This document shows, piece by piece, positions 1-64,000 of a stretch of 64,000 bases of DNA (position 1 is its first letter; every line of letters begins with the position of its first letter). The position numbers were made by a program, and so were the translations under genes. The stretch covers positions 62,001 through 126,000 of the forward strand of contig JAJFIV010000027.1 in assembly GCA_021774625.1 (NCBI GenBank), in the 5' to 3' direction. Below the pieces are notes generated by a model. It did not search any database, was not told the DNA's origin, and saw only the letters and a program-made list of their open reading frames with translations. This DNA comes from Alphaproteobacteria bacterium (GTDB lineage Bacteria > Pseudomonadota > Alphaproteobacteria > Sphingomonadales > JAKSBY01).

Positions 1-83
1 ACCGCTCCTGCGGCGGTCCGAGGCCGGGGAAATGCGCTAACGGCGCAATCAATCCTTGATGGAAGTGAGTGATTGGCGGACCG

Positions 84-497
84 TTACATCGGCCTCAGGG
101 TTGCGCTTTGAATGAGAATATCGGTTTGGCCATCACCCAGCATGCGATCAGAAGTCCGCTGCAGCACGGCATCAAGCACGCCAATATTCAATGGCCGGCT
201 GATATCAATATGCGTACTTGCCAGCCGCGTCAAAACCTGGACATAGGCATCGCGCAGACGCGGTTGCATCTTGCGCGCCTTTTCCAGGGTTTCCGCATCT
301 CTGACGGCAAGATTCAAACTGACGGCGAGCAGGCCGTGAACACGGGAATCTTTGAGAACGGTCACCGACAGGGGCTCGAACGCAACAAATAAGGCATCCG
401 GGTCTGACGCCGCCTTTTCCCTCTCTGCAGCCAAAACAGGCAGGGCCAACCCTATAAATGCGAGAGAAAATAGTATGAAAGAAAAATATCGGGGCAT
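84..497 (-). CDS. FliL-like exported protein
   Basis: This 137-residue protein starts with a hydrophobic segment ending LALPVLAAE, which reads as a cleavable signal peptide or a membrane anchor. The rest resembles the periplasmic domain of FliL, the flagellar basal-body protein that surrounds the stator and modulates motor output. The pattern seen is a short strand ending in FVAFEPLSVTVL, a strand LLAVSLNLAVRD, and the helix around MQPRLRDAYVQVLTRLAS, matching the FliL 'MPRLRDAL' helix. It lacks the long cytoplasmic N-terminus of canonical FliL. The next gene upstream on the same strand encodes a flagellin-like protein, which supports a motility role. The family call is by eye. The start is the first ATG before the hydrophobic segment. 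Confidence 0.6.
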   Translation of the reverse strand: MPRYFSFILFSLAFIGLALPVLAAEREKAASDPDALFVAFEPLSVTVLKDSRVHGLLAVSLNLAVRDAETLEKARKMQPRLRDAYVQVLTRLASTHIDISRPLNIGVLDAVLQRTSDRMLGDGQTDILIQSATLRPM

Positions 498-590
498 TGG
501 CTGTTTCTTTATAAAGCTCCCGGCGTCCTGCGGAAATTCGTCGGGCCATCAGCAGAGATTAGAGGCTGTTTCTTAAGCATCGGTTAGCGG

Positions 591-628
591 AAATTAATTG
601 CATTTTGCAAAATTAATTGCATTTTGCA
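591..628. repeat. Perfect tandem 19-bp repeat, two copies
   Basis: The unit AAATTAATTGCATTTTGCA occurs twice with no gap (591-609 and 610-628), and a degraded partial third copy follows. The junction forms the perfect palindrome ATTTTGCAAAAT (602-613). It lies about 100-130 bp upstream of the FliL-like start, so it could be a regulator-binding array, since 19 bp is close to two helical turns. No known motif is recognised. Confidence 0.7.
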
Positions 629-845
629 TCGCAAATTACATAAAATACGGCGATTTTTTTCAGAAAAACTTATCTTCTTAAAAAATAGCCATTTTTTTCA
701 ATAGGTTGGTTTTAATGCTGCATGTGGCATTGCTCTTGCATAAACATCATTGCCTCTCGAGCAGGGGCGCGGGAGCGGGCGAAACCGAACCCCCATCATT
801 CACCCGTTCCCGTTGTCCCCCTGCCCGAAGGAAAATATCAAAGAA

Positions 846-872
846 GCCGCCCCTGATTTGGGCGGTTTTTTT
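846..872. terminator. Hairpin terminator
   Basis: The stem CCGCCC (847-852) pairs with GGGCGG (860-865) around a 7-nt loop, and seven T residues follow on the plus strand. On the minus strand the same stem is followed by CTTCTTTGATATTTT, so it can end the flagellin-like gene that stops at 922. The better T-run points the other way, where no upstream gene is known. Confidence 0.6.
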
Positions 873-921
873 GCGCCCCCGCTGTCCGCTTATTTTTCGG
901 CATCGCCGATCGGATCCACGA

Positions 922-3777
922 TCAAATAAAGAGGTTGAATCCCGCCGATTGATTGACCGCCTGAAGCCTGAACAGGGCCTCCTGAAAGCCGGCCAGCTGT
1001 TTGGCGATTCTGGGCGGCGTATCGCCCGCAAACTGCGCCTCACGCTTCAAGGCGGCGGCAAAAGGATCAAAAGTCAGGGACCGGAAGGCGCGCTGCACCG
1101 TAGCGATGGCGGTATCAAGCTGACTGAGGACAAATTTCGCCGTCGCTTTATCGCGCAGATGAAGGCCCAAAGGCAGGTCAAGGGCAAAAGAACCGCCCAG
1201 ATTGTCCGCATCCGCTCCCTCATCCTCTTCCTCCAGGTCGAACAGCAGTTCGGTCGACAGAATGCGGGTGGGTTCGATGCCAAGCCGCGCCAGGGCGTCC
1301 TTATCATCCGGCCCCGAAATAATATCGATTTTCGCCCCGTTGACGGCTTCTATTTTCAGGGTGGGCCCGTCCGGCCCGCTCACTTCCACCGCCTTGATCT
1401 TGCGGAACGAAAGGCGATTGATTTTGGCGGCGATTTTTTTGAACGTATCGCCGGCTTCAATGGTGATTTTGCGGGCGCGGGCACCATCAATGGAAATAAA
1501 GAACTGGTCGCCGCTCCGCACCGTGGTCTGGGTGACGATATCGCGGGTCTCGACCGGATTGAATGTTCCGACGGGCAACCCGAGCTGTGTTAAAACCGAG
1601 CTTCCGGAATTGGTAAAGGCGATACCGGAACCGGCGTTGTTTGATAAAAGCAGGCCGAATTGTTCAACAAAATCAATGGCGCCGGTTGTGCCGTCAATTT
1701 TGGCGGCGAAGGCGTCTTTGAAACCTTTCTTGCTTTCTCCCTGTATGCCGCCATTGGTTTCACCGGCCACAAAAACCTTGCCATTATTGATCGTAACCGC
1801 ATTGACCCGGTCTGTTTCCACACTGCCAAGAAATGTCGTGAAATTTATGGAGGCGGACCCGCCATTATCATTCAGACCGACAACAAAGCCGTCTACTCCT
1901 CCTGAATGAGCGACCGGGCGCGCTCCGCCGCCAAAATTCGCATTGGAGGCGGACCCGGTGATAAAAACGGAATTTCCTTCCACCGCGATCCCCGAGACAG
2001 TCCCGCCGTCGAGGCTGCCCAGCGCCGTGCTGAATATCTGATTGGACAAGTCTGCCGCATCCAGTTTTTTCAAAGTCGCCGTGCCGTCTTCAACACTGGC
2101 AATCAGAATATTACCGTCCGCCGCCACGGTTATGGCGCGGACTTCTTCGTTGCCGGCGCCGCCAAACTGGCCCGAGGACTGGACAGCGCCATCCTCACCG
2201 CCGAGTTTCAGAACAAAGCCGTCCTTACCGCCGCCATAGCTTACGCCGTTATTGACGGCGCCCCTGGTATATCCGGCGACAAAGATGTCATTGTTGGCGT
2301 CCGTGGTGACGGCAAAAGCGCCGTCTTCTTTAAAGGTATCCAGCTGGTAGGTGAAAAGCTGATCGCCCCGGTCATTGAATTTGGTGACAAAACTGTCGGT
2401 TCCGGCAATTGCATCGGCAGAATTAAGTTTACTGTCCGTCTGGCCGGCAATGATGACATTGTCTTCACCGTCCACCGTTACGGAAAAGGCGTTGGCGTCG
2501 GATGTCGCGCCCAGAAGGCGGGAAAAAATCACGTCGCCATCAGCGCTGAGTTTTGTCAGGAAAACATCGCCTTCCGTCGCATCATTAAACTGACTGCCAA
2601 AGCTTCCCTGGCTGCGGCCGACCACATAAAGATTGCCCTGGCTGTCGGCGACGACAGCATTGGCCGTGGTTTCCGCCGTGGTGGGGTCGGGTTTATCCTC
2701 CTCAGACCCCCCGCTTTTGGCATGGGCCAGTTCGGATACCGCCGTCGTATTGCGATCAATCCCGGCAATGATATCCGCCGAAGACCTGGTGGGGTCGGCG
2801 CCATCCACACCGGAGATTTTTGTCAGGGTTCCATTGGAGAAATCATCGAGAAAACCGGCGACGTTGCCGGCCACAAAAAGCGCCGGCTCGGCCGCCTGCG
2901 CGGTGAAGCTCAGGGTTTCGCTGCTGACGCCGTCAATCTGAATGCCGTGGCCGATTTCACCTTTGGTGTTGACCGATACCCGGGTGAGGTATTTTGAGAT
3001 CGAGTTGCCATCGGCATCAAGGATAGGCTGACCATCGACATCGAGAACTTTGACCGCCGAGATTTTTTCATTGATCAGATTGACGACGGCATTGATCGAC
3101 ACGGTCCCGGAAATTTCCGACAGATCCACAGCCACCTCATCAAAACCGGTCGTCTTTTCAAGCCGGATTGTGAAGACTTCATTGCCGGCGATATTGGCCA
3201 GGGGGTCATTCCGCCCTTCGGTCTGAATAATCTTGCCGACAAACTTGCTGGACGCCTTGCCAAGGGAGGCGGCGCTTTCCACCCGGTTTGATTTTTCGCC
3301 GCGAAACAGGGTCAGCTTGTCGAGAACGGCCGTTTCCAGAAAAGCGCTGATTTCCTCGAAGCCCTGCTGAAACTTCAGGTCCAGCCGGCCGAGCGATGCC
3401 GTTGGCGTGTTCTTTTCAGCGGCGAACTGCGCCAGCGACTGTAAGGCTTTCAGGCCGTTATACAGGGCGAAAAGCGCCCGGCTGTCGAGATCATCGCCAG
3501 CGCGCTTTACGTCATTGGACTTCAGATCGATGAATTTTTCCAGGCTGCGGGCATCCCGCAGGCGCGCCTCAAGGGATTGCGGCTCAGTGGGGATCTGCCA
3601 GGGCGGGATAACCGCCGGTCCGCGAAAGGCGTCAATCTTTGCCGCCAGCTGTGAATCCGCTGAATTTACGCCGGCAAGAGCAATCTTGGAATTGAACGCA
3701 CCGGCCAGAACCGACGTATCAAAACGGATCAGCTGAAAAGGCGGCGGTTGGTTACTGGCACCGAATAAAAAGGCCAC
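922..3777 (-). CDS. Flagellin-like beta-propeller protein (FlaEY-like?)
   Basis: This is a 951-residue protein without a signal peptide. The N-terminal ~170 residues are helical and coiled-coil-like, in the style of flagellar filament or hook-associated proteins. Two Flagellin_IN-like segments follow, one near residue 210 (VDLSEISGTVSINAVVNLIN) and one near 770-850 (GPTLKIEAVNGAKIDI). Between them lie SBBP-type propeller repeats of about 55 residues, with recurring motifs such as DSQGNLYVVGR, DGEDNVIIAGQ, DANNDIFVAGY and AADGNILIAS. A helical C-terminus (residues ~870-951) ends FNLFI. I infer a flagellum-associated protein exported by the flagellar apparatus. The Caulobacter flagellar regulator FlaEY is a similar-sized candidate relative, named from memory. 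The FliL-like gene lies downstream on the same strand. Confidence 0.6.
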   Translation of the reverse strand: MAFLFGASNQPPPFQLIRFDTSVLAGAFNSKIALAGVNSADSQLAAKIDAFRGPAVIPPWQIPTEPQSLEARLRDARSLEKFIDLKSNDVKRAGDDLDSRALFALYNGLKALQSLAQFAAEKNTPTASLGRLDLKFQQGFEEISAFLETAVLDKLTLFRGEKSNRVESAASLGKASSKFVGKIIQTEGRNDPLANIAGNEVFTIRLEKTTGFDEVAVDLSEISGTVSINAVVNLINEKISAVKVLDVDGQPILDADGNSISKYLTRVSVNTKGEIGHGIQIDGVSSETLSFTAQAAEPALFVAGNVAGFLDDFSNGTLTKISGVDGADPTRSSADIIAGIDRNTTAVSELAHAKSGGSEEDKPDPTTAETTANAVVADSQGNLYVVGRSQGSFGSQFNDATEGDVFLTKLSADGDVIFSRLLGATSDANAFSVTVDGEDNVIIAGQTDSKLNSADAIAGTDSFVTKFNDRGDQLFTYQLDTFKEDGAFAVTTDANNDIFVAGYTRGAVNNGVSYGGGKDGFVLKLGGEDGAVQSSGQFGGAGNEEVRAITVAADGNILIASVEDGTATLKKLDAADLSNQIFSTALGSLDGGTVSGIAVEGNSVFITGSASNANFGGGARPVAHSGGVDGFVVGLNDNGGSASINFTTFLGSVETDRVNAVTINNGKVFVAGETNGGIQGESKKGFKDAFAAKIDGTTGAIDFVEQFGLLLSNNAGSGIAFTNSGSSVLTQLGLPVGTFNPVETRDIVTQTTVRSGDQFFISIDGARARKITIEAGDTFKKIAAKINRLSFRKIKAVEVSGPDGPTLKIEAVNGAKIDIISGPDDKDALARLGIEPTRILSTELLFDLEEEDEGADADNLGGSFALDLPLGLHLRDKATAKFVLSQLDTAIATVQRAFRSLTFDPFAAALKREAQFAGDTPPRIAKQLAGFQEALFRLQAVNQSAGFNLFI

Positions 3778-3942
3778 GGTTTGCTCTCATCCAATCACTG
3801 GGCGGAAAATCCGCACAATTCCTCGCCTTTCAGGATAGAGGATGCATGTTAAGAAATGATTGATATTTCCTCTTCCTCCCTTGCGGGACAGCGGCCTAAT
3901 CGCTAAGTGTGTAGGTCTGTAAATCAGACAAAGGGTCATGGT

Positions 3943-4221
3943 ATGTCATTGCCATTGTATATTATTTATAGGCTGCTGGATTTGTATAGCTGGATATTGA
4001 TTATATGGATCATCGTCAGCTGGCTTGTCGCTTTTAATGTCATCAATACTCATCAACGGTTTGTGGCAATTCTCATGGATATTCTGAACCGGCTGACAGA
4101 GCCTGTTCTCAGACCCATAAGGCGTTATGTTCCGCTGGTCGGCGGCCTGGACTTGTCGCCTCTTGTTCTATTGCTGGTCATTCACTTTATCCAATATGGA
4201 ATCGTTCATCATCTTGCCTGA
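3943..4221 (+). CDS. yggT: YggT family membrane protein
   Basis: This 92-residue inner-membrane protein has two hydrophobic segments: residues ~2-30 (LYIIYRLLDLYSWILIIWII) and a C-terminal one ([20 protein letters not shown]). Between them lies the family hallmark LTEPVLRPIRRYVP. YggT proteins are widespread small membrane proteins linked to osmotic tolerance and cell-envelope functions, and their biochemical role is unsettled. I start at the ATG at 3943, which has AAGGG 8 nt upstream, rather than the in-frame GTG at 3907. It overlaps the next gene by 26 nt, the common alphaproteobacterial order yggT-yggU-folD. Confidence 0.85.
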   Translation: MSLPLYIIYRLLDLYSWILIIWIIVSWLVAFNVINTHQRFVAILMDILNRLTEPVLRPIRRYVPLVGGLDLSPLVLLLVIHFIQYGIVHHLA

Positions 4222-4522
4222 GCGCGAGAGCTTTGATCTCAGAATAAAACTCACCCCGAAGGCCCGCCATAACCGGATCGGCCCGATGGCAGAAGATAGT
4301 GAGAACAATCCCGTTCTCAAAATCTCCGTCACCGCCGCTCCGGAAAACGGAAAAGCCAACGCCGCGATGATCAAAAGCTTGGCGAAAGCGCTCGGGCTTG
4401 CTAAAGGCGATATTGAGGTTGTGGCAGGGCAAACATCACGCAATAAAAAAATACGCCTGCGAGGGAATGAAGCGGCGCTGATTTCCCGCCTTCGGAAATT
4501 GACAGAGAAAGAAACGCGATGA
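4196..4522 (+). CDS. yggU: DUF167 (YggU) family protein
   Basis: A 108-residue soluble protein of the DUF167/YggU family. It shows the family core [17 protein letters not shown] near the N-terminus, then [27 protein letters not shown] and the late segment [18 protein letters not shown]. The function is unknown. The start is placed at ATG 4196, so that it begins inside the end of yggT (26-nt overlap). The longer upstream reading would add residues encoded by another frame of yggT. The stop overlaps the folD start by ATGA, so yggT-yggU-folD are probably translationally coupled. Confidence 0.85.
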
Positions 4523-5415
4523 GGCAGGCAAAAATTATTGACGGCAAGGCTTTCGCCGCCACTGCCCGCGAAGGCGTGGCCAGAGACGTTGCCGCCCTGA
4601 AGGACAAGTACGGTATTACACCGGGCCTTGCGGTGGTGCTGGTCGGCGAAGACCCGGCTAGCGAGGTTTACGTCCGCAACAAGGGCAAATCGACGCTTGA
4701 AACCGGCATGCAGTCCTTTGAGCATAGATTGCCGGCTGATATTGATCAGGGCGATCTGCTGAAACTTGTCGACAAGCTGAACCGGGACCCGGCGGTCAAT
4801 GGCATATTGGTTCAACTGCCCCTGCCGGATCAGATTGATGAAAACGCGGTGATTCAGTCAATCAATCCGGCCAAGGACGTGGATGGCTTTCATCTCGCCA
4901 ATGTCGGACTTTTATCAACCGGTGGCGATGGGCTGGTGCCCTGCACGCCGCTGGGCTGTATCCTGATGCTGAAAGAGACGTTGGGCAGTCTTTCCGGGAG
5001 GCGGGCTATTGTGGTCGGCCGGTCCAACATTGTCGGCAAACCGATGGCCAATCTTCTGTTGAAGGAAAGCTGCACCGTCACCATCGCCCATTCCCGGACG
5101 AAAGATCTGCCAGGCGAGTGCCGCCGCGCGGATATTGTCATCGCGGCCGTTGGCCGCCCGGAAATGGTAAAAGGCGACTGGATCAGGAAAGGCGCCACCG
5201 TCATTGATGTCGGCATCAACCGCATTCCCGCACCGGAAAAAGGCGAAGGGAAAACCCGGCTTGTCGGCGATGTGGCTTTTGATGAGGCCGTTCAGGTTGC
5301 CGGCGCCATTACACCCGTGCCCGGCGGGGTCGGCCCCATGACCATCGCCATGCTGCTCAGAAACACCGTGACCGCCACCTGCCGTCAGGCCGGTATCGAT
5401 CCGGAAAACCTATAG
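4519..5415 (+). CDS. folD: Bifunctional FolD (methylene-THF dehydrogenase/cyclohydrolase)
   Basis: FolD interconverts 5,10-methylene-, 5,10-methenyl- and 10-formyl-tetrahydrofolate with NADP in the cytosol and feeds purine and formyl-Met synthesis. The 298 residues fit the family length. Visible motifs are the catalytic YVRNKGK (Tyr51, Lys55), the folate-site segment VQLPLPDQI near residue 100, the dinucleotide-binding stretch [16 protein letters not shown] near 167, and the C-terminal [12 protein letters not shown]. It is the third gene of the yggT-yggU-folD set, joined to yggU by an ATGA overlap, and marC begins 8 nt after its stop. Confidence 0.97.
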
Positions 5416-5423
5416 GGAATGAT

Positions 5424-6050
5424 ATGCTGGAACTTGCCCTTACCGCCTTTGTCACGCTGTTCGTCGTTATTGATCCGCCTGGTATGGCGCCGATTTTTGC
5501 GGCCCTGACCGATGACGGCGATGCCCGATACCGCCGCAGCATGGCCATCAAAGGGCCGCTGATCGCCGGGCTTATTCTGATCTTTTTCGGCTTTGCCGGC
5601 GAACCGTTTCTCAAGGCGCTTGGCATCAGCATGGATGCGTTTCGCGTTGCGGGCGGCTTTATGCTGTTTGTCATGGCCATTGAAATGGTGTTTGAAAAAC
5701 GCAGCGAGCGCCGCCAGAAATCAGCGGAAGGCGTTCAGGAGGAGCATCATGCGCCGGATGATATTTCCGTCTTTCCCATTGCCGTTCCCATGCTGGCGGG
5801 GCCCGGCGCCATTACCTCGATCCTGCTGCTGATGAGCAGTGCGAAAAACCTTGAGGAACAGGCTGTGATTATGGGGGCGATGGCCATCAATATTGTGATC
5901 GCCATAGTGACTTTCATTGCTGTGGGCGGGCTGATGAAAATTATGGGCAAGACCATTGCCACCATCATCACCCGGGTTCTCGGCATTGTTCTCGCCGCCC
6001 TTGCCGCGCAATATATGCTGGATGGGATAAAAGGCGCCTTGTCCTTATAA
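5424..6050 (+). CDS. MarC family membrane protein
   Basis: A 208-residue polytopic protein with about six hydrophobic segments, typical of MarC/SNARE-associated-type inner-membrane proteins. The signature LFVVIDPPGMAPIFAALT lies near the N-terminus, and a second family segment, PIAVPMLAGPGAITSILLLM, lies near residue 120. Early links of E. coli MarC to multiple-antibiotic resistance were not upheld, and the role remains unknown. A charged loop (FEKRSERRQKSAEGVQEEHH) separates the two halves. It directly follows folD and is probably in the same transcript. Confidence 0.88.
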   Translation: MLELALTAFVTLFVVIDPPGMAPIFAALTDDGDARYRRSMAIKGPLIAGLILIFFGFAGEPFLKALGISMDAFRVAGGFMLFVMAIEMVFEKRSERRQKSAEGVQEEHHAPDDISVFPIAVPMLAGPGAITSILLLMSSAKNLEEQAVIMGAMAINIVIAIVTFIAVGGLMKIMGKTIATIITRVLGIVLAALAAQYMLDGIKGALSL

Positions 6051-6181
6051 CCTTTTCAAATAATTGATCTTCCGCCTGCTTCCGGGTAATGTCTTTTCCT
6101 GATCGTGGAAAATTGTGGGCGGGACTCTTGTATTTTTACGGTCTGTCGAGGGGCTGTATCAATAAATTCACAGGGAAAATT

Positions 6182-6598
6182 ATGCTGAAAGAATTCAAGG
6201 AATTCGCCATGAAGGGCAATGTGCTCGACATGGCGGTGGGTATCATCATCGGCATCGCCTTTGGCGGCATTGTCAAGTCACTGGTGGGCGATATTTTGAT
6301 GCCGCCGATTGGCTTGCTGCTCGGCAATCTCGACTTTTCCAACCTTTTTATCAGTCTGGGCGATCAGAGCTTTGCAACGCTGGAAGCCGCCCGTGAAGCC
6401 GGTGCGCCGATTATTGCTTATGGGCTTTTCATCAACGAAGTAATCAATTTTCTGATTGTCGCCTTTGCCATCTTCATCCTGATCAAACAAATCAACCGGT
6501 TCAAGAAAAAGGAAGAGGAAAAACCGGCGAAAAAGACCACCGCGCCACGGGAAGAGATCCTTTTGGAGGAAATCCGCGATATTCTGAAAGAAAAGTAA
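6182..6598 (+). CDS. mscL: Large-conductance mechanosensitive channel
   Basis: MscL forms a pentameric inner-membrane channel that opens on strong hypo-osmotic shock and releases solutes. The 138 residues match the family. The pattern is a short N-terminal amphipathic helix ([20 protein letters not shown]), TM1 ([20 protein letters not shown]), a periplasmic loop, TM2 ([18 protein letters not shown]) and a charged C-terminal bundle ([11 protein letters not shown], ending [13 protein letters not shown]). The start is ATG 6182; the in-frame codons upstream from 6089 do not look like MscL. A strong hairpin follows at 6618. Confidence 0.96.
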
Positions 6599-6617
6599 CC
6601 CTTTTTCCGATAGTGAT

Positions 6618-6644
6618 GAGGCGGCAGGTTTTTGCCGCCTCTTC
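6618..6644 (+). terminator. Hairpin terminator after mscL
   Basis: GAGGCGGCA (6618-6626) pairs perfectly with TGCCGCCTC (6633-6641) around a 6-nt loop. The T-tract is short (TTCC), so termination may be incomplete. It sits 20 nt after the mscL stop and 36 nt before the antiporter start. Confidence 0.65.
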
Positions 6645-6679
6645 CGGTTTCCGCTCAGCGAATAGGATAAGACCGCGCC

Positions 6680-8518
6680 ATGGACAATCTGCTTTATATT
6701 CTGGCCTTGATCGGCTTTCTGGGGATCGGCTCGCAATGGCTTGCCTGGAAATTTCAGCTGCCCGCCATCGTCCTGATGTCCCTGGCCGGTATTGTCGCCG
6801 GCCCCCTTCTGGGCCTACTGAACCCGGCCGAGGATTTTGGCGAATTTCTCTCGCCGATCATTTCAGCGGCGGTGGCGATTATCCTGTTTGAAGGCGGTCT
6901 GACCCTTGATTTCCGGGAATTGAAGCATGTGGGCCGGGCGGTGCGCCGACTGGTTTTTCCCGGCGTTCCCATAGCCTGGGCGCTGGGCGCAGTTGCCGCT
7001 TATTATCTTGTGGGCCTGAGCTGGCCGGTTGCCATTTTATTTGCCGGGATTTTGATCGTGACCGGCCCAACCGTCATTACCCCCATGCTCAGGCAGGCCA
7101 ATTTATCGGCCCGGCCCCGCACCATTCTAAAATGGGAAGGCATTGTCAATGACCCCATTGGCGCGTTGCTTGCGGTCATTGTGTTCGAATATCTGGTTTT
7201 TGAAAAGGCCGGAGACCCTCTCCTGCAGACTGTCCTCTGGCTGACCCTGGCCTTTCTGTTGGCGGCGCTGATCGGCTATGTCTTTGCCCGCGTCATTGTG
7301 TCCCTGTTCAAAAGCGGCGGCGTGCCGGAATTTCTCAAGGCTCCCGTATTGCTCAGCGCTGTTCTTGCCTGTTTTGGCATTGCCGATGCCATCGAGCATG
7401 AAACCGGCCTTCTGGCTGTCACCGCCATGGGGATCGCTATTGCCAACTCCGGCATCGCCTCAATCAATGAGATGCGCCGGTTCAAGGAAAATATCACCAT
7501 CATTCTGGTGTCCGGCGTTTTTGTGGTGCTGACCGCAACCCTGTCGCTGGATATTCTGACCGGTCTCGATTGGGGCTTTGCCGCTTTTGTCGGCGCCATC
7601 CTGTTTCTAGTTCGCCCGATTACGGTCTGGATCAGCACTTTGGGCGCGGGCCTGCCGTGGCGCGACACACTGCTGATCAGCTGGATCGCGCCGCGCGGCA
7701 TCGTCGCTGTTGCGGTTTCCGGTTTCTTCGCTCTGAAGCTTCAGGAATTGGGATATTTGGATGGCGCACAGCTGGTGCCGCTGTCCTTCGCGATCGTCTT
7801 CGCGACAATCCTCGCCCACGGTTTTACCGTTAAGAAGCTGGCGCAGATGCTGGGGCTGGCGACCGAAGGTCATCCCGGGGCACTGATTGTCAATGCCTCC
7901 TCCTGGAGCGTGGAACTGGCCAAACTGATGAAGTCCCTGGAAATTCCCGTTCTGATTGCCGATACCAGCTGGCGGCGGCTCAAGCGGGCGCGGCTGGAAA
8001 ATATCCCGGTCTATTACGGTGAAATCCTGTCGGAGGCGACCGAGCACCAACTGGATCTCAACCAGTTTGGCTCCATCATCGCCGCCAGCGGCAATTATGC
8101 CTATAATGCGCTGGTGTCAACGGAATTCGCCCCGGAATTCGGGCGCAACAATATCTTTCAGATTGGCGGCAAGGATTCTGACGATTCCCACGAGGTGTCC
8201 CACACATTGAAAGGGCGGATTATATTTGGCGCGGGCCTGGGGCTGGAGGATTTGCTCAAACGCCATTATGCGGGCTGGACCTTCCAGAAAACCAGGATCA
8301 CCGAAAAATTCACCCTGGAAGATTATAAAACCAAGCTTCACGCAGAAACGGATATTCTGTTTACCCTGAAAAAAGACGGCAAACTTTCCTTCGCCACCGG
8401 CGCCGATGCCCCGAAAATCGAAGACGGCGACACCATCATCTCCTATGCCCCGCCCGCTAACGGCTCAGCCGCGGCCGCGCCCCAAAAGCCGGAGGCTGAC
8501 AACAAAACAACACCATGA
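6680..8518 (+). CDS. CPA1-type cation:proton antiporter with C-terminal TrkA-N-like domain
   Basis: A 612-residue protein with about 12 membrane segments over residues 1-400, forming a Na+/H+ exchanger fold. The core ILFEGGLTLDF near residue 72 and the antiporter motif EGIVNDPIGALLAVIVFE near residue 155, with its N-D pair, match CPA1/NhaP exchangers. RPITVWISTL and WIAPRGIVAVAVSGFFAL are further family segments. Residues ~400-540 form a Rossmann-like cytosolic domain (ALIVNASSWSVELAKLMKSL, then IPVLIAD) similar to TrkA-N. The glycine motif is degenerate (NASSWS), so nucleotide binding is doubtful. The likely job is pH and cation homeostasis; the transported ion cannot be told. No terminator is seen after the gene. 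Confidence 0.88.
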   Translation: MDNLLYILALIGFLGIGSQWLAWKFQLPAIVLMSLAGIVAGPLLGLLNPAEDFGEFLSPIISAAVAIILFEGGLTLDFRELKHVGRAVRRLVFPGVPIAWALGAVAAYYLVGLSWPVAILFAGILIVTGPTVITPMLRQANLSARPRTILKWEGIVNDPIGALLAVIVFEYLVFEKAGDPLLQTVLWLTLAFLLAALIGYVFARVIVSLFKSGGVPEFLKAPVLLSAVLACFGIADAIEHETGLLAVTAMGIAIANSGIASINEMRRFKENITIILVSGVFVVLTATLSLDILTGLDWGFAAFVGAILFLVRPITVWISTLGAGLPWRDTLLISWIAPRGIVAVAVSGFFALKLQELGYLDGAQLVPLSFAIVFATILAHGFTVKKLAQMLGLATEGHPGALIVNASSWSVELAKLMKSLEIPVLIADTSWRRLKRARLENIPVYYGEILSEATEHQLDLNQFGSIIAASGNYAYNALVSTEFAPEFGRNNIFQIGGKDSDDSHEVSHTLKGRIIFGAGLGLEDLLKRHYAGWTFQKTRITEKFTLEDYKTKLHAETDILFTLKKDGKLSFATGADAPKIEDGDTIISYAPPANGSAAAAPQKPEADNKTTP

Positions 8519-8549
8519 AATAAAAAGAAAAACCAAAAATAACGCGTTT

Positions 8550-8610
8550 AGATAAGTTGACTTCCTCTAATGCATTTTGTTATATGTCATTAAGATAAGT
8601 TCACTTGTCT
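8550..8610 (+). promoter_or_regulatory. Promoter with two repeated palindromic operators
   Basis: Two related sites both begin AGATAAGT: 8550-8567 and 8593-8610. The second, AGATAAGTTCACTTGTCT, is an inverted repeat (AGATAAGT/ACTTGTCT, one mismatch). The first has a weaker right arm. They are 43 bp apart, about four helical turns. A -35-like TTGACT (8557-8562) lies inside the first site, a -10-like TATATG (8581-8586, 18-bp spacer) lies between them, and the predicted transcription start falls in the second. This is what a repressor-controlled promoter of the downstream ATPase gene would look like; the regulator is unknown. Confidence 0.55.
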
Positions 8611-8621
8611 AGGCGCAAAGA

Positions 8622-10097
8622 ATGCGAGAAGTCACTGAATCTGAAATAAAATCCAAGATGCGTACGGATAATCCGTGGTGGCAGGACGCGGCCCAAGCAA
8701 AAGCGCGATTTCCTCAACATCGAGCCTATTTCGCACCTTTTTATGGCCTTTTTAAAAAAAGCAAAGCGGAACGGGCCATTGTTGTGATGGGTCCCCGGCA
8801 AGTTGGCAAAACGGTTATTTTGCGTCAAACGATTGAAAAGCTGATTCAGGACGAGATTCCTCATAGGTCTGTTTTTTACGCTTCAATCGATCAGCCAATC
8901 TATACCGGCCTCCGGCTCGAAAAACTTTTACAGCTATTCTGTGATGAAACCGGACAATCCGTCACCGACCCTCTGTATGTTATTTTCGATGAAATTCAAT
9001 ATCTGAAAGACTGGGAAATTCACCTCAAAGCCCTTGTGGATTCCTATCCGCATATCCGTTTTGCCGCCTCTGGTTCCGCCGCCGCCGCCCTGCGCATGAA
9101 AAGCCGGGAGTCAGGCGCAGGCCGTTTTACAGACTTTCCCCTTCCGCCACTGACCTTCTCTGAATTTTGCCAATTCAAGGATAAGGAACCGGTCGCTCTC
9201 ATAGAATCTTTCGGTCTGGAAACGGGTATTCAACACTTCAATACTTTGTTTCATGAGTATATAAATTATGGTGGTTTTCCCGAAATTGTGTTTTCGCCAG
9301 AACCTGAGAGGCAGTTTCCACAATTAATCGGTCAGGATATTGTGGAGCGGGTTCTCCTGCGGGATTTACCAAGTATTTTCGGCATATCGGACCCTCAGGA
9401 ACTCAATAGGCTTTTTGTGACACTTGCTTACAATACTGGTGAAGAAGTGAATCTGGAGACCTTGAGTCAAAAATCAGCCGTCTCCAAACCAACCATCAAG
9501 CGGTATCTGGAATATCTGGAAGCAGCCTTTCTCATTCATAGGCTTTACCGGATTGACCGCAGCGCCAAACGTTTCATGAAGGAAACCACCTTTAAAGTCT
9601 ATCTGACCAACACATCGCTCAGGACAGCATTGTTTGGTCCGGCTTTGCCGGAAGACAAGACCTATGGCCGCTTGGTCGAAACAGCCTTTTTGGGGCAATT
9701 GATTCCTTCTCCCATCGTTAATGCCATATATTATGCCCGATGGCGCGGTGGACAGGGCGAAGTGGATTTCGTCTATCTCCTGCCCGGCGAGCAAGAACCC
9801 CGATGGGCCGCGGAAGTCAAATGGTCAGATCGCGTTGCCAATAGGTTGGACGAATTTAAAGGCCTGGCCTCCTTCATTCGAAATAACAAAAAGCTAATAA
9901 CGGACGACTATGCAGTCCGCATTCTCAGCAAATCCGTTTTCCTGAAAACCAAAATAGCCGATGCAAAAACCATTATCATACCGGCCTCCTGGTGGTGTTA
10001 TTGGGAATCAAAGCGGAATGTGACCGATCTGCTGGGAACAGGAATGCATCCGTCCAAAATTTCAGCTTTGCTGTTTCCCCAAAAGCCGGAGGCGTAG
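8622..10097 (+). CDS. AAA_14/DUF4143 family ATP-binding protein
   Basis: This 491-residue protein belongs to the large, poorly understood group of bacterial and archaeal P-loop ATPases with a C-terminal DUF4143 domain. Walker A is GPRQVGKT (residues ~59-66) and Walker B is [13 protein letters not shown] (~122-134). A sensor-like ASGSAAAAL follows, then a winged-helix-like segment ([31 protein letters not shown]), and near the C-terminus the DUF4143 nuclease-like core GEVDFVYLL...WAAEVKWSD. The last pattern resembles a PD-(D/E)XK fold (D, then E-x-K). The function is unknown. It stands alone with its own two-operator promoter, and its last 36 bp overlap the end of argG on the other strand. Codon use looks more AT-rich than in its neighbours, so horizontal acquisition is possible. 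Confidence 0.85.
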
Positions 10098-11270
10098 GGC
10101 GTTGAGTTTGATGAAGCCTTCGGCATCGCGCTGGTCGTAGACGCTGTCTTCCTCGAAGGTGACATGGGCTTCAGAATAAAGGGAATGGGGGGATTTCCGG
10201 CCCACAACCGTAGCACTACCCTTGTACAGCTTCATCCGCACCGCGCCATCGACTGACGCTTGGCTCTGATCAATGGCCGATTGCAGCATTTCCCGCTCGG
10301 GTGAGAACCAGTAGCCGTTATAAATCAGTTCCGCATAGCGCGGCATCAGTTCATCCTTCAGATGGGCCGCGCCGCGGTCGAGAGTAATGGATTCGATGCC
10401 GCGATGGGCGGCCAGTAAAATGGTGCCGCCGGGCGTTTCATAGATGCCGCGCGATTTCATCCCCACATAGCGGTTTTCCACAATATCGAGCCGGCCGATG
10501 CCATTAGCGCCGCCCAGCATGTTGAGCCGGGCCAAAAGGCTGGCGGGGGACAGTTGCTCGCCGTCAATGGCTACGGCATCCCCCTTGGCGAATTCGATTT
10601 CAATATAGGTGGGGCGGTCCGGAGCTTTTTCCGGCGAGACGGTGCGGGAATAAACATATTCTTCCGCCTCCACCCACGGGTCTTCCAATATTTTTCCCTC
10701 GGACGAAATATGCAGCAGATTGGCATCCTGTGAAAAGGGCGCCTCGCCGCGCTTGTCTTTCAACACCGGGATCTGATGGGCTTCGGCAAATTCTATCAGC
10801 TTTGTGCGCGACGCCAGGTCCCATTCCCGCCACGGGGCAATGACTTTGATTGCGGGATTAAGGGCATAATAGCCGAGCTCGAACCGCACCTGATCATTGC
10901 CCTTGCCGGTGGCGCCATGAGAAACGGCGTCGGCCCCGGTTTCCTTCGCAATCTCGATCTGGCGCTTGGCGATCAAAGGCCGGGCGATGGAGGTGCCCAG
11001 CAGATATTGTCCTTCATAAACCGTGTTGGCGCGGAACATGGGAAAGACATAATCGCGGACAAATTCCTCCCGAAGATCTTCGATAAAAATATCCTTGACG
11101 CCTGCCAGTTCCGCCTTGCGCCTGGCTTCCTCAACTTCGCCGCCCTGACCGAGATCGGCAGTAAAGGTCACGACTTCGCAGCCATAGGTCACCTGCAGCC
11201 ATTTCAGTATGACGGAGGTATCAAGCCCGCCCGAATAGGCGAGAACCACCTTTTTGATCTGATCGGACAT
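10062..11270 (-). CDS. argG: Argininosuccinate synthase
   Basis: ArgG condenses citrulline and aspartate with ATP to argininosuccinate, the penultimate step of arginine synthesis, in the cytosol. The 402 residues match the family. The N-terminal PP-loop motif [18 protein letters not shown] is clear, followed by FTADLGQG, the citrulline/aspartate-binding region [14 protein letters not shown] near residue 115, and PWREWDL. The gene stands alone, with argH not in view. Its 3' end overlaps that of the DUF4143 ATPase gene, and the divergent RidA-like gene begins 123 bp upstream. Confidence 0.97.
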
Positions 11271-11393
11271 CCCTTTGTTCCTGTCGTCAAAACGCGCGCG
11301 AGTATAGAAAGAATCAGCCTTTGCTCAAGGGAAACTTTTGCGACAGCCCGCTTTGGGTTATGCTGGTCCGGAAACCACAGACAGGAGGAGCAG

Positions 11394-11864
11394 ATGCGTA
11401 TTCTCACCATAATGGCCACATGCTTATTCGCCACCAGCGCAGCTTGGGCCGATGGCGGCCGCCAGAAGGCGGAAATTATTATCCCGGAAGGCTGGCGGCA
11501 GACCTATGACAATTGGGGCTTTGCCCCCGCCGTCAGGACCGAAGACGGGACCATTTATGTGTCCGGCGTCGTTGCCAGTCTCAGAGGCGAAGGCAGCTAT
11601 GAGGAACAATATGCGGAAGGCTTCAGGGCGGCCCTAGAAACAATCGCAAACATTCTCGAGACAGGCGGTGCGAGCATGGATGATGTGGTGCAGCTTATGA
11701 CTTTTCATACCGATCTTGCTCGTCAGGTCGATACCGCTGTGCGGGTGCGAAAAGAGATGATGAATCCGCCACATCCGGCATGGACGGCGGTGGGGACCAC
11801 GGCTCTGGTTCCCCCATTGGGCGTAACGGAAATTCAGGTGGTGGCAAAAATCGCCCGGGATTAG
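11394..11864 (+). CDS. Exported RidA/YjgF-family protein
   Basis: A 156-residue RidA-superfamily protein with a signal peptide ([19 protein letters not shown]). RidA proteins classically hydrolyse reactive enamine/imine intermediates; exported members are less well understood. Family features are [11 protein letters not shown] near residue 50, the helix [30 protein letters not shown] and the ending [26 protein letters not shown]. The conserved RidA arginine region is changed ([10 protein letters not shown]), so catalytic activity is uncertain. The start is ATG 11394, with AGGAGGAG 3-10 nt upstream. The gene ends in a TTAG four-base overlap with convergent rlmN. Confidence 0.8.
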
Positions 11865-13009
11865 GCGCGGCGGCTTTTCCGCAATTTCTCGCTGGCCGAT
11901 TTAAGCTGGCCGCAGGCGGCCATGATATCACGGCCGCGCGGCGTGCGGACAGGCGCGGATATGCCCATGGAAAAGACAAGATCGGAAAAACGCCTGATCC
12001 TGTCGTCGCTGGAACATTCGTAAATGCTGCCCGGCCAGGGATTGAACGGGATAAGATTGACCTTGGCCGGCAGATCATATGCGCGCAGCAGCCGCACCAG
12101 CTCTTTTGCATCGGCATCCGAATCATTTTTGTCTTTCAGCATCACATATTCAAACGTGATGCGTCGGGCATTGTGGGTGCCGGGATAAGCCCGGCAGGCC
12201 TTCAGCAGCTCTTCCAGCGGATATTTTTTGTTAAGCGGCACGATTTCATCGCGGATTTCATTTGTCACCGCATGGAGCGATACCGCAAGATTGACGCCGA
12301 TTTCCTCGCCGCAACGCTGCATCTCGGGCACGACACCGGCGGTCGACAGCGTAATGCGCCGCCGTGACAGTTGCACGCCTTCCTCATCCATCAGGATTTG
12401 CAGCGCCTGTTTGACATGGTCGAAATTATACAAAGGCTCGCCCATGCCCATCATGACGATGTTGGTGACTTTTCGGCCTTCGGTCGAGGCTGGCCATTCG
12501 CCGAGATCATCCCGGGCGATCATCAACTGACCGACAATTTCGCCGGCCGTCAGATTGCGAACAAGCCGCTGGGTGCCGGTATGGCAGAAACGGCAGTTCA
12601 ACGTACAGCCGACCTGGCTGGAGATACAGAGCGTGCCGCGGTCCTCTTCCGGAATATAAACGCACTCCGCTTCGCTGCCGTCGGCGAATTTGACCAGATA
12701 TTTCCGGGTGCCGTCCTCGGAATACTGGGCATCGGTTATTTCCGGGCGGCCAATGATGAAACGCGCCACCAGCAATGTGCGAACCTGTTTCGCCACATTG
12801 CCCATGGCCTCAAAATCCGTAACGCCCCGGTGATAGACCCAATGCCAGATCTGGCCGGCCCGCATGCGGGCCTGTCTTTCCGGCACGCCGGCCGCAATCA
12901 GCGCCGTCCGCAATTCGTCCCGCGACAAACCAAGAATGTCGGTCAGCCCGTTTGCCGATAGAGGCGCGCGGGGGGCGACAAGGGGATCAATCGCACCGGG
13001 TATCTGCAT
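11861..13009 (-). CDS. rlmN: Dual-specificity 23S rRNA/tRNA adenine-C2 methyltransferase RlmN
   Basis: RlmN is a radical-SAM enzyme that methylates C2 of A2503 in 23S rRNA and A37 of some tRNAs. The CX3CX2C cluster motif is [14 protein letters not shown], the SAM-site GMGEP motif is [12 protein letters not shown], and the family ending IMAACGQLK carries the conserved mechanistic cysteine. I place the start at the Met of [10 protein letters not shown] (13009), giving 382 residues. An upstream in-frame Met at 13066 would overlap the preceding gene. It lies just downstream of the IalB-like gene on the same strand. Confidence 0.95.
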
Positions 13010-13040
13010 GTTCAGATCTTTCTTTCCAACAGAATAATCG

Positions 13041-13568
13041 TCAGGGACAGGCCTTGCTAATGGCACCGTAGGCCGCTGTAAAGCCCGAAAGCGAATAGCG
13101 GTCGGTCGTGTCGGTCCCCCGCGATGAGGTGCCGTTGACGGTCATGCGGTTGCCGCGCTTCATGGCAGTGACCATATTGGCGTCATCGCGCGGTGTTCTC
13201 AGCCATGCCCCGTCGCCCTGGGTAAAGAGTGTGTATTTACCGCCATCAATGTTGGCCGATACGGAAGAACCATTGCGAAAGGGGTAACCGGCAATGATAT
13301 TGACCTCATCCCTGACCTTGGCCTTGGGACGGTGGGTGATGGTGATATAAATTTCTCCGCGTCGGACATTTTTTGGATTCGAGGTCCAGGATTTCGGGAC
13401 CGAGATCATGTAACAGACCATCTCGCCGTTATCCCGCTTGATGGTAAAGGCATCCCAGTCGCGAAAGCTGCCCAGCAGATCACGTTTGTCCGCATGGGCC
13501 GAGCCGCTGAACAGCAGGGTGGAGAAGACGAGTAAAAAGCATATCATGAAAGCTCTGGATATTATCAT
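13041..13568 (-). CDS. Invasion-associated locus B (IalB) family protein
   Basis: A 175-residue secreted protein with a clear signal peptide ending SGSAHA. The body matches the IalB family named after a Bartonella protein implicated in erythrocyte invasion. Relatives are common in free-living alphaproteobacteria, so the name does not imply virulence. Recognisable elements are [11 protein letters not shown] near the mature N-terminus, [23 protein letters not shown], the [22 protein letters not shown] block, and a final cysteine (ISKACP) that probably pairs with the earlier Cys. It ends 31 bp upstream of the rlmN start on the same strand and lies 4 bp from the RNA methyltransferase gene. Confidence 0.85.
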
Positions 13569-13572
13569 TCGG

Positions 13573-14118
13573 TTATCTGATCTCGTTTTTTAAAGTTCGA
13601 ATATGCGGCCCGCCGCGTACATGCGGCGGCTGTTCAATCGGATCGCCCGAGGGTGTGACCGGCCTTTCGGCAAATCCACCAAGCAGGCGCAACCGATCAT
13701 ACATCACAATTGCCCCGGCGGTGGCAACATTCAGCGAGAATTTTGTCGGAATTTTGATCACATGATCACATTCGGCCAAAATTTCATCCGGCAGGGAGTA
13801 ACGCTCCGATCCCATAATATAGGCCGCACTGGCGGGATGGCGAAACGAGGGCAGGTCGGTGGCCTCTTCCGTTAATTCCACGCCTACCAGCAGGCAACCC
13901 TTCGGCAGAGTTAATTTATCAAGCGCATCATACTCATAAAAAGGAATGGCGGCGGCGGTTTTGCTGGTGTCGGTTCCCACCTTGGCGAGGCTTTCTTCAT
14001 ATTTCGGCCGAACCGAAAAGACAAAGGCCGCGCCAAAGCCATGAGCGGTGCGAATCAGATTGCCCATATTGCCCGCCTTGGATGCTCCAACAATGCCGAT
14101 GGCAAAATATCCGCGCAT
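13573..14118 (-). CDS. TrmH/SpoU-family RNA methyltransferase
   Basis: A 181-residue minimal SPOUT methyltransferase without an extra RNA-binding domain. The three knot motifs are visible: VGASKAGNMGNLIRTAHGFGA, AAYIMGSERYSLPDEI, and VIKIPTKFSLNVATAGAIVMYDR. Enzymes of this size modify tRNA or rRNA 2'-O-ribose; the target cannot be read from the sequence. The start is ATG 14118, with GAGGAGA about 9 nt upstream. A reading extended upstream runs into the antisense of the CoA-transferase gene and is not used. The C-terminal tail (residues ~155-181) is family-divergent and proline-rich. Confidence 0.87.
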   Translation of the reverse strand: MRGYFAIGIVGASKAGNMGNLIRTAHGFGAAFVFSVRPKYEESLAKVGTDTSKTAAAIPFYEYDALDKLTLPKGCLLVGVELTEEATDLPSFRHPASAAYIMGSERYSLPDEILAECDHVIKIPTKFSLNVATAGAIVMYDRLRLLGGFAERPVTPSGDPIEQPPHVRGGPHIRTLKNEIR

Positions 14119-14238
14119 GAAACTCCGTCTCCTCAGGTTTGATTTATGGCGGAATAGACGGCATGCGTCAAATTGCGGCCGAGAGCCCCTTGACCCGCAC
14201 CGCGCTGCCGCATACACCAAGGAAAAGGGAGCCTTGAT

Positions 14239-14946
14239 ATGAATAAAATTTATCGGGATGCGGCGGCGGCGCTGGATGGCCTGTTTTTCGACGGCATGAC
14301 CATTATGGCAGGCGGCTTCGGACTTTGCGGTATTCCGGAAAATCTGATCGGCGCCCTGCGTGATTCGGGCGTCAGGGACCTCACCGTTATTTCCAACAAT
14401 GCGGGCGTTGATGATTTCGGCCTCGGCCTTTTGCTGCAGACCCGACAGATTAAAAAGATGGTTTCCTCCTATGTGGGCGAGAACAAGACCTTCGAGCGGC
14501 AATATCTGAATAACGAGCTGGAGCTTGAATTCAATCCGCAGGGCACGCTGGCCGAGCGCATCCGGGCGGGCGGCGCGGGCATTCCCGGCTTTTACACTAA
14601 AACCGGCGTCGGCACCCTGATCGCCGAAGGCAAGGAGCACAAGGATTTCAGCGGTGAAACCTACATCATGGAAACCGGCCTCAAAGCTGACCTCTCTCTC
14701 GTCAAGGCCTGGAAAGCCGACACCGAAGGCAATCTCATCTACCGCAAGACCGCCCGCAACTTTAACCCGATGATGGCGACGGCAGGCAAAGTGACCGTGG
14801 CGGAAGTCGAGGAAATCGTTGAAAAAGGCGCGCTCGACCCCGACTGCATCCACACCCCGGGCATTTTCGTCCAGCGCCTGATCAAGGGCGCGGTCTATGA
14901 AAAACGCATTGAGCAACGAACCACCCGCAAGAAGGAGGCCGTCTGA
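14239..14946 (+). CDS. scoA: 3-oxoacid CoA-transferase subunit A
   Basis: Subunit A (235 aa) of a two-subunit succinyl-CoA:3-ketoacid CoA-transferase, which moves CoA from succinyl-CoA to acetoacetate or similar acids for entry into the TCA cycle. The N-terminal [20 protein letters not shown] and the oxyanion-loop [10 protein letters not shown] motifs are clear, as are [14 protein letters not shown] and [17 protein letters not shown] (AAAGGGAG) precedes the ATG. The stop codon shares its last base with the subunit B start (TGATG), indicating translational coupling. A GcdA or AtoD-type role with a related substrate is possible. Confidence 0.92.
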
Positions 14947-15593
14947 TGCCCTGGACCCGCGATGACATGGCCGAACGGGCCGCGAAGGAACTGAAGGACG
15001 GATTTTATGTCAATCTGGGGATCGGCATTCCGACCCTGGTCGCCAATTACATTCCGGATGGCATCGACGTCACCCTGCAATCGGAAAATGGCATGCTGGG
15101 CATGGGGCCGTTTCCCTATGAGGACGAGGTAGATGCGGACCTGATCAATGCCGGCAAACAGACCATCACGGAACTCAATCGCACCAGCTATTTTTCCTCC
15201 GCCGACAGTTTTGCCATGATCCGCGGCGGGCATATTGACCTTTCCATTCTCGGCGCCATGGAAGTGGCGGAAAATGGCGATCTCGCCAACTGGATGATCC
15301 CCGGCAAGATGGTCAAGGGTATGGGCGGCGCCATGGACCTGGTGGCCGGCGTCAAGCGCGTCGTCGTGATCATGGATCACACCAACAAGGCCGGCGAAAG
15401 CAAATTCAAGCAGGCCTGCACTTTGCCGCTGACCGGCACCGATGTGGTCGATATGCTGATCACTGATCTTGGCGTCTTCGAGCGGAATGGGTCCGGAGCT
15501 TTTATGCTCACAGAACTCGCACCGGATGTGACCGTTGATGAGGTTAAGGCCAAGACGGAAGCGGCCATTGAGGTTGGCAATCATCTCTCCTGA
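14946..15593 (+). CDS. scoB: 3-oxoacid CoA-transferase subunit B
   Basis: Subunit B (215 aa), the catalytic partner of the preceding gene. The active-site glutamate lies in the motif LQSENGMLGMGPFPYEDE near residue 46, and the glycine-rich stretch YVNLGIGIPTLVANYIP precedes it. Further family segments are RGGHIDLSILGAMEV and MDLVAGVKRVVVIMDH. The A and B subunits of this family form an alpha2beta2 enzyme. The operon contains only these two genes; no thiolase or hydroxybutyrate dehydrogenase is nearby, so the in vivo substrate is inferred from the family alone. Confidence 0.93.
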   Translation: MPWTRDDMAERAAKELKDGFYVNLGIGIPTLVANYIPDGIDVTLQSENGMLGMGPFPYEDEVDADLINAGKQTITELNRTSYFSSADSFAMIRGGHIDLSILGAMEVAENGDLANWMIPGKMVKGMGGAMDLVAGVKRVVVIMDHTNKAGESKFKQACTLPLTGTDVVDMLITDLGVFERNGSGAFMLTELAPDVTVDEVKAKTEAAIEVGNHLS

Positions 15594-15667
15594 TATGCGT
15601 TAATTGCATAGCTTCAAATCAAACCTTCTTCTGGTAATTCAGTTCCGGTCGCACTAGGTTCTGGCCC

Positions 15668-16555
15668 GTGAGCTCAAAGCATCCCCTCTCAAATGCCGCA
15701 AAAGGCGCGGCCTATATGCTGGTTTCCGCCGTTGCCTTTGCTTTTCTGTGGGCGGTGATCCGGCTGGCTTCTGCCGAGATGCACACAACGCTGGTGGTTT
15801 TTTACCGCACCCTGGTCGGCGTTCTGGTCCTCTCACCCTTCCTGATCCGCCATGGCCGGACCGCCCTTAAAACCAGCTATTTTCGCCTTCATCTGCTCCG
15901 CGGCATATCCGCCCTCATTGCCACTTACGGCGTTTTTTACGCGGTGACGGTCACGCCGCTGGCCGATGTGGTGGCCATCAGCTATACGGCGCCGCTGTTT
16001 GCGGCCCTTGGCGCGGTTTTCCTTCTGAAGGAAAAAATTCGCATCCGGCGCATCACGGCGATGATTATCGGCTTTCTCGGGGTCCTGATCGTTATCCGCC
16101 CCGGCCTTGAAACCGTGACGCCCGGCGTGATCGCGGCGCTGGTCGCCTCGGTTGCCATCGCCGGATCGCTTTTGACCGTCAAAGCGCTGTCCCGCACGGA
16201 AAATGCCCGCACCATTGTCGCCTATGCGTTTTTGTTTGTGGCACCGTTTTCGCTTGCAGCGGCCATACCCTATTGGACCTGGCCGGATTTCCATCAACTG
16301 CTGTTGCTGATCGCCACCGGGTTGCTGGCGACACTGGGCCAGATCACCCTTGCCAAGGCCTTCGCCCTCAGCGAAGCAACCGCCGTTTTACCGCTGGATT
16401 ATATCCGGCTGTTGATTGCCGCGGCGCTGGGTTTTATGATCTTCGGCGAGCGTATCGACATATGGACGGTGCTGGGCGCGGCGCTTATCCTCGTTTCCAC
16501 GGTCTATAACGCCCACCGCGAAGCGAAGCTCGCACAGATAGGGCGCGCCGGTTAG
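15668..16555 (+). CDS. DMT-superfamily (EamA) transporter
   Basis: A 295-residue inner-membrane protein with about ten hydrophobic helices in two EamA repeats. Repeat 1 includes VVFYRTLVGVLVLSPFL and TPLADVVAISYTAPLFAALG, followed by LLKEKIRIRR. Repeat 2 includes LLLIATGLLATLGQITLAKAFAL, SEATAVLPLDYIRLLIAAALG and IFGERIDIWTVLGAALIL. Such proteins export metabolites or amino acids; the substrate cannot be predicted. Translation begins at GTG 15668. The last codon overlaps the convergent YkvA-family gene by the four bases TTAG. Confidence 0.88.
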   Translation: MSSKHPLSNAAKGAAYMLVSAVAFAFLWAVIRLASAEMHTTLVVFYRTLVGVLVLSPFLIRHGRTALKTSYFRLHLLRGISALIATYGVFYAVTVTPLADVVAISYTAPLFAALGAVFLLKEKIRIRRITAMIIGFLGVLIVIRPGLETVTPGVIAALVASVAIAGSLLTVKALSRTENARTIVAYAFLFVAPFSLAAAIPYWTWPDFHQLLLLIATGLLATLGQITLAKAFALSEATAVLPLDYIRLLIAAALGFMIFGERIDIWTVLGAALILVSTVYNAHREAKLAQIGRAG

Positions 16556-16944
16556 AGGTTTGGCTTTTTTGGAATTTTCAGCAGCGCCTTTTGCGCCTTC
16601 GCATAATGCCGGGGCCGCATATAGGCGGAAATAGCCGTCATCGCAGCCGTCAATACGGAAGCGTCATCGGCAAAGCCGAAGCCGGCGATAAAATCAGGAA
16701 TCATGTCGGTTGGCACGATAAAATAACCCAATGCCGCAAACAGAATGCCCTTAATCCGCGCGGGGGTTTTTTCGTCCCGGGCACAATACCAGGCGGCCAC
16801 GGCATCCTCCGAAAAAGGAATCTGGCCGGCGGTTTTTCTGATTTTCCGCCAGAACCCTTTTTCGACACGCCTTTCATCCTGCCACGCCTCGCCGGCGGAT
16901 GGCGGATTGGCCTCCCTGTCGCTGATCATAGGTGCGTCGTTCAT
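16552..16944 (-). CDS. YkvA family (DUF1232) protein
   Basis: A 130-residue protein with the DUF1232 core: IKGILFAALGYFIVPTDMIPDFIAGFGFADDASVLTAA in consecutive pieces, where YFIVPTDMIPDFI is the family signature, about residues 70-83. DUF1232 proteins are small membrane-associated proteins of unknown function. The N-terminal part (residues 1-40) is charged and probably cytosolic. The start is uncertain: I use the ATG at 16944 (MNDAPMISDRE), but an in-frame TTG at 16989 would add 15 residues. No good Shine-Dalgarno is seen for either. Confidence 0.78.
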   Translation of the reverse strand: MNDAPMISDREANPPSAGEAWQDERRVEKGFWRKIRKTAGQIPFSEDAVAAWYCARDEKTPARIKGILFAALGYFIVPTDMIPDFIAGFGFADDASVLTAAMTAISAYMRPRHYAKAQKALLKIPKKPNL

Positions 16945-17007
16945 TATAAAGGGGAATATGGTGTCGGCGCGACCATTTTCCAATAGCAAGGGTCAGGATC
17001 AAAATCC

Positions 17008-17580
17008 TTAATAATCCAGGATGAAACGAACCCCGACGCGGCGGAAGGGCTTGTCCACATAGCCATTGGTGAAATAAGGGCCCGTCATGCCGGTCGCACG
17101 GCGAAAGCGCCAGTTAAGGGACGTCCGGCTCGCCGGGTAAAAAGAAAGCGCATCATCCTTCATGATATTGAAATCCAGAAGTATTTGCGCCGAGATGGGA
17201 AGTGCTTCGATATTTCCTGCCGGTGTCGGCGGTTGCCAACTATCCGCTGGAAGCGGCAGAAACATTTCCTTTCCCTGCGGGGCCGGCGCCTCTTCCAAAA
17301 AATACCGGGGCCATTTGGATGCTTGACGTTCATGAAGGTCGGCCAGGACGGTCCAATGACAGAACTCTTCCAGCGCAGTCTTTATCCGGATCGCAAAATC
17401 CGGCTGAATACAAACCAGTAAGAAGGTCTTATCGCCGGGCATGGAAGGATCAGGCAGGGCCGCATCTTCGGCAACGGCGGTAGCGGAAAGCGCAAAAACA
17501 AGCAAAGCGGCATCCAGGGCATAAAGTGTTCGTCTCAACACCCGAAAATGCATCCGGCGGTAAGAAAGCTGTAACTTCAT
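17008..17580 (-). CDS. Exported protein of unknown function
   Basis: I do not recognise this 190-residue protein. A basic N-terminus (MKLQLSYRRMHFRVLRR) is followed by the hydrophobic segment ALDAALLVFALSATAVAEDA, which looks like a signal peptide cleaved after AVA. The mature part holds two cysteines that could pair (LVCIQPDF and EEFCHWTV). The C-terminus ends KPFRRVGVRFILDY, an aromatic residue after alternating hydrophobics, which is compatible with a small outer-membrane or periplasmic beta-protein. The start at 17580 is chosen because AAAGGGAG lies 11 nt upstream. Longer readings would run into the tRNA-Arg region. It stands alone between YkvA and the tRNA. Confidence 0.55.
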   Translation of the reverse strand: MKLQLSYRRMHFRVLRRTLYALDAALLVFALSATAVAEDAALPDPSMPGDKTFLLVCIQPDFAIRIKTALEEFCHWTVLADLHERQASKWPRYFLEEAPAPQGKEMFLPLPADSWQPPTPAGNIEALPISAQILLDFNIMKDDALSFYPASRTSLNWRFRRATGMTGPYFTNGYVDKPFRRVGVRFILDY

Positions 17581-17732
17581 GAGCCCGGGGCTCCCTTTCC
17601 GCATATAAGCTTCCGCCCGATTTCTTAATAAAATCTTACGGCGGACGGACGGAGAGTGCGAATCCGGTTTGCCAAATCCGTTTCGATCAAGTAGGGTGCG
17701 GCCCGCGCCGGGATGATATACTGGCGCCCTTC

Positions 17733-17809
<77 letters not shown>

Positions 17810-18058
17810 ATTCTTCAAATAAATCAAAGACTTGTATGTTCACAAAATGTTCCTGTGGCCTCTGTATCGCGGTCTGGCCGGACAAGGGCAAATTTAAGCG
17901 CCGTTTTCCCGCGCCGCATGACCGGAAATTCCTGCTTTGGTGCCAGGGGCCGCTCCATACGCATTTGCGCCGGCTTTGTCCGGTTTTTGAGGGGTGGGCG
18001 GAGCCTCTGGGGGGAGGATTGGGGGAGGATAAGGCCCCGCCCGGTCTCAACGTGTCAT
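17810..18058. other. Intergenic stretch with G-rich inverted repeat
   Basis: No gene is supported between the tRNA and the end of ahpC. A weak CCGG/CCGG hairpin followed by five T residues (about 17970-17989) may end the tRNA transcript. Next comes an 11-bp inverted repeat with one mismatch: GGGCGGAGCCT (17996-18006) and AGGCCCCGCCC (18032-18042). Its loop is very G-rich (GGGGGG, GGGGG) and could form a G-quadruplex on the plus strand. On the minus strand it lies 17 nt past the ahpC stop and may act in 3'-end formation. Confidence 0.5.
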
Positions 18059-18604
18059 TTACGCAGCAGGCTGTAGTATTTCTTCGCCCTGCTGCCAGTT
18101 ACAGGGACACAATTTGTCCGTCTGTAACGCATCAAGAACGCGCAGAACCTCCTTCGGGTTCCGTCCCACGCTTAAATCATTGACGGAGGCAAAACGGATG
18201 ACGCCGTCCGGATCGATAATAAAGGTCGCGCGCAGGGCTACGCCTTCGCTTCGCTCCAGAATCCCAAGCGCTGCGGACAATTCTTTTTTATTATCCGCCA
18301 GCCAGGGAAAGGATACCGCACCGAGATCCTCCCGCGACTGCCGCCAGGCGAGATGCACAAAATCAGTATCGGTGCTGGCGCCCAGCAAAACCGCATTGCG
18401 GGCGGAAAATTCTTCGTTCATTTCATCAAAGGCCAGAATTTCCGTCGGACAGACAAAGGTGAAATCCTTTGGCCAGAAAAACAGGATTTTCCATTTACCC
18501 TCAAAAGACTGATCGGAAATCCGTTCAAAATCGTCGCTCGGCAGAGCGCTGCCCTTTATGGCTTTCAAATTAAAAGCCGGTAATTTATCGCCTACGGTCA
18601 GCAT
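18059..18604 (-). CDS. ahpC: AhpC-type peroxiredoxin
   Basis: A 181-residue 2-Cys peroxiredoxin that reduces hydrogen peroxide, organic peroxides and peroxynitrite in the cytosol. The peroxidatic cysteine is in [16 protein letters not shown] near residue 60. The C-terminus carries two further cysteines, [11 protein letters not shown], as in the mycobacterial AhpC type, which is often recycled by AhpD rather than AhpF; no reductase is visible here. The start is ATG 18604 ([11 protein letters not shown]), with GGAGGAA 6 nt upstream. It is divergent from an OxyR gene, a classical regulator-target pair. Confidence 0.94.
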
Positions 18605-18709
18605 GGCTGTTTCCTCCATTAAGGTTCATGAATTTCATAGACAGAAGTATGGCAAAGGATTAGAAATCGATCCAATGGATATATTAAATTTCATTAATCG
18701 GTAATTTCG
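18605..18709. promoter_or_regulatory. ahpC/oxyR divergent control region
   Basis: This 105-bp region separates ahpC and oxyR. It contains the perfect palindrome ATCCA-A-TGGAT at 18670-18680 with outer AT pairs (AAT and ATT three positions out), and ATAG near 18640. LysR proteins bind such interrupted palindromes, so this is the likely OxyR site controlling both genes. It does not match the E. coli four-box ATAG consensus well, so the exact site is inferred. Confidence 0.5.
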
Positions 18710-19615
18710 ATGAGTTATCTGCCAACCCTGCGCCAGCTCACCTATCTGATCGCTCTCAGAGACCATCTCCATTTCGGCCGGGCCGCTGAACAATGCCATG
18801 TGACCCAATCGACACTTTCCGCCGGTATTCAGGAACTGGAAAATCTCCTTGGCGCGTCTTTGGTCGAGCGCACCAAACGCTCGGTTCTGTTCACGCCGCT
18901 CGGCGATGAGGTTGTTGAAAAGGCGCAGCGGGTCGTCCGGGAGGCGCAGGAACTGGCTGACCTGGCCGCCGGCAAAGAGCCTTTATCGGGACGTCTCAAG
19001 CTTGGGGTCATTCCCACCATCGCGCCTTTTTTGCTGCCAAAAATCCTTCCCCGGCTCAGGAAGGCCCATCCACTGCTGAGCCTGGAGCTGAAAGAGGATT
19101 TCTCTCACCTTCTGTGCGACGATCTTATTGCAGGAAGGCTCGATCTGATCCTGTTCGCCCTGCCCTTCCGCTGCGGCGACGTGGAACAGGAAATACTGTT
19201 CGAAGACCCGTTCTTCGCGGCTTTTCCGCCGGGCACAGCCGGCGCGGCGGGCGGGACGGTATCCCCTGACAGTCTGGCGGGTGAGCGCCTTTTGCTGCTG
19301 GAAGAAGGTCATTGCCTGCGCGACCATGCGCTGGATGCCTGCTCCAGTCCCATGATCAATGCGGACCGGTCGATTATGGGAACCAGCCTTCACACGCTGG
19401 TGCAGATGGTCGCCAACGGTCTCGGCGTAACATTGCTGCCGAAAATGGCCATTGATGGCGGTATCTTGCGGGGGACGGGAATTACCGTCACGCCCCTGAG
19501 TGGTGGCAAAGCGCCATCCCGAAAAATCGGCCTGGTCTGGCGTAAACAAAGTCCGCGTCAGGAGGAATTTCGCCTGCTGGCCGATTTCATTCGCAAACAT
19601 GCGCCAGAATCGTGA
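18710..19615 (+). CDS. oxyR: Hydrogen-peroxide-inducible activator OxyR
   Basis: A 301-residue LysR-family regulator. The N-terminal winged helix-turn-helix is LTYLIALRDHLHFGRAAEQC followed by HVTQSTLSAGIQELENLLGA. The effector domain holds the OxyR redox switch GHCLRDHALDAC with Cys202 and Cys211, nine residues apart as in the E. coli GHC199-C208 pair. Peroxide oxidises these to a disulfide that changes DNA binding. Together with the divergent ahpC this supports peroxide sensing rather than a general LysR role. The next gene starts 32 bp after the stop. Confidence 0.94.
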   Translation: MSYLPTLRQLTYLIALRDHLHFGRAAEQCHVTQSTLSAGIQELENLLGASLVERTKRSVLFTPLGDEVVEKAQRVVREAQELADLAAGKEPLSGRLKLGVIPTIAPFLLPKILPRLRKAHPLLSLELKEDFSHLLCDDLIAGRLDLILFALPFRCGDVEQEILFEDPFFAAFPPGTAGAAGGTVSPDSLAGERLLLLEEGHCLRDHALDACSSPMINADRSIMGTSLHTLVQMVANGLGVTLLPKMAIDGGILRGTGITVTPLSGGKAPSRKIGLVWRKQSPRQEEFRLLADFIRKHAPES

Positions 19616-19647
19616 TAGCGTCAGCCTGGAAGGCGGAAGGGGATAAA

Positions 19648-21777
19648 ATGAAAAAGCATGGGTGTTTGACATTGAGTCTCTTGTTTGGCTTGGCCGCCTG
19701 CTCACCGGGGCAACCCGATGATCCGGATAATCTGTGGCTGGATGAAAGCTATAGCGAACCGGCCCTTGAATGGGTGGCGGATCAGAACGCGGAGACCCTG
19801 AAGGAATTAGAACACGACCCCCGCTTTCAGCAATACCGGCGGGAGGCCGAGGCCGTGCTTACCGAGCCGGGACGCCTGCCCTTTGCATCGGCATCTGGGG
19901 GATTTGTTTATGATTACTGGCAGGATAAAGCACATATTTACGGTCAGTGGCGGCGCATGCCCTATACGGATTACGCCGCTGGCGGCAATGCCTGGGAGAT
20001 TCTGCTCGACCTTGACGCTCTGTCAGCCGATGAAAACACCCCCTGGATATTCTCCGGCGGCAATTGCCGGGGCGGCGACAGCAGCCGCTGCATGGTCCAA
20101 TTATCCCGTAACGGCATGGATGCTTCCGTTTACCGCGAGTATGACCTCGCGGCCGGGGGCTTTGTCGAGGACGGGTTCTCCTTACCGGAAGCCAAATCCA
20201 GCGTCTGGTGGCTGGATGACGATACCCTTCTTGCCGCCGTGGACTCCGGGCGCGGCAGCCTGACGGCGGCCGGTTATCCGCAGGCGATCAAACGCTGGCG
20301 CCGCGGCCAGCCGCTCAGCGCGGCGGAAACGGTATTTGAAGTCCCGGCCGATCATGTTTTCACCTTCGCCGCCTTTATCAATGCGCCGCAGGCAGGCGGG
20401 TTTATCGCCATCGATGGGGCCGATTATCTGCATCATCTCTACTGGCTGGTCTCTCCCGACGGCACAAAGACGCCATTGCCGCTTCCGGCCCGTGCGGGAA
20501 TCCAGGGCGTTTATCAGGGCGCCCTGATGCTGCGTCTCAATGATAACTGGACGCCCGGGGTTTCGGGCCGGGTTTATGAAGCGGGCAGTCTGGTCAAACT
20601 CTCCCTGCAGGGCCTGTTGCAACGCCAGGCCGTCGAAGAGCTGGAAACCGTCTATGTGCCGGGTCAGCGGGAAGCCATCCGTCAGGTGCAGGTGATTGGT
20701 GATACGATTTACCTCAATCTTTTAAGGGACTTGCGCAGCACGGTGATTGGCCTCAGCCCATCCGGGGGCGGCTGGCGGGAAAAGATGGTTCCCCTGGGCG
20801 ATGACCTGTTCATCGAGTTTATGGTGCGCGAACCGGGATCAGACCGGGTCCTCATCAAAACCCAGAATCCGCTGACGCCGGAAGCGCTTTTTGCGGTTGA
20901 TCTGGCCACCGGCGAGACTATGCTGCTGCATCAGATGCCCCCGCTTTTCGACGCTTCGGATCTCGCCATGGAAATTATCCCGGCCACTAGCAGGGACGGC
21001 GCCGAAATTTTCTATACGGCTATCCATCACAAGGATCAGCCCCGCGACGGAACCGCGCCGGCTCTGGTCTATGGCTATGGCGGCTTCGATGTGTCCGTTA
21101 CGCCCCGCTATGAACCGATTTTCGGCAAGCTGTGGCTGGAAAAGGGCGGCGCCTATATCCATGCCTATCTCAGGGGCGGCGGCGAATTCGGTCCACGCTG
21201 GCATAATTCCGCTCTTCTGGATAAGCGCCAGCTTGCCTATGACGATATGATCGCCGTTCTTGAGGATGTCCATCACCGGGGCATCTCAAATCCGAAACGA
21301 ACCGGCATTATGGGCCGCAGCAATGGCGGCCTGATGGTCGCCGCCGTGATGATGCAGCGCCCGGACCTGATGAATGCGGCCGTGGTCGGCGGACCGCTGA
21401 TTGATATGCTGCGCTTTCACAAACCGGAACTGGTGCCGGGCCTCAGCTGGGCCGGTGAATACGGCAATCCGGATGATCCGGACACATACGCCTATATCAG
21501 CCGCTATTCACCGCTTCAGAATCTCCGTAAAGACGCGGCTTATCCCACACCCCTGATCATCACATCGACCTATGATGACCGCGTCCTGCCCGGCCATGCC
21601 AGGCGTTTTGCCGCCAGAATGCAGGCCCTGGATCATGACGCGCTTTATTTCGAGGACCGTCAGGGCGGCCATTACTGGGAACTGGCCGGCGGCCCGCCTC
21701 CCGGCGACTGGCGCAAACGGGCGCTGGCCCGCACGGTGGAATATATCTATCTCGCCCGCCGGCTGAAAAATGACTGA
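19648..21777 (+). CDS. Prolyl oligopeptidase-family lipoprotein (S9A)
   Basis: A 709-residue serine peptidase that cuts short proline-containing peptides. The N-terminus has a lipoprotein signal (LSLLFGLAACSPG), so the enzyme is anchored in the envelope. An N-terminal propeller begins with the POP signature DNLWLDESYSEPALEWVADQ, and the catalytic hydrolase occupies roughly residues 440-709. The nucleophile is in GRSNGGLMVAAVMM, the Asp in TSTYDDRVLPGHA, and the His in RQGGHYWELAG. The start is ATG 19648, with AAGGGG just upstream. It overlaps the next S9 gene by 8 bp. A collinear paralogue lies at 44121. Confidence 0.92.
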   Translation: MKKHGCLTLSLLFGLAACSPGQPDDPDNLWLDESYSEPALEWVADQNAETLKELEHDPRFQQYRREAEAVLTEPGRLPFASASGGFVYDYWQDKAHIYGQWRRMPYTDYAAGGNAWEILLDLDALSADENTPWIFSGGNCRGGDSSRCMVQLSRNGMDASVYREYDLAAGGFVEDGFSLPEAKSSVWWLDDDTLLAAVDSGRGSLTAAGYPQAIKRWRRGQPLSAAETVFEVPADHVFTFAAFINAPQAGGFIAIDGADYLHHLYWLVSPDGTKTPLPLPARAGIQGVYQGALMLRLNDNWTPGVSGRVYEAGSLVKLSLQGLLQRQAVEELETVYVPGQREAIRQVQVIGDTIYLNLLRDLRSTVIGLSPSGGGWREKMVPLGDDLFIEFMVREPGSDRVLIKTQNPLTPEALFAVDLATGETMLLHQMPPLFDASDLAMEIIPATSRDGAEIFYTAIHHKDQPRDGTAPALVYGYGGFDVSVTPRYEPIFGKLWLEKGGAYIHAYLRGGGEFGPRWHNSALLDKRQLAYDDMIAVLEDVHHRGISNPKRTGIMGRSNGGLMVAAVMMQRPDLMNAAVVGGPLIDMLRFHKPELVPGLSWAGEYGNPDDPDTYAYISRYSPLQNLRKDAAYPTPLIITSTYDDRVLPGHARRFAARMQALDHDALYFEDRQGGHYWELAGGPPPGDWRKRALARTVEYIYLARRLKND

Positions 21778-23698
21778 CCGGCCGGATAAAACAACCGCCC
21801 CCTACGGATCCTGGAAATCGCCCATCACTGCGGAAGTGGCGGCGGGAGCGTCGAGCAGGATTGGCGATGTGACCCTGGATGGCCAGGATATCTACTGGGT
21901 CGAGTCGCGACCAAAAGATGCTGGCCGGTCGGTTCTGGTTCGCCACCGAAACGGCAGGACGGAGGATATCACGCCGGAAGATTTCAGCGTTCGCAGCCGG
22001 GTGCATGAATATGGCGGCGGCGCATATCTCGCCCATCGCGGCACCATCTTTTTTGCCAACGCGGCCGATCAGAAACTTTACCGGCAGGACGTAGGACACA
22101 CCCCCGTTGCGTTGACACCCGATGGCCTGCGCTATGCGGACTGTCTCTATGATCAAACACGCAACCGGCTGATTTGCGTCCGGGAGGATCACCGGGGCGA
22201 TGGGGAAGCGGTCAATACGCTGGTCGCGCTCGACCCCGCCCGCGGCGGGGAAGGGGAAATTCTTTTTGAGGGAACCGACTTTGTGGCATCCCCCCGTCTC
22301 AGCCCTGATGGCGCCAGGCTTGCCTGGCTGACCTGGAATCATCCCAATATGCCATGGGATCACACCCATCTGTGGCTGGCGGAACTGGATGAAAGCGGCC
22401 ATCCGGTCAATCCGCGAAAGGTTCCGGAACCATCGCCCGGCGCCATCACCCAGCCGCGCTTTTCACCGGACGGCGCCCTCTATTTCATCGCCGACTGGTC
22501 GGACTGGTGGAATCTTTACCGGCTCGCCGACCAGGGCGCGGAACCGGTTTACGCTATGGAAGCGGAATTTGCCGGGCCGCAGTGGGTCTTCGGTCTCAGC
22601 AATTATGATTTCCTGTGCAATACGGAAGCGATTGTCAGCTACACGCAAAACAGCCGCTGGCATCTGGCGCGACTGTCCCTTGATGACGGCGGTCTGACAG
22701 CGATCGAGACCGATTTGACCGATATCGGCCATATCCGGGCCGAAGGGAACCGGGCGATTTTCTCCGGCGCATCGGAAACGGCAGGCACCGGCATATACCG
22801 GCTGACAGACGCCATCGAGACCATACGCGCACCGGCGTTGATTGCCGTTTCAGCAGCGGACCTTGCGGCCGGAGAAATCATTTCCTTCCCCACCGGAGAC
22901 GGAGAGACGGCTTATGGTATATTTTACCCGCCCCCCAATGCCCGCTTTCAGGGTCGGGAAGGCGAAGCGCCGCCCCTTCTGGTCAAGGTCCATGGCGGAC
23001 CAACCGGCAGCGCCACGCCAGCGCTTGATCTGCGTCATCAGTTCTGGGCATCGTGCGGCATCGCCATTCTTGACCTCAACCACCGGGGCAGCACTGGCTA
23101 TGGCCGCAAGTTCCGCCACCGCCTGAATAGCCAGTGGGGTGTTTTCGATGTGGCGGATGCCGTCAAAGGCGCGGCATATTTGGCTGAACAAGGCAGGGTG
23201 GATGGCGCCAGACTTGCCATATCCGGCGGCAGCGCAGGGGGTTTTACCGTCCTTGCCGCCCTTGCTTTTCATAACACTTTCACTGCGGGCGCCAGCTATT
23301 ACGGCGTCAGCGATCTGGAAGCTCTGGCCCGCGATACCCACAAGTTTGAATCCCGCTACCTGGATCAGTTGATCGGTCCTTATCCCGCAGCGCGGGCGGT
23401 TTACCGGGAACGCTCCCCGATCCATGCCATTGACCGGCTGGATACGCCGCTGATCGTCTTTCAGGGCCTGAAGGACCCGGTGGTGCCGCCCGAACAGTCG
23501 GAAATGATCGTGGAAGCGCTGCGGCAAAAAAATATTCCCGTCGCCTATCTCACCTTTGAGACCGAATCCCACGGCTTTCGCGATGCCAGAAACATCGCCC
23601 GGTCGCTGGAGGCCGAGCTCTATTTTTACGGCAAAATCTTCGGCTTTGAACCCGCTGGCGCAATTGATCCGGTTAGGATTGAGAATCTCGACAAGTAA
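21770..23698 (+). CDS. S9 family peptidase (acylaminoacyl-peptidase-like)
   Basis: A 642-residue prolyl-oligopeptidase-superfamily enzyme of the dipeptidyl aminopeptidase/acylaminoacyl-peptidase (S9C) type. An N-terminal beta-propeller (motifs such as SRLSPDGARLAWLTW-like ASPRLSPDGARLAWLTWN and PRFSPDGALYFIAD) precedes the alpha/beta hydrolase. The nucleophile is in ISGGSAGGFTVLAAL, the Asp in FQGLKDPVVPPEQ, and the His in TESHGFRDARN. No signal peptide is present, so it is probably cytosolic, unlike the lipoprotein peptidase just upstream with which it overlaps by 8 bp. Together they could process peptides on both sides of the membrane. Confidence 0.9.
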   Translation: MTDRPDKTTAPYGSWKSPITAEVAAGASSRIGDVTLDGQDIYWVESRPKDAGRSVLVRHRNGRTEDITPEDFSVRSRVHEYGGGAYLAHRGTIFFANAADQKLYRQDVGHTPVALTPDGLRYADCLYDQTRNRLICVREDHRGDGEAVNTLVALDPARGGEGEILFEGTDFVASPRLSPDGARLAWLTWNHPNMPWDHTHLWLAELDESGHPVNPRKVPEPSPGAITQPRFSPDGALYFIADWSDWWNLYRLADQGAEPVYAMEAEFAGPQWVFGLSNYDFLCNTEAIVSYTQNSRWHLARLSLDDGGLTAIETDLTDIGHIRAEGNRAIFSGASETAGTGIYRLTDAIETIRAPALIAVSAADLAAGEIISFPTGDGETAYGIFYPPPNARFQGREGEAPPLLVKVHGGPTGSATPALDLRHQFWASCGIAILDLNHRGSTGYGRKFRHRLNSQWGVFDVADAVKGAAYLAEQGRVDGARLAISGGSAGGFTVLAALAFHNTFTAGASYYGVSDLEALARDTHKFESRYLDQLIGPYPAARAVYRERSPIHAIDRLDTPLIVFQGLKDPVVPPEQSEMIVEALRQKNIPVAYLTFETESHGFRDARNIARSLEAELYFYGKIFGFEPAGAIDPVRIENLDK

Positions 23699-23700
23699 AA

Positions 23701-23724
23701 GGGGCCGGAAAAATCCGGCCCCTT
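23701..23724. terminator. Bidirectional terminator
   Basis: A perfect 8-bp stem, GGGGCCGG (23701-23708) with CCGGCCCC (23715-23722), around a 6-nt loop. The minus strand continues into TTTT and the plus strand into TT. It lies between the convergent S9 peptidase and amidohydrolase genes and can serve both. Confidence 0.85.
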
Positions 23725-23772
23725 CCCCAGTGTCGCCGCATTAAGGTTTTTCAACCCCTCGGGCGATCCCCC

Positions 23773-25065
23773 CTATTTTCTGTAGGCAAAGGGCGCTTCG
23801 CCCTGCAAGTTCATATAGCGGTCACGGAGTTTGGTCTGGCGTGACACCAGCGGAATATCCTGTCCGCGAATAATGACGGCATCGGGGCTCACCATAAGTT
23901 CCAGAGGATCGCCGTCCCAGACCACCACATCCGCTTCCTTGCCGCGTTCCAGCGTTCCGTATTTATCATCAATACCGAAAATACGGGCCGGATTAACGGT
24001 CACCGCCGCCATAGCCGCTTCCCATGGCAGGCCATTGGCAACCGCCGTACCCGCCAGCTGCCGCATAAGCCGGGCATTATGCGACGTGCGGATGCCGAAA
24101 TTGCCGCCGGCGATGGCAATCGTTACCCCGGCATCATTGAGCCGGGCGGCGTTCCGCATGGTCGCGCCGAGATTCTCAAAATTACCCGGAAGATTGGCGA
24201 AGGGAAACAGGATCACGGGAATGTCAGCCGCGGCCAGTTCTTCGCCGACCATCCAGCCTTCGCTGGCGCCCAGTAAAATGATCTTAAGATCGCCGTGGCG
24301 TTTCTTCAGCCGCAAAATCTGCCGAAGGTCTGAAGCACGGTCAGCGGAAACCAGCAACGGCATATCGCCTTCAATCACTGGAACCAGAGCGGCAGCATCC
24401 AGCGCGTTCAGCATCGGCTCGCCGAAACCGGGCGCGCGGCCGCCAGCATAGGCCCCGGCCTCGCGGAATGCATTTTCCAGGTAAACCCAGGCAGCGCCGC
24501 GGGCGCCACCGGCCGTCCCGGCCCCTCCCTCGCCGAGGTCAACGCCCATGGCCGCACCCGGCTTCACCAGGATATCCCTTGCATCCCCCAAATGAATGAC
24601 CGCGGCCTGACCGGCAAAAATGCTTTTGCCCGTTCCCGGTATGACAACCGCACGGGTTACCCCCTCAATCCGCGTCACCGGAATGTTCGTGGCGCTTGGA
24701 TTCAGGCCATAGGAAATATCGAATGCGGCGCCAAAGGATGCTTCGCGCGCGGTATGATCAACTGTCCCCGGAACGGCGCTCACTTCTTCGATCCCAATGG
24801 TGGAAGAAGCGCTCATCAGGCCCGGCGTCACCCATTTTCCGGTGGCGTCAATCACCCGGTAATCGCCCGGCACCTCCACATTGCGGCCAACCGCCCGGAT
24901 GGTGGCGCCATCAATCAGCACTATGCCGTTTTCGATCACACCGGCATCGCCCATAGTGTGGACAGTGCCGCCGGTGATGGCGATTTTCTCCGCCTGTGCT
25001 GCGGTGACTGCCAGTGAACCCAAAGCCGCAACGGCGGCAAATCTGAACATTTTCATCGGTTTCAT
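23773..25065 (-). CDS. Amidohydrolase-family protein lacking metal ligands
   Basis: A 430-residue exported protein (signal peptide ending VTAAQAEK) with the amidohydrolase scaffold. Present are the beta-sandwich start IAITGGTVHTMG, the VIDATGKWVTPGLM strand and the C-terminal TVNPARIFGIDDKYGTLERGKEADVVVWDG. The usual metal-binding residues are gone: after PGLM the HxH position reads SASS, the later His positions read LVSADRASD and LLGASEG, and the final Asp position reads IAGGNFG. It is therefore probably a catalytically dead partner of the upstream, intact amidohydrolase, to which it is joined by an ATGA overlap. A role in folding, scaffolding or substrate binding is inference. Confidence 0.82.
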   Translation of the reverse strand: MKPMKMFRFAAVAALGSLAVTAAQAEKIAITGGTVHTMGDAGVIENGIVLIDGATIRAVGRNVEVPGDYRVIDATGKWVTPGLMSASSTIGIEEVSAVPGTVDHTAREASFGAAFDISYGLNPSATNIPVTRIEGVTRAVVIPGTGKSIFAGQAAVIHLGDARDILVKPGAAMGVDLGEGGAGTAGGARGAAWVYLENAFREAGAYAGGRAPGFGEPMLNALDAAALVPVIEGDMPLLVSADRASDLRQILRLKKRHGDLKIILLGASEGWMVGEELAAADIPVILFPFANLPGNFENLGATMRNAARLNDAGVTIAIAGGNFGIRTSHNARLMRQLAGTAVANGLPWEAAMAAVTVNPARIFGIDDKYGTLERGKEADVVVWDGDPLELMVSPDAVIIRGQDIPLVSRQTKLRDRYMNLQGEAPFAYRK

Positions 25066-26483
25066 TTCGCATCTCCTTCACCGGGCTGACCCAGTTCGAA
25101 ATCGTACAGGGGCTGACGGCGGGGATCATTGAGATCAAAGATCAGCGCGCCATCGACAAAAACCTTTTCCGCCTTGGCGTAGACAGAGAACGGATCGGCG
25201 GTCCAAAGCACCACATCCGCATCTTTCCCGGCCTCCAGCGAGCCTGTCTGATCAGCAATACCCAGTGATTTTGCCGGATTTAGCGACAACCAGGTCCAGG
25301 CCGTGGCTTTGGAAATATCGACGCCTGCCTTTCTGGCGTAACCCAGCGCCTTGGCCGCTTCCTGATTAAGGCGCTGAATGCCGACCTGCGAATCCGAGTG
25401 AACGATAGCGCAGGCACCGGCATTATGAACAAAGGGGATATTTTCCCGGATGCCGTCATAGGCTTCCATCTTGAAGCCCCACCAGTCGGCCCACATGGCG
25501 GAGCAGACGTCATTTTCGGCAAGAATGTCGGCAATCTTGTAGGATTCGACGGCATGCTGGAAAGAGGTAATCTTGTAATCAAATTCCTTCGCCACATCCA
25601 GCATCACCACCATTTCGTCGGCCCGGTAGCAATGCATATGGACCCGAATATCGCCATCCAGAACGCCTTTCAGCGTCTCCATCTGCAAATCGCGTTTGGG
25701 AGCCTTTGCGTCCTTGCCGGCCGTATAATCCTTTTCATAGTCGTCCCATTGTTTTTTATAATCCGCGGCCTTCGCCCAGGCGGCGCGATAACCGGCCACA
25801 TTGCCCATGCGGGATCCCGGACCGCCCCGATTGGCGTAAACCCGTTTCGGATTCTCGCCGCAGGCCATTTTCATGCCATAGGGGGCATCCGGAAATTTCA
25901 TCCCCTGCATGGTGCGGGCCGGAACATTTTTCAGTGTCACCGAGCGGCCGCCGAACAGATTGGCGGAACCCGGCAGGATCTGCAGCGAGGTCACACCGCC
26001 TGCAAGTGCGCGGCCAAAACCCGGATCGTGGGGCCAGACCGCATGCTCGGCCCAGACCTGCGCCGTATTCGGCGACGTCACTTCATTGCCGTCGGAATGG
26101 GCTTGCACACCGGGGGAGGCATAAACGCCAAGATGCGAATGGACATCGATAATGCCCGGCGTTACCCACTTGCCCTGCCCGTTAATGACATTGGCGCCGG
26201 CAGGCGCCGCAATATCGTTGCCGACAGCGGCGATATTGCCGCCCCGCATCAGCACCGATCCGTTTTGAATCATGCCGCCCTTGCCGTCGTAAATATTCAC
26301 ATTTGTGATCAGCGTGGCTTCGGACGGTAAAGGCTGATAGGTGGATGGATAAGGATTGGGATCGATGGTGACTTTCGCCGCCTGTTCTCCCTTCTTATCG
26401 CCATCCGGCGCCGCGGTTGTCGAGGCGCAGCCCGCAAGGACCGCCATCGCCGCAACAACGCTCATACAAGTTTTCTGTCTCAT
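25062..26483 (-). CDS. Amidohydrolase lipoprotein
   Basis: A 473-residue metal-dependent hydrolase with a lipoprotein signal peptide (VVAAMAVLAGCAS). It keeps the metal-site pattern lost in its downstream neighbour: HxH in PGIIDVHSHLGV, His in IRVHMHCYRADE, His in ITSFQHAVES, and Asp in AIVHSDSQVG. LNPAKSLGIADQTGSLEAGKDADVVLW is the family C-terminal strand in pieces. Related exported enzymes act on dipeptides or cyclic amides; the substrate is not known. The start is ATG 26483, with AGAGGA 8 nt upstream. It is part of a minus-strand peptide operon with POT and two more amidohydrolases. Confidence 0.88.
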   Translation of the reverse strand: MRQKTCMSVVAAMAVLAGCASTTAAPDGDKKGEQAAKVTIDPNPYPSTYQPLPSEATLITNVNIYDGKGGMIQNGSVLMRGGNIAAVGNDIAAPAGANVINGQGKWVTPGIIDVHSHLGVYASPGVQAHSDGNEVTSPNTAQVWAEHAVWPHDPGFGRALAGGVTSLQILPGSANLFGGRSVTLKNVPARTMQGMKFPDAPYGMKMACGENPKRVYANRGGPGSRMGNVAGYRAAWAKAADYKKQWDDYEKDYTAGKDAKAPKRDLQMETLKGVLDGDIRVHMHCYRADEMVVMLDVAKEFDYKITSFQHAVESYKIADILAENDVCSAMWADWWGFKMEAYDGIRENIPFVHNAGACAIVHSDSQVGIQRLNQEAAKALGYARKAGVDISKATAWTWLSLNPAKSLGIADQTGSLEAGKDADVVLWTADPFSVYAKAEKVFVDGALIFDLNDPRRQPLYDFELGQPGEGDAK

Positions 26484-26501
26484 TCTTTTTCCTCTCATGA
26501 C

Positions 26502-27791
26502 TTATTTATAAACCACGCCTTCCTTCATAATGAAATCCACATCCCTGAGTTCGGAAATATTTTCCAGGGGATTGCCGTCAACGGCGATGATATCGGCGGA
26601 TTTTCCCGGTTCAAGCGTGCCCGTAATATCGCTGATGTCCAAAAGATCGGCGGCATTTATGGTAACCATCACCAGAATCTCGTCTTCCGGAATGCCAATT
26701 TCCTTCATCAGCTCCAGTTCACGGGCATTGTCGCCATGCCTGGAAACCCCGGTATCGGTGCCGAAGGCAATTTTGACCCCCGCTTCATAGGCCCGTTTGG
26801 TGGAACCTTTGATCTGCGGCCCGACTTTCAATGACTTTTCACGGATTGGCGCCGGCATAAAGGACTGATTGGTCGCCATTTCAAAAACCGTCTGCCCCGC
26901 CAGCATGGTGGGCACCAGATAAGCGCCGCCTTCCTTAAAAAGCCGGATCGATTCATCATCCAGATAAGTGCCGTGTTCGATGGAATCGACCCCGGCGCGC
27001 AGGGCGGCATTGATACCGCCGGCGTCATGGGCATGGGCGGCCACCTTGCGGCCCAGGCTGTGGGCGGTCGCCATGACAGCTTCCAGTTCATCATCGAACA
27101 TCTGCTGACCGGTGCCTGCTGCGGTTTCCGAAAGAACGCCGCCGGTCGCGGTGATCTTGATGAAATCTGACCCGCGCTTGACCTGCGCCCGCACCGCGCG
27201 GCGGCAATCGTCGGCGCCGTCGCAATTGCCGTCTGAGACCAGCAGGCCCAGCACATCTTCCCGGAAGCCATGAGTGTCGCCATGGCCGCCGGTCGCATTG
27301 ACGCTGTCACCGGCGGCAATGATCCGCGGACCCGGCACCTGCCCCTTGTTGATAGCATCCCGCAAAGGCAGAATCACTTTGGGACTGCCGCCGGCATCGC
27401 GGACCGTCGTGAAGCCCGCCATCAGATCGCGCTTGGCGAACATGGCTGCCGTGAAGGCCGCCGTCGCGTCCTCATTTTCCACCGCCGTGATTTTGCGGTT
27501 CGGCCCCAGTTCCCCCTGCAAATGCACATGGCTGTCAATCATGCCCGGCAGCACGAAGGAATCGGAGAGATCGACCAGGGTCCAGTCGGCACCAAGGGAG
27601 TCAGCGGACACATACCCATCCCGGATTTCGGTGATTTTACCATCCTCGATCAGGATGGATTGTTCCCGTTTCGGGTCCTGGCCCGGCACATCCAAAAGCG
27701 AGCCGGCATGGATCACCGTCTGTGCTTCTGCCGAGACCGCTATACCGGATAATAGTAATCCCGTAAGGGTCGCAGTTTTAAGTTTGCTCAT
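26502..27791 (-). CDS. Exported amidohydrolase (Xaa-Pro dipeptidase-like)
   Basis: A 429-residue amidohydrolase with a cleavable signal peptide (LTGLLLSGIAVSAEAQ). The metal site is intact: HxH in PGMIDSHVHLQGE, the bridging Lys in SDFIKITATGGV, His in KVAAHAHDAGG, His in DSIEHGTYLDD, and Asp in IAFGTDTGVSRHG. This pattern matches the Zn-dependent Xaa-Pro/Sgx9260-type carboxypeptidases, which hydrolyse N-acyl and dipeptide substrates. The start is ATG 27791, with AAGGAG upstream; an alternative in-frame TTG at 27806 is rejected. It lies between POT and the lipoprotein amidohydrolase. Confidence 0.9.
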   Translation of the reverse strand: MSKLKTATLTGLLLSGIAVSAEAQTVIHAGSLLDVPGQDPKREQSILIEDGKITEIRDGYVSADSLGADWTLVDLSDSFVLPGMIDSHVHLQGELGPNRKITAVENEDATAAFTAAMFAKRDLMAGFTTVRDAGGSPKVILPLRDAINKGQVPGPRIIAAGDSVNATGGHGDTHGFREDVLGLLVSDGNCDGADDCRRAVRAQVKRGSDFIKITATGGVLSETAAGTGQQMFDDELEAVMATAHSLGRKVAAHAHDAGGINAALRAGVDSIEHGTYLDDESIRLFKEGGAYLVPTMLAGQTVFEMATNQSFMPAPIREKSLKVGPQIKGSTKRAYEAGVKIAFGTDTGVSRHGDNARELELMKEIGIPEDEILVMVTINAADLLDISDITGTLEPGKSADIIAVDGNPLENISELRDVDFIMKEGVVYK

Positions 27792-27811
27792 AAAAACTCC
27801 TTTCAATTAAA

Positions 27812-29593
27812 TTATTTCATGCCGTGCATGCCGCGCCTCAGCAGCGGCGAAATCACCAACAGGCCTACGCCTATTCCAAAGGCCCAGATGCCGATGGTCT
27901 GGAAAACATCGACGGACGTATTCAGGGAAAGTTCCGTGCTGAGCACTTTACCGCCCACCGCTTCCGACGAAGCCAATTGGGCGACAATCCCTCCGGCATA
28001 TTGGGCCATCGCCACAGACAGGAACCATGCCCCCATCATGAAGCCGACCAGTTTGGGAACCGACAGTTTTGTGATCATGGAAAGGCCAACCGGTGACAAA
28101 AAAAGTTCACCGGTGGAATGCAGAAGATAAGCCAGGATAAGCCAGATAATGCCAACCTGAAATGTGTTATCAGCATAATTGCTGCCATAAGCCAGAACGA
28201 TAAAGCCGAGCCCGACCTGCAAAAGACCAAGACCGAATTTCACCGGTGTGCTCGGTTCCCAGCCCCTGCGCGCCAGCGCCACCCACATAATGCTGAAGAG
28301 CGGGGCCAACAGAACAATAAAAAGCGGATTGAAAACCTGAACCTGACCAGCCTCCATTTTGCCGAGAACCGGAACGGAAAGGTCGGCATTGTTTGCGGCA
28401 AACAACGTCATGGACGACCCGGCCTGTTCGAACAGGGTCCAGAATACTGTGGAAAAGATAATAAGGATTGTTGCGACGATCATCTTATCCCGTGCATCTT
28501 TGTGCATAGTCGCCAAACAATAGCCCGGGATTCCCAAAATGGCCGCCAGATAGGAAATAATCATCAATTTACCCAGAAGAGGCTGGTTCAAAAAATAAGA
28601 CCATGGCCCCGTGGCCTGGGCTTGCTGGGTGATTGATGCCGCCTCCATGGCGCCGAGCATAAGGAACCACATGATCGGAATTGCCAGAAAAGAGCCGAGA
28701 TAAATCATCATATTGGCCCTGCCTCCCGGCGCATCCGGCGGTGCTTCACCGATCCCGGCCAGACGGCCGTTTTCAAACTGGATCAGCGCCCAGGACAGGA
28801 TCATGCCAATGACCACCAGACCGAAACCATATTCCCAGCCCCACCAGGCGGCAAAGAGCGGAACAAAAAACTGACTGAGCAGTGATCCCGAATTGATCCC
28901 CATATAAAAAATGGTGAAACCCGCATCGCGCCTGGCATCCCCTTGCGCATAAAGATCCCCGACCATTGTAGAGATGTTTGGTTTGAAAAACCCGTTCCCG
29001 ACCACAACAAGGGCAAGCGACATAAACATCAGATGGATAAAAAACGGAGAGCGCTCACCATCAAAATCATAGCTGCCCTCGGGCATTACAGAGGGAAGAA
29101 CACTGCCGTCCGAGCCTTCCAGCATGACATTGCCTTCGGCGTCGCCCCTGACCAGATAACGCCCGGCCCCGGTGACGACAAACTGCTGGGCATCCTGACC
29201 TTCCGCCTCTACTTTGACTACTTCATAGCGGACGCCGTCATATTCCAGATAGGGCTTGGCCTCCTCGCCGCCGAAGGTCAGGCCGAAATAGCCGATTGCC
29301 ATCAAAATGGCCCCAAATTTCACCGAATGTTTGGAGCCGAGATATTTATCAGCCAGATAACCGCCAAGCAGCGGCGTCAGGTAAACCAGAGACGTATAGG
29401 CGCCGTAAATGGCACTCGCCACGCCCTGATCGAAAATAAAATGCTGGGTGAGATAGAGGATAAGAATGGCCCGCATGCCATAATAGCCGAAGCGTTCCCA
29501 CATTTCCGTCGCGAACATCAAAAAAAGCGGTTTGGGATGCCCTAACAGCTCACCCTTCCATTTTTCATGACGGCCTTCAGCAATATCTGACAT
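27812..29593 (-). CDS. POT family oligopeptide:H+ symporter
   Basis: A 593-residue inner-membrane transporter of the proton-dependent oligopeptide (PTR/POT) family. The N-terminal POT signature region MFATEMWERFGYYGMRAILI is clear, with the ExxERFxYY proton-coupling motif, followed by LGGYLADKYLGSKHSVKFGA. A later family segment is FWTLFEQAGSSMTLFAANNAD. A soluble insertion around residues 110-180 (YEVVKVEAEGQDAQQFVVTG) is unusual for bacterial POTs and resembles animal- or Shewanella-type enlarged forms. As the first gene of a run with three exported amidohydrolases, it probably imports di- and tripeptides released outside the membrane. Confidence 0.93.
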   Translation of the reverse strand: MSDIAEGRHEKWKGELLGHPKPLFLMFATEMWERFGYYGMRAILILYLTQHFIFDQGVASAIYGAYTSLVYLTPLLGGYLADKYLGSKHSVKFGAILMAIGYFGLTFGGEEAKPYLEYDGVRYEVVKVEAEGQDAQQFVVTGAGRYLVRGDAEGNVMLEGSDGSVLPSVMPEGSYDFDGERSPFFIHLMFMSLALVVVGNGFFKPNISTMVGDLYAQGDARRDAGFTIFYMGINSGSLLSQFFVPLFAAWWGWEYGFGLVVIGMILSWALIQFENGRLAGIGEAPPDAPGGRANMMIYLGSFLAIPIMWFLMLGAMEAASITQQAQATGPWSYFLNQPLLGKLMIISYLAAILGIPGYCLATMHKDARDKMIVATILIIFSTVFWTLFEQAGSSMTLFAANNADLSVPVLGKMEAGQVQVFNPLFIVLLAPLFSIMWVALARRGWEPSTPVKFGLGLLQVGLGFIVLAYGSNYADNTFQVGIIWLILAYLLHSTGELFLSPVGLSMITKLSVPKLVGFMMGAWFLSVAMAQYAGGIVAQLASSEAVGGKVLSTELSLNTSVDVFQTIGIWAFGIGVGLLVISPLLRRGMHGMK

Positions 29594-29986
29594 ATGAAAC
29601 TCCCCGGCCGCTTTTAATGCGGCTCAATGATTTAATTTATACCGGATGGGTGCACAACACCGCAAACGCGGCGCGATCCCAGCAAAATTTTGAGTAAGAG
29701 TCAAAGCCTATCTCCAGGGCAGTCATTTATTGCGTTGCAATAACCCCGAGTCGTGCGTATGGAAGGACCGCGCGGCGCCACATATTTGCCATTTTTCCCG
29801 GGTTTATCGTTCCGTCATAAAAATTTGATGTTGAAGCACTATGGTGAAAACTGATTTCAAGTCATTGAAGCGGGAATGCGAATCCCGCTGAAAATATCCT
29901 GGAACCATTTTCGATTTCGTTTGTTAGAGGCGAAAGAGCTTCAGTTTTCAGCCTTGAAAGAATAAAGTAATATCAGAGTACGGAGT
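29594..29986. other. Intergenic region between divergent POT and BTLCP genes
   Basis: No gene is supported. The region must contain promoters for both divergent units. A perfect 7-bp hairpin, AGCGGGA/TCCCGCT (29869-29875 and 29883-29889, loop ATGCGAA), is the only clear structure. It has no T-run, so it is more likely an operator or a leader element of the BTLCP gene than a terminator. Confidence 0.5.
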
Positions 29987-30712
29987 ATGAGGGCGGATAA
30001 TAAATTGAATAACCCAAATCCACAGGGATCAAAACTATTACGCGTCACGACGGTCTGCCTTATGGCGGGTTTGGGTATTTATCCCACCTTCTCCGCCAAT
30101 ACTGTTTTTGCCGAAGAAAACGGGCTGTTCGGGTTTGGTGAATCGGTTCTTGGCTCAACCAACGAACATCTCACCGCCGACCGCTACCGCCGGCTCTTGC
30201 CGATTGATTACAATCTCAAGGGAGAGACGGCGGAACACTGGCAAATTCTGAATGATCTGCTGCGGTATCAATCCCTGGAAAACAAGCTGAAGCTGACGCA
30301 GCAATTTTTCAACACAATCCACTATATGACCGACATGGAAGCCTTTGGACGGCAGGATTACTGGGCGTCGATTGGCGAATTTATGGCTGTTGGCGGCGAC
30401 TGCGAAGATTTTGCCATCGCCAAATACCGGGCTTTGGTCGATACCGGTTTTCCCGCGGAAAAATTACGCGTTGTTCTGGTCGAGGATATGGTCACAGGTT
30501 TGGATCATGCGGTTCTGTCGGCGGAACTGGATGGCCGCACCTACATTTTGGACAATCAGTATCCGCAGGTGATGGATGCGCGGTACGTCAATACCTACCG
30601 CCCGCTCTATTCGATGAACCAGTATACGATCTGGAAGCACACACAGACGGTTCCGGACGCCTTTGTGTCGGTTGAGACCAAAATGCCGCCTACACCGGGC
30701 GGCGGGCAGTAA
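29987..30712 (+). CDS. Transglutaminase-like cysteine peptidase (BTLCP)
   Basis: A 241-residue bacterial transglutaminase-like cysteine proteinase, the family that includes LapG, the periplasmic protease that releases adhesins under c-di-GMP control. The catalytic triad is readable: Cys139 in GGDCEDFAIAKY, His174 in GLDHAVLS and Asp189 in YILDNQYPQV. An N-terminal basic and hydrophobic stretch (LLRVTTVCLMAGLGIYPTFS) suggests export. No LapD or large adhesin gene is adjacent, so a LapG role is only possible. A GGAG motif precedes the ATG, and it converges with maeB. Confidence 0.88.
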   Translation: MRADNKLNNPNPQGSKLLRVTTVCLMAGLGIYPTFSANTVFAEENGLFGFGESVLGSTNEHLTADRYRRLLPIDYNLKGETAEHWQILNDLLRYQSLENKLKLTQQFFNTIHYMTDMEAFGRQDYWASIGEFMAVGGDCEDFAIAKYRALVDTGFPAEKLRVVLVEDMVTGLDHAVLSAELDGRTYILDNQYPQVMDARYVNTYRPLYSMNQYTIWKHTQTVPDAFVSVETKMPPTPGGGQ

Positions 30713-30715
30713 TTC

Positions 30716-33004
30716 CTAGAATTTCGGATCTTGGGCAAGGGCGTCAACAGCAGCCAGCGCGCTGATATTGACAATGCCGCGCGCCGTGACCGAGGGAGTA
30801 ACGATGTGCGCCGGGGCGGCTGTCCCTACCAGGATAGGGCCGACCGGCAGGCCGTTGCCCAAAACCTTTAAAAGTTCAAAAGCAATATTGGCCGCGTCCA
30901 GATTGGGCATAATCAGCAGGTTAGCCGAACCCTTTAAAAGGGAATTCGGAAAAATATGGTTTCTGATTTCCGGATCGATTGCGGCATCGCCATGCATTTC
31001 TCCCTCCACTTTCAGACCGGGATCCTGCCGCCTTATGATGGCAAGGGCCTCCCGCATTTTTAGCGCCGACTGTGTTCGGCTGCTGCCAAAGTTCGAATGC
31101 GACAGCAAAGCCGCTTTCGGGGTAATGCCGAAACAGCGGACCTGGGTGGCGCACATCAATGTCATCTCGGCAATTTCTTCCGCTGAGGGATCCGGTGTGA
31201 TAAAGGTATCGGCCAGAAAAAAGGTGCCGTAGGGCAGAATCAGAACGGACAGCGCGGAAACAGCCTTTACGCCATCCCGCAACCCGATAACATCAAGAAT
31301 ATAGCGCAGATGCCAGTCATACTGCCCGTAGGTGCCGCAGACCATGGCGTCGCCTTCGCCCCGTTTCAGCATAATCGCTGCAATGGCGGTGGTGTTGGTC
31401 CGCATGATTGTCCGCGCCGCATCCGGGGAAACGCCGTCGCGCTTCAATAATTGATGATAAAGCTGCCAATAGTCTTCATACCGGGGGTCGCTTTCCGGGT
31501 TGACCAGGCTGAAATGATTATTAATCTCGATTTTGAGGCCGAGTTTTTCGATCCGGCTTTTCACTACCCCCGGGCGGCCAATCAAAATCGGTTTGCCAAG
31601 ATTTTCATCGGTCAGCACCTGAACGGCGCGGAGAACCCGCTCGTCCTCGCCTTCGGCGTAAATAATACGTTTATTCTGCTGCCGCGCGCGATCAAAAATC
31701 GGGTGCATGAGATGACCGGAGCGGAAAGCCAGGCCTTTCATTTTTTCGCAATAAGCATCGAAATCCGTGATCGGACGGGTTGCGATGCCGCTCTCCATGG
31801 CGGCCTTGGCAACGGCAGGCGCGATCACGCCGATCAGCCGCGGATCAAACGGTTTCGGAATGAGATACTCACGGCCCAAACGCAAATCCTCACCCTGATA
31901 GGCCTTGGCCACCACTTCGGAACTTTCCGCTTCCGCCAGCTTGCCAAGCGCTTTCACACAGGCAATTTTCATTTCCTCATTGATCTGGGTTGCCCCGACA
32001 TCCAGTGCGCCGCGAAAAAGGAATGGAAAACAGAGGACATTGTTGACCTGATTGGGAAAGTCGGAACGCCCGGTGGCGATGATGGCATCGGGCCGGGCCT
32101 TGCGGGCGATATCCGGCTGAATTTCCGGCTCGGGATTTGCCAGCGCCAGAATCAGCGGGTCCCTGGCCATTTTTTTAATCATGGCAGGAGTCAGGATGTT
32201 GGGCGCGGAAAGCCCCAGGAAAACATCCGCGCCTTCAATGGCGTCCTCCAGCTTGCGGAGTTTTGTTTTCCGCGCATATCGGGCCTTATACTGATCGAAT
32301 GGTTCCGTGCGGCCTTCCCGCACCACCCCATGCTGGTCACAGAGAAGAATATTTTTCTTGTCAACCCCCATAGTGACCAGAAGATCAAGACAGGCAAGCC
32401 CCGCCGCCCCGCCGCCGGTAGACACCAGCTTGACATCCTTGAAGGACTTCTTGACCAGCCTCAACCCGTTATAAATAGCGGAGGAAGCAACGATGGCGGT
32501 CCCGTGCTGGTCATCGTGAAAAACCGGAATTTTCATGCGTTTGCGCAATTCCTGTTCAATCACGAAACATTCGGGCGACTTGATGTCTTCGAGATTAATG
32601 GCGCCGAATGTGGGTTCCAGCGCCGCCACAATATCGCAGAATTTATCAGGATCCAGTTCATCAACCTCGATATCGAAACAGTCGATATGGGCGAATTTCT
32701 TGAACAGGACCGCTTTTCCCTCCATCACCGGCTTAGAAGCCAGCGGCCCGATGGAGCCCAATCCCAACACGGCGGTTCCGTTGGTGATGACGGCGACCAG
32801 ATTGGCGCGGGCGGTTAGATTGGCGGCCTCTCCCGCATCATCCGATATGGCCTCACAGGCGGCGGCAACCCCCGGTGAATAGGCAAGCGACAAATCCCGC
32901 TGGGTCGCCAGGGGTTTGGTCGCATGAATGGCAAGTTTCCCCGGCGTCGGCAGCCGGTGATATTTGAGGGCGCTTTCATAAAGCTTCTGGGATTTATCGG
33001 TCAT
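30716..33004 (-). CDS. maeB: NADP-dependent malic enzyme, MaeB type
   Basis: A 762-residue two-domain protein. The N-terminal ~430 residues are malic enzyme, which decarboxylates malate to pyruvate with NADP. They show [13 protein letters not shown], the metal-binding region [20 protein letters not shown], and the nucleotide segment [14 protein letters not shown]. The C-terminal ~330 residues resemble phosphotransacetylase ([36 protein letters not shown]) and in MaeB are regulatory, sensing acetyl-CoA. The fusion is the usual proteobacterial form. Minus-strand neighbour: an S9 peptidase 46 bp upstream. Confidence 0.96.
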
Positions 33005-33050
33005 AAGGTCCCTGTCTAGCGTGCGAAATCAGGATTGGCGAGCGGAAAGG

Positions 33051-34973
33051 TCATTCGGTTATCAGATGCTTGGATAAAAAACTTTCCAGCGCTTTAAGAA
33101 ACTGCAAACGGTGGGCTTCATTGGTCAGAGAATGGTCGCCGCCTTCTATCGGCAGATATGTCACATTCTTCCCCGCCCTGCTTAACTTCCGGGCCATCCG
33201 GCGGCTGTGCTGAAAGGGAACGGCAGTATCTTTGGTGCCATGAGCCAGCAGGACGGGAATATTAATGGCGTCCGCCTGATAATAAGGCGACATGCTTTTC
33301 AAGCTATCTTCGTCTAAAGCGCCGGTGATGCGGGGCAGAAAAGTACTGTGGAAGCGATATTCCCGCAGTTCATCCCCGCGCAAAATCAGGTCTGATGACC
33401 CGCTGAGGCTGACTGCACAGCGAAACAGGCCGGGCGCCTTAATGGTCGCCATCAGTGCGGAATAGCCTCCAAAACTTGCACCCACGATGCAGATGCGACC
33501 GGGGTCCGCCCGTCCCTGCCTGATCAGCCAGCGGGCACCATCGATAATATCCTCCTGGATCAGCCCGCCCCATTCCCGGTAGCCTGCATGTTCAAAAGCC
33601 AGTCCATAGCCGCTGGACCCTCTGAAATTAGGCTGCAAAACGCCATAGCCGCGGCTTGCCAGAAACTGCGCCAAATAGTCAAAGCCCAGATAGTCACGGG
33701 CGACCGGGCCGCCATGGGGAAATATTATCACGGGAAGATTTTGATCGGATGATCTGTTAATCGGAAGTGTCAGGTATGCCGGAATTTCCGTGCCGTCTCT
33801 GGCAGGATATGTCACAGGCAGGGTGGGCGCCAGCACATGATTTTCCAGCAACGGATAGGCCATTCCCAGCCGTTGGAGTGTATTGGCCGCCACATCATAG
33901 AGAAAATAACGGGGTGTGGTTGTTTCCGATTCCGAATAGACGATCATCCATTTTTCATTCCGGGCAATGGAGACAATGACATTTATCCGGTTCGGCAGAT
34001 GGGTATCAATGGCTTTTTGCATAGCCTGATAGCGGGAATCGAAAAAAACAGTCACCGGATTATCGGCTATATAACGCACCCCTAACAGATGCTGTGTGCG
34101 GGGCGACAGAATGGCCCCGGTCATATCATATTTGTCATGAACATAAAGCGCATCGCCAAATGCCTGTTTCTCCACGTTAAATTCATGCAGACCAATTCGG
34201 TCGCCGCCGCGGTTCGATAAAACATAAAGAATCTCCGGCCGCTCGGGATCAAAGGCAAGGGGATCAAAGCGGACATCGCCAAAAAGATCAAAATGACCAA
34301 TCGTCTGCCACGGGGCATCCTTATCCGTTCGGACCAGAACTTCCTTTTCCGTGTTATGATAAGAAACACCCAGGCGGGCATAACCTTCGGGCCCGGCGGC
34401 CCAAAAGGTCACCGGCGGCTTTGCATCGGTCACCTTGTCCAACTGGCCGGTCGCAAGATGATATTTATGAAGACCGGGGAAGCCCGGCCGTTCAAGGTCG
34501 ATTGCCACCAGAATATGATCGGGGTCATCCGGCAGCATATGCACAATTTCATCCTGAAACTGAATGCGCCGGTTGCCGTTAAACTCAAATGCCTTTTTGC
34601 TTTTTCCCGTGTCTGCATTCACCAGAAAAAGCACCGGCTCCAGAAAGCCGTTGCGCCGGGAGGCCCGATAATAGCTGGGACTGACGGCCAGAATATCCTG
34701 GCTGACCCAGTTATAGGAGCGGATCGCCTCTTCCTTAAAATCCAGAATACGGGGCCCGGTCAAATCCCCGGAGCCAAGCGCCCAGATTCCCAGCTTGCGC
34801 TCGCCGTTCTCGACGGTCATTGCCGCAAAATACCGGCCGTCAGGGGAAAGCTGCGGTCCGAGAATAACCGGCGCTCCGGAAAAAATCTCGGCCGGCGGCG
34901 CGGCAAAGGAACCCGCGGGAGAAAAGAAAAATCCAAACAACACCGGAAGAATCAGGAATAGTTTTAAAATCAT
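33051..34973 (-). CDS. Exported S9 family peptidase
   Basis: A 640-residue S9C-type serine peptidase with a signal peptide (LILPVLFGFFFSPAGSFA). The propeller domain (GPQLSPDGRYFAAMTVENG) precedes the hydrolase. The nucleophile is in GASFGGYSALMATIK, the Asp in AHGTKDTAVPFQHS and the His in IEGGDHSLTNEAH, with the oxyanion segment FPHGGPVARDYLGF. The start is uncertain: ATG 34973 puts the signal peptide at the N-terminus, whereas an in-frame ATG at 35018 would add 15 polar residues. Neither has a good Shine-Dalgarno. It adds to the envelope peptidases of this window. Confidence 0.9.
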   Translation of the reverse strand: MILKLFLILPVLFGFFFSPAGSFAAPPAEIFSGAPVILGPQLSPDGRYFAAMTVENGERKLGIWALGSGDLTGPRILDFKEEAIRSYNWVSQDILAVSPSYYRASRRNGFLEPVLFLVNADTGKSKKAFEFNGNRRIQFQDEIVHMLPDDPDHILVAIDLERPGFPGLHKYHLATGQLDKVTDAKPPVTFWAAGPEGYARLGVSYHNTEKEVLVRTDKDAPWQTIGHFDLFGDVRFDPLAFDPERPEILYVLSNRGGDRIGLHEFNVEKQAFGDALYVHDKYDMTGAILSPRTQHLLGVRYIADNPVTVFFDSRYQAMQKAIDTHLPNRINVIVSIARNEKWMIVYSESETTTPRYFLYDVAANTLQRLGMAYPLLENHVLAPTLPVTYPARDGTEIPAYLTLPINRSSDQNLPVIIFPHGGPVARDYLGFDYLAQFLASRGYGVLQPNFRGSSGYGLAFEHAGYREWGGLIQEDIIDGARWLIRQGRADPGRICIVGASFGGYSALMATIKAPGLFRCAVSLSGSSDLILRGDELREYRFHSTFLPRITGALDEDSLKSMSPYYQADAINIPVLLAHGTKDTAVPFQHSRRMARKLSRAGKNVTYLPIEGGDHSLTNEAHRLQFLKALESFLSKHLITE

Positions 34974-35110
34974 CCGGTGATTATAACAGTCAAATCCGCT
35001 ATTTTGCATCCTCGTCATTCACAGCGTTCTTTTCGTCCCCATTTCCATCTCGACTTTATCCAGCCAATATGGCTAATGGAGAAGGCTTTGAGAAGGAGTT
35101 TGTTGTCAAT

Positions 35111-36277
35111 ATGTCTTATTTTCCGCCAAACCGCGCCCTGATGGGACCGGGTCCGTCCGATGTCCATCCCCGCATTCTTGCCGCGACAGCGCGCCCGACC
35201 GTGGGCCATCTGGACCCGTGGTTTGTGGAATTCATGGAAGATCTGAAAGGCAGACTGCGGAATTTGTTTTTGACCCGGAATGATGTAACCCTGCCTATTT
35301 CCGCCCCCGGATCGGCGGGTATGGAGTGCTGCTTTTCCAATCTGGTCGAGCCGGAAGACACGGTGATTGTCTGTGAAAATGGCGTTTTTGGTAGCCGCAT
35401 GCGGGAAAATGTCGAACGGGCCGGCGGCCTTCCCTGCATGGTCAAAAATGACTGGGGAAAGCCGGTCGATCCGGAAGCGGTGGAAACTGCGGTCCGCGCA
35501 AACCCGGATGCAAAAATCCTCGCCTTTGTTCATGCGGAAACCTCCACCGGGGTTGAATCCGATGCAAAAACGCTCTGTAAAATCGCGCAATCCCATGATC
35601 TGCTCACCATTGTCGATGCGGTGACCAGCCTGGGCGGAATCCCGGTAAACCTCGATGAATGGGCAGCGGATGCCATCTATTCCGGCAGCCAGAAATGCCT
35701 CTCCGCCCCGCCCGGCCTGTCACCGGTGAGTTTTTCCGATGCCGCCATGGAAAAAACCAAAAACCGGAAGAGCAAAGTGCGGAGCTGGTTTCTTGATCTC
35801 AATCTCCTCACCGGCTACTGGCAGGGGCAAGGCGGGCGATCCTATCACCACACGGCGCCGATCAACGCCTTATACGGCCTGCATGAAAGTCTGGTAATGG
35901 TGGAAGAGGAAGGCCTGGAAAACAGCTGGAGCCGGCACCAAAAAATGCACGGCGCCCTGAAAGCAGGACTGGAAGCCATGGGGTTATCCCTGTTGGTTGA
36001 ACCGGCGCACCGCCTGCCGCAATTGAATGCGGTTAAGGTTCCTGACGGGGTCGACGAAGCCGCCGTCCGGAAATTTCTGCTGGACCGCTATAATCTCGAA
36101 ATCGGCGCGGGCCTCGGGCCGCTGGCCGGTCAAATCTGGCGGATTGGTTTGATGGGCTACAGCGCCCGGCCCGAGCGGGTTCTGCTGTGCCTCGCAGCAC
36201 TGGAAGACGCGCTCACATCCTGTCAGGCTAAAATCAATAAGGGTGTTGCGACGGCTGCGGCGCAGGCTGTTCTATAA
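35111..36277 (+). CDS. Alanine-glyoxylate/serine-pyruvate aminotransferase
   Basis: A 388-residue class V PLP-dependent aminotransferase. The opening MGPGPSDVHPRILAA is typical of the AGXT group. The PLP-binding lysine is in the SGSQKCLSAPPGLS motif near residue 193, and VDAVTSLGGIP provides the cofactor-ring aspartate. Such enzymes convert glyoxylate and alanine to glycine and pyruvate, or use serine or aspartate as donor; the exact pair cannot be told. I take ATG 35111, with AAGGAG 12 nt upstream, instead of the in-frame ATG at 35069. It converges with and overlaps the TonB receptor gene by 6 bp. Confidence 0.93.
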   Translation: MSYFPPNRALMGPGPSDVHPRILAATARPTVGHLDPWFVEFMEDLKGRLRNLFLTRNDVTLPISAPGSAGMECCFSNLVEPEDTVIVCENGVFGSRMRENVERAGGLPCMVKNDWGKPVDPEAVETAVRANPDAKILAFVHAETSTGVESDAKTLCKIAQSHDLLTIVDAVTSLGGIPVNLDEWAADAIYSGSQKCLSAPPGLSPVSFSDAAMEKTKNRKSKVRSWFLDLNLLTGYWQGQGGRSYHHTAPINALYGLHESLVMVEEEGLENSWSRHQKMHGALKAGLEAMGLSLLVEPAHRLPQLNAVKVPDGVDEAAVRKFLLDRYNLEIGAGLGPLAGQIWRIGLMGYSARPERVLLCLAALEDALTSCQAKINKGVATAAAQAVL

Positions 36278-38365
36278 ACCAAGCCGGAAACCAACCGTCC
36301 AGATACGGGGCTGGCCCAGGGTCAGCAATCCGGCCCCGTCAAGCCCTGCTTCAATCCGTTTATCAAACAGATTTTCTCCCGCTGCGTAGATTGACGCCCC
36401 GTCACGGATCTCATAGGAGACCCGGGCATCCAGTGTGAAAAATCCATCCAGCACACGCTGGTTCAGGTCATCCTCGAACTGATCAGTCTGGAAACGTCCC
36501 TGAATTATCGCCTGAAAATGTTCGTCTGGCCGCCAGTTCACCCCCAGCGAGCCCTGATGTTTTGGCGATTGCTGCAGCCGGTTGCCAATCAGTTCCGGCG
36601 CCGCCCGGTTTGCCGTAACCCGTGAATTGACAAACAGATAGCTCGCCTCAAATTCCCAGCCTGAAGCAATATTGAGCTGGCTGGCAAACTCGAAACCATC
36701 GGCGGCGATCCGGTCGATATTCTGCCGCTGCCGCAGACTTCCATCATCGGGCACAAAACCTGTGGGAGGGAAAAAACCGGGCCCCATGGCGAGAGTCACA
36801 TTACCGACCCCGTCCTTCAGCCAGTTGCGGAAATAACCGGCGGACAGGAAAATGGCGTTCAGGGGACGGTATTCAACGCCAAAATCGAGGCCATACACGC
36901 GTTCCGGCTTCAGATTGGGATTGGCTTCCGTGATATCATTTCGTACCCGAAACGGCCGGAAAAACTCATTGATGGTGGGAAGACGGAATCCTGTATAGGC
37001 CGCCGCCCGGATCAGGATGGCGCCGGTCGCATCATAGCCGATACCGACGCGCCCGTTAAGGACCAGATCATTGCGATCCTGGATGGGATCGTCCCGGATA
37101 ATGGTATTGTCCGCCAAATCCCGCTCCCGGATCAATCCACCGGACGTTTCCCAGTAATCCAGCCGGATATTCGCCACATAGGTCAGTTTATCCAGTGGCC
37201 GATCGGAATATTCCAGATAGCCCCCGGCAAGAATTTCTTCGCCGCCCGCCTGCCGCAGCCGGGTGAAACCGGCCCCAAGATTGCGGAACAGCTCATTGGT
37301 TTCCCCGTCCTGGCTGCGAAAATCAATGCCGGCTTCCAAAACACGCCTGCCGCCTAAAGGCAGCCGGATCAGGCCATTGAAACCTGAACCTTCCGCCGGA
37401 ACGTCAAACTGGTCGAGCACGATACGGGTGGCCAGACGGTCATCATCCACGGAAGCAAAACTGTTCCTGAAATCCCGGTTGCGGTAATAGGCGGCAATCT
37501 GCCAGCTGACCTCTCCTGCCCCGCCATCCTGCGTCAGTCCGGCCGAAAGGTCGAACGCTTCGGTGCTGTTGACGGACAGCGCCAGCCCGTTGGTCCGGTC
37601 CTCTTCAAAATAGGAAAGACTGGCAAACAATGTGAGATCGTCGGCAATCGTTTGTTCCAGCCGGCCGGCAATGCGCCAGTCATCGGACGCAGCGCGGATA
37701 TCCACCGGACCCCGCTGTTCCGGCCCCAGCAGAAAATAGCCATCGGAACGGGACCAGTAGCCGGCAAGGCTGACGGCGGTCCGGTCAAATCGTGCCGCAG
37801 CATTTCCTTTGATTTCCGCCGTGTCAAAAGCGCCAAAACTTCCCGCCAGGGTAACCTGGTCTTCTGCAACGGGTTTGCTGCGAAGTTCGATCACACCGGC
37901 CAGCGCTCCGTTGCCCCAGGGTCCGGCCCCGCCACCGCTGATGATGTCCACCTGGCTCAGGGCCTGGGGATCAAAAGACGACCAGTAAACCCAGCCACCA
38001 AAGGGGTCATTCTGCGGGATGCCATCCAGCAGGACCAATGTGCGGCCTGCGCCGTTCGGCCCTAGCGAACGCAGCGTCACCCCCTGGGTCGTCGGATGAG
38101 CGACCCGGCTGGAGGAGCGGCGGAACAGACTGAAACCCGGCACCTGCCGCAACAGGTCATCAAGTCGCGCTTGCGGCGCGGCGGCAAGGTCATCCCCGGT
38201 CAGGCGGGTAATTGCAAAAGCCTCGCGCCCGGCTTCCGGCGCAAGCCGGGCAGCCGTCACTTCAATCTTATCGACCGGCGCTTCAGCAGCCAGCGGAACC
38301 GCGGCAGGAGCGCTAAGGCTGAGCGCGAGCAGCGCGCACAGCCGCTTCACTGACCAGCGGCGCAT
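36272..38365 (-). CDS. TonB-dependent outer-membrane receptor
   Basis: A 697-residue outer-membrane receptor. A signal peptide (LLALSLSAPAAVPLAAEA) leads into a plug domain with DDLLRQVPGFSLFRRSSSR, TLVLLDGIPQNDPFGGWVYW and GAGPWGNGALAGVIELRS. The beta-barrel has typical segments such as YTGFRLPTINEFFRPFR, NPNLKPERVYGLDFGVEYR and the terminal WTVGFRLGL. The substrate is unknown. The gene lies in an operon with a sugar-dehydrogenase-like lipoprotein and a cytochrome c, so uptake of an oxidised sugar or a cofactor such as PQQ is an attractive inference. The start (ATG 38365) lies inside the cytochrome gene, a 53-bp overlap. Confidence 0.93.
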   Translation of the reverse strand: MRRWSVKRLCALLALSLSAPAAVPLAAEAPVDKIEVTAARLAPEAGREAFAITRLTGDDLAAAPQARLDDLLRQVPGFSLFRRSSSRVAHPTTQGVTLRSLGPNGAGRTLVLLDGIPQNDPFGGWVYWSSFDPQALSQVDIISGGGAGPWGNGALAGVIELRSKPVAEDQVTLAGSFGAFDTAEIKGNAAARFDRTAVSLAGYWSRSDGYFLLGPEQRGPVDIRAASDDWRIAGRLEQTIADDLTLFASLSYFEEDRTNGLALSVNSTEAFDLSAGLTQDGGAGEVSWQIAAYYRNRDFRNSFASVDDDRLATRIVLDQFDVPAEGSGFNGLIRLPLGGRRVLEAGIDFRSQDGETNELFRNLGAGFTRLRQAGGEEILAGGYLEYSDRPLDKLTYVANIRLDYWETSGGLIRERDLADNTIIRDDPIQDRNDLVLNGRVGIGYDATGAILIRAAAYTGFRLPTINEFFRPFRVRNDITEANPNLKPERVYGLDFGVEYRPLNAIFLSAGYFRNWLKDGVGNVTLAMGPGFFPPTGFVPDDGSLRQRQNIDRIAADGFEFASQLNIASGWEFEASYLFVNSRVTANRAAPELIGNRLQQSPKHQGSLGVNWRPDEHFQAIIQGRFQTDQFEDDLNQRVLDGFFTLDARVSYEIRDGASIYAAGENLFDKRIEAGLDGAGLLTLGQPRIWTVGFRLGL

Positions 38366-38708
38366 TATTGCCGAAGGATTGGCGGATAAAGGTAAGAACG
38401 GCGGCAAGTTCACTGTCGGATAAAAAATCATGACCGGGCATAATATTCGAATAAATTGTTTCCGAGGGATCGAGATCGGCCGAACCTTTCAGCACAAATT
38501 TGATAAGAGGCGCCGGATCACCCAGCGCCTTTTTCGATTTTTTCAAAGACGGCTGCATATTGGGAACGCCGGTGCCGTTCGCCTGATGGCATTCCATACA
38601 ATAGGCATTGTAGACTTCCTGCCCTGATGACTGCGCTCCGGCCGGCTGTGCGGGAAAGGCCGCAAAAGTTATAAAAGAGCAAACGGTTAATGCTTTATTG
38701 GCCGTCAT
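38313..38708 (-). CDS. Periplasmic c-type cytochrome
   Basis: A 131-residue monohaem cytochrome c with a signal peptide (MTANKALTVCSFITFAAF, cleavage near AGA-QSS). The haem motif is CMECH in NAYCMECHQANGTGVPN, and the axial Met is in YSNIMPGHDFLSD. It is the electron acceptor expected for the sorbosone-dehydrogenase-like enzyme encoded just upstream. The start is ATG 38708, with GGAAGGTGG upstream. It overlaps the upstream gene by 14 bp and the TonB receptor gene by 53 bp, so all three are coupled. Confidence 0.92.
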   Translation of the reverse strand: MTANKALTVCSFITFAAFPAQPAGAQSSGQEVYNAYCMECHQANGTGVPNMQPSLKKSKKALGDPAPLIKFVLKGSADLDPSETIYSNIMPGHDFLSDSELAAVLTFIRQSFGNNAPLVSEAAVRAARAQP

Positions 38709-39987
38709 AAACCACCTTCCAGATGCGGCCCTGAACCGAATCGGAAATATAAAGTTCGCCATCCGCCCCCTGCGCCAGACCCATCGGCCGGTGAACGGCA
38801 TCGCCGGGGCTTGCCAGATTGTTGCTGCCGGAAAAACCATCGGCAAACACCGACCATTCGCTGCTGGCTTCACCCTTTTCAAAGGGGATAAAGACCACTT
38901 TATAGCCGGCCTGTGGCAGCGGCGCCCGGTTCCAGGAACCATGAAAGGCAACGAAGGCCCCGCCCTTATAATAATCCGGCAGGCCAGCCCCTGTATAAAA
39001 GATCAGATCATTGGGCGCCCAGTGGCCGGGAAAGCCGACAAGCGGCGCTTTATATTTTGCGGCTTCAATTTCCTGTTTGCCATCGCCGCCATATTCGGGG
39101 GAAAGGATCCGTTTCCCGGTCAGATGATTCCAGTATCCGTACGGCCAGCCATGGTTGGAGCCGTCGGACGCCATATGAAATTCCTCGGCCGGCAGTTCTG
39201 CGCTTTCCTCATCGGTGAAAATATCCGGCCACAGCGTGCTGAGACTATCCCGGCCATGGGTGATGAAATAGAGATTGTTGGTGTCAAAATTCCAGTCGAG
39301 GCCCATGGCGTTGCGAATGCCGGTGGCATAACGGTGGCCATCCGTCTGAATGTTTTGCCCGGGTTTTGTGGCGTCAAAGCGCCAGATACCGCCTTGCAGA
39401 TCAAGCTGCGGACAGGGATCGACGCCGGGACTGCCGGGAGTCCGCATTTCCTGCTGACAGGCGTTGGACGGCCCGCCGACATTGACATAAATATTTCCTT
39501 TGCCATCAAAGGTGAAAGGTTTTGAGGCATGCTGGCGCTGGGACAAAAAGGTCATCATTTCCTCAGGGCCCGAGGAGGGGGTCAGTTCATCGCCATTAAA
39601 CCGGTAACGATAGACCGCTGTCGGGGTCGAGAAATAAAGCTGCTCCTGATAAAAGCCGATACCCGTGCCAAGCATATCCGCGAACGCTTCCTGCACGTCT
39701 GCTACTCCGTCGCCATTGGTATCCTTAAGCGCCACGATCCCCATGCCGTCATCGCTGCGGCGGCGCGCCACATAAAGCGCCCCATCGGACCGCACCGCCA
39801 TATGGCGGGCATAACCAAGATTATCGGCAAAAACAGTTGCAGTGAAACCGGCCGGCAATCTGAGGCCAAGCTCCGTATCCACCGCGGCATTAGGGTCTAT
39901 CTCCGGCTCTGCGGAACAGGCCGGCATCAGGCCAAGCCCGATAATCGCAACCGCTATTTTCCCGTAATGCCCGTAATGTCTGTGCAT
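38695..39987 (-). CDS. L-sorbosone/PQQ-dependent sugar dehydrogenase-like lipoprotein
   Basis: A 430-residue six-bladed propeller protein of the glucose/sorbosone dehydrogenase (GSDH) family. A lipoprotein signal with the lipobox LMPACSAE leads to typical strands: YARHMAVRSDGALYVARR, GIRNAMGLDWNFDTNNLYF, HGRDSLSTLWPD, and the C-terminal GLAQGADGELYISDSVQGRI. Such enzymes oxidise aldoses or sorbosone in the periplasm with PQQ or another cofactor; the cofactor cannot be read here, and no pqq genes are in view. It is the first gene of the minus-strand operon with cytochrome c and the TonB receptor. Confidence 0.88.
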   Translation of the reverse strand: MHRHYGHYGKIAVAIIGLGLMPACSAEPEIDPNAAVDTELGLRLPAGFTATVFADNLGYARHMAVRSDGALYVARRRSDDGMGIVALKDTNGDGVADVQEAFADMLGTGIGFYQEQLYFSTPTAVYRYRFNGDELTPSSGPEEMMTFLSQRQHASKPFTFDGKGNIYVNVGGPSNACQQEMRTPGSPGVDPCPQLDLQGGIWRFDATKPGQNIQTDGHRYATGIRNAMGLDWNFDTNNLYFITHGRDSLSTLWPDIFTDEESAELPAEEFHMASDGSNHGWPYGYWNHLTGKRILSPEYGGDGKQEIEAAKYKAPLVGFPGHWAPNDLIFYTGAGLPDYYKGGAFVAFHGSWNRAPLPQAGYKVVFIPFEKGEASSEWSVFADGFSGSNNLASPGDAVHRPMGLAQGADGELYISDSVQGRIWKVVYDGQ

Positions 39988-40171
39988 GGTACCTCTCCGA
40001 TGGGTTATTCGTTCCAGGTTTGCCGATATGAGGATACACCATAATCACAGACCCGGTGACTGCAAAGCGCAATTTTGGACCCTCTGATATTCAACGGTAA
40101 AAATGAATATGGTTTGATCTTTATAATGGCAGAGGGCATATCAATCCCACCGGGACAACCGGCGATTAAAT

Positions 40172-40792
40172 GTGACGAAATTTGTTATGAACTTTAATAT
40201 TATCAATACGAATACCCTGGACCTCCTGCTATCCCGCCGTTCCGCCAAAGCGCGCAATCTGACGCAACCGGGACCGTCAGCGAAGGAGCTGGAACTGATT
40301 CTGAAGGCGGGAATGCGGGTGCCGGATCACGGCAAGATTTTCCCATGGCGGTTTATTGTCTTCGAAGGCGAAGCACAGGCCGGGTTCGGCGTCATAATTG
40401 CAAAATGTTATCGGCAGGAAACCGGGGATGAAAGCAATGCGACGGTCAAGGGTCTGCAGGATTTCCCCTGTCAGGCGCCGGTGATGATCACCGTTGCCGC
40501 AACCCCCGATGCGGACCGCGCCATCCCGGTCTGGGAGCAAAATCTCTCAGCGGGCGCCGCCTGCCAGACGATGATGATCGCCGCAACGGCGCTGGGCTTC
40601 GGCGTCAACTGGCTGACCGGCTGGACCGCCTACAGCCCCGGCGTCAAAAGAGCCCTCGGATTGCAGGAAAAAGACGGCATTGCCGGTTTTCTTTTCATCG
40701 GCAGCCATAGCGAGGACTTAAAGGAACGCCCTCGCCCTTCATATGACGATATCGTTCACCACTGGCGCACACCGGATTTGGCAAATCTATAG
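40172..40792 (+). CDS. Nitroreductase family protein (YdjA-like)
   Basis: A 206-residue FMN-dependent oxidoreductase of the nitroreductase family, close to E. coli YdjA. FMN-binding landmarks are LLSRRSAKARNLTQPGPS near the N-terminus, GMRVPDHGKIFPWRFIVFEG and NLSAGAACQTMMIAATALG, and the C-terminal FLFIGSHSEDLKERPRPSYD. The physiological substrate is unknown. The first start is GTG 40172; an ATG 15 nt downstream (40187) is equally possible and neither has a strong ribosome site. It stands alone, divergent from the dehydrogenase operon. Confidence 0.88.
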   Translation: MTKFVMNFNIINTNTLDLLLSRRSAKARNLTQPGPSAKELELILKAGMRVPDHGKIFPWRFIVFEGEAQAGFGVIIAKCYRQETGDESNATVKGLQDFPCQAPVMITVAATPDADRAIPVWEQNLSAGAACQTMMIAATALGFGVNWLTGWTAYSPGVKRALGLQEKDGIAGFLFIGSHSEDLKERPRPSYDDIVHHWRTPDLANL

Positions 40793-40843
40793 CTGCGACT
40801 CGGCATCCTCGAAACTCTGCGCTTCCCACCCGGTATATAGCTT

Positions 40844-40970
40844 ATGGTTAACAGCTTGCCGATTCTGTCCCGAAAAATGCCCGGTTAACCTTACCGGCAG
40901 GGTGAAAAAGGGTTAACGCTCGTCAGATTGACGGATCACGATCAAATTTTCGGATTTTTGGTAAGGTTAA
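40844..40970 (+). promoter_or_regulatory. Cluster of four GGTTAA sites (CtrA-like)
   Basis: GGTTAA occurs four times in 127 bp: 40846, 40883, 40911 and 40965. The first, read on the other strand, is TTAACCAT, identical to the CtrA half-site of Caulobacter. The second is the full palindrome GGTTAACC. CtrA, the alphaproteobacterial cell-cycle regulator, recognises TTAA-N7-TTAAC and TTAACCAT half-sites. The full spaced motif is not present, so the assignment is inference. The region precedes a possible 62-residue gene at 41106. Confidence 0.45.
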
Positions 40971-41105
40971 TGAAATTTTTACTTGTCGGGATCAGCGAAT
41001 GCGGTCAACCTGTCTTCAGGGAATTTTTATGGGCGGCAGGGAACGCCCGGAAAAATGTATTGAGTGACTTTAGGGAGTGGCGTTCAAAGGCGCCTGACAA
41101 CAACC

Positions 41106-41294
41106 ATGATCCAAGATCGGCAAAAGCTGTATAACAACCTGATCGGCGCTTACCGGAAGTCGTTTAAGTGCGACCCTCCCGTAGAGGAAAGCAAATCACT
41201 GGAATCAACCATATCCTTGCTGACCCGCGCCGTCTTCACCGGCATTCCTTTACGGCCGAATTCCAGACAGGATGTCGTGCGGCGCTCGGAATAG
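41106..41294 (+). CDS. Possible small protein downstream of CtrA-like sites
   Basis: A 62-residue reading frame with a plausible protein-like composition: an amphipathic start (QDRQKLYNNLIGAYRKSF), a polar middle, and a hydrophobic patch (STISLLTRAVFTGIPL) before a basic end. No family is recognised and no clear Shine-Dalgarno precedes the ATG; an upstream GTG at 41064 would add 14 residues. It occupies an otherwise empty 500-bp gap and lies 140 bp downstream of a cluster of CtrA-like sites, which is the main reason to list it. Confidence 0.3.
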   Translation: MIQDRQKLYNNLIGAYRKSFKCDPPVEESKSLESTISLLTRAVFTGIPLRPNSRQDVVRRSE

Positions 41295-41316
41295 CATTGT
41301 GATATAAAGGATGTTT

Positions 41317-41781
41317 TCAGCCTGTCCGCTCCGGGCCGGCGTTTGTTTCTTTGTCCCTTTCCCTCTCAATCTGATCAAACGCTTCTATCACCGCCTGAAA
41401 CGGCAACAGGACCGAAGCATGCCGCGCCTTATGCTCGCGGACCGGCAGAAAAACCGACAATTCCGCCCATTCCTGAACAGGATCATCGCCTGCAACAAGA
41501 ATATCCTGAATTGCCTGAAAGGCAGGAGCGAAGCTTTCCCTGGTCTGGCCAATGATTCGCCGGCCGACCAGCGAACAGGCGGCCTGACCGAGGGCGCAGG
41601 CCTTCACTTCCTGTCCGTAATCGGTGATCACACCCTCGTGCACAACCGCATCAATGGTCACGCGGCTGCCGCAGATGCGGCTGGTTTTCGTGATTGTCAC
41701 ATCCGGGTCAGGCAGCCGGAAGAGCCGAGGAATACTGGCCGCAAGCCGCAATATTTCTTTATTATAGAGTGTGAAGGACAT
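41317..41781 (-). CDS. NifU/IscU-like iron-sulfur scaffold protein
   Basis: A 154-residue protein resembling NifU/IscU N-terminal scaffolds, which hold a transient Fe-S cluster for transfer. Visible scaffold-like elements are YNKEILRLAASIPRLFRLPD, then SRICGSRVTIDAVV, and the cysteine-containing helix VKACALGQAACSLVGRRIIG. The number and spacing of cysteines differ from canonical IscU, so cluster binding is uncertain. The start is ATG 41781 (MSFTLYNKEIL); longer upstream frames are not protein-like. It is divergent from folE, an arrangement often seen in alphaproteobacteria. Confidence 0.8.
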   Translation of the reverse strand: MSFTLYNKEILRLAASIPRLFRLPDPDVTITKTSRICGSRVTIDAVVHEGVITDYGQEVKACALGQAACSLVGRRIIGQTRESFAPAFQAIQDILVAGDDPVQEWAELSVFLPVREHKARHASVLLPFQAVIEAFDQIERERDKETNAGPERTG

Positions 41782-42008
41782 GGCTGGAATGTGGCGTGAA
41801 GCGAGACAGATTTCAATAGATGTTCCGGCGCCGCATGAAAATCTGTGATAAGGGGGAAAATTATTTGCTTGAATTTGCGCGGGTCCCGGATACATCTAAA
41901 GAGCAGTGCGGTTGCATGTCCTCCCCGATATCTTTTTTAGCGGATACGGGGGATCCGTTGCTGGTTTCGCTGAGTATAAGACTTGGAGAATTCAGACCGT
42001 ACAACCCT

Positions 42009-42067
42009 GAAGGCCGGTAATATCTCCTAAGTTGCCGACCGCCTTCGTTACTAAGGAGGAGGCATCT
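42009..42067 (+). promoter_or_regulatory. Candidate THF-II (folE motif) riboswitch
   Basis: The leader directly before folE can sequester its ribosome site. Bases 42024-42028 (CTCCT) pair with 42054-42058 (AGGAG of the Shine-Dalgarno), and the stem continues with 42030-42032 and 42050-42052 (AGT/ACT). A second helix can form between GAAGGC (42009-42014) and GCCTTC (42041-42046), which crosses the first as a pseudoknot. A tetrahydrofolate-sensing leader (THF-II, folE motif) is known upstream of folE in alphaproteobacteria. The match to that consensus was not tested, so this rests on position and pairing. Confidence 0.55.
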
Positions 42068-42715
42068 ATGGACGCCATTGTTAAAAAACTGACGCCAGGA
42101 AAACCGGGCAGCAGCCTCGCCGCCGTCCCGCCGGCCAACCGGCCGACCCGGGAACAGGCGGAAGCCGCCGTCGAAACCCTGATCCGTTGGGCCGGCGACG
42201 ATCCGGACCGGGAAGGTCTGCGGGATACGCCAAAGCGCGTTGCCAGGGCCTACCGGGAATTATTCTCCGGCTATGAAGACTGCCCGCTTGATGTCTTAAG
42301 CACAACCTTTGAGGAGGTCGGCGGCTATGATGATCTCGTCATGCTGCGCGATATCGAATTCACCAGCCACTGCGAGCATCACATGGTGCCCATTATCGGC
42401 AAGGCTCATATCGCCTATATGCCCAATGGCCGTGTGGTCGGCATCAGCAAGATCGCCCGGGTGGTGGATATCCTCGCCCGCCGGCTGCAGACCCAGGAAA
42501 CCATGACGGCGGAAATCGCCAACGCCATTGAAGAGGGGCTCGACACCAAAGGGGTTGCCGTTATGATGGAAGCGGAACATTTTTGTATGAGCATGCGGGG
42601 CGTGAGCAAAAAAGGCGTGATGACCATTACCACCCAGCTGCGCGGCTGCTTTCAGGAAGACGAGCGGCTGGAACGGCGATTTCTAAATTTCGCCGGCCAG
42701 TGTCCGGTGGCATAG
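42068..42715 (+). CDS. folE: GTP cyclohydrolase I
   Basis: FolE makes 7,8-dihydroneopterin triphosphate from GTP, the first step of folate synthesis, as a homodecamer in the cytosol. The 215 residues have an N-terminal tail, then [19 protein letters not shown], the zinc and substrate motif [20 protein letters not shown] near residue 100, [18 protein letters not shown], and the C-terminal zinc region [16 protein letters not shown]. The start is ATG 42068 (MDAIVKKL), with GGAGGAGG 6 nt upstream. The leader shows pairing that can hide this ribosome site. Confidence 0.96.
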
Positions 42716-42727
42716 CTTGCGACCATC

Positions 42728-42817
42728 CTTCGATACACCCTCGCTGTGCTCGGGCACTCAGGATGAACGGATGGCTTAACCGTTCACACTGAGTAAGGCC
42801 GAAGGCCTGTATCGAAG
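42728..42817. repeat. Palindromic REP-like intergenic element
   Basis: A 90-bp imperfect hairpin fills most of the gap between folE and hisI. The outer arms CTTCGATACA (42728-42737) and TGTATCGAAG (42808-42817) are perfect complements. The inner arms share ACTCAG-n2-TGAACGG with the reverse complement CCGTTCA-n2-CTGAGT around a short loop. The type, TTCGATACA...ACTCAGGATGAACGG, resembles REP-like elements dispersed through many alphaproteobacterial genomes. Only one copy is seen in this window. Confidence 0.75.
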
Positions 42818-42840
42818 TGCGGAGCACAGAGCAGAATATT

Positions 42841-43245
42841 ATGTTCAAAAAGCGTGATCAGCTTGACGATCTGGAAGAAGGCGCGGACTTTGCGCCCAAA
42901 TTCGATGCGGAGGGCCTGATTCCGGCCATTGCGACCGATCATGCGGCCGGCGAGGTGCTGATGGTCGCCTTTATGAATAAGGATGCGCTGGAAAAAACGC
43001 TGGAGACTGGCGAGGCCCATTATTGGAGCCGCAGCCGCAATGAACTTTGGCATAAAGGCGCGACGTCGGGGCAGATTCAAATCGTGATGGAGATGCGCAC
43101 CGACTGCGACCAGGACGCGATCTGGCTTCGCGTCGAGCAAAAAGGAGGCGGCGCCTGCCATGTGGGCTATCGCAGCTGCTTTTATCGCAGCATCGAGAAG
43201 GCTGCCGGCGGCCCGGTCCTCCATTTGGAAGAGAAGAAATCATGA
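42841..43245 (+). CDS. hisI: Phosphoribosyl-AMP cyclohydrolase
   Basis: HisI opens the adenine ring of phosphoribosyl-AMP in histidine synthesis, using zinc. The 134-residue protein shows the standard motifs: [20 protein letters not shown] and [20 protein letters not shown], then the catalytic [27 protein letters not shown] (metal site) and [15 protein letters not shown] with its conserved cysteines. No phosphoribosyl-ATP pyrophosphatase domain is fused. The start is ATG 42841, just after the palindromic repeat. It overlaps gloB by 4 bp. Confidence 0.96.
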
Positions 43246-44012
43246 GCCGGCTGGATATCGTTCAAATTCCTGTTCTTCAGGATAATTATGTCTATCTCGC
43301 GCACGATAAAGAGACAGGCGAGACCGCCATTATCGATCCGGCGGTGGCGGAACCGGTCCTGGATGAAGCCTTCAAACGCGGCTGGACCATTAGTCATATC
43401 CTCAACACACATCACCACCCCGATCATGTAGGCGGCAATCTCGCCATCAAGGAGGCAACCGGCTGCACCATTATCGGCCCCCGGCCTGATCGCGACCGCA
43501 TTCCCGGAATTGATGTGGCGGTAGATGAAAGCGAGACTGTCCGGGTCGGAAACGCGGAAGCTCAAATCCTGTTCGTTCCCGGTCATACCCGCGGTCATAT
43601 CGCCTACTGGTTTGCCGCATCGGACGCTCTTTTCTGCGGCGACACCCTCTTTTCCATGGGCTGTGGCCGTCTGTTTGAAGGCACCCCGGCGCAAATGTGG
43701 TCCTCCATGCAGAAAATCATGCGGCTGCCGGACGAGACCCGCATCTATTGCGCCCATGAATATACCGAGGCCAATGGCCGCTTTGCCCTGACCGTCGAGC
43801 CGGAAAACCCTGACCTTCAGGCCCGGATGGCAGATGTAACCCGTCTGCGGCGGGACAATCGCCCGACGGTTCCCTCCACGCTCGGGGCCGAAAAAAGGAC
43901 CAATCCCTTTCTCAGGGCAGAAAGCGAAAGCTTACGGAATGGCCTGGATATGCCCAGAATGACCCCGGTCGAGATTTTCGCGGAAACGCGGAAGCGGAAA
44001 GACCATTTTTGA
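43242..44012 (+). CDS. gloB: Hydroxyacylglutathione hydrolase (glyoxalase II)
   Basis: GloB hydrolyses S-lactoylglutathione to lactate and glutathione, finishing methylglyoxal detoxification. The 256-residue metallo-beta-lactamase-fold protein has the metal motif [10 protein letters not shown] (His57, His59, Asp61, His62), [13 protein letters not shown], the [18 protein letters not shown] segment and the C-terminal [13 protein letters not shown]. The glyoxalase II C-terminal domain is present ([10 protein letters not shown]). It overlaps hisI by an ATGA junction, and the next peptidase gene starts about 100 bp downstream. Confidence 0.95.
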
Positions 44013-44036
44013 AAGGCATGAATGCGGGAGAGAGTT

Positions 44037-44120
44037 ATGCAATATCGGCCGGCAGCCAAAAGTCTGACGCCGTAAGCGGCAGGCTTTGCGCTGCTGGCCG
44101 GCAGCACAGTGAGTTTCGCC
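44037..44120 (+). pseudogene. Signal-peptide region interrupted by an in-frame stop
   Basis: In frame with the downstream prolyl oligopeptidase, an ATG at 44037 preceded by GGGAGAG reads MQYRPAAKSLTP, then TAA (44073-44075), then AAGFALLAGSTVSFA, joining directly to the MQDNDPYIWLED start. Without the stop this is a textbook 28-residue signal peptide: basic n-region, hydrophobic core and SFA cleavage site. The stop therefore breaks an ancestral export signal, or is a sequencing or assembly error. Confidence 0.7.
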
Positions 44121-46187
44121 ATGCAGGATAACGATCCCTATATCTGGCTCGAAGACGTGCAAGGCGAAAAGGCGCTGGAATGGGTCGAGGCGCAGAACGA
44201 AAAATCCCTCGCCCGGCTCGAAAGCGACCCGCGATTCAAGACGATCCGTGCTGACGCCGCGAAAATCCTGACCGCGACGGATCGCATTCCCTATGCCAGT
44301 TATGTGGCCGGTGAGATGTATAATTTCTGGCAGGACGGCGCGCATGTGCGCGGCCTCTGGCGCAAAACCAGCCTCGATTCCTATAAAACCGACAATCCGG
44401 AATGGGAAACGGTGCTTGATCTTGACAGGCTCTCCGCCGATGAGGGCGAGAACTGGGTCTATAAAGGCCGCGACTGTCTTGCGCCGGATTATCAGCGCTG
44501 TCTGATCCGCCTTTCACGCGGCGGCGGTGATGCGGTTGTCATCCGGGAATTTGATGCGGCCAGCAAATCCTTTGTCGAAGATGGTTTTGTGCTGCCGGAA
44601 GGCAAGCAGGACGCCAGCTGGCTGGATGAAAATACCGTCATCGCCATCACCAGCCATGGCGGCGGCACCACCAACACCTCCGGCTATGCCCGCATGGTCC
44701 GGATCTGGGAACGGGGCATGCCGATTGAAGAAGCCCGCCTGGTTTATGAAAGCGAGCAGACGGACGCCTTTATCGGGGCCTCGGTTTTCAGGGACGGCGA
44801 TGACACCCATGCCTTTGTCCAGCGGCGGCCCGATTTTTTCCGCGAGCAGGTTTTTTATATCGATGACAGCGGCAATGCCCGGGCACTGGCGCTGCCCGAC
44901 GACGTGAATTTCCAGGGCATTCTGCAGGGCGATGTGATCGCGCTGACCCGGTCCGACTGGAAGGCGGGCGGACATACCTATCCTGGCGGCTCCATGGTCG
45001 CGATCGATCTTGCCGACCTGATTGCGCATAAAGCGGAACCGCATATGGCGCAGATTTTTACCCCCGGTGACGGTCAGTCCGTCGATTCCGCGGGCGGGGT
45101 CGCCATCACCAGGTCGGCGGTGATGCTCTCGGTGCTTGACACGGTCAAAGGCAAACTGGTGAAAGTGGAAAAATCCGGCGGTGAGTGGGTTGCCACTATG
45201 CTGCCTCTACCGGAAAATGGCAGCGTCCAGATTGCTGACGCCGGGGACGATCATGACGTCGTGATGCTGGTTGCGGAAAGCTTCCTCAGGCCGGAAACCC
45301 TCTATCTGATAGAAGGCGATCAGGCGCCTGAGGCAATCAAGTCGCTGCCCGCCCGCTTTGATCCGGCGCCTTATGTGTCCGAACAGTTCTTCGCCACCAG
45401 TAAGGACGGCACGAAGATTCCTTATTTCCTGGTGCGCTCGAAAGATACGGCCTTCGATGGCACGACGCCGACGCTGCTATACGGCTATGGCGGGTTCGAG
45501 ATTTCCCTGAAGCCCGATTATGTGTCGCCCCTGGTCAAGACCTGGCTGGAGCAGGGCGGCGCCTATGCGGTGGCCAATATCCGGGGCGGCGGGGAGTTCG
45601 GCCCGAGATGGCATCAGGCGGCGCTATTGGAAAACCGCCAGAAGGCTTTCGACGATTTTGCCGCGGTGGCCGAGGATTTGATCGCCGGCGGTCTGACTTC
45701 GCCGGAGCATCTCGGCATCTATGGCGGCTCAAACGGCGGGCTTCTGGTCGGAGCAACCTTTGTTCAACGGCCGGAACTGTTCAATGCCGTCATCTCCGCC
45801 GTGCCGCTTCTCGACATGTTCCGCTATCACAAGCTTTTGGCGGGCGCGAGCTGGATGGGAGAATATGGCGATCCCGATGATCCGGCAATGCGCGCCGTGA
45901 TCGCCACCTATTCGCCCTATCAGAATCTAAAGGCGGACGGGGAATATCCGGAGGTTTTCTTCACCACCTCCACCAAGGATGACCGGGTCCATCCCGGCCA
46001 TGCCCGCAAGATGGCCGCAAAAATGATCGATCAGGGCCACGATATCCTCTATTTCGAAAATACCGAGGGCGGGCACGCCGCCGCAGCCAATCTTCTGCAG
46101 CGCGCCCGGTTGACAGGATTACAGGCGGTCTATCTGCTCCAGCAGCTGAAAGACCCGCAGGAAAGGAAAAAAGCATCCGCCGAGTAA
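44121..46187 (+). CDS. Prolyl oligopeptidase (S9A)
   Basis: A 688-residue serine peptidase for short proline-containing peptides. The POP N-terminus NDPYIWLEDVQGEKALEWVE and the propeller start YNFWQDGAHVRGLWR are conserved. The catalytic domain contains the Ser in YGGSNGGLLVGATF, the Asp in TSTKDDRVHPGHARKM and the His in ENTEGGHAAAANL. It is collinear with the lipoprotein paralogue at 19648. No functional signal peptide is encoded here because of the upstream stop, so the current product is probably cytosolic. The start is ATG 44121; an in-frame GTG at 44109 is possible. Confidence 0.92.
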   Translation: MQDNDPYIWLEDVQGEKALEWVEAQNEKSLARLESDPRFKTIRADAAKILTATDRIPYASYVAGEMYNFWQDGAHVRGLWRKTSLDSYKTDNPEWETVLDLDRLSADEGENWVYKGRDCLAPDYQRCLIRLSRGGGDAVVIREFDAASKSFVEDGFVLPEGKQDASWLDENTVIAITSHGGGTTNTSGYARMVRIWERGMPIEEARLVYESEQTDAFIGASVFRDGDDTHAFVQRRPDFFREQVFYIDDSGNARALALPDDVNFQGILQGDVIALTRSDWKAGGHTYPGGSMVAIDLADLIAHKAEPHMAQIFTPGDGQSVDSAGGVAITRSAVMLSVLDTVKGKLVKVEKSGGEWVATMLPLPENGSVQIADAGDDHDVVMLVAESFLRPETLYLIEGDQAPEAIKSLPARFDPAPYVSEQFFATSKDGTKIPYFLVRSKDTAFDGTTPTLLYGYGGFEISLKPDYVSPLVKTWLEQGGAYAVANIRGGGEFGPRWHQAALLENRQKAFDDFAAVAEDLIAGGLTSPEHLGIYGGSNGGLLVGATFVQRPELFNAVISAVPLLDMFRYHKLLAGASWMGEYGDPDDPAMRAVIATYSPYQNLKADGEYPEVFFTTSTKDDRVHPGHARKMAAKMIDQGHDILYFENTEGGHAAAANLLQRARLTGLQAVYLLQQLKDPQERKKASAE

Positions 46188-46213
46188 AAAAACCAAACCA
46201 AGGCGGCAATTTC

Positions 46214-46245
46214 AAAGCGGCCCTCTGCGGAGAACCGCTTTTTAT
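46214..46245 (+). terminator. Hairpin terminator after prolyl oligopeptidase
   Basis: AAAGCGG (46214-46220) pairs with CCGCTTT (46235-46241), then TTATCTTT follows. It lies 27 nt past the peptidase stop on the plus strand. Confidence 0.75.
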
Positions 46246-46687
46246 CTTTGCTGTTTAAACAAGAATGGAAACGCGGCCATTCCCTCATAGTTCACAATAT
46301 TTTTCTATTTAAAAGAAAAATTTAAAATCTATTTTTAATTTTTAATGTTTTTGGCTGGGAAAAAGAAAACTTTTTCTTTACTCAGCCAAAAGAATAAGTC
46401 GTTTGTCATGCCGGCCTAGGGCGCTTATGTGTAGGAGCATCGGAAGCGATACGGCTTTCGAATAACCGCTGGAACGCATATGAAATTGTCTGTTTGTCAG
46501 CAGGAAGCGGCAGCGCCGCAAAGGCCCGCGTTCCTAAATGCCATCCAGAAACGCCAGGTTGGCAGCACTCTTTGTTGATGCTCTGAACCCGGCTTCGGCG
46601 CCAAACGCCAAAACCAGAATAAATTTAGCTGCAGACACCGGGGGTGTCCGCAAACAGGACAGGTTACCCTGGCCAGAGGAGACAGCC
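46246..46687 (+). other. AT-rich region and long leader upstream of the sulfur operon
   Basis: No gene is supported. The stretch 46290-46350 is strongly AT-rich. A 41-bp inverted repeat at 46349-46389 has outer arms TTTTGGCTG/CAGCCAAAA and inner arms AAAGAAAA/TTTTCTTT. Just before the siroheme synthase start, a hairpin GCAGACACC/GGTGTCCGC (about 46630-46651, one mismatch) and a shorter one near CAGG/CCTG can form. This could be a regulatory leader; no riboswitch family is asserted. Confidence 0.5.
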
Positions 46688-48121
46688 ATGCAAAGTTTAC
46701 CGATCTTTTATAAGCTTGACGGCAAAAACGTTTTAATCGCCGGCGCCACCAGGGCGGCGAAAGCCAAAATCCGGCTGATCGGGAAAACCGGGGCAAAAAT
46801 CACGGCGGTCGCAGCCGGTGATGCCGCCAATCTCGATGAATTCAGGTACGAAAAGAATATCCGCGTCAAAGACCGCGCCTTTCGGAAAACAGATCTGAAG
46901 GGCCAGAGCCTCGTCTATATCGCAACCGGCGACGCCGCCGCCGACGGCATCATCGCAGAGGCCGCGAAAGCGGCAAATATCCCAGTGAATGTTGTGGATA
47001 ACGCCAGCCAGTGTGACTTTCTGACCCCGGCTATTGTGGAGCGCGATCCCATTACCGTGGCCATTGGTTCGGGGGGCGCATCACCGGTCCTGATCCGCCG
47101 GATCAAGGCGCAGATTGATGCCCTGCTGCCCGATCACACCGGCCGACTGGCGGCATTCGCCCAGACCTTTCGCGATGCCGTTAAAAGCCTGATCCCTGAT
47201 TTGGGCCGCCGCCGCCGTTTCTGGAACTGGTTTTTCGAACAATCGGACGCTTTTGACCTGCTGGCTCTGGATACCGCCATCGCCCGCTCCCGCCTGGTGG
47301 AGATGATCCGGCGGCAAGGCCATCAGGATAACAGGCCAAAAGAAGGCCGTGTCCTGCTGGTCGGCGCCGGGCCAGGCGATCCCGATCTTCTGACCCTGAA
47401 AGCGCACCGCGCTCTGCAAGAGGCGGATGTGATCGTCTATGACAGGCTGGTGGCCCCCAAAATCCTCGATTATGCGCGCCGGGATGCGGAACAGATTTTC
47501 GTCGGCAAATCCCGCGCCAATCATTCGGCGCCGCAGAAAGAGATCAACGCACTGCTGATCGAGAAGGCGCGGGCCGGCAATCTCGTGGTGCGCCTCAAGG
47601 GCGGCGATCCGCTGATTTTCGGTCGCGCCGGTGAGGAAATTGAGGATTTGCGGGCAGCGAATATTAAATTCAAGATCATTCCCGGTGTAACATCCGCCCT
47701 GGCCTGCGCGGCAACCAGCGAAATCCCCCTCACGCACCGGGACTGTTCCGCCGCCATCACCCTGGTCACCGGCCAGCTAAAGGACGGTTCGCTGCCGGAC
47801 CTTTCCGGTCTTGCCGGGGAGGGCCGGACCCTCGCCATCTATATGGGGGTGGGGACAGCGAAGGAGATCGAAAAAAACCTTATTGACGCCGGCATCGCTC
47901 CGGCGCTTCCCATTACCATCGTGGAAAATGGCACCCGCGCTGATGAAAGGCGGTTTCACGGCACGCTGGGCGGCCTTGCCGATTTGGTGGCGCGGGAACA
48001 GGTTGCCAGCCCGGCAATGATTTTCATCGGTAAAGTAGCCGGGTTGGCTAAAGACCGGCTGCAATCCGATGTCTCCGATCTCGAAGAAACCGCTGCGGCC
48101 GCATTTTCAGCTGCCGGATAG
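46688..48121 (+). CDS. cysG: Siroheme synthase (uroporphyrinogen-III methyltransferase/precorrin-2 dehydrogenase)
   Basis: A 477-residue multidomain enzyme making the sirohaem cofactor of the sulfite reductase encoded downstream. The N-terminal part (residues 1-210) is the precorrin-2 dehydrogenase/ferrochelatase domain (VLIAGATRAAKAKIRLIG; VVDNASQCDFLTPAIVERDP). The rest is the SAM-dependent SUMT domain: RVLLVGAGPGDPDLLTLKAH, VRLKGGDPLIFGRAGEE, PGVTSALACAATSEIPLTHR. The N-terminal NAD motif is slightly altered (GATRAA in place of GGGxVA). The start is ATG 46688, with GAGGAGA upstream. It is the first gene of the sulfur assimilation operon. Confidence 0.95.
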   Translation: MQSLPIFYKLDGKNVLIAGATRAAKAKIRLIGKTGAKITAVAAGDAANLDEFRYEKNIRVKDRAFRKTDLKGQSLVYIATGDAAADGIIAEAAKAANIPVNVVDNASQCDFLTPAIVERDPITVAIGSGGASPVLIRRIKAQIDALLPDHTGRLAAFAQTFRDAVKSLIPDLGRRRRFWNWFFEQSDAFDLLALDTAIARSRLVEMIRRQGHQDNRPKEGRVLLVGAGPGDPDLLTLKAHRALQEADVIVYDRLVAPKILDYARRDAEQIFVGKSRANHSAPQKEINALLIEKARAGNLVVRLKGGDPLIFGRAGEEIEDLRAANIKFKIIPGVTSALACAATSEIPLTHRDCSAAITLVTGQLKDGSLPDLSGLAGEGRTLAIYMGVGTAKEIEKNLIDAGIAPALPITIVENGTRADERRFHGTLGGLADLVAREQVASPAMIFIGKVAGLAKDRLQSDVSDLEETAAAAFSAAG

Positions 48122-48132
48122 AGGAACAGGCC

Positions 48133-48426
48133 ATGAGCGAGCACATCATAACAGCCAACAATCTCCGCGACGGTCGGGTGGTTTATCTCACCCGCGATGA
48201 AGGCTGGTCGAATAATCCGGATAAAGCCTGGGTTGCCGCAACACCGGAAGAGGTGGCACGGCTTTCCGGCATGGCCGGCCTGGCAGCGGCCGCCAATGTT
48301 GTGGTGGGCGCGGAACTGATCCCCGTAATAAAGGAAGCTGGTCATGTCCGCCCGGCCCGCAACCGTGAACTGATCCGCGCCCTGGGCCCGACGGTCCGGA
48401 CCGACCTTGGCAACCAGGCCGTATAG
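48133..48426 (+). CDS. DUF2849 family protein
   Basis: A 97-residue protein of DUF2849, a small alphaproteobacterial family almost always encoded just before sulfite reductase. Conserved features are ITANNLRDGRVVYLTRDEGW near the N-terminus and the segment HVRPARNRELIRALGPTVRTDLG near the C-terminus. The function is unknown; the consistent context suggests a role in sulfite reductase maturation or electron supply. It lies 11 bp after cysG and 9 bp before cysI. Confidence 0.9.
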   Translation: MSEHIITANNLRDGRVVYLTRDEGWSNNPDKAWVAATPEEVARLSGMAGLAAAANVVVGAELIPVIKEAGHVRPARNRELIRALGPTVRTDLGNQAV

Positions 48427-48435
48427 GAGACTGTC

Positions 48436-50091
48436 ATGTACGCTTATGATGCTTATGATCACGCCCTGGTCCGCGAACGGGTCAACGAATTCCGCGGTCA
48501 GGTGAAACGCCGTTTGTCCGGCGACCTGACGGAAGAGGAATTCCGCCCGCTGCGGCTGATGAACGGCCTTTATCTGCAGCTTCACGCCTATATGCTTCGG
48601 GTTGCCATTCCTTACGGCACGCTGTCATCGAAACAGCTGACGACACTCGCCCATATCGCCCGGGTTTATGACAAGGGCTACGGCCATTTCACCACCCGGC
48701 AGAATCTGCAGTATAACTGGCCGAAGCTTGAGGATGCGCCGGATATTCTGGCTGAACTGGCTGCGGTCGAGATGCACGCCATTCAGACCAGCGGCAATAC
48801 CATCCGCAATGTCACCGCCGACCATTTTGCCGGCGCCGCGGCGGATGAAGTGGAAGACCCTCGGCCCTGGGCGGAACTGATTCGCCAATGGTCGACCCTG
48901 CACCCGGAATTCTCCTTCCTGCCGCGAAAATTCAAGATCGCGGTGACCGCCTCGCCGCATGACCGGGCAGCTGTGCGCTTTCATGATATCGGCCTGATTC
49001 TTTACAATGACCCGGAAAAAGGCCGCGGTTTCGAGGTGATCGCCGGCGGCGGCATGGGCCGCACACCTTTTGTCGGCCCGACCATCCGGAAATATCTGCA
49101 ACCGGAGCACCTGCTGTCCTATCTGGAGGCCATCCTGCGCATCTATAACGAATGGGGCCGCCGCGATAACATATACAAGGCGCGGATCAAGATCCTGGTC
49201 CATGAATTCGGCATGGATAAATTCCGCCACGCGGTAGAGGAGGAATGGCAACGGATCAAAGACGGGCCACTGCAATTTGCGGCGGAAGAGGAAGTGCGAA
49301 TCCGCGAGCATTTTTCCCCGCCCGCTTTTGAGGATGTCGCACTGTCCAGCGAGCAAGACGAAAAGGCAATGGCCGAAAACCCTGACTTCGCCGCCTGGGT
49401 CAAGGCCAATATTCACCCGCACAAGGCCCGCGGCTATGCCATCGCCACCATTTCCCTGAAACCGCATGGCGGCATTCCGGGGGATGCAACTGCGGATCAG
49501 ATGGAGACCGTGGCGGACCTCGGTAAACTCTACAGTTTCGATGAAATCCGGGTGACCCACGAACAGAATCTGGTTCTGCCTCATGTCAGGAAAGCAGACC
49601 TGTTTGCTCTCTGGACCATCCTGTCGCACCATGGGCTTGCCAGCGCCAATGCCGGACTTTTGACGGATATTATTGCCTGCCCCGGGCTTGATTATTGTTC
49701 ACTGGCCAATGCCAGGTCCATTCCTTTGGCACAGAAAATTGCCGCCCGGTTCGACGATCTGAAAAGGCTGCATCATATTGGCCCGCTGAAAATCAAGATT
49801 TCCGGCTGCATCAATGCCTGCGGCCATCATCATGCAGGTCATATCGGCATACTGGGCGTCGATAAAAAGGGCGAAGAGCGTTATCAGCTCATGCTGGGCG
49901 GATCGGGCGCGGAAGATGCCACCATCGGCCAGATCACAGGTCCCGGCTTTGACGAGGAGGGCATCGTGGACGCAGTGGAAACCGTAGTGAACACCTATCT
50001 GCACCGCCGATCCGAAGGCGAAGAATTTCTGACAGCCTACCGCCGGCTTGGCCCAGGCCCGTTCAAGGAGGCGCTTTATGGTGCGCGTTAA
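48436..50091 (+). CDS. cysI: Sulfite (nitrite/sulfite) reductase haemoprotein
   Basis: A 551-residue sirohaem and [4Fe-4S] reductase that converts sulfite to sulfide with six electrons. Motifs: GHFTTRQNLQYNWPKLEDAP near residue 78, TSGNTIRNVTAD, GLDYCSLANARS near 417 and SGCINACGHHHAGHIG near 457, where cysteines bind the Fe-S cluster bridged to sirohaem. Operon context with APS reductase and CysDNC points to sulfite. It overlaps the DUF934 gene by 14 bp. Confidence 0.94.
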   Translation: MYAYDAYDHALVRERVNEFRGQVKRRLSGDLTEEEFRPLRLMNGLYLQLHAYMLRVAIPYGTLSSKQLTTLAHIARVYDKGYGHFTTRQNLQYNWPKLEDAPDILAELAAVEMHAIQTSGNTIRNVTADHFAGAAADEVEDPRPWAELIRQWSTLHPEFSFLPRKFKIAVTASPHDRAAVRFHDIGLILYNDPEKGRGFEVIAGGGMGRTPFVGPTIRKYLQPEHLLSYLEAILRIYNEWGRRDNIYKARIKILVHEFGMDKFRHAVEEEWQRIKDGPLQFAAEEEVRIREHFSPPAFEDVALSSEQDEKAMAENPDFAAWVKANIHPHKARGYAIATISLKPHGGIPGDATADQMETVADLGKLYSFDEIRVTHEQNLVLPHVRKADLFALWTILSHHGLASANAGLLTDIIACPGLDYCSLANARSIPLAQKIAARFDDLKRLHHIGPLKIKISGCINACGHHHAGHIGILGVDKKGEERYQLMLGGSGAEDATIGQITGPGFDEEGIVDAVETVVNTYLHRRSEGEEFLTAYRRLGPGPFKEALYGAR

Positions 50092-50491
50092 TCTTTCCGG
50101 CCGGACCTTTCCGGACAAAAGCAACAGCCTGCATCTAAAAAGTGCGGACCGGGCCCGGGATTTTACGGATCAACTGGCGGATATTGGCCGTATCGACCTG
50201 GAATTCCCCGCCTTTGGCGATGGCCGCGCCTTCACGCTGGCCCGCCGCCTTCGGGAGCAGATGAATTTCACCGGTGAAATCCGCGCAGTCGGCCATGTGC
50301 TGCCTGATCAGGCCGCATTTCTTCTCCGCTGCGGTTTCGACAGCGCGGAATTTAAAACCGGACCATTGGCGGAAGAGGCAAAACTGGCCCTGAAACGATT
50401 CAGCGTCCGCTATCAGCCGGCTTTGGACGGAACCGGGACTGCTGCCGGCCACCGGCTTGCCGCAGGGAATTTAAGGAGGAGAGTCTCATGA
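50078..50491 (+). CDS. DUF934 family protein
   Basis: A 137-residue protein of DUF934, a family linked to sulfite reductase operons. A recognised segment is FPAFGDGRAFTLARRLREQM, with FTGEIRAVGHVLPDQAAFLLRCGFDSAEF after it. The function is unknown; it may be an accessory of sulfite reduction. The start is ATG 50078, with AAGGAGG upstream inside the end of cysI. It overlaps cysH by 4 bp. Confidence 0.9.
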   Translation: MVRVNLSGRTFPDKSNSLHLKSADRARDFTDQLADIGRIDLEFPAFGDGRAFTLARRLREQMNFTGEIRAVGHVLPDQAAFLLRCGFDSAEFKTGPLAEEAKLALKRFSVRYQPALDGTGTAAGHRLAAGNLRRRVS

Positions 50492-51225
50492 GCGTGACGA
50501 TAATCAACGATGCAGCCACGCGGGCCCGTGACCTGGAAGAACGCTATCGCGATGCGGATACATTATCTTTTCTTAAGTGTATGATTGAAAAAGAATTTCC
50601 CAGCGGGATATCTCTGGTATCTTCCTTTGGCGCCGAATCAGCCATTCTGCTCCATATGGTTTCAAAAATTGATCCGTCGCTCGATGTGATCTTTATCGAC
50701 ACCGGAAAACTGTTCGGCGAGACCAAACGCTACCGCGACCGATTGATTTCACGATTGGCCCTGAAAAATGTTAAAACGGTCAGACCGTTGGAACAAAAAC
50801 TGAAGGTTAATGATTCAAACGGTAATTTATGGATGACAAACACCGGCGGCTGCTGTTATGTGCGCCGGGTTGAACCTTTAAAGAGGGCCCTTGACGGGGT
50901 TTCCGCCTGGATCAGCGGCCGCAAACGATATCAAAGCGACGGTCGCAGTGAAATAAAAAGGGTCGAGGCAGCCGATGGGCGGATTAAAATCAATCCTCTT
51001 GCCAACTGGTCGAAAGAAGACGTTGAAAATTATTTTATAGATCATGACTTGCCACGACATCCGCTGGAAGCCGACGGCTATTTATCCATCGGGTGCATGC
51101 CCTGCACCAGCCGGGTTGCCGCCGGCGAAAATATAAGGGCGGGCCGATGGCGCGGACAGGAAAAGACGGAATGCGGCATTCATCTTCCGGCAACGGAAAT
51201 CAATCAGACAGCGAGGATCGCATGA
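50488..51225 (+). CDS. cysH: Adenylyl-sulfate (APS/PAPS) reductase, [4Fe-4S] type
   Basis: A 245-residue reductase that makes sulfite from activated sulfate. The adenylate-binding region is LVSSFGAESAILLHMVSKID with DVIFIDTGKLF. Two features mark the [4Fe-4S] class: the cysteine pair in NTGGCCYVRRVEPL (near residue 123) and CMPC (near 203). The active-site cysteine is in KTECGIHLP near the C-terminus. These cluster cysteines are typical of APS reductases, and PAPS is also used by some. The start overlaps the DUF934 gene, and the stop overlaps cysD (ATGA). Confidence 0.93.
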   Translation: MSVTIINDAATRARDLEERYRDADTLSFLKCMIEKEFPSGISLVSSFGAESAILLHMVSKIDPSLDVIFIDTGKLFGETKRYRDRLISRLALKNVKTVRPLEQKLKVNDSNGNLWMTNTGGCCYVRRVEPLKRALDGVSAWISGRKRYQSDGRSEIKRVEAADGRIKINPLANWSKEDVENYFIDHDLPRHPLEADGYLSIGCMPCTSRVAAGENIRAGRWRGQEKTECGIHLPATEINQTARIA

Positions 51226-52016
51226 CGGATCTCGACGAACTGGAAGCGGAAAGCATTTTCATCCTGCGTGAAGCCTATCGGCGGTTCGACAACATCGCCA
51301 TGCTGTGGTCCATCGGCAAGGATTCGAACGTCATGATCCGGCTGGCCCAGAAGGCTTTTGTGGGCCGTATCCCGTTCCCCTGCGCCCATCTGGATACCGG
51401 TAAGGAATTCCCCGAAACATACGCCTTTCGTGATCGTTACGCCAAGGAATGGGGGCTGAATCTGATCGCCGATGACTGCCCGCCCATTGAACAGGTGGAC
51501 CAGAGCCTGCCGCCCGCCTCGCGCTTTGCCGCGCGGAAATCCTTAGGGCTGGAGCAAGCCATCAAAAACTATCAGTTCGACGGCATTATTGCCGGCATTC
51601 GGCGGGACGAGCAGGCGACACGGGCCAAGGAACGGGTGTTCAGCCCCCGCTCCCCGTACGGAGCCTGGGATTTCAAGGATCAGCCGCCGGAATTCTGGGG
51701 ACAATATACGGTCGTCAAAAAGCCTGGCGTCCACGTCCGCGTCCATCCTCTTCTGCATTGGACGGAGGTGGATATCTGGCGTTATATTGAGCGGGAAGAC
51801 ATACCCATCGTGCCGCTTTATTTTGCCAGGGACGGCAAGCGGTTCCGGTCATTGGGCGAGGAAGGCATTACTTTTCCGGTGGACTCCAGCGCCGCCACCA
51901 TCCCGGAAATTATCGCCGAACTGGAGGAAACCAGAGCGCCGGAACGCGCGGGCCGGGCCATGGATCATGAGGCCGAAGCGTCTTTCGAAAAGTTGCGTCA
52001 ATCGGGCTATATGTAG
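51222..52016 (+). CDS. cysD: Sulfate adenylyltransferase subunit 2 (CysD)
   Basis: CysD is the catalytic subunit of ATP sulfurylase, forming APS from sulfate and ATP with the CysN GTPase. The 264-residue protein carries the PP-loop SIGKDSNVMIRLAQKAF, the HLDTGKEFPETYAFRD segment, the family stretch GIRRDEQATRAKERVFS, and the C-terminal end FEKLRQSGYM. The start is ATG 51222, overlapping the cysH stop by ATGA. The longer upstream reading is not used. CysNC begins 12 bp later. Confidence 0.95.
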   Translation: MTDLDELEAESIFILREAYRRFDNIAMLWSIGKDSNVMIRLAQKAFVGRIPFPCAHLDTGKEFPETYAFRDRYAKEWGLNLIADDCPPIEQVDQSLPPASRFAARKSLGLEQAIKNYQFDGIIAGIRRDEQATRAKERVFSPRSPYGAWDFKDQPPEFWGQYTVVKKPGVHVRVHPLLHWTEVDIWRYIEREDIPIVPLYFARDGKRFRSLGEEGITFPVDSSAATIPEIIAELEETRAPERAGRAMDHEAEASFEKLRQSGYM

Positions 52017-52028
52017 GATTTAACCGGG

Positions 52029-53918
52029 ATGAGCGTGTCAGAATCACAAAAAAAGCGGCCTTTTCCGATTGTCATTGTCGGTCATGTGGATCATGGAAAA
52101 TCGACCCTGATAGGCCGCCTGCTGTTTGATACCGGCTCGCTGCCGGAAGGCAAGGTCGAGGAAATCAAACAGGTCTCGGAAAAACGCGGTCAGACTTTTG
52201 AATGGGCGTTCCTGATGGACGCCCTGCAGGTGGAACGGGATCAGGGCGTGACCGTTGACGCCAGCCATATCTGGTTCAAAAGCAAAAAGCGCCCTTACGT
52301 AATTATCGATGCGCCGGGCCACCGCGCCTTTATCACCAATATGATCACCGGGGCCGCCTCTGCCGAAGCCGCCATCATCGTCGTCGATGCCGAACAGGGC
52401 ATTTGCGAACAGACCCGTCATCACAGTTATCTTTTGCGCTTTCTGGGCTTCAAAAAAATTCTGGTCACGGTCAACAAGATGGACAAAATCGGCTGGGATG
52501 GTGATAAATTCGACGCCCTTGTCTATGACCTTAATGAATATTTCTCGGATCTTGGCCTGCCGTTAACAGGCATCGTGCCCATCAGCGCCCGCCATGGCGA
52601 CAATATCGCCAAAAAATCGGAAAAATCAGGGTGGTATGACGGCAAGACGCTGATTAAAGCCGTTGATGATATTCCACGCAGCAGTCAGTCGGCGGGCGGG
52701 CCGTTCCGGCTGCCAGTGCAGGATATTTACAAACGCGGCGATGAACGCATTATTGCCGGGCGGATCGAAAACGGCCGCTTAAAGGTCGGCGACAAAATCC
52801 GCGTAGCGCCGACCGGTGAAGAAGCCAGCATCGTCCAGTTTAAAAGCTGGCCTGAAAATGCCGCCGAAATTTCCGCCGTGGCCGGAAAGTCGGTCGCTGT
52901 CACACTGGATAGAGACCTGTTTATTGATCGCGGCCATATATTGCATTTGGCGGCGGACAAGGCCCTTCACAGCTCGCACAGGCTTCTGGTCCAGCTTTAC
53001 TGGTTCGGCAAAGCCCCCTTGAAGGAGGGGCAAAATCTTCAGCTCCGCCTCGGACAGCAGGAAACCATCGCGACCATTGAGGAAATTCGCCGCTCCTTCG
53101 ATATTCAGTCCCTCACATATGGGCAGGAAAGTGAACTGCCCCAGCATGGCATGGGAGAGGTTGTCCTAAGATGCCGCAACCGGCTGGCTTTTGATCTGGC
53201 ATCTGAACTGGCGGAAACATCCCGCGGCGTTCTGCTGGACAATGACCGGATCGCCGGAGCCGTCACTATTTCCGAAAGTCTGGCCCTGGCCGATCAGACG
53301 GTTCAGGCCAATATCACCCGCGTCAAAGACACTGTCACCGGGCTCGAACGGGCGGAAGTATTCGGCCATCGGGGCGGTGTCTTATGGATGACCGGGCTGT
53401 CCGGCGCCGGCAAATCCACTCTTTCCATGGCCGTACAGCGTCGGCTGTTCGAACGGGGCTACCATGTCTATGTTCTGGATGGCGACAATGTGCGCCACGG
53501 GCTCACCCGCGATCTCGGGTTTTCCGCCAAGGACCGTTCGGAAAATATCCGGCGGGTTGCCGAAGCCGCCAAGCTGATCGCCGATTCCGGGGCCGTTGTC
53601 CTTGCCGCCTTTATTTCGCCGTACCGGGCCGACCGCACCATGGCCCGCGATATCATTGGCGAGGATTTCCGCGAAATTCACGTCAGCGCTGATATATCCG
53701 TGTGTGAAGAGCGCGATCCCAAGGGTCTCTACGCCAAAGCCCGGGCCGGTGAAATTGAGAAATTTACCGGCGTTTCCGATGTTTATGAGGAACCGCTTGA
53801 TGCGGATCTTGAAATTGATACCGGTAAAGAGGATATACAGACATCCGTTGACCACCTGATTTCCTTTGTTCAGAATACCTACGCCATTGATCGCCGAAAG
53901 GCGAAAAGCAGCGGATAG
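52029..53918 (+). CDS. cysNC: CysNC: sulfate adenylyltransferase GTPase/APS kinase fusion
   Basis: A 629-residue fusion. Residues ~1-430 are the elongation-factor-like GTPase subunit of ATP sulfurylase (P-loop [40 protein letters not shown]). Residues ~440-629 are APS kinase, which phosphorylates APS to PAPS (P-loop [50 protein letters not shown]). The joined form is common in alphaproteobacteria. With cysD it makes APS and PAPS. The gene ends the cys operon; the LysR gene starts 45 bp downstream. Confidence 0.96.
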
Positions 53919-53963
53919 CGGCTCTAGGTATATTCCGATTCCCGGCTTGAAGGAGCGGCAGCT

Positions 53964-54911
53964 ATGAAACGGGCGCAACTTCCCCTAAATGCGCTGAGAG
54001 CTTTTGAGGCAGCAGCCCGGCATCTCAGTTTTAAGATCGCCTCCAACGAATTAGCGGTGACGCCGGCCGCCGTCAGTCAGCAGATACGGTCATTGGAGGA
54101 TTATCTGGGGGTCACTCTGTTTCGCCGCACCAAACGGTCCCTGATTCTGACCGAACAGGCGCAGGCGTGTCTGCCGCACCTGCAGGCGGGGTTCGAGAAT
54201 ATCGAAGATGCCGTCAGTATTCTGGAAGCCTCTCTAGCCGAAGACAATCTGAAGGTCAGTGTCTCGCCGTCATTCGCCCTGAAATGGCTGGTGCCGCGTC
54301 TCGACCATTATTATCAGATCAATGGCAATGCGGTGGTAAAAATCTCCGCCTCCATGGAAATTGTCGACTTCCAGCGCGAAGATATGGATATGGCCATCCG
54401 CTATGGCAGCGGCAATTATCCGGGGCTTTATACCGAGGAACTGATGCGGGAAGAGGTCTTTCCGGTCTGCTGCCCGACCTGGCTTGCGGGGGAGGACCCG
54501 ATCAGATCGCCGGAGGATCTGAAACGCTTTACCCTGATCCATGACGATTCCTCGCTGGATGATGAAAGCTGTCCGACCTGGGCCATGTGGCTGAAAGCTG
54601 CCGGGATCGGCAGCGAAGAGGGTCACCGGGCGCTGCATTTCAATCAGACCAGCCTGGCGATCGAGGCCGCCATTGCCGGACGCGGCATTGCCCTTGCCAA
54701 GCGGACGCTTGCCGAAGCAGATATTAAGGCCGGCCGCCTGATCCGCCCCTTTGAGGATGCATATCCAGTGGAATTCGCCTATTATCTGGTTTGCCCGGAA
54801 CAAAAGAGGGATCTGACCAAAGTCCGCTGTTTCATGGAATGGCTGAAGTCGGAGGCCAATCCCGATTATAAAGCCGGCCCGGAAAATATCTGCATGGCAC
54901 TGAGCAAATAA
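53964..54911 (+). CDS. LysR-family transcriptional regulator
   Basis: A 315-residue LysR protein. The N-terminal HTH is LPLNALRAFEAAARHLSFKI then ASNELAVTPAAVSQQIRSLE, the GcvA-like subgroup. The effector domain follows (NLKVSVSPSFALKWLVPRL). It sits between the cys operon and cysE, so control of sulfur assimilation or cysteine synthesis is an inference from position. It follows cysNC by 45 bp and precedes cysE by 3 bp. Confidence 0.9.
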   Translation: MKRAQLPLNALRAFEAAARHLSFKIASNELAVTPAAVSQQIRSLEDYLGVTLFRRTKRSLILTEQAQACLPHLQAGFENIEDAVSILEASLAEDNLKVSVSPSFALKWLVPRLDHYYQINGNAVVKISASMEIVDFQREDMDMAIRYGSGNYPGLYTEELMREEVFPVCCPTWLAGEDPIRSPEDLKRFTLIHDDSSLDDESCPTWAMWLKAAGIGSEEGHRALHFNQTSLAIEAAIAGRGIALAKRTLAEADIKAGRLIRPFEDAYPVEFAYYLVCPEQKRDLTKVRCFMEWLKSEANPDYKAGPENICMALSK

Positions 54912-54914
54912 ATT

Positions 54915-55571
54915 ATGTCTATTATCAATTATCTCGATTCCATCAAAGCCCGGGACCCTGCGGCCAAATCCCGGCTTGAGGTCCTTCTGCTGTATCCCGG
55001 TGTTCATGCGCTTGGCCTTCATCGCTTTTCCCACTGGTTGTGGCGGATGGGCCTGCGCTTTCTGCCCCGGTTTATTTCGCAGACAGGCCGCTTTCTGACC
55101 GGGATCGAAATCCATCCCGGCGCCAAGATCGGCAAATATTTTTTCATGGATCACGGCATGGGCATCGTGATCGGGGAGACCGCCGAAATCGGCGATAATG
55201 TCACCATGTATCACGGCGTCACGCTGGGCGGCACCACCTATAATCCCAAAAGGGTCGCAAAACGCCATCCGACAATCGAAAGCAATGTCACCATCGGCGC
55301 AGGCGCACAGATATTGGGCGGAATCATAGTCGGTCGCGGCGCCAAAATCGGCGCCAACGCTGTTGTCGTCAAAGACGTTTCCCCCGGCGCGTCCGTGGTC
55401 GGCATTCCGGCCAAACCGGTGAAAGCGACCATGGAGACCGACATTGCCGCCTTCCTGTCCGCCGGCGGCCGCAAGGAAGACCTGCCGCCTGACCTGGTGG
55501 TCCAACTGGAAAGCGAGCGGGCGGATAAACGGCCGGATGCGGACAGGAGCAAAAAACGATCCGCGAAGTGA
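54915..55571 (+). CDS. cysE: Serine O-acetyltransferase
   Basis: CysE makes O-acetylserine, the carbon skeleton for cysteine. The 218-residue protein has an N-terminal helical part with [15 protein letters not shown] and a left-handed beta-helix with hexapeptide repeats: [73 protein letters not shown] contains the active-site His region. The C-terminus ends in a charged tail ([11 protein letters not shown]) longer than usual. It follows the LysR gene by 3 bp. Cysteine synthase is not in this window. Confidence 0.94.
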
Positions 55572-55722
55572 GAGGCAATTCCGCCGCAATGGCTGAATTT
55601 AACGGGTCCTGACTCTGACGGGCTGCTTACGGTTCACGGTCTATTCATTTGGTGTTCATGTAAAAAATGCTATATAGTAAAGATGGATAGAAAATTTTGA
55701 CTTCTGTAAGCGGGATTGAATC

Positions 55723-56370
55723 ATGACGTTAGGCAAAACGCTCCTTATAGCCGGCGTATCTCTGGCGCTTGCGGCGTGCGCCAGCACTTTTAAATCTGAT
55801 GTTGCCAGGTTCCATAACCTGCCCCAGACGGGCGGCGAGAGTTTTACGATTGTCCCCAAGGATCCGGCGAAGGTGGGCAGCCTGGAATTTGAACAATATG
55901 CCGGGATGATCCGGGCGCATCTGACCGATCTTGGTTACCATGCCGTGGCCGATAACCCGGACATTATGGTCAATGTCGATTATTATGTTTCAGACGGAGA
56001 TGAAAAAATCCAATCGCGGCCCGGTTATGGCTATGGCGGCTACGGGTATGCCAATCCGTTTTATGGATTTGGCCATTATGGGCATTTCGGCCATTCCGGT
56101 TATTTCGGTTCGGGCGCTTTCGGCTACCCCTATTATTCTTCGGGCGGTTCCTATTATTCCTATACGGTTTACGCCAAGCGGCTGGAAATGAATATGGTCC
56201 GGGCTGGCGGCGAGGTTATTTTCGAAGGCCGGGCAGACAGTACGGGGCGGGATAATCATCTGCCGGAAGTGATGCCGTTACTGATCCAGGCGCTGTTTAC
56301 GGGTTTTCCGGGTGAAAACGGCGTGACGGAACAGGTGCGGATCAAACTGGCGGATGGCGACGGTTATTAA
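55723..56370 (+). CDS. DUF4136 lipoprotein
   Basis: A 215-residue lipoprotein (LAGVS-type signal with lipobox LAACAS) of the DUF4136 family, unknown in function. The mature part begins FKSDVARFHNL and includes YAGMIRAHLTDLGYHAVADN and IMVNVDYYVSDGD. Residues ~103-145 form an unusual Gly/Tyr/Phe/His-rich stretch (RPGYGYGGYGYANPFYGFG, HYGHFGHSGYFGSGAFGY), longer than in many relatives. The C-terminus has a typical EGRADSTG segment. It stands alone, with a terminator downstream. Confidence 0.88.
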   Translation: MTLGKTLLIAGVSLALAACASTFKSDVARFHNLPQTGGESFTIVPKDPAKVGSLEFEQYAGMIRAHLTDLGYHAVADNPDIMVNVDYYVSDGDEKIQSRPGYGYGGYGYANPFYGFGHYGHFGHSGYFGSGAFGYPYYSSGGSYYSYTVYAKRLEMNMVRAGGEVIFEGRADSTGRDNHLPEVMPLLIQALFTGFPGENGVTEQVRIKLADGDGY

Positions 56371-56427
56371 CATACCGGGTTTTGCGCCTGAAATATTATC
56401 TGGCCAGGCTGTTTCCTTGATATTTTC

Positions 56428-56460
56428 AAAACCCCCCTCATTTAAAAAGGGGGGTTTTAT
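56428..56460 (+). terminator. Strong rho-independent terminator
   Basis: AAAACCCCCC (56428-56437) pairs with GGGGGGTTTT (56449-56458) around an 11-nt loop, with AT after. It follows the DUF4136 gene by about 60 nt. Confidence 0.88.
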
Positions 56461-56478
56461 TTGTAGAAGGGTCGATCC

Positions 56479-57477
56479 ATGTTCAGGTCCATGTTAAAAT
56501 CCATAGGGAACGGCTTAAGGTCCTTCTGGAACTGGCTTCTGGATGTCCTTGTCCGCGTGTCGGCAGGCACGTGGCGGCTTGTTGCGCTGGCGCTTTTGAT
56601 CCTGCTGATCCTTTATTATCCCATCGGCATGATGTTCTTTCACAAAATCGACGATGATCTGGCCTATGTGCCGGACGCCAACAATGCGGAAGTTGGCGGC
56701 AGCCTGACGGTGTCCATGCTGGCGGGTTTGATTGACCGGGAAGTCAGTAAAAACGGCTGGGTCGCCAATGACCCCTTTTTCAAGCCCAGCGCGCTTTTGG
56801 ACAATATGCCGAATTTTCAGCAGGGCATGTTCCGGGCGTTTGCCAGGGTCTCCTTCGAGCTGACCGACCAGATTGGCCGGACAAGGGGGTCAAGCGCCGT
56901 CGATCCCGACCTGCAGGAAGCCGCCGGCCTGTTGCAGTATTCCGGTGATGTCTGGGTTTTCAATTTTTCCACCTCGCTTTTGCCCACCGCCTCATCGGAA
57001 CGGCAATATCTCAAGGCGCGGGATACGCTGTTGAACTATAACCGCCGGCTGGCGGCCGGGGATGCGGTGTTTGAACGGCGTGCCGACAATCTGCTGGCGA
57101 CCCTTGACCGGATCGCATTGGATATCGGCGCCCTTTCCGCCGCCATTGATGAACAGATCCGCGAAAATTCGGACTCGCTGTTTGATTTTTCCAGTGACGA
57201 TGTGTTCTACCGGATCAAAGGTCAGGCCTATGCCTATTTTATGATCCTGAAGGCGCTCCGGGAAGATTTTTCCGGTATCGTCGCCGACCGTGAACTTGGA
57301 ACGACCTATGATCAGATGCTGGCAAGTTTTGAAGCGGTTGTGAAGCTTGACCCGCTTATCGTAACCAACAATGCGCCCGATGACCAGTTTTTACCGAATC
57401 ATCTGGCGGCCCAGGGCTTTTATTTATTGCGGGCCCGGACACAATTGCGCGAAATCACCAATATTCTTTTGAAATAA
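56479..57477 (+). CDS. DUF2333 family membrane protein
   Basis: A 332-residue protein with one transmembrane helix near the N-terminus (LVALALLILLILYYPIGMMF), preceded by a basic segment. The rest is a large periplasmic helical domain of DUF2333, including ANNAEVGGSLTVSMLAGLIDRE and LKARDTLLNYNRRLAAGDAVF. The function is unknown. The gene starts 19 bp after a strong terminator and has its own promoter somewhere there. It is followed by a universal stress protein gene after 63 bp. Confidence 0.9.
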   Translation: MFRSMLKSIGNGLRSFWNWLLDVLVRVSAGTWRLVALALLILLILYYPIGMMFFHKIDDDLAYVPDANNAEVGGSLTVSMLAGLIDREVSKNGWVANDPFFKPSALLDNMPNFQQGMFRAFARVSFELTDQIGRTRGSSAVDPDLQEAAGLLQYSGDVWVFNFSTSLLPTASSERQYLKARDTLLNYNRRLAAGDAVFERRADNLLATLDRIALDIGALSAAIDEQIRENSDSLFDFSSDDVFYRIKGQAYAYFMILKALREDFSGIVADRELGTTYDQMLASFEAVVKLDPLIVTNNAPDDQFLPNHLAAQGFYLLRARTQLREITNILLK

Positions 57478-57540
57478 TGGGTTAACGGGTGCGAGCGATC
57501 AGATCTTGCACAAAACGGGGAACACTGTCAGGATTCAAGG

Positions 57541-58047
57541 ATGGTCCCGAACACTTCACGACTGAAGCCGCTGCCGGTTGCGGAACATAAGCGCAAATTT
57601 CTGGTGGTGGTGGATGATTCCCCGGAATCCCGGGTGGCGTTGCGTTTTGCCAGCGGCCGGGCCAGCCATGTCGAAGGCGGTGTCGTTGTTCTGTTTCACG
57701 TGATCGCCCCGGCAAAATTTCAGCATTGGGTTGCGGTTGAAAACAAGATGCGGGAAGAATCCATGGAAGACGCCAAGGCGCTGCTTGAGGAAATTTCAAC
57801 GGAAATGTTCGCTTATTGCGGTGTTCGCCCGGAGCATGTGATCCGGGAAGGCCACGCCGAGGACGAATTAAAAGCCTTTATGGAAGGCGACGATAACCTG
57901 TTCGCCCTGATTCTGGGGGCGAGCGCGGAAGGAGACCCGGGCCCTCTTGTGAATTATTTTTCGGGTCCCGGCGCCGGCAAACTCAAATGTCCGGTGGTGA
58001 TCGTGCCCGGCAGCCTCAGCGAAAAACAAATCGACTTTCTGGTTTGA
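57541..58047 (+). CDS. Universal stress protein family (UspA)
   Basis: A 168-residue UspA-domain protein. The core begins with KRKFLVVVDDSPESRVALRFAS, has the helix MREESMEDAKALLEEIS, and the later FALILGASAEGDPGPLVNYF loop precedes PVVIVPGSL. The ATP-binding G-2x-G-9x-G-S/T motif is not clearly kept, so nucleotide binding is uncertain. The family responds to starvation and stress in many ways. Its leader holds a GGTTAAC site (57480-57486). It is followed by an Nfu-type gene. Confidence 0.88.
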   Translation: MVPNTSRLKPLPVAEHKRKFLVVVDDSPESRVALRFASGRASHVEGGVVVLFHVIAPAKFQHWVAVENKMREESMEDAKALLEEISTEMFAYCGVRPEHVIREGHAEDELKAFMEGDDNLFALILGASAEGDPGPLVNYFSGPGAGKLKCPVVIVPGSLSEKQIDFLV

Positions 58048-58121
58048 AATCCCTTTCTGCTTGACCTTGACGTTCCGCGCATCCACATAGTCTTTAAACC
58101 CAATATAGGACTGATTTGCTC

Positions 58122-58679
58122 ATGTTTATCCAGACGGAACAGACTCCCAACCCGGCAACGCTGAAATTTCTGCCCGGAAGGCCGGTGCTTGAAGGCAGGA
58201 CGCGCAATTTTATCTGCCGGGATGACGCAAAAGCTTCCCCGCTCGCCGCCTCGCTGTTTGATATTTCCGGTATTTCCGGTGTATTTTATGGTGCCGATTT
58301 CATAACGGTCACCAAGGATGAGAGTGAAGACTGGCAGTCTTTGAAGCCGCGTATCCTGGGTGCGGTGATGGATCATTTCGTTTCCGGCGCTCCGCTTCTT
58401 ATCGACGAGCCGAAGGCCGAGGAGAAAGCCGCGCCGGATTCAGAAGCCGACAGCGACACCGTTATTCAGATCAAGGCGCTGATTGATGAAAAAATACGCC
58501 CGGCCGTTGCCAGGGACGGCGGTGATATTATCTTTCAGGAATTCAGCGATGGCGTGGTTTATCTTCACATGCAGGGCGCCTGCGCCGGCTGCCCGTCGTC
58601 AACAGCCACGCTGAAGCACGGGATCGAGAATCTGCTCCGCCATTATGTGCCGGAAGTACAGGAAGTCCGTCAGATATAA
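58122..58679 (+). CDS. NifU family Fe-S cluster carrier (Nfu type)
   Basis: A 185-residue protein with an N-terminal Nfu_N domain (FIQTEQTPNPATLKFLPGRP) and a C-terminal NifU domain with the CxxC Fe-S motif QGACAGCPSSTATLKHGIEN. It delivers [4Fe-4S] clusters to target enzymes. A linker of acidic and alanine-rich residues (PKAEEKAAPDSEADSD) joins them. The start is ATG 58122; an upstream in-frame TTG at 58116 is not preferred. It follows the Usp gene by 74 bp. Confidence 0.93.
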   Translation: MFIQTEQTPNPATLKFLPGRPVLEGRTRNFICRDDAKASPLAASLFDISGISGVFYGADFITVTKDESEDWQSLKPRILGAVMDHFVSGAPLLIDEPKAEEKAAPDSEADSDTVIQIKALIDEKIRPAVARDGGDIIFQEFSDGVVYLHMQGACAGCPSSTATLKHGIENLLRHYVPEVQEVRQI

Positions 58680-58751
58680 TTTAGAGTCTTTTCGGAATAG
58701 ATTGACGCAATTTGATGACTGGAGCGGGCCGGCCAGGCGCATCTCAGCGCC

Positions 58752-59795
58752 TCACTGCGCGTAAAAGAATTTTCCCAGCCAGTACCAGCGCCGGTCCGGG
58801 CCCGGCATTGTGCAGTTGATTCTGTTGCGGCCTTTCGGGAAGGGATCGCTGAAGCGCACTTCTATGCGCGTGTTATCAATAATTTCCAGCCGGGCGGCTT
58901 CGGACATATGGGACGGAAAACAGTTCATGGCGGAAAGACCCCGGACACCGGTCACGGAAAATCCATAGGCAGGCGGATTGTTGCCGCTGTCAATCAGCGT
59001 GTCTGCCGGAATGATATTGGATGCCGGCAGGGCCCGCGCATTGGTGATCAGCTGAAAACGGTTCAGATCGCCATATTGCTCATTGATGGGAAACCGGGGG
59101 ATTGAATAGGCTCCCTCGCCGGTCCGTACCGCGCCTGAATATTGCGCAAAGGCGGAAGTGAAGCCCATTTCCTTCACAAGATCTGCAATCTCCCGGCTGT
59201 ACTCGCCGTAAGGGTAGGCGAACAATTCCGGGATAAAGCCAAGTTCGGTCTGAAAACGCCGGCTGGCCCGTTCAATATCTGCCCGGCTTGCCTCAACACC
59301 TTCATCAATCATATGAATATGACCGGCGCCATGATGACCGATCACGACACCGTCGGCGGCCAGGGCGCGAATCTGCTCCCAGGACAAATAACCGGGCAAA
59401 CCCTGATCAACGGGATCGGTGCTGACAAAAAGCGCCATCGGAATTCCCGCGGCCCTGAGCCGCGGCCAGGCGTCTGTGTAAGCGGATTCGTAAGCATCAT
59501 CAACGGTGATGGCGACACTGCGTTCCGGCAGGGGTTCGCCGGACTGTATGGCCCGGGCGATGTCCGGCAGGGCCACAGTATGATAGGGGCCGTTCGTCAG
59601 TTCCGCGATCTGTCCCTCGAACTGGTCAAGCCGGATGTTGGTGCTCGGGATGCCGTCTTCCCCGAAGCGGTGATAAATCAGGATGACCGCGGAAGCGCCT
59701 TCCTGCGCGGCGGCAGCGGGGGCAAACGCCGTGGAAAAAATCACCAGGCTTCCCAACAGAAAAATGCTGAAAGCAGAACGTATCGAATAAATCAT
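58752..59795 (-). CDS. Exported polysaccharide deacetylase
   Basis: A 347-residue protein with a signal peptide (IFLLGSLVIFSTAFAPAAAA) and a NodB-type polysaccharide deacetylase domain. The metal-binding residues are in ITVDDAYESAY (Asp-Asp) and GHHGAGHIHM (His-x4-His pattern), with FAYPYGEYSREI and the segment YHRFGEDG. Such enzymes remove N- or O-acetyl groups from cell-wall or exopolysaccharides. The C-terminal ~100 residues are a distinct domain with two cysteines (MNCFPSHM; NCTMPG) and a terminal KFFYAQ. It stands alone on the minus strand. Confidence 0.9.
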   Translation of the reverse strand: MIYSIRSAFSIFLLGSLVIFSTAFAPAAAAQEGASAVILIYHRFGEDGIPSTNIRLDQFEGQIAELTNGPYHTVALPDIARAIQSGEPLPERSVAITVDDAYESAYTDAWPRLRAAGIPMALFVSTDPVDQGLPGYLSWEQIRALAADGVVIGHHGAGHIHMIDEGVEASRADIERASRRFQTELGFIPELFAYPYGEYSREIADLVKEMGFTSAFAQYSGAVRTGEGAYSIPRFPINEQYGDLNRFQLITNARALPASNIIPADTLIDSGNNPPAYGFSVTGVRGLSAMNCFPSHMSEAARLEIIDNTRIEVRFSDPFPKGRNRINCTMPGPDRRWYWLGKFFYAQ

Positions 59796-59913
59796 GGTCA
59801 GAACCTCAAAACGAAAGCTTCTTTTGCGTACAAAAGGGAAGCCCCCTATAATAGAGTAGCCGCCATTAGATTAACGCAAGACTGCAGAAATTTATAGAAA
59901 AGGATAGGGCATA

Positions 59914-60507
59914 ATGACAGGTATTTTATCTGATAAAGATCTCGATATTATTTTTCGTGAAGCCCGCTCCTATAACTCCTGGTCGGAGGATGCTGTCTCG
60001 GATGTTTCCATGCAGGCCGTTTATGATCTTATGCGGTGGGGCCCGACCAGCGCCAATTGCTTTCCGGCGCGGTTTTTCTTTCTGAAATCGGCCGCGGCAA
60101 AAGAAAGACTGAAGCCGCACCTGACTGCCGGCAATAAAGAGAAAGTCATGACGGCGCCGTTCACCGTAATCATCGGTTATGACACGGAATATTATGAAAA
60201 AATCCCGGAGCTTTTTCCGCATAAGCCGGACGCTAAAAGCTGGTTTACAGGCAGCCCGGAAGTGACAAAGGAACATGCTTTGCGCAACAGTTCGCTGCAA
60301 GGGGCTTATCTGATCCTTGCGGCGCGGGCGCTGGGATTTGATTGCGGCCCGATGTCCGGTTTTGATCAGGAGGGAGTTAATCAGGCATTTTTCCCCGCCG
60401 GGAATATCCGGGTGAATTTTCTCTGCGCCATCGGACATGGAACGCGGGAAAAACTGTTCCCCCGCGGCCCGCGTCCGTCGTTTGAAGACGTTTGTGAAAT
60501 TCTGTAA
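59914..60507 (+). CDS. Malonic semialdehyde reductase-like nitroreductase (RutE type)
   Basis: A 197-residue FMN oxidoreductase closest in pattern to RutE (YcdI), which reduces malonic semialdehyde in pyrimidine degradation. Hallmarks are YNSWSEDAVSDVSMQAVYDL, MRWGPTSANCFPARFFFLKS, NSSLQGAYLILAARALGFDC and the C-terminal FPRGPRPSFEDVCEIL. No rut genes are nearby, so it may act as a general reductase. It lies 14 bp upstream of tsaB, probably one transcript. Confidence 0.9.
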   Translation: MTGILSDKDLDIIFREARSYNSWSEDAVSDVSMQAVYDLMRWGPTSANCFPARFFFLKSAAAKERLKPHLTAGNKEKVMTAPFTVIIGYDTEYYEKIPELFPHKPDAKSWFTGSPEVTKEHALRNSSLQGAYLILAARALGFDCGPMSGFDQEGVNQAFFPAGNIRVNFLCAIGHGTREKLFPRGPRPSFEDVCEIL

Positions 60508-60521
60508 TCAATGGCCCGCCT

Positions 60522-61187
60522 ATGAGCCTGCTGCTTGCCATCGACACCTGTCAGGGATCCTGCTCGGCCGCACTGGTCGATAACGGTAATGTATTGGCGG
60601 AGCGGGTTGCGAGTCTGGCCCGCGGCCATGCGGAAATTCTGATGCCGATGATTGAACAAACCCTGAAGGATGCAGGGAGGGCCAGGACCGATATCGGCCG
60701 GATTGCAGTAACGGTCGGGCCGGGTTCCTTTACCGGGGTTCGTATCGGTCTGGCGGCGGCGCACGGGTTCTCCCTTGCCCGCCACTGCCCCCTCATCGGA
60801 CTGACCAGTTTTGAGGCGGTGGCGGCCCAGTATTATTTTTCTGCCGGGTCGCGGCCGGAGCAAGGGGTCGTCACCCTTGTCGCCGGGCGGCAGGGGCGGT
60901 TTTTCATGCAGGCTTTTGCCATCGATTCCGGGTCACCTTATCCTCTTGCAGCGTTCGATGAGCCCCAAAGCGCGACTTTTGAGGAGTGTCAGGCCTATGC
61001 CGCGGAACGGTCCACACCAATGACGGGTGCCGGTTTAAAGGAAGAAGGCGGTGTCTGCGCGCTGCCCTCTATCCGGGCGGGCTTTATGGGCAGGCTGGCT
61101 CTGCTCGCGCCATCAAACCGCTGGCAACGGCCAAGCCCGCTTTATCTGCGCGCGCCGGATGTCGGCGCGAAATACAGTGACCGGTAA
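60522..61187 (+). CDS. tsaB: tRNA threonylcarbamoyladenosine biosynthesis protein TsaB
   Basis: TsaB supports the TsaD enzyme in making the universal t6A37 tRNA modification. The 221-residue protein shows the family N-terminus LLAIDTCQGSCSAALVDNG and the segments GHAEILMPMIEQTLKDAG, VGPGSFTGVRIGLAAAHGFS (ATPase-like fold), and GLTSFEAVAAQYYFS. Its C-terminus is divergent as usual. It lies directly upstream of rimI in the conserved alphaproteobacterial order tsaB-rimI-mucR-fur. Confidence 0.94.
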   Translation: MSLLLAIDTCQGSCSAALVDNGNVLAERVASLARGHAEILMPMIEQTLKDAGRARTDIGRIAVTVGPGSFTGVRIGLAAAHGFSLARHCPLIGLTSFEAVAAQYYFSAGSRPEQGVVTLVAGRQGRFFMQAFAIDSGSPYPLAAFDEPQSATFEECQAYAAERSTPMTGAGLKEEGGVCALPSIRAGFMGRLALLAPSNRWQRPSPLYLRAPDVGAKYSDR

Positions 61188-61197
61188 ATCCAGGGCC

Positions 61198-61680
61198 ATG
61201 CTGGAAAAGGCCCGGTCCCCGGAAGACATAACAAGCCTGATGGCGGTATGTTTTGGCGCCGGCACGACCGAGGTCTGGCCCGAGAAATATCTGCAAAAAC
61301 TTTTAGATATGCCCCGGACCTCTGCCTATCTTGCAATGGTTTCGGGTAACCCGGCGGCGGGAAATTCCAGCCAGCGTCCGGTTGGCTATGCCGTCGGGCG
61401 CATGGCGGCCGACGAATGCGAACTGATATCCATTGGTGTCTTACCGGAATTTCGTAGACAAGGAATAGCAAAAATTCTGCTCGATAAAATCATCCGGGAC
61501 TGTGTTGGCGAAAACATGCAAAAATTGTTTCTGGAGGTACAAGAAAACAACAGGCCCGCAAAACTGCTTTACAAGAAATATCGTTTTGAAACGGTCGGGC
61601 ATAGAAAGGAATATTATAAACTTCAGAATGGAAGCTTTGTGGATGCACTAACCATGAGCCTAAAAATCTCCGGGCCGTAA
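61198..61680 (+). CDS. rimI: RimI-like GNAT N-acetyltransferase
   Basis: A 160-residue GNAT enzyme. The acetyl-CoA site is LISIGVLPEFRRQGIAKILL near residue 80-100, followed by the LEVQENNRPAKLLYKKYRFE motif typical of RimI. RimI acetylates the N-terminus of ribosomal protein S18. The start is ATG 61198 (MLEKARSPEDI), but an in-frame GTG at 61177, inside the end of tsaB, would add seven residues. The stop codon lies inside an inverted repeat that begins at 61680. Confidence 0.87.
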   Translation: MLEKARSPEDITSLMAVCFGAGTTEVWPEKYLQKLLDMPRTSAYLAMVSGNPAAGNSSQRPVGYAVGRMAADECELISIGVLPEFRRQGIAKILLDKIIRDCVGENMQKLFLEVQENNRPAKLLYKKYRFETVGHRKEYYKLQNGSFVDALTMSLKISGP

Positions 61681-61828
61681 TTGTAAACATGAACGAATTA
61701 CAATATTTACGATTCTTTTCTTGAATTCTTTTCTGGAATGTTTTTATTCATTTGTGCTAGGGGTCAAAGAAAAAATCATAGCAGGGCTAATACATCGCAA
61801 CGCAATGATGAAAAGGGTGGCTAACGGA

Positions 61829-62251
61829 ATGACTGAGGAAATAAAAAGAGATGATGAGATCTTGACGTTGACGGCTGATATCGTGGCCTCGCATGTATCA
61901 AGCAATTCGGTCCCGGTTTCGGAGTTGCCTGATCTGATTGAACAGATCTATAAAACCCTGGCCAGTTTAAATGGCAATCATTCGGCTGATTCGCGCCGGC
62001 CACAACCTGCGGTTCCCATTAAAAAATCCATTGCGCCGGACCATATTGTGTGTCTCGAGGACGGCAGAAAGCTGAAAATGCTTAAGCGGCATCTCAAGAC
62101 CCGTTACGGCATGACGCCCGATCAGTATCGGGAACGTTGGGGCCTGGCCGCGGATTATCCCATGGTCGCCCCCAATTACGCCAAACAGCGGCGCGCCCTT
62201 GCCAAAAAGATCGGCCTAGGAAAGTCGCGGCAAAAGACGGTAAAAAAATAG
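61829..62251 (+). CDS. MucR/Ros family transcriptional regulator
   Basis: A 140-residue regulator of the Ros/MucR zinc-finger family, which controls exopolysaccharide, motility and cell-cycle genes in alphaproteobacteria. The conserved N-terminal helix (LTLTADIVASHVSSNSVPVS) and the zinc-finger region DHIVCLEDGRKLKMLKRHLK with TRYGMTPDQYRERWGL are clear, then PMVAPNYAKQRRALAKKIGL. The second zinc histidine pattern differs from Ros (RYG for HHG), which is common in this branch. The start is ATG 61829, with AAAGGGTGG 8 nt upstream. The leader has an inverted repeat, ATTGTAA (61680-61686) with TTACAAT (61698-61704). Confidence 0.93.
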   Translation: MTEEIKRDDEILTLTADIVASHVSSNSVPVSELPDLIEQIYKTLASLNGNHSADSRRPQPAVPIKKSIAPDHIVCLEDGRKLKMLKRHLKTRYGMTPDQYRERWGLAADYPMVAPNYAKQRRALAKKIGLGKSRQKTVKK

Positions 62252-62327
62252 CGCATTGTTTGGCTTTTATTTTTGGAACGGCTATTCTGTTGGCGGATGG
62301 CTGAGCGCGCTCCATAAACCAAATCAT

Positions 62328-62356
62328 TTGGGGTTGAATGCGAAACACGTTATAGT
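62328..62356 (+). promoter_or_regulatory. Candidate sigma-70 promoter of fur
   Basis: TTGGGG (62328-62333) and TATAGT (62351-62356) are separated by 17 bp; the -10 matches the consensus at five of six positions and the -35 at three. The spacing to the fur start is 36 nt. Experimental support is lacking. Confidence 0.45.
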
Positions 62357-62391
62357 GGACGGTATGGCAATATTTTAACGGGACTGATTCT

Positions 62392-62829
62392 ATGGAAAGC
62401 CTGACACTGGATATCGAAGCGCTGTGTGTTGACAAAGGCATGCGGATGACGGACCAGCGCCGCGTCATTGCGCAGGTTTTATCAACCACGACCGATCATC
62501 CGGATGTGGAGGAAGTTTACCGCCGGTCGACAAAGATCGACCCTAAAATCAGCATTGCAACTGTCTACCGGACGGTGCGCCTGTTCGAAGAGGCGGGTAT
62601 TCTCGAGCGCCATGATTTTCGCGATGGCGGCCGTGCCCGCTATGAACCGGTGTCGGATGAGCATCACGACCACCTGATTGACCTGGATACGGGCAAAGTT
62701 CATGAATTCCATAATGACGAGATTGAGCAGCTGCAAAAGATCATTGCCGAGAAAATGGGTTTTCGTCTGGTCGACCACCGGATGGAACTTTACGGTGTAC
62801 CTCTGTCGCGGGATAAAAAAGACGATTGA
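62392..62829 (+). CDS. fur: Fur family ferric uptake regulator
   Basis: A 145-residue metalloregulator. The DNA-binding domain is MRMTDQRRVIAQVLSTTTDH then PDVEEVYRRSTKIDPKISIA and TVYRTVRLFEEAGILERHDF. The metal-binding segment is DEHHDHLIDLDTGKVHEFHN. The Cys-x2-Cys zinc motif of gamma-proteobacterial Fur is absent, as is common in alphaproteobacterial Fur or Mur, so iron versus manganese sensing cannot be settled here. It lies downstream of mucR with its own probable promoter. Confidence 0.93.
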   Translation: MESLTLDIEALCVDKGMRMTDQRRVIAQVLSTTTDHPDVEEVYRRSTKIDPKISIATVYRTVRLFEEAGILERHDFRDGGRARYEPVSDEHHDHLIDLDTGKVHEFHNDEIEQLQKIIAEKMGFRLVDHRMELYGVPLSRDKKDD

Positions 62830-62884
62830 CGGCTGCCTGCTCTGGGAGCGGGCCGGTGAACAGCAATGAAGGCCGGCCACTGAG

Positions 62885-63727
62885 ATGTCCGACTATCAGC
62901 AATTCCAGGAAATCCGCACACAGCTTAACTGGAACCTGAAGGCTATCGGGTCGGTTGCCGGGCTGGTGACGCTCAGCCTTACCCTGATCCCGCTACAACT
63001 CATTCTGGTGAAAATAGCGCCCGGACAATCGGCCCGGCTGCCCTCGCTGTGGCATAAAATTGCCTCCAGGCTGATCGGCCTGGAAGTGGATGTGGTAGGC
63101 GCGCCCGTGCGCTCCGGTCCGGTTCTTTTCGTTTCCAATCATGTATCCTGGCTGGATATTGTTACTTTGGGGAAAACCCTGAAAGTGAGCTTTATCGCAA
63201 AGCGGGAAGTGGCGGACTGGGGTGTTTTCGGCACCCTGGCACGGCTGCAGCAAACGGTTTTTATCGACCGGACGCGGCGCGCCGCCAGCAAGGGGCAGCG
63301 TTCCGCCCTGAAGGACCGGTTGCTTGAAGGCGGCAGCCTGGTGCTGTTTCCGGAAGGAACGTCAACCGACGGAATTTCTGTCAGACCCTTTAAGTCGGCC
63401 CTTTTCAGCGTAGCTGAAATGTCATTTGACGGCCATGAGAACGAACCGATTATTCAGCCTGTAACTATCCGTTACACAAGAATAAACGGTATACCCTTAG
63501 GCCGCTCACAGCAGCCCCTGGTCGCCTGGTATGGCGATATGGAACTGACCAGCCATGTCTGGCGTCTGCTCGGGGCCGGGCGGGTAAGGGCGACACTGGT
63601 TTTTCATGAACCGGTCCCGGTTGGGTTGCATTCGCGAAAGGATCTGGCGGTGATGTGCCATCAGAAAGTTATGGCGGGCCTGGCCGAAGCCCGGACTCGG
63701 CCGCGTCTTATTGACAGACCCGCTTGA
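62885..63727 (+). CDS. plsC: 1-acyl-sn-glycerol-3-phosphate acyltransferase
   Basis: PlsC adds the second acyl chain to lysophosphatidic acid, making phosphatidic acid at the inner membrane. The 280-residue protein has a hydrophobic N-terminal helix (GLVTLSLTLIPLQLILV), the catalytic HX4D motif NHVSWLD (His86, Asp91) and FPEGTSTDG near residue 157. FIAKREVADWGVFGTL and the terminal charged segment are typical. It lies between fur and miaB in the conserved order. The stop overlaps a -35-like TTGACA. Confidence 0.94.
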   Translation: MSDYQQFQEIRTQLNWNLKAIGSVAGLVTLSLTLIPLQLILVKIAPGQSARLPSLWHKIASRLIGLEVDVVGAPVRSGPVLFVSNHVSWLDIVTLGKTLKVSFIAKREVADWGVFGTLARLQQTVFIDRTRRAASKGQRSALKDRLLEGGSLVLFPEGTSTDGISVRPFKSALFSVAEMSFDGHENEPIIQPVTIRYTRINGIPLGRSQQPLVAWYGDMELTSHVWRLLGAGRVRATLVFHEPVPVGLHSRKDLAVMCHQKVMAGLAEARTRPRLIDRPA

Positions 63728-63751
63728 CAAGCGGGTGGCTGGTGATAGGTT
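63724..63751 (+). promoter_or_regulatory. Candidate promoter of miaB
   Basis: TTGACA (63724-63729), a perfect -35, overlaps the plsC stop codon, and TAGGTT (63746-63751) lies 16 bp downstream as a weak -10. It is the only promoter-like pair between plsC and miaB. Confidence 0.4.
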
Positions 63752-63794
63752 CGCGCACCCCTTTTAAAGATTTTTGGAGATTGGCGCCGGCGGC

Positions 63795-64000
63795 ATGGGA
63801 AAGAAAGTTTACATCAAGACATATGGCTGTCAGATGAATGTTTATGATTCGGGCCGCATGCTGGATATTCTCAAGCCCCGGGGTTTCGAGCCGGTCGCAA
63901 GCGCCGACGGAGCCGATCTGGTTATTCTGAATACCTGTCATATCAGGGAGAAGGCGTCGGAAAAGGTTTATTCGGATATCGGTCGGATCAGGCGAGCCGA
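63795..64000 (+). CDS. miaB: tRNA-2-methylthio-N6-isopentenyladenosine synthase, partial
   Basis: The N-terminal 68 residues of MiaB, a radical-SAM methylthiotransferase acting on A37 of tRNAs, are present; the gene runs off the right end of the window. The UPF0004 domain start [18 protein letters not shown] and the cysteine motif [19 protein letters not shown] are clear, carrying two of the three auxiliary-cluster cysteines. The start is ATG 63795, with the typical [12 protein letters not shown] opening. It follows plsC in the conserved order. Confidence 0.94.

Follow-up and report, generated by a model that had tools for sequence, protein, structure and literature searches.

Inactive chains of the amidohydrolase superfamily that aid a partner, and dead paralogues that activate a live one, are already known. 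For example, the pseudo-dihydroorotase of Pseudomonas aeruginosa is inactive, yet it is needed for ATCase activity (PMC7053772). In Trypanosoma, the live enzyme AdoMetDC and a catalytically dead paralogue, prozyme, are reported to make up a functional heterodimer in which the dead chain activates the live one (PMC5201418). In the open-access literature searched, outside which most subscription journals lie, we found no description of a live and a dead amidohydrolase working as a pair.

Here we analyze a candidate for such a pair, encoded by two adjacent minus-strand genes, A and B, within a 64,000-nucleotide stretch of alphaproteobacterial DNA (the window). We propose, with a probability of roughly three in four, that A (catalytic) and B (non-catalytic) are subunits of an obligate heteromeric, envelope-located amidohydrolase. 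The P. aeruginosa ATCase–pseudo-dihydroorotase system (PMC7053772) likewise contains an inactive chain of the amidohydrolase superfamily on which an active partner depends, but that partner is an unrelated transcarbamoylase and cytoplasmic, whereas B would be joined to a paralogous live amidohydrolase and exported with it. AdoMetDC/prozyme has an unrelated fold and is eukaryotic, and is a mechanistic analogue only (PMC5201418).

Among solved structures, the Thermotoga maritima amidohydrolase 3ooq is closest to A and B in both sequence and fold. It shares the ligand motifs of A and is an intact enzyme-type chain, unlike B; the open-access literature searched yielded neither a function for 3ooq nor papers on 3ooq/TM0814. 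The Xaa-Pro dipeptidase-type amidohydrolases of Caulobacter (NF051886) belong to the same superfamily as A and B, and a neighboring gene in the window resembles them. A metallo bile salt hydrolase (PMC13081902) was considered as a match for the pair and rejected, because it belongs to another amidohydrolase subgroup (PF07969, YtcJ-like).

If our proposal is correct, pseudoenzyme subunits, which are known system by system, would gain a widespread bacterial example, one where the loss of catalysis and the strict pairing can be followed through a deep tree that includes several architectures. The pair would make it testable why dead enzyme copies persist. It would also mean that pair-bearing genomes contain two kinds of gene annotated simply 'amidohydrolase', one of them unable to encode an enzyme of the usual type, and that the live partner A may have little activity in assays that lack B.

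A and B overlap by four bases at the end of an apparent operon

Both open reading frames lie where a first-pass annotation of the window had placed them (Table 1). The junction of the two genes reads GCGAAATGAAACCG, with the TGA stop codon of A within the ATG start of B. The overlap described in that annotation is real, both by direct reading of the sequence and by an exact −4 overlap in 30/30 relatives (see below). The putative ribosome-binding site of B sits 7 nt ahead of its ATG, and A starts at the ATG at 26483, preceded by GAGAGG. On the minus strand, the gene order is POT, Xaa-Pro-dipeptidase-like, A and B, with gaps of 5 bp and 18 bp followed by the 4-base overlap.

Table 1. Features of the A/B locus (positions in the window)
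Feature	Position	Strand	Remarks
B, exported pseudo-amidohydrolase, 430 aa	23773..25065	−	All metal ligands replaced
A, intact amidohydrolase, 473 aa, probable lipoprotein	25062..26483	−	Ligands H115, H117, E134, K205, H284, H310, D364
ATGA stop/start overlap of A and B	25062..25065	−	Read in the sequence
AAGGAG, putative ribosome-binding site for B, inside the end of A	25073..25078	−	Direct reading
Probable signal peptide of B, residues 1-25, Sec-type, cleavage after AQA (AQA/EK)	24991..25065	−	Sequence motif
Probable lipoprotein signal of A, lipobox LAGC ending at Cys19	26427..26483	−	Sequence motif
Xaa-Pro-dipeptidase-like amidohydrolase, 18 bp upstream of A, same apparent operon	26502..27806	−	NF051886, 359 bits, under the cut-off of 500
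POT-family oligopeptide:H+ symporter, first gene of the apparent operon	27812..29593	−	PTR2, 1e-63

The signal assignments are motif readings. A lipobox motif is present in 56/71 homologues of A and an AxA motif in 53/71 homologues of B. A is thus probably a lipoprotein, and the motifs would put both proteins outside the cytoplasm, with A lipid-anchored.

B retains the amidohydrolase fold and has lost the metal site

Both proteins match the Pfam family Amidohydro_1 (PF01979), A at 5e-13 (53 bits) and B at 4e-14 (49 bits), both above the gathering cut-off of 25 bits. Membership in the curated Xaa-Pro dipeptidase family NF051886 was rejected for both, because they score about 37-40 bits over short stretches against a cut-off of 500. 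By sequence, 3ooq is the nearest solved structure to A (9e-62) and to B (4e-28), and it is also the best match of the predicted folds: the AlphaFold2 prediction for B has a mean pLDDT of 91.2 and a TM score of 0.86-0.88 to the target, and that for A a pLDDT of 84.8 and a TM score of 0.93 to the target. The earlier suggestion that B keeps the amidohydrolase scaffold is therefore borne out by profile and predicted fold. Two highly conserved loops of A, 121-132 and 211-215, have low confidence when A is modeled on its own. This would be compatible with their being ordered by a partner or by metal, which is suggestive only; the low confidence might instead stem from a shallow alignment or from the metal-free model.

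A carries the full set of amidohydrolase metal ligands: HxH (as HSH, 115/117), a bridging Glu or Lys (E134 or K205), two further His and the final Asp. The first-pass annotation had noticed the HxH, the two later His and the Asp, and we found all seven residues of A listed in Table 1 to be invariant in 71/71 homologues. On this complete binuclear-metal ligand set, A is predicted to hydrolyze amides in a metal-dependent manner. In B, the corresponding residues are S87, T89, A106, G174, S240, G266 and G320, so that all seven ligands are replaced. The motifs SASS, SAD, GAS and GGN previously read at these sites have the right letters, with the HxH offset by one or two residues. The loss extends to the 71 homologues of B: the number of the seven ligand residues retained is zero in 43, one in 27 and two in a single homologue. 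Most of the former ligand positions are variable among these proteins, with entropies in the 98-99th percentile at two of the positions, and the position matching H310 of A is mostly Gly.

Across the 71 B homologues, no His, Cys or Lys reaches a conservation of 80%. A relocated metal site of the usual type is therefore not visible in the sequence of B, and we rejected a supply of metal ligands from other positions within the protein. The same observation bears on the possibility that B is a second enzyme of the pathway that A serves, using an active site that differs from that of A and is metal-free or relocated. In favor of such an enzyme, the barrel is intact in the prediction, and the polar residues D103, D246, E269, D386, R416 and Y417 are well conserved. 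However, the invariant residues are mainly Gly, Pro and hydrophobic scaffold positions and the C-terminal tail (SRQTxLRDRY), and this, together with the variable former active site and the missing conserved His, Cys and Lys, makes a second enzyme improbable.

Between close relatives, dN/dS ranges over 0.05-0.18 in B and 0.02-0.16 in A, indicating that B is under strong purifying selection and is not decaying. B evolves faster than A, with a mean column identity of 43% as compared with 60%. In its conserved scaffold and its purifying selection, B fits a prozyme-like dead paralogue of a live enzyme.

A and B occur in the same genomes

We searched 397 evenly drawn Pseudomonadota genomes and found A in 70 of them and B in exactly the same 70. 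In all 70 pairs the two genes are on one contig, with match edges within 270 bp, and B thus co-occurs strictly with its live paralogue. Pair-bearing genomes make up about 18% of this sample and belong to 43/232 genera. At a threshold of E<=1e-20, B was matched in 50 of 61 genomes from the order of the window (its own genome and relatives). For the best 30 of these 50 matches, A was directly upstream and the overlap was exactly ATGA in 30/30, a degree of conservation that excludes a chance origin of the arrangement.

A set of 80 named A loci from the genome collection spans Sphingomonadales, Kordiimonas, Hyphomonadaceae, Caulobacter, Alteromonas and others. B is directly downstream in 79, the remaining contig ending just after A; in all 79 it is a long open reading frame, and at least 74 of the 79 have the 4-base overlap. 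Additional copies of A each come with their own B, twice in Caulobacter segnis (L165, L166) and once in genome G420 (L155). Pair order and a near-identical overlap are common to Alpha- and Gammaproteobacteria, and related fused forms include one from Bacteroidota. The first-pass annotation had made its reading depend on conservation of the pair in relatives, and the same 70/397 genomes and 79/80 named loci show the pair to be conserved. We claim no range in Acidobacteriota: the contig titled Candidatus Sulfopaludibacter (Acidobacteriota; L091) has a B that is 81% identical to that of a Hyphomonas locus and is probably a mis-binned MAG contig, and another locus (L108) is titled 'Thermoanaerobaculum'.

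Live and dead domains are fused in some lineages and form separate clades

Profile searches identified a second architecture, type II, in some Gammaproteobacteria. It consists of a protein of about 1,030 residues, the N-terminal half of which lacks the ligands while the C-terminal half has them, followed directly (often by TAATG) by the gene for a separate ligand-less protein. The dead-live fusion was found in eight Gammaproteobacteria and, in a frame-broken form, in Hymenobacter; a third protein, also dead, lies beside the fusion. The gammaproteobacterial loci L148-L152 and L156-L158 have two dead domains per live one, one fused and one free; this architecture was absent from the alphaproteobacterial loci examined. 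This Hymenobacter (Bacteroidota) copy is on a plasmid and has the type II arrangement with its fused gene split among several frames. In this locus (L160, Hymenobacter volaticus, 1805-4855) the downstream dead partner is an open frame, and the fused gene is either a broken copy or affected by a sequencing fault. Type III, seen in two genomes of the order to which the window belongs, consists of a divergent live/dead tandem whose genes overlap by 4 bases. Relatives from Acetoanaerobium, Cytobacillus and Nonomuraea carry the ligands, and no pseudo-partner gene was recognizable in the flanks examined; the whole Acetoanaerobium and Cytobacillus records contain one profile match each, the enzyme itself.

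These architectures bear on two further readings of the pair. Conserved operon pairing and translational coupling can equally be produced by dosage or by a shared pathway, and an operon with an ATGA overlap does not by itself prove contact. A and B might hence be coupled for dosage only and act independently in one pathway, with B in an unrelated role, for example as a structural envelope protein. This is very unlikely in view of the phylogenetically matched dead-plus-live pairing in three sublineages, fusion included. Somewhat less improbable, though still unlikely, is that B acts with A as a distinct binding protein or delivery factor of the periplasm, which captures substrate, delivers metal or assists folding but forms no stable complex with A. 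Such a factor would be consistent with the export motif, the retained barrel and the co-encoding with A, and diversified ligand recognition would give a variable pocket like that of B. Against this, the fusions join dead and live domains covalently, favoring direct and lasting contact, and copy number is matched in the genomes examined, as every extra A has its own B.

In a maximum-likelihood tree, the dead domains, namely B of types I-III together with the N-terminal half of type II, all fall into one clade (95/95), and the live partner domains all fall into another (85/95). Constraining the type I forms of A and B to group together was rejected (p-AU 0.0013), which excludes a recent duplication of A as the source of B, a result that covers type I only. 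When the ligand columns were removed the live clade remained (95), while the stand-alone enzymes fell within the dead group. A single loss of the ligands is therefore not proved, and one origin of the dead state is favored by the sequence tree.

The tree also completes the case against B being a decaying duplicate of A that is retained merely by its position at the end of the operon. Its faster evolution might have been taken as decay, but the low dN/dS values, the long open frames at all 79 loci, the occurrence in the same 70/70 genomes and the age of the dead lineage, which is not a recent duplicate, refute this idea in practice, and we consider it scarcely credible.

A model for the A/B enzyme

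Co-occurrence, gene order, overlap, ligand loss, selection and dead-live fusions together led us to view A and B as subunits of one enzyme, and suggest that the live enzyme has had its dead sister as a subunit since ancient times and cannot do without it. The earlier idea that B is a non-catalytic partner, or has a substrate-binding role, is supported by our data. According to our model, translational coupling through the ATGA would let A and B be made in matched amounts, and both would be exported. B would then bind A directly, replacing the second protomer of an ancestral homo-oligomer, and would stabilize or complete the active site of A, or gate substrate, while performing no chemistry itself. 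A substrate-selecting role is possible because the pocket is variable. The complex may cut peptides or peptide-like amides down to a size range accepted by the POT transporter.

The division of labor between live and dead chains would predate the divergence of the Pseudomonadota and Bacteroidota forms, with a dead domain later fused to the live one in some lineages. We are evenly divided on a broader evolutionary account, in which an ancient amidohydrolase branch turned into an obligate heteromer as one paralogue became non-catalytic before the Pseudomonadota/Bacteroidota split, the pocket of the dead subunit diversified, possibly to select substrates, and a second dead domain was fused in one lineage.

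The locus lies in a probable peptide-use region

A POT gene is upstream of A in 30/80 named loci, as it is in the window, and peptide scavenging is therefore the likely context of the pair. The arrangement suggests that the substrates are peptides or peptide-like amides, with the products imported by the POT transporter. Loci with an adjacent POT gene are mostly alphaproteobacterial, and those of the Alteromonas type have other neighbors. In Qipengyuania citrea, the same order is annotated 'peptide MFS transporter - amidohydrolase - amidohydrolase family protein'. The Xaa-Pro-dipeptidase-like gene of the window has a counterpart in only one of the 80 named loci, that of Rhodothalassium (L099), where it likewise lies between the POT gene and A.

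On the plus strand of the window, a LysR-type regulator and two S9-family prolyl-oligopeptidase-like genes (18710-23698) end just before the pair, and the whole of 18.7-29.6 kb therefore looks like a peptide-use region. The window also encodes a small C93 transglutaminase-like cysteine protease at 29987-30712, distantly LapG-like (74 bits, cut-off 320), which adjoins a malic enzyme-phosphotransacetylase fusion gene. The genome from which the window was taken (G000) has 28 Amidohydro_1 matches in 3.0 Mb, a seemingly large set, several of them in open frames of 1,059-1,187 residues.
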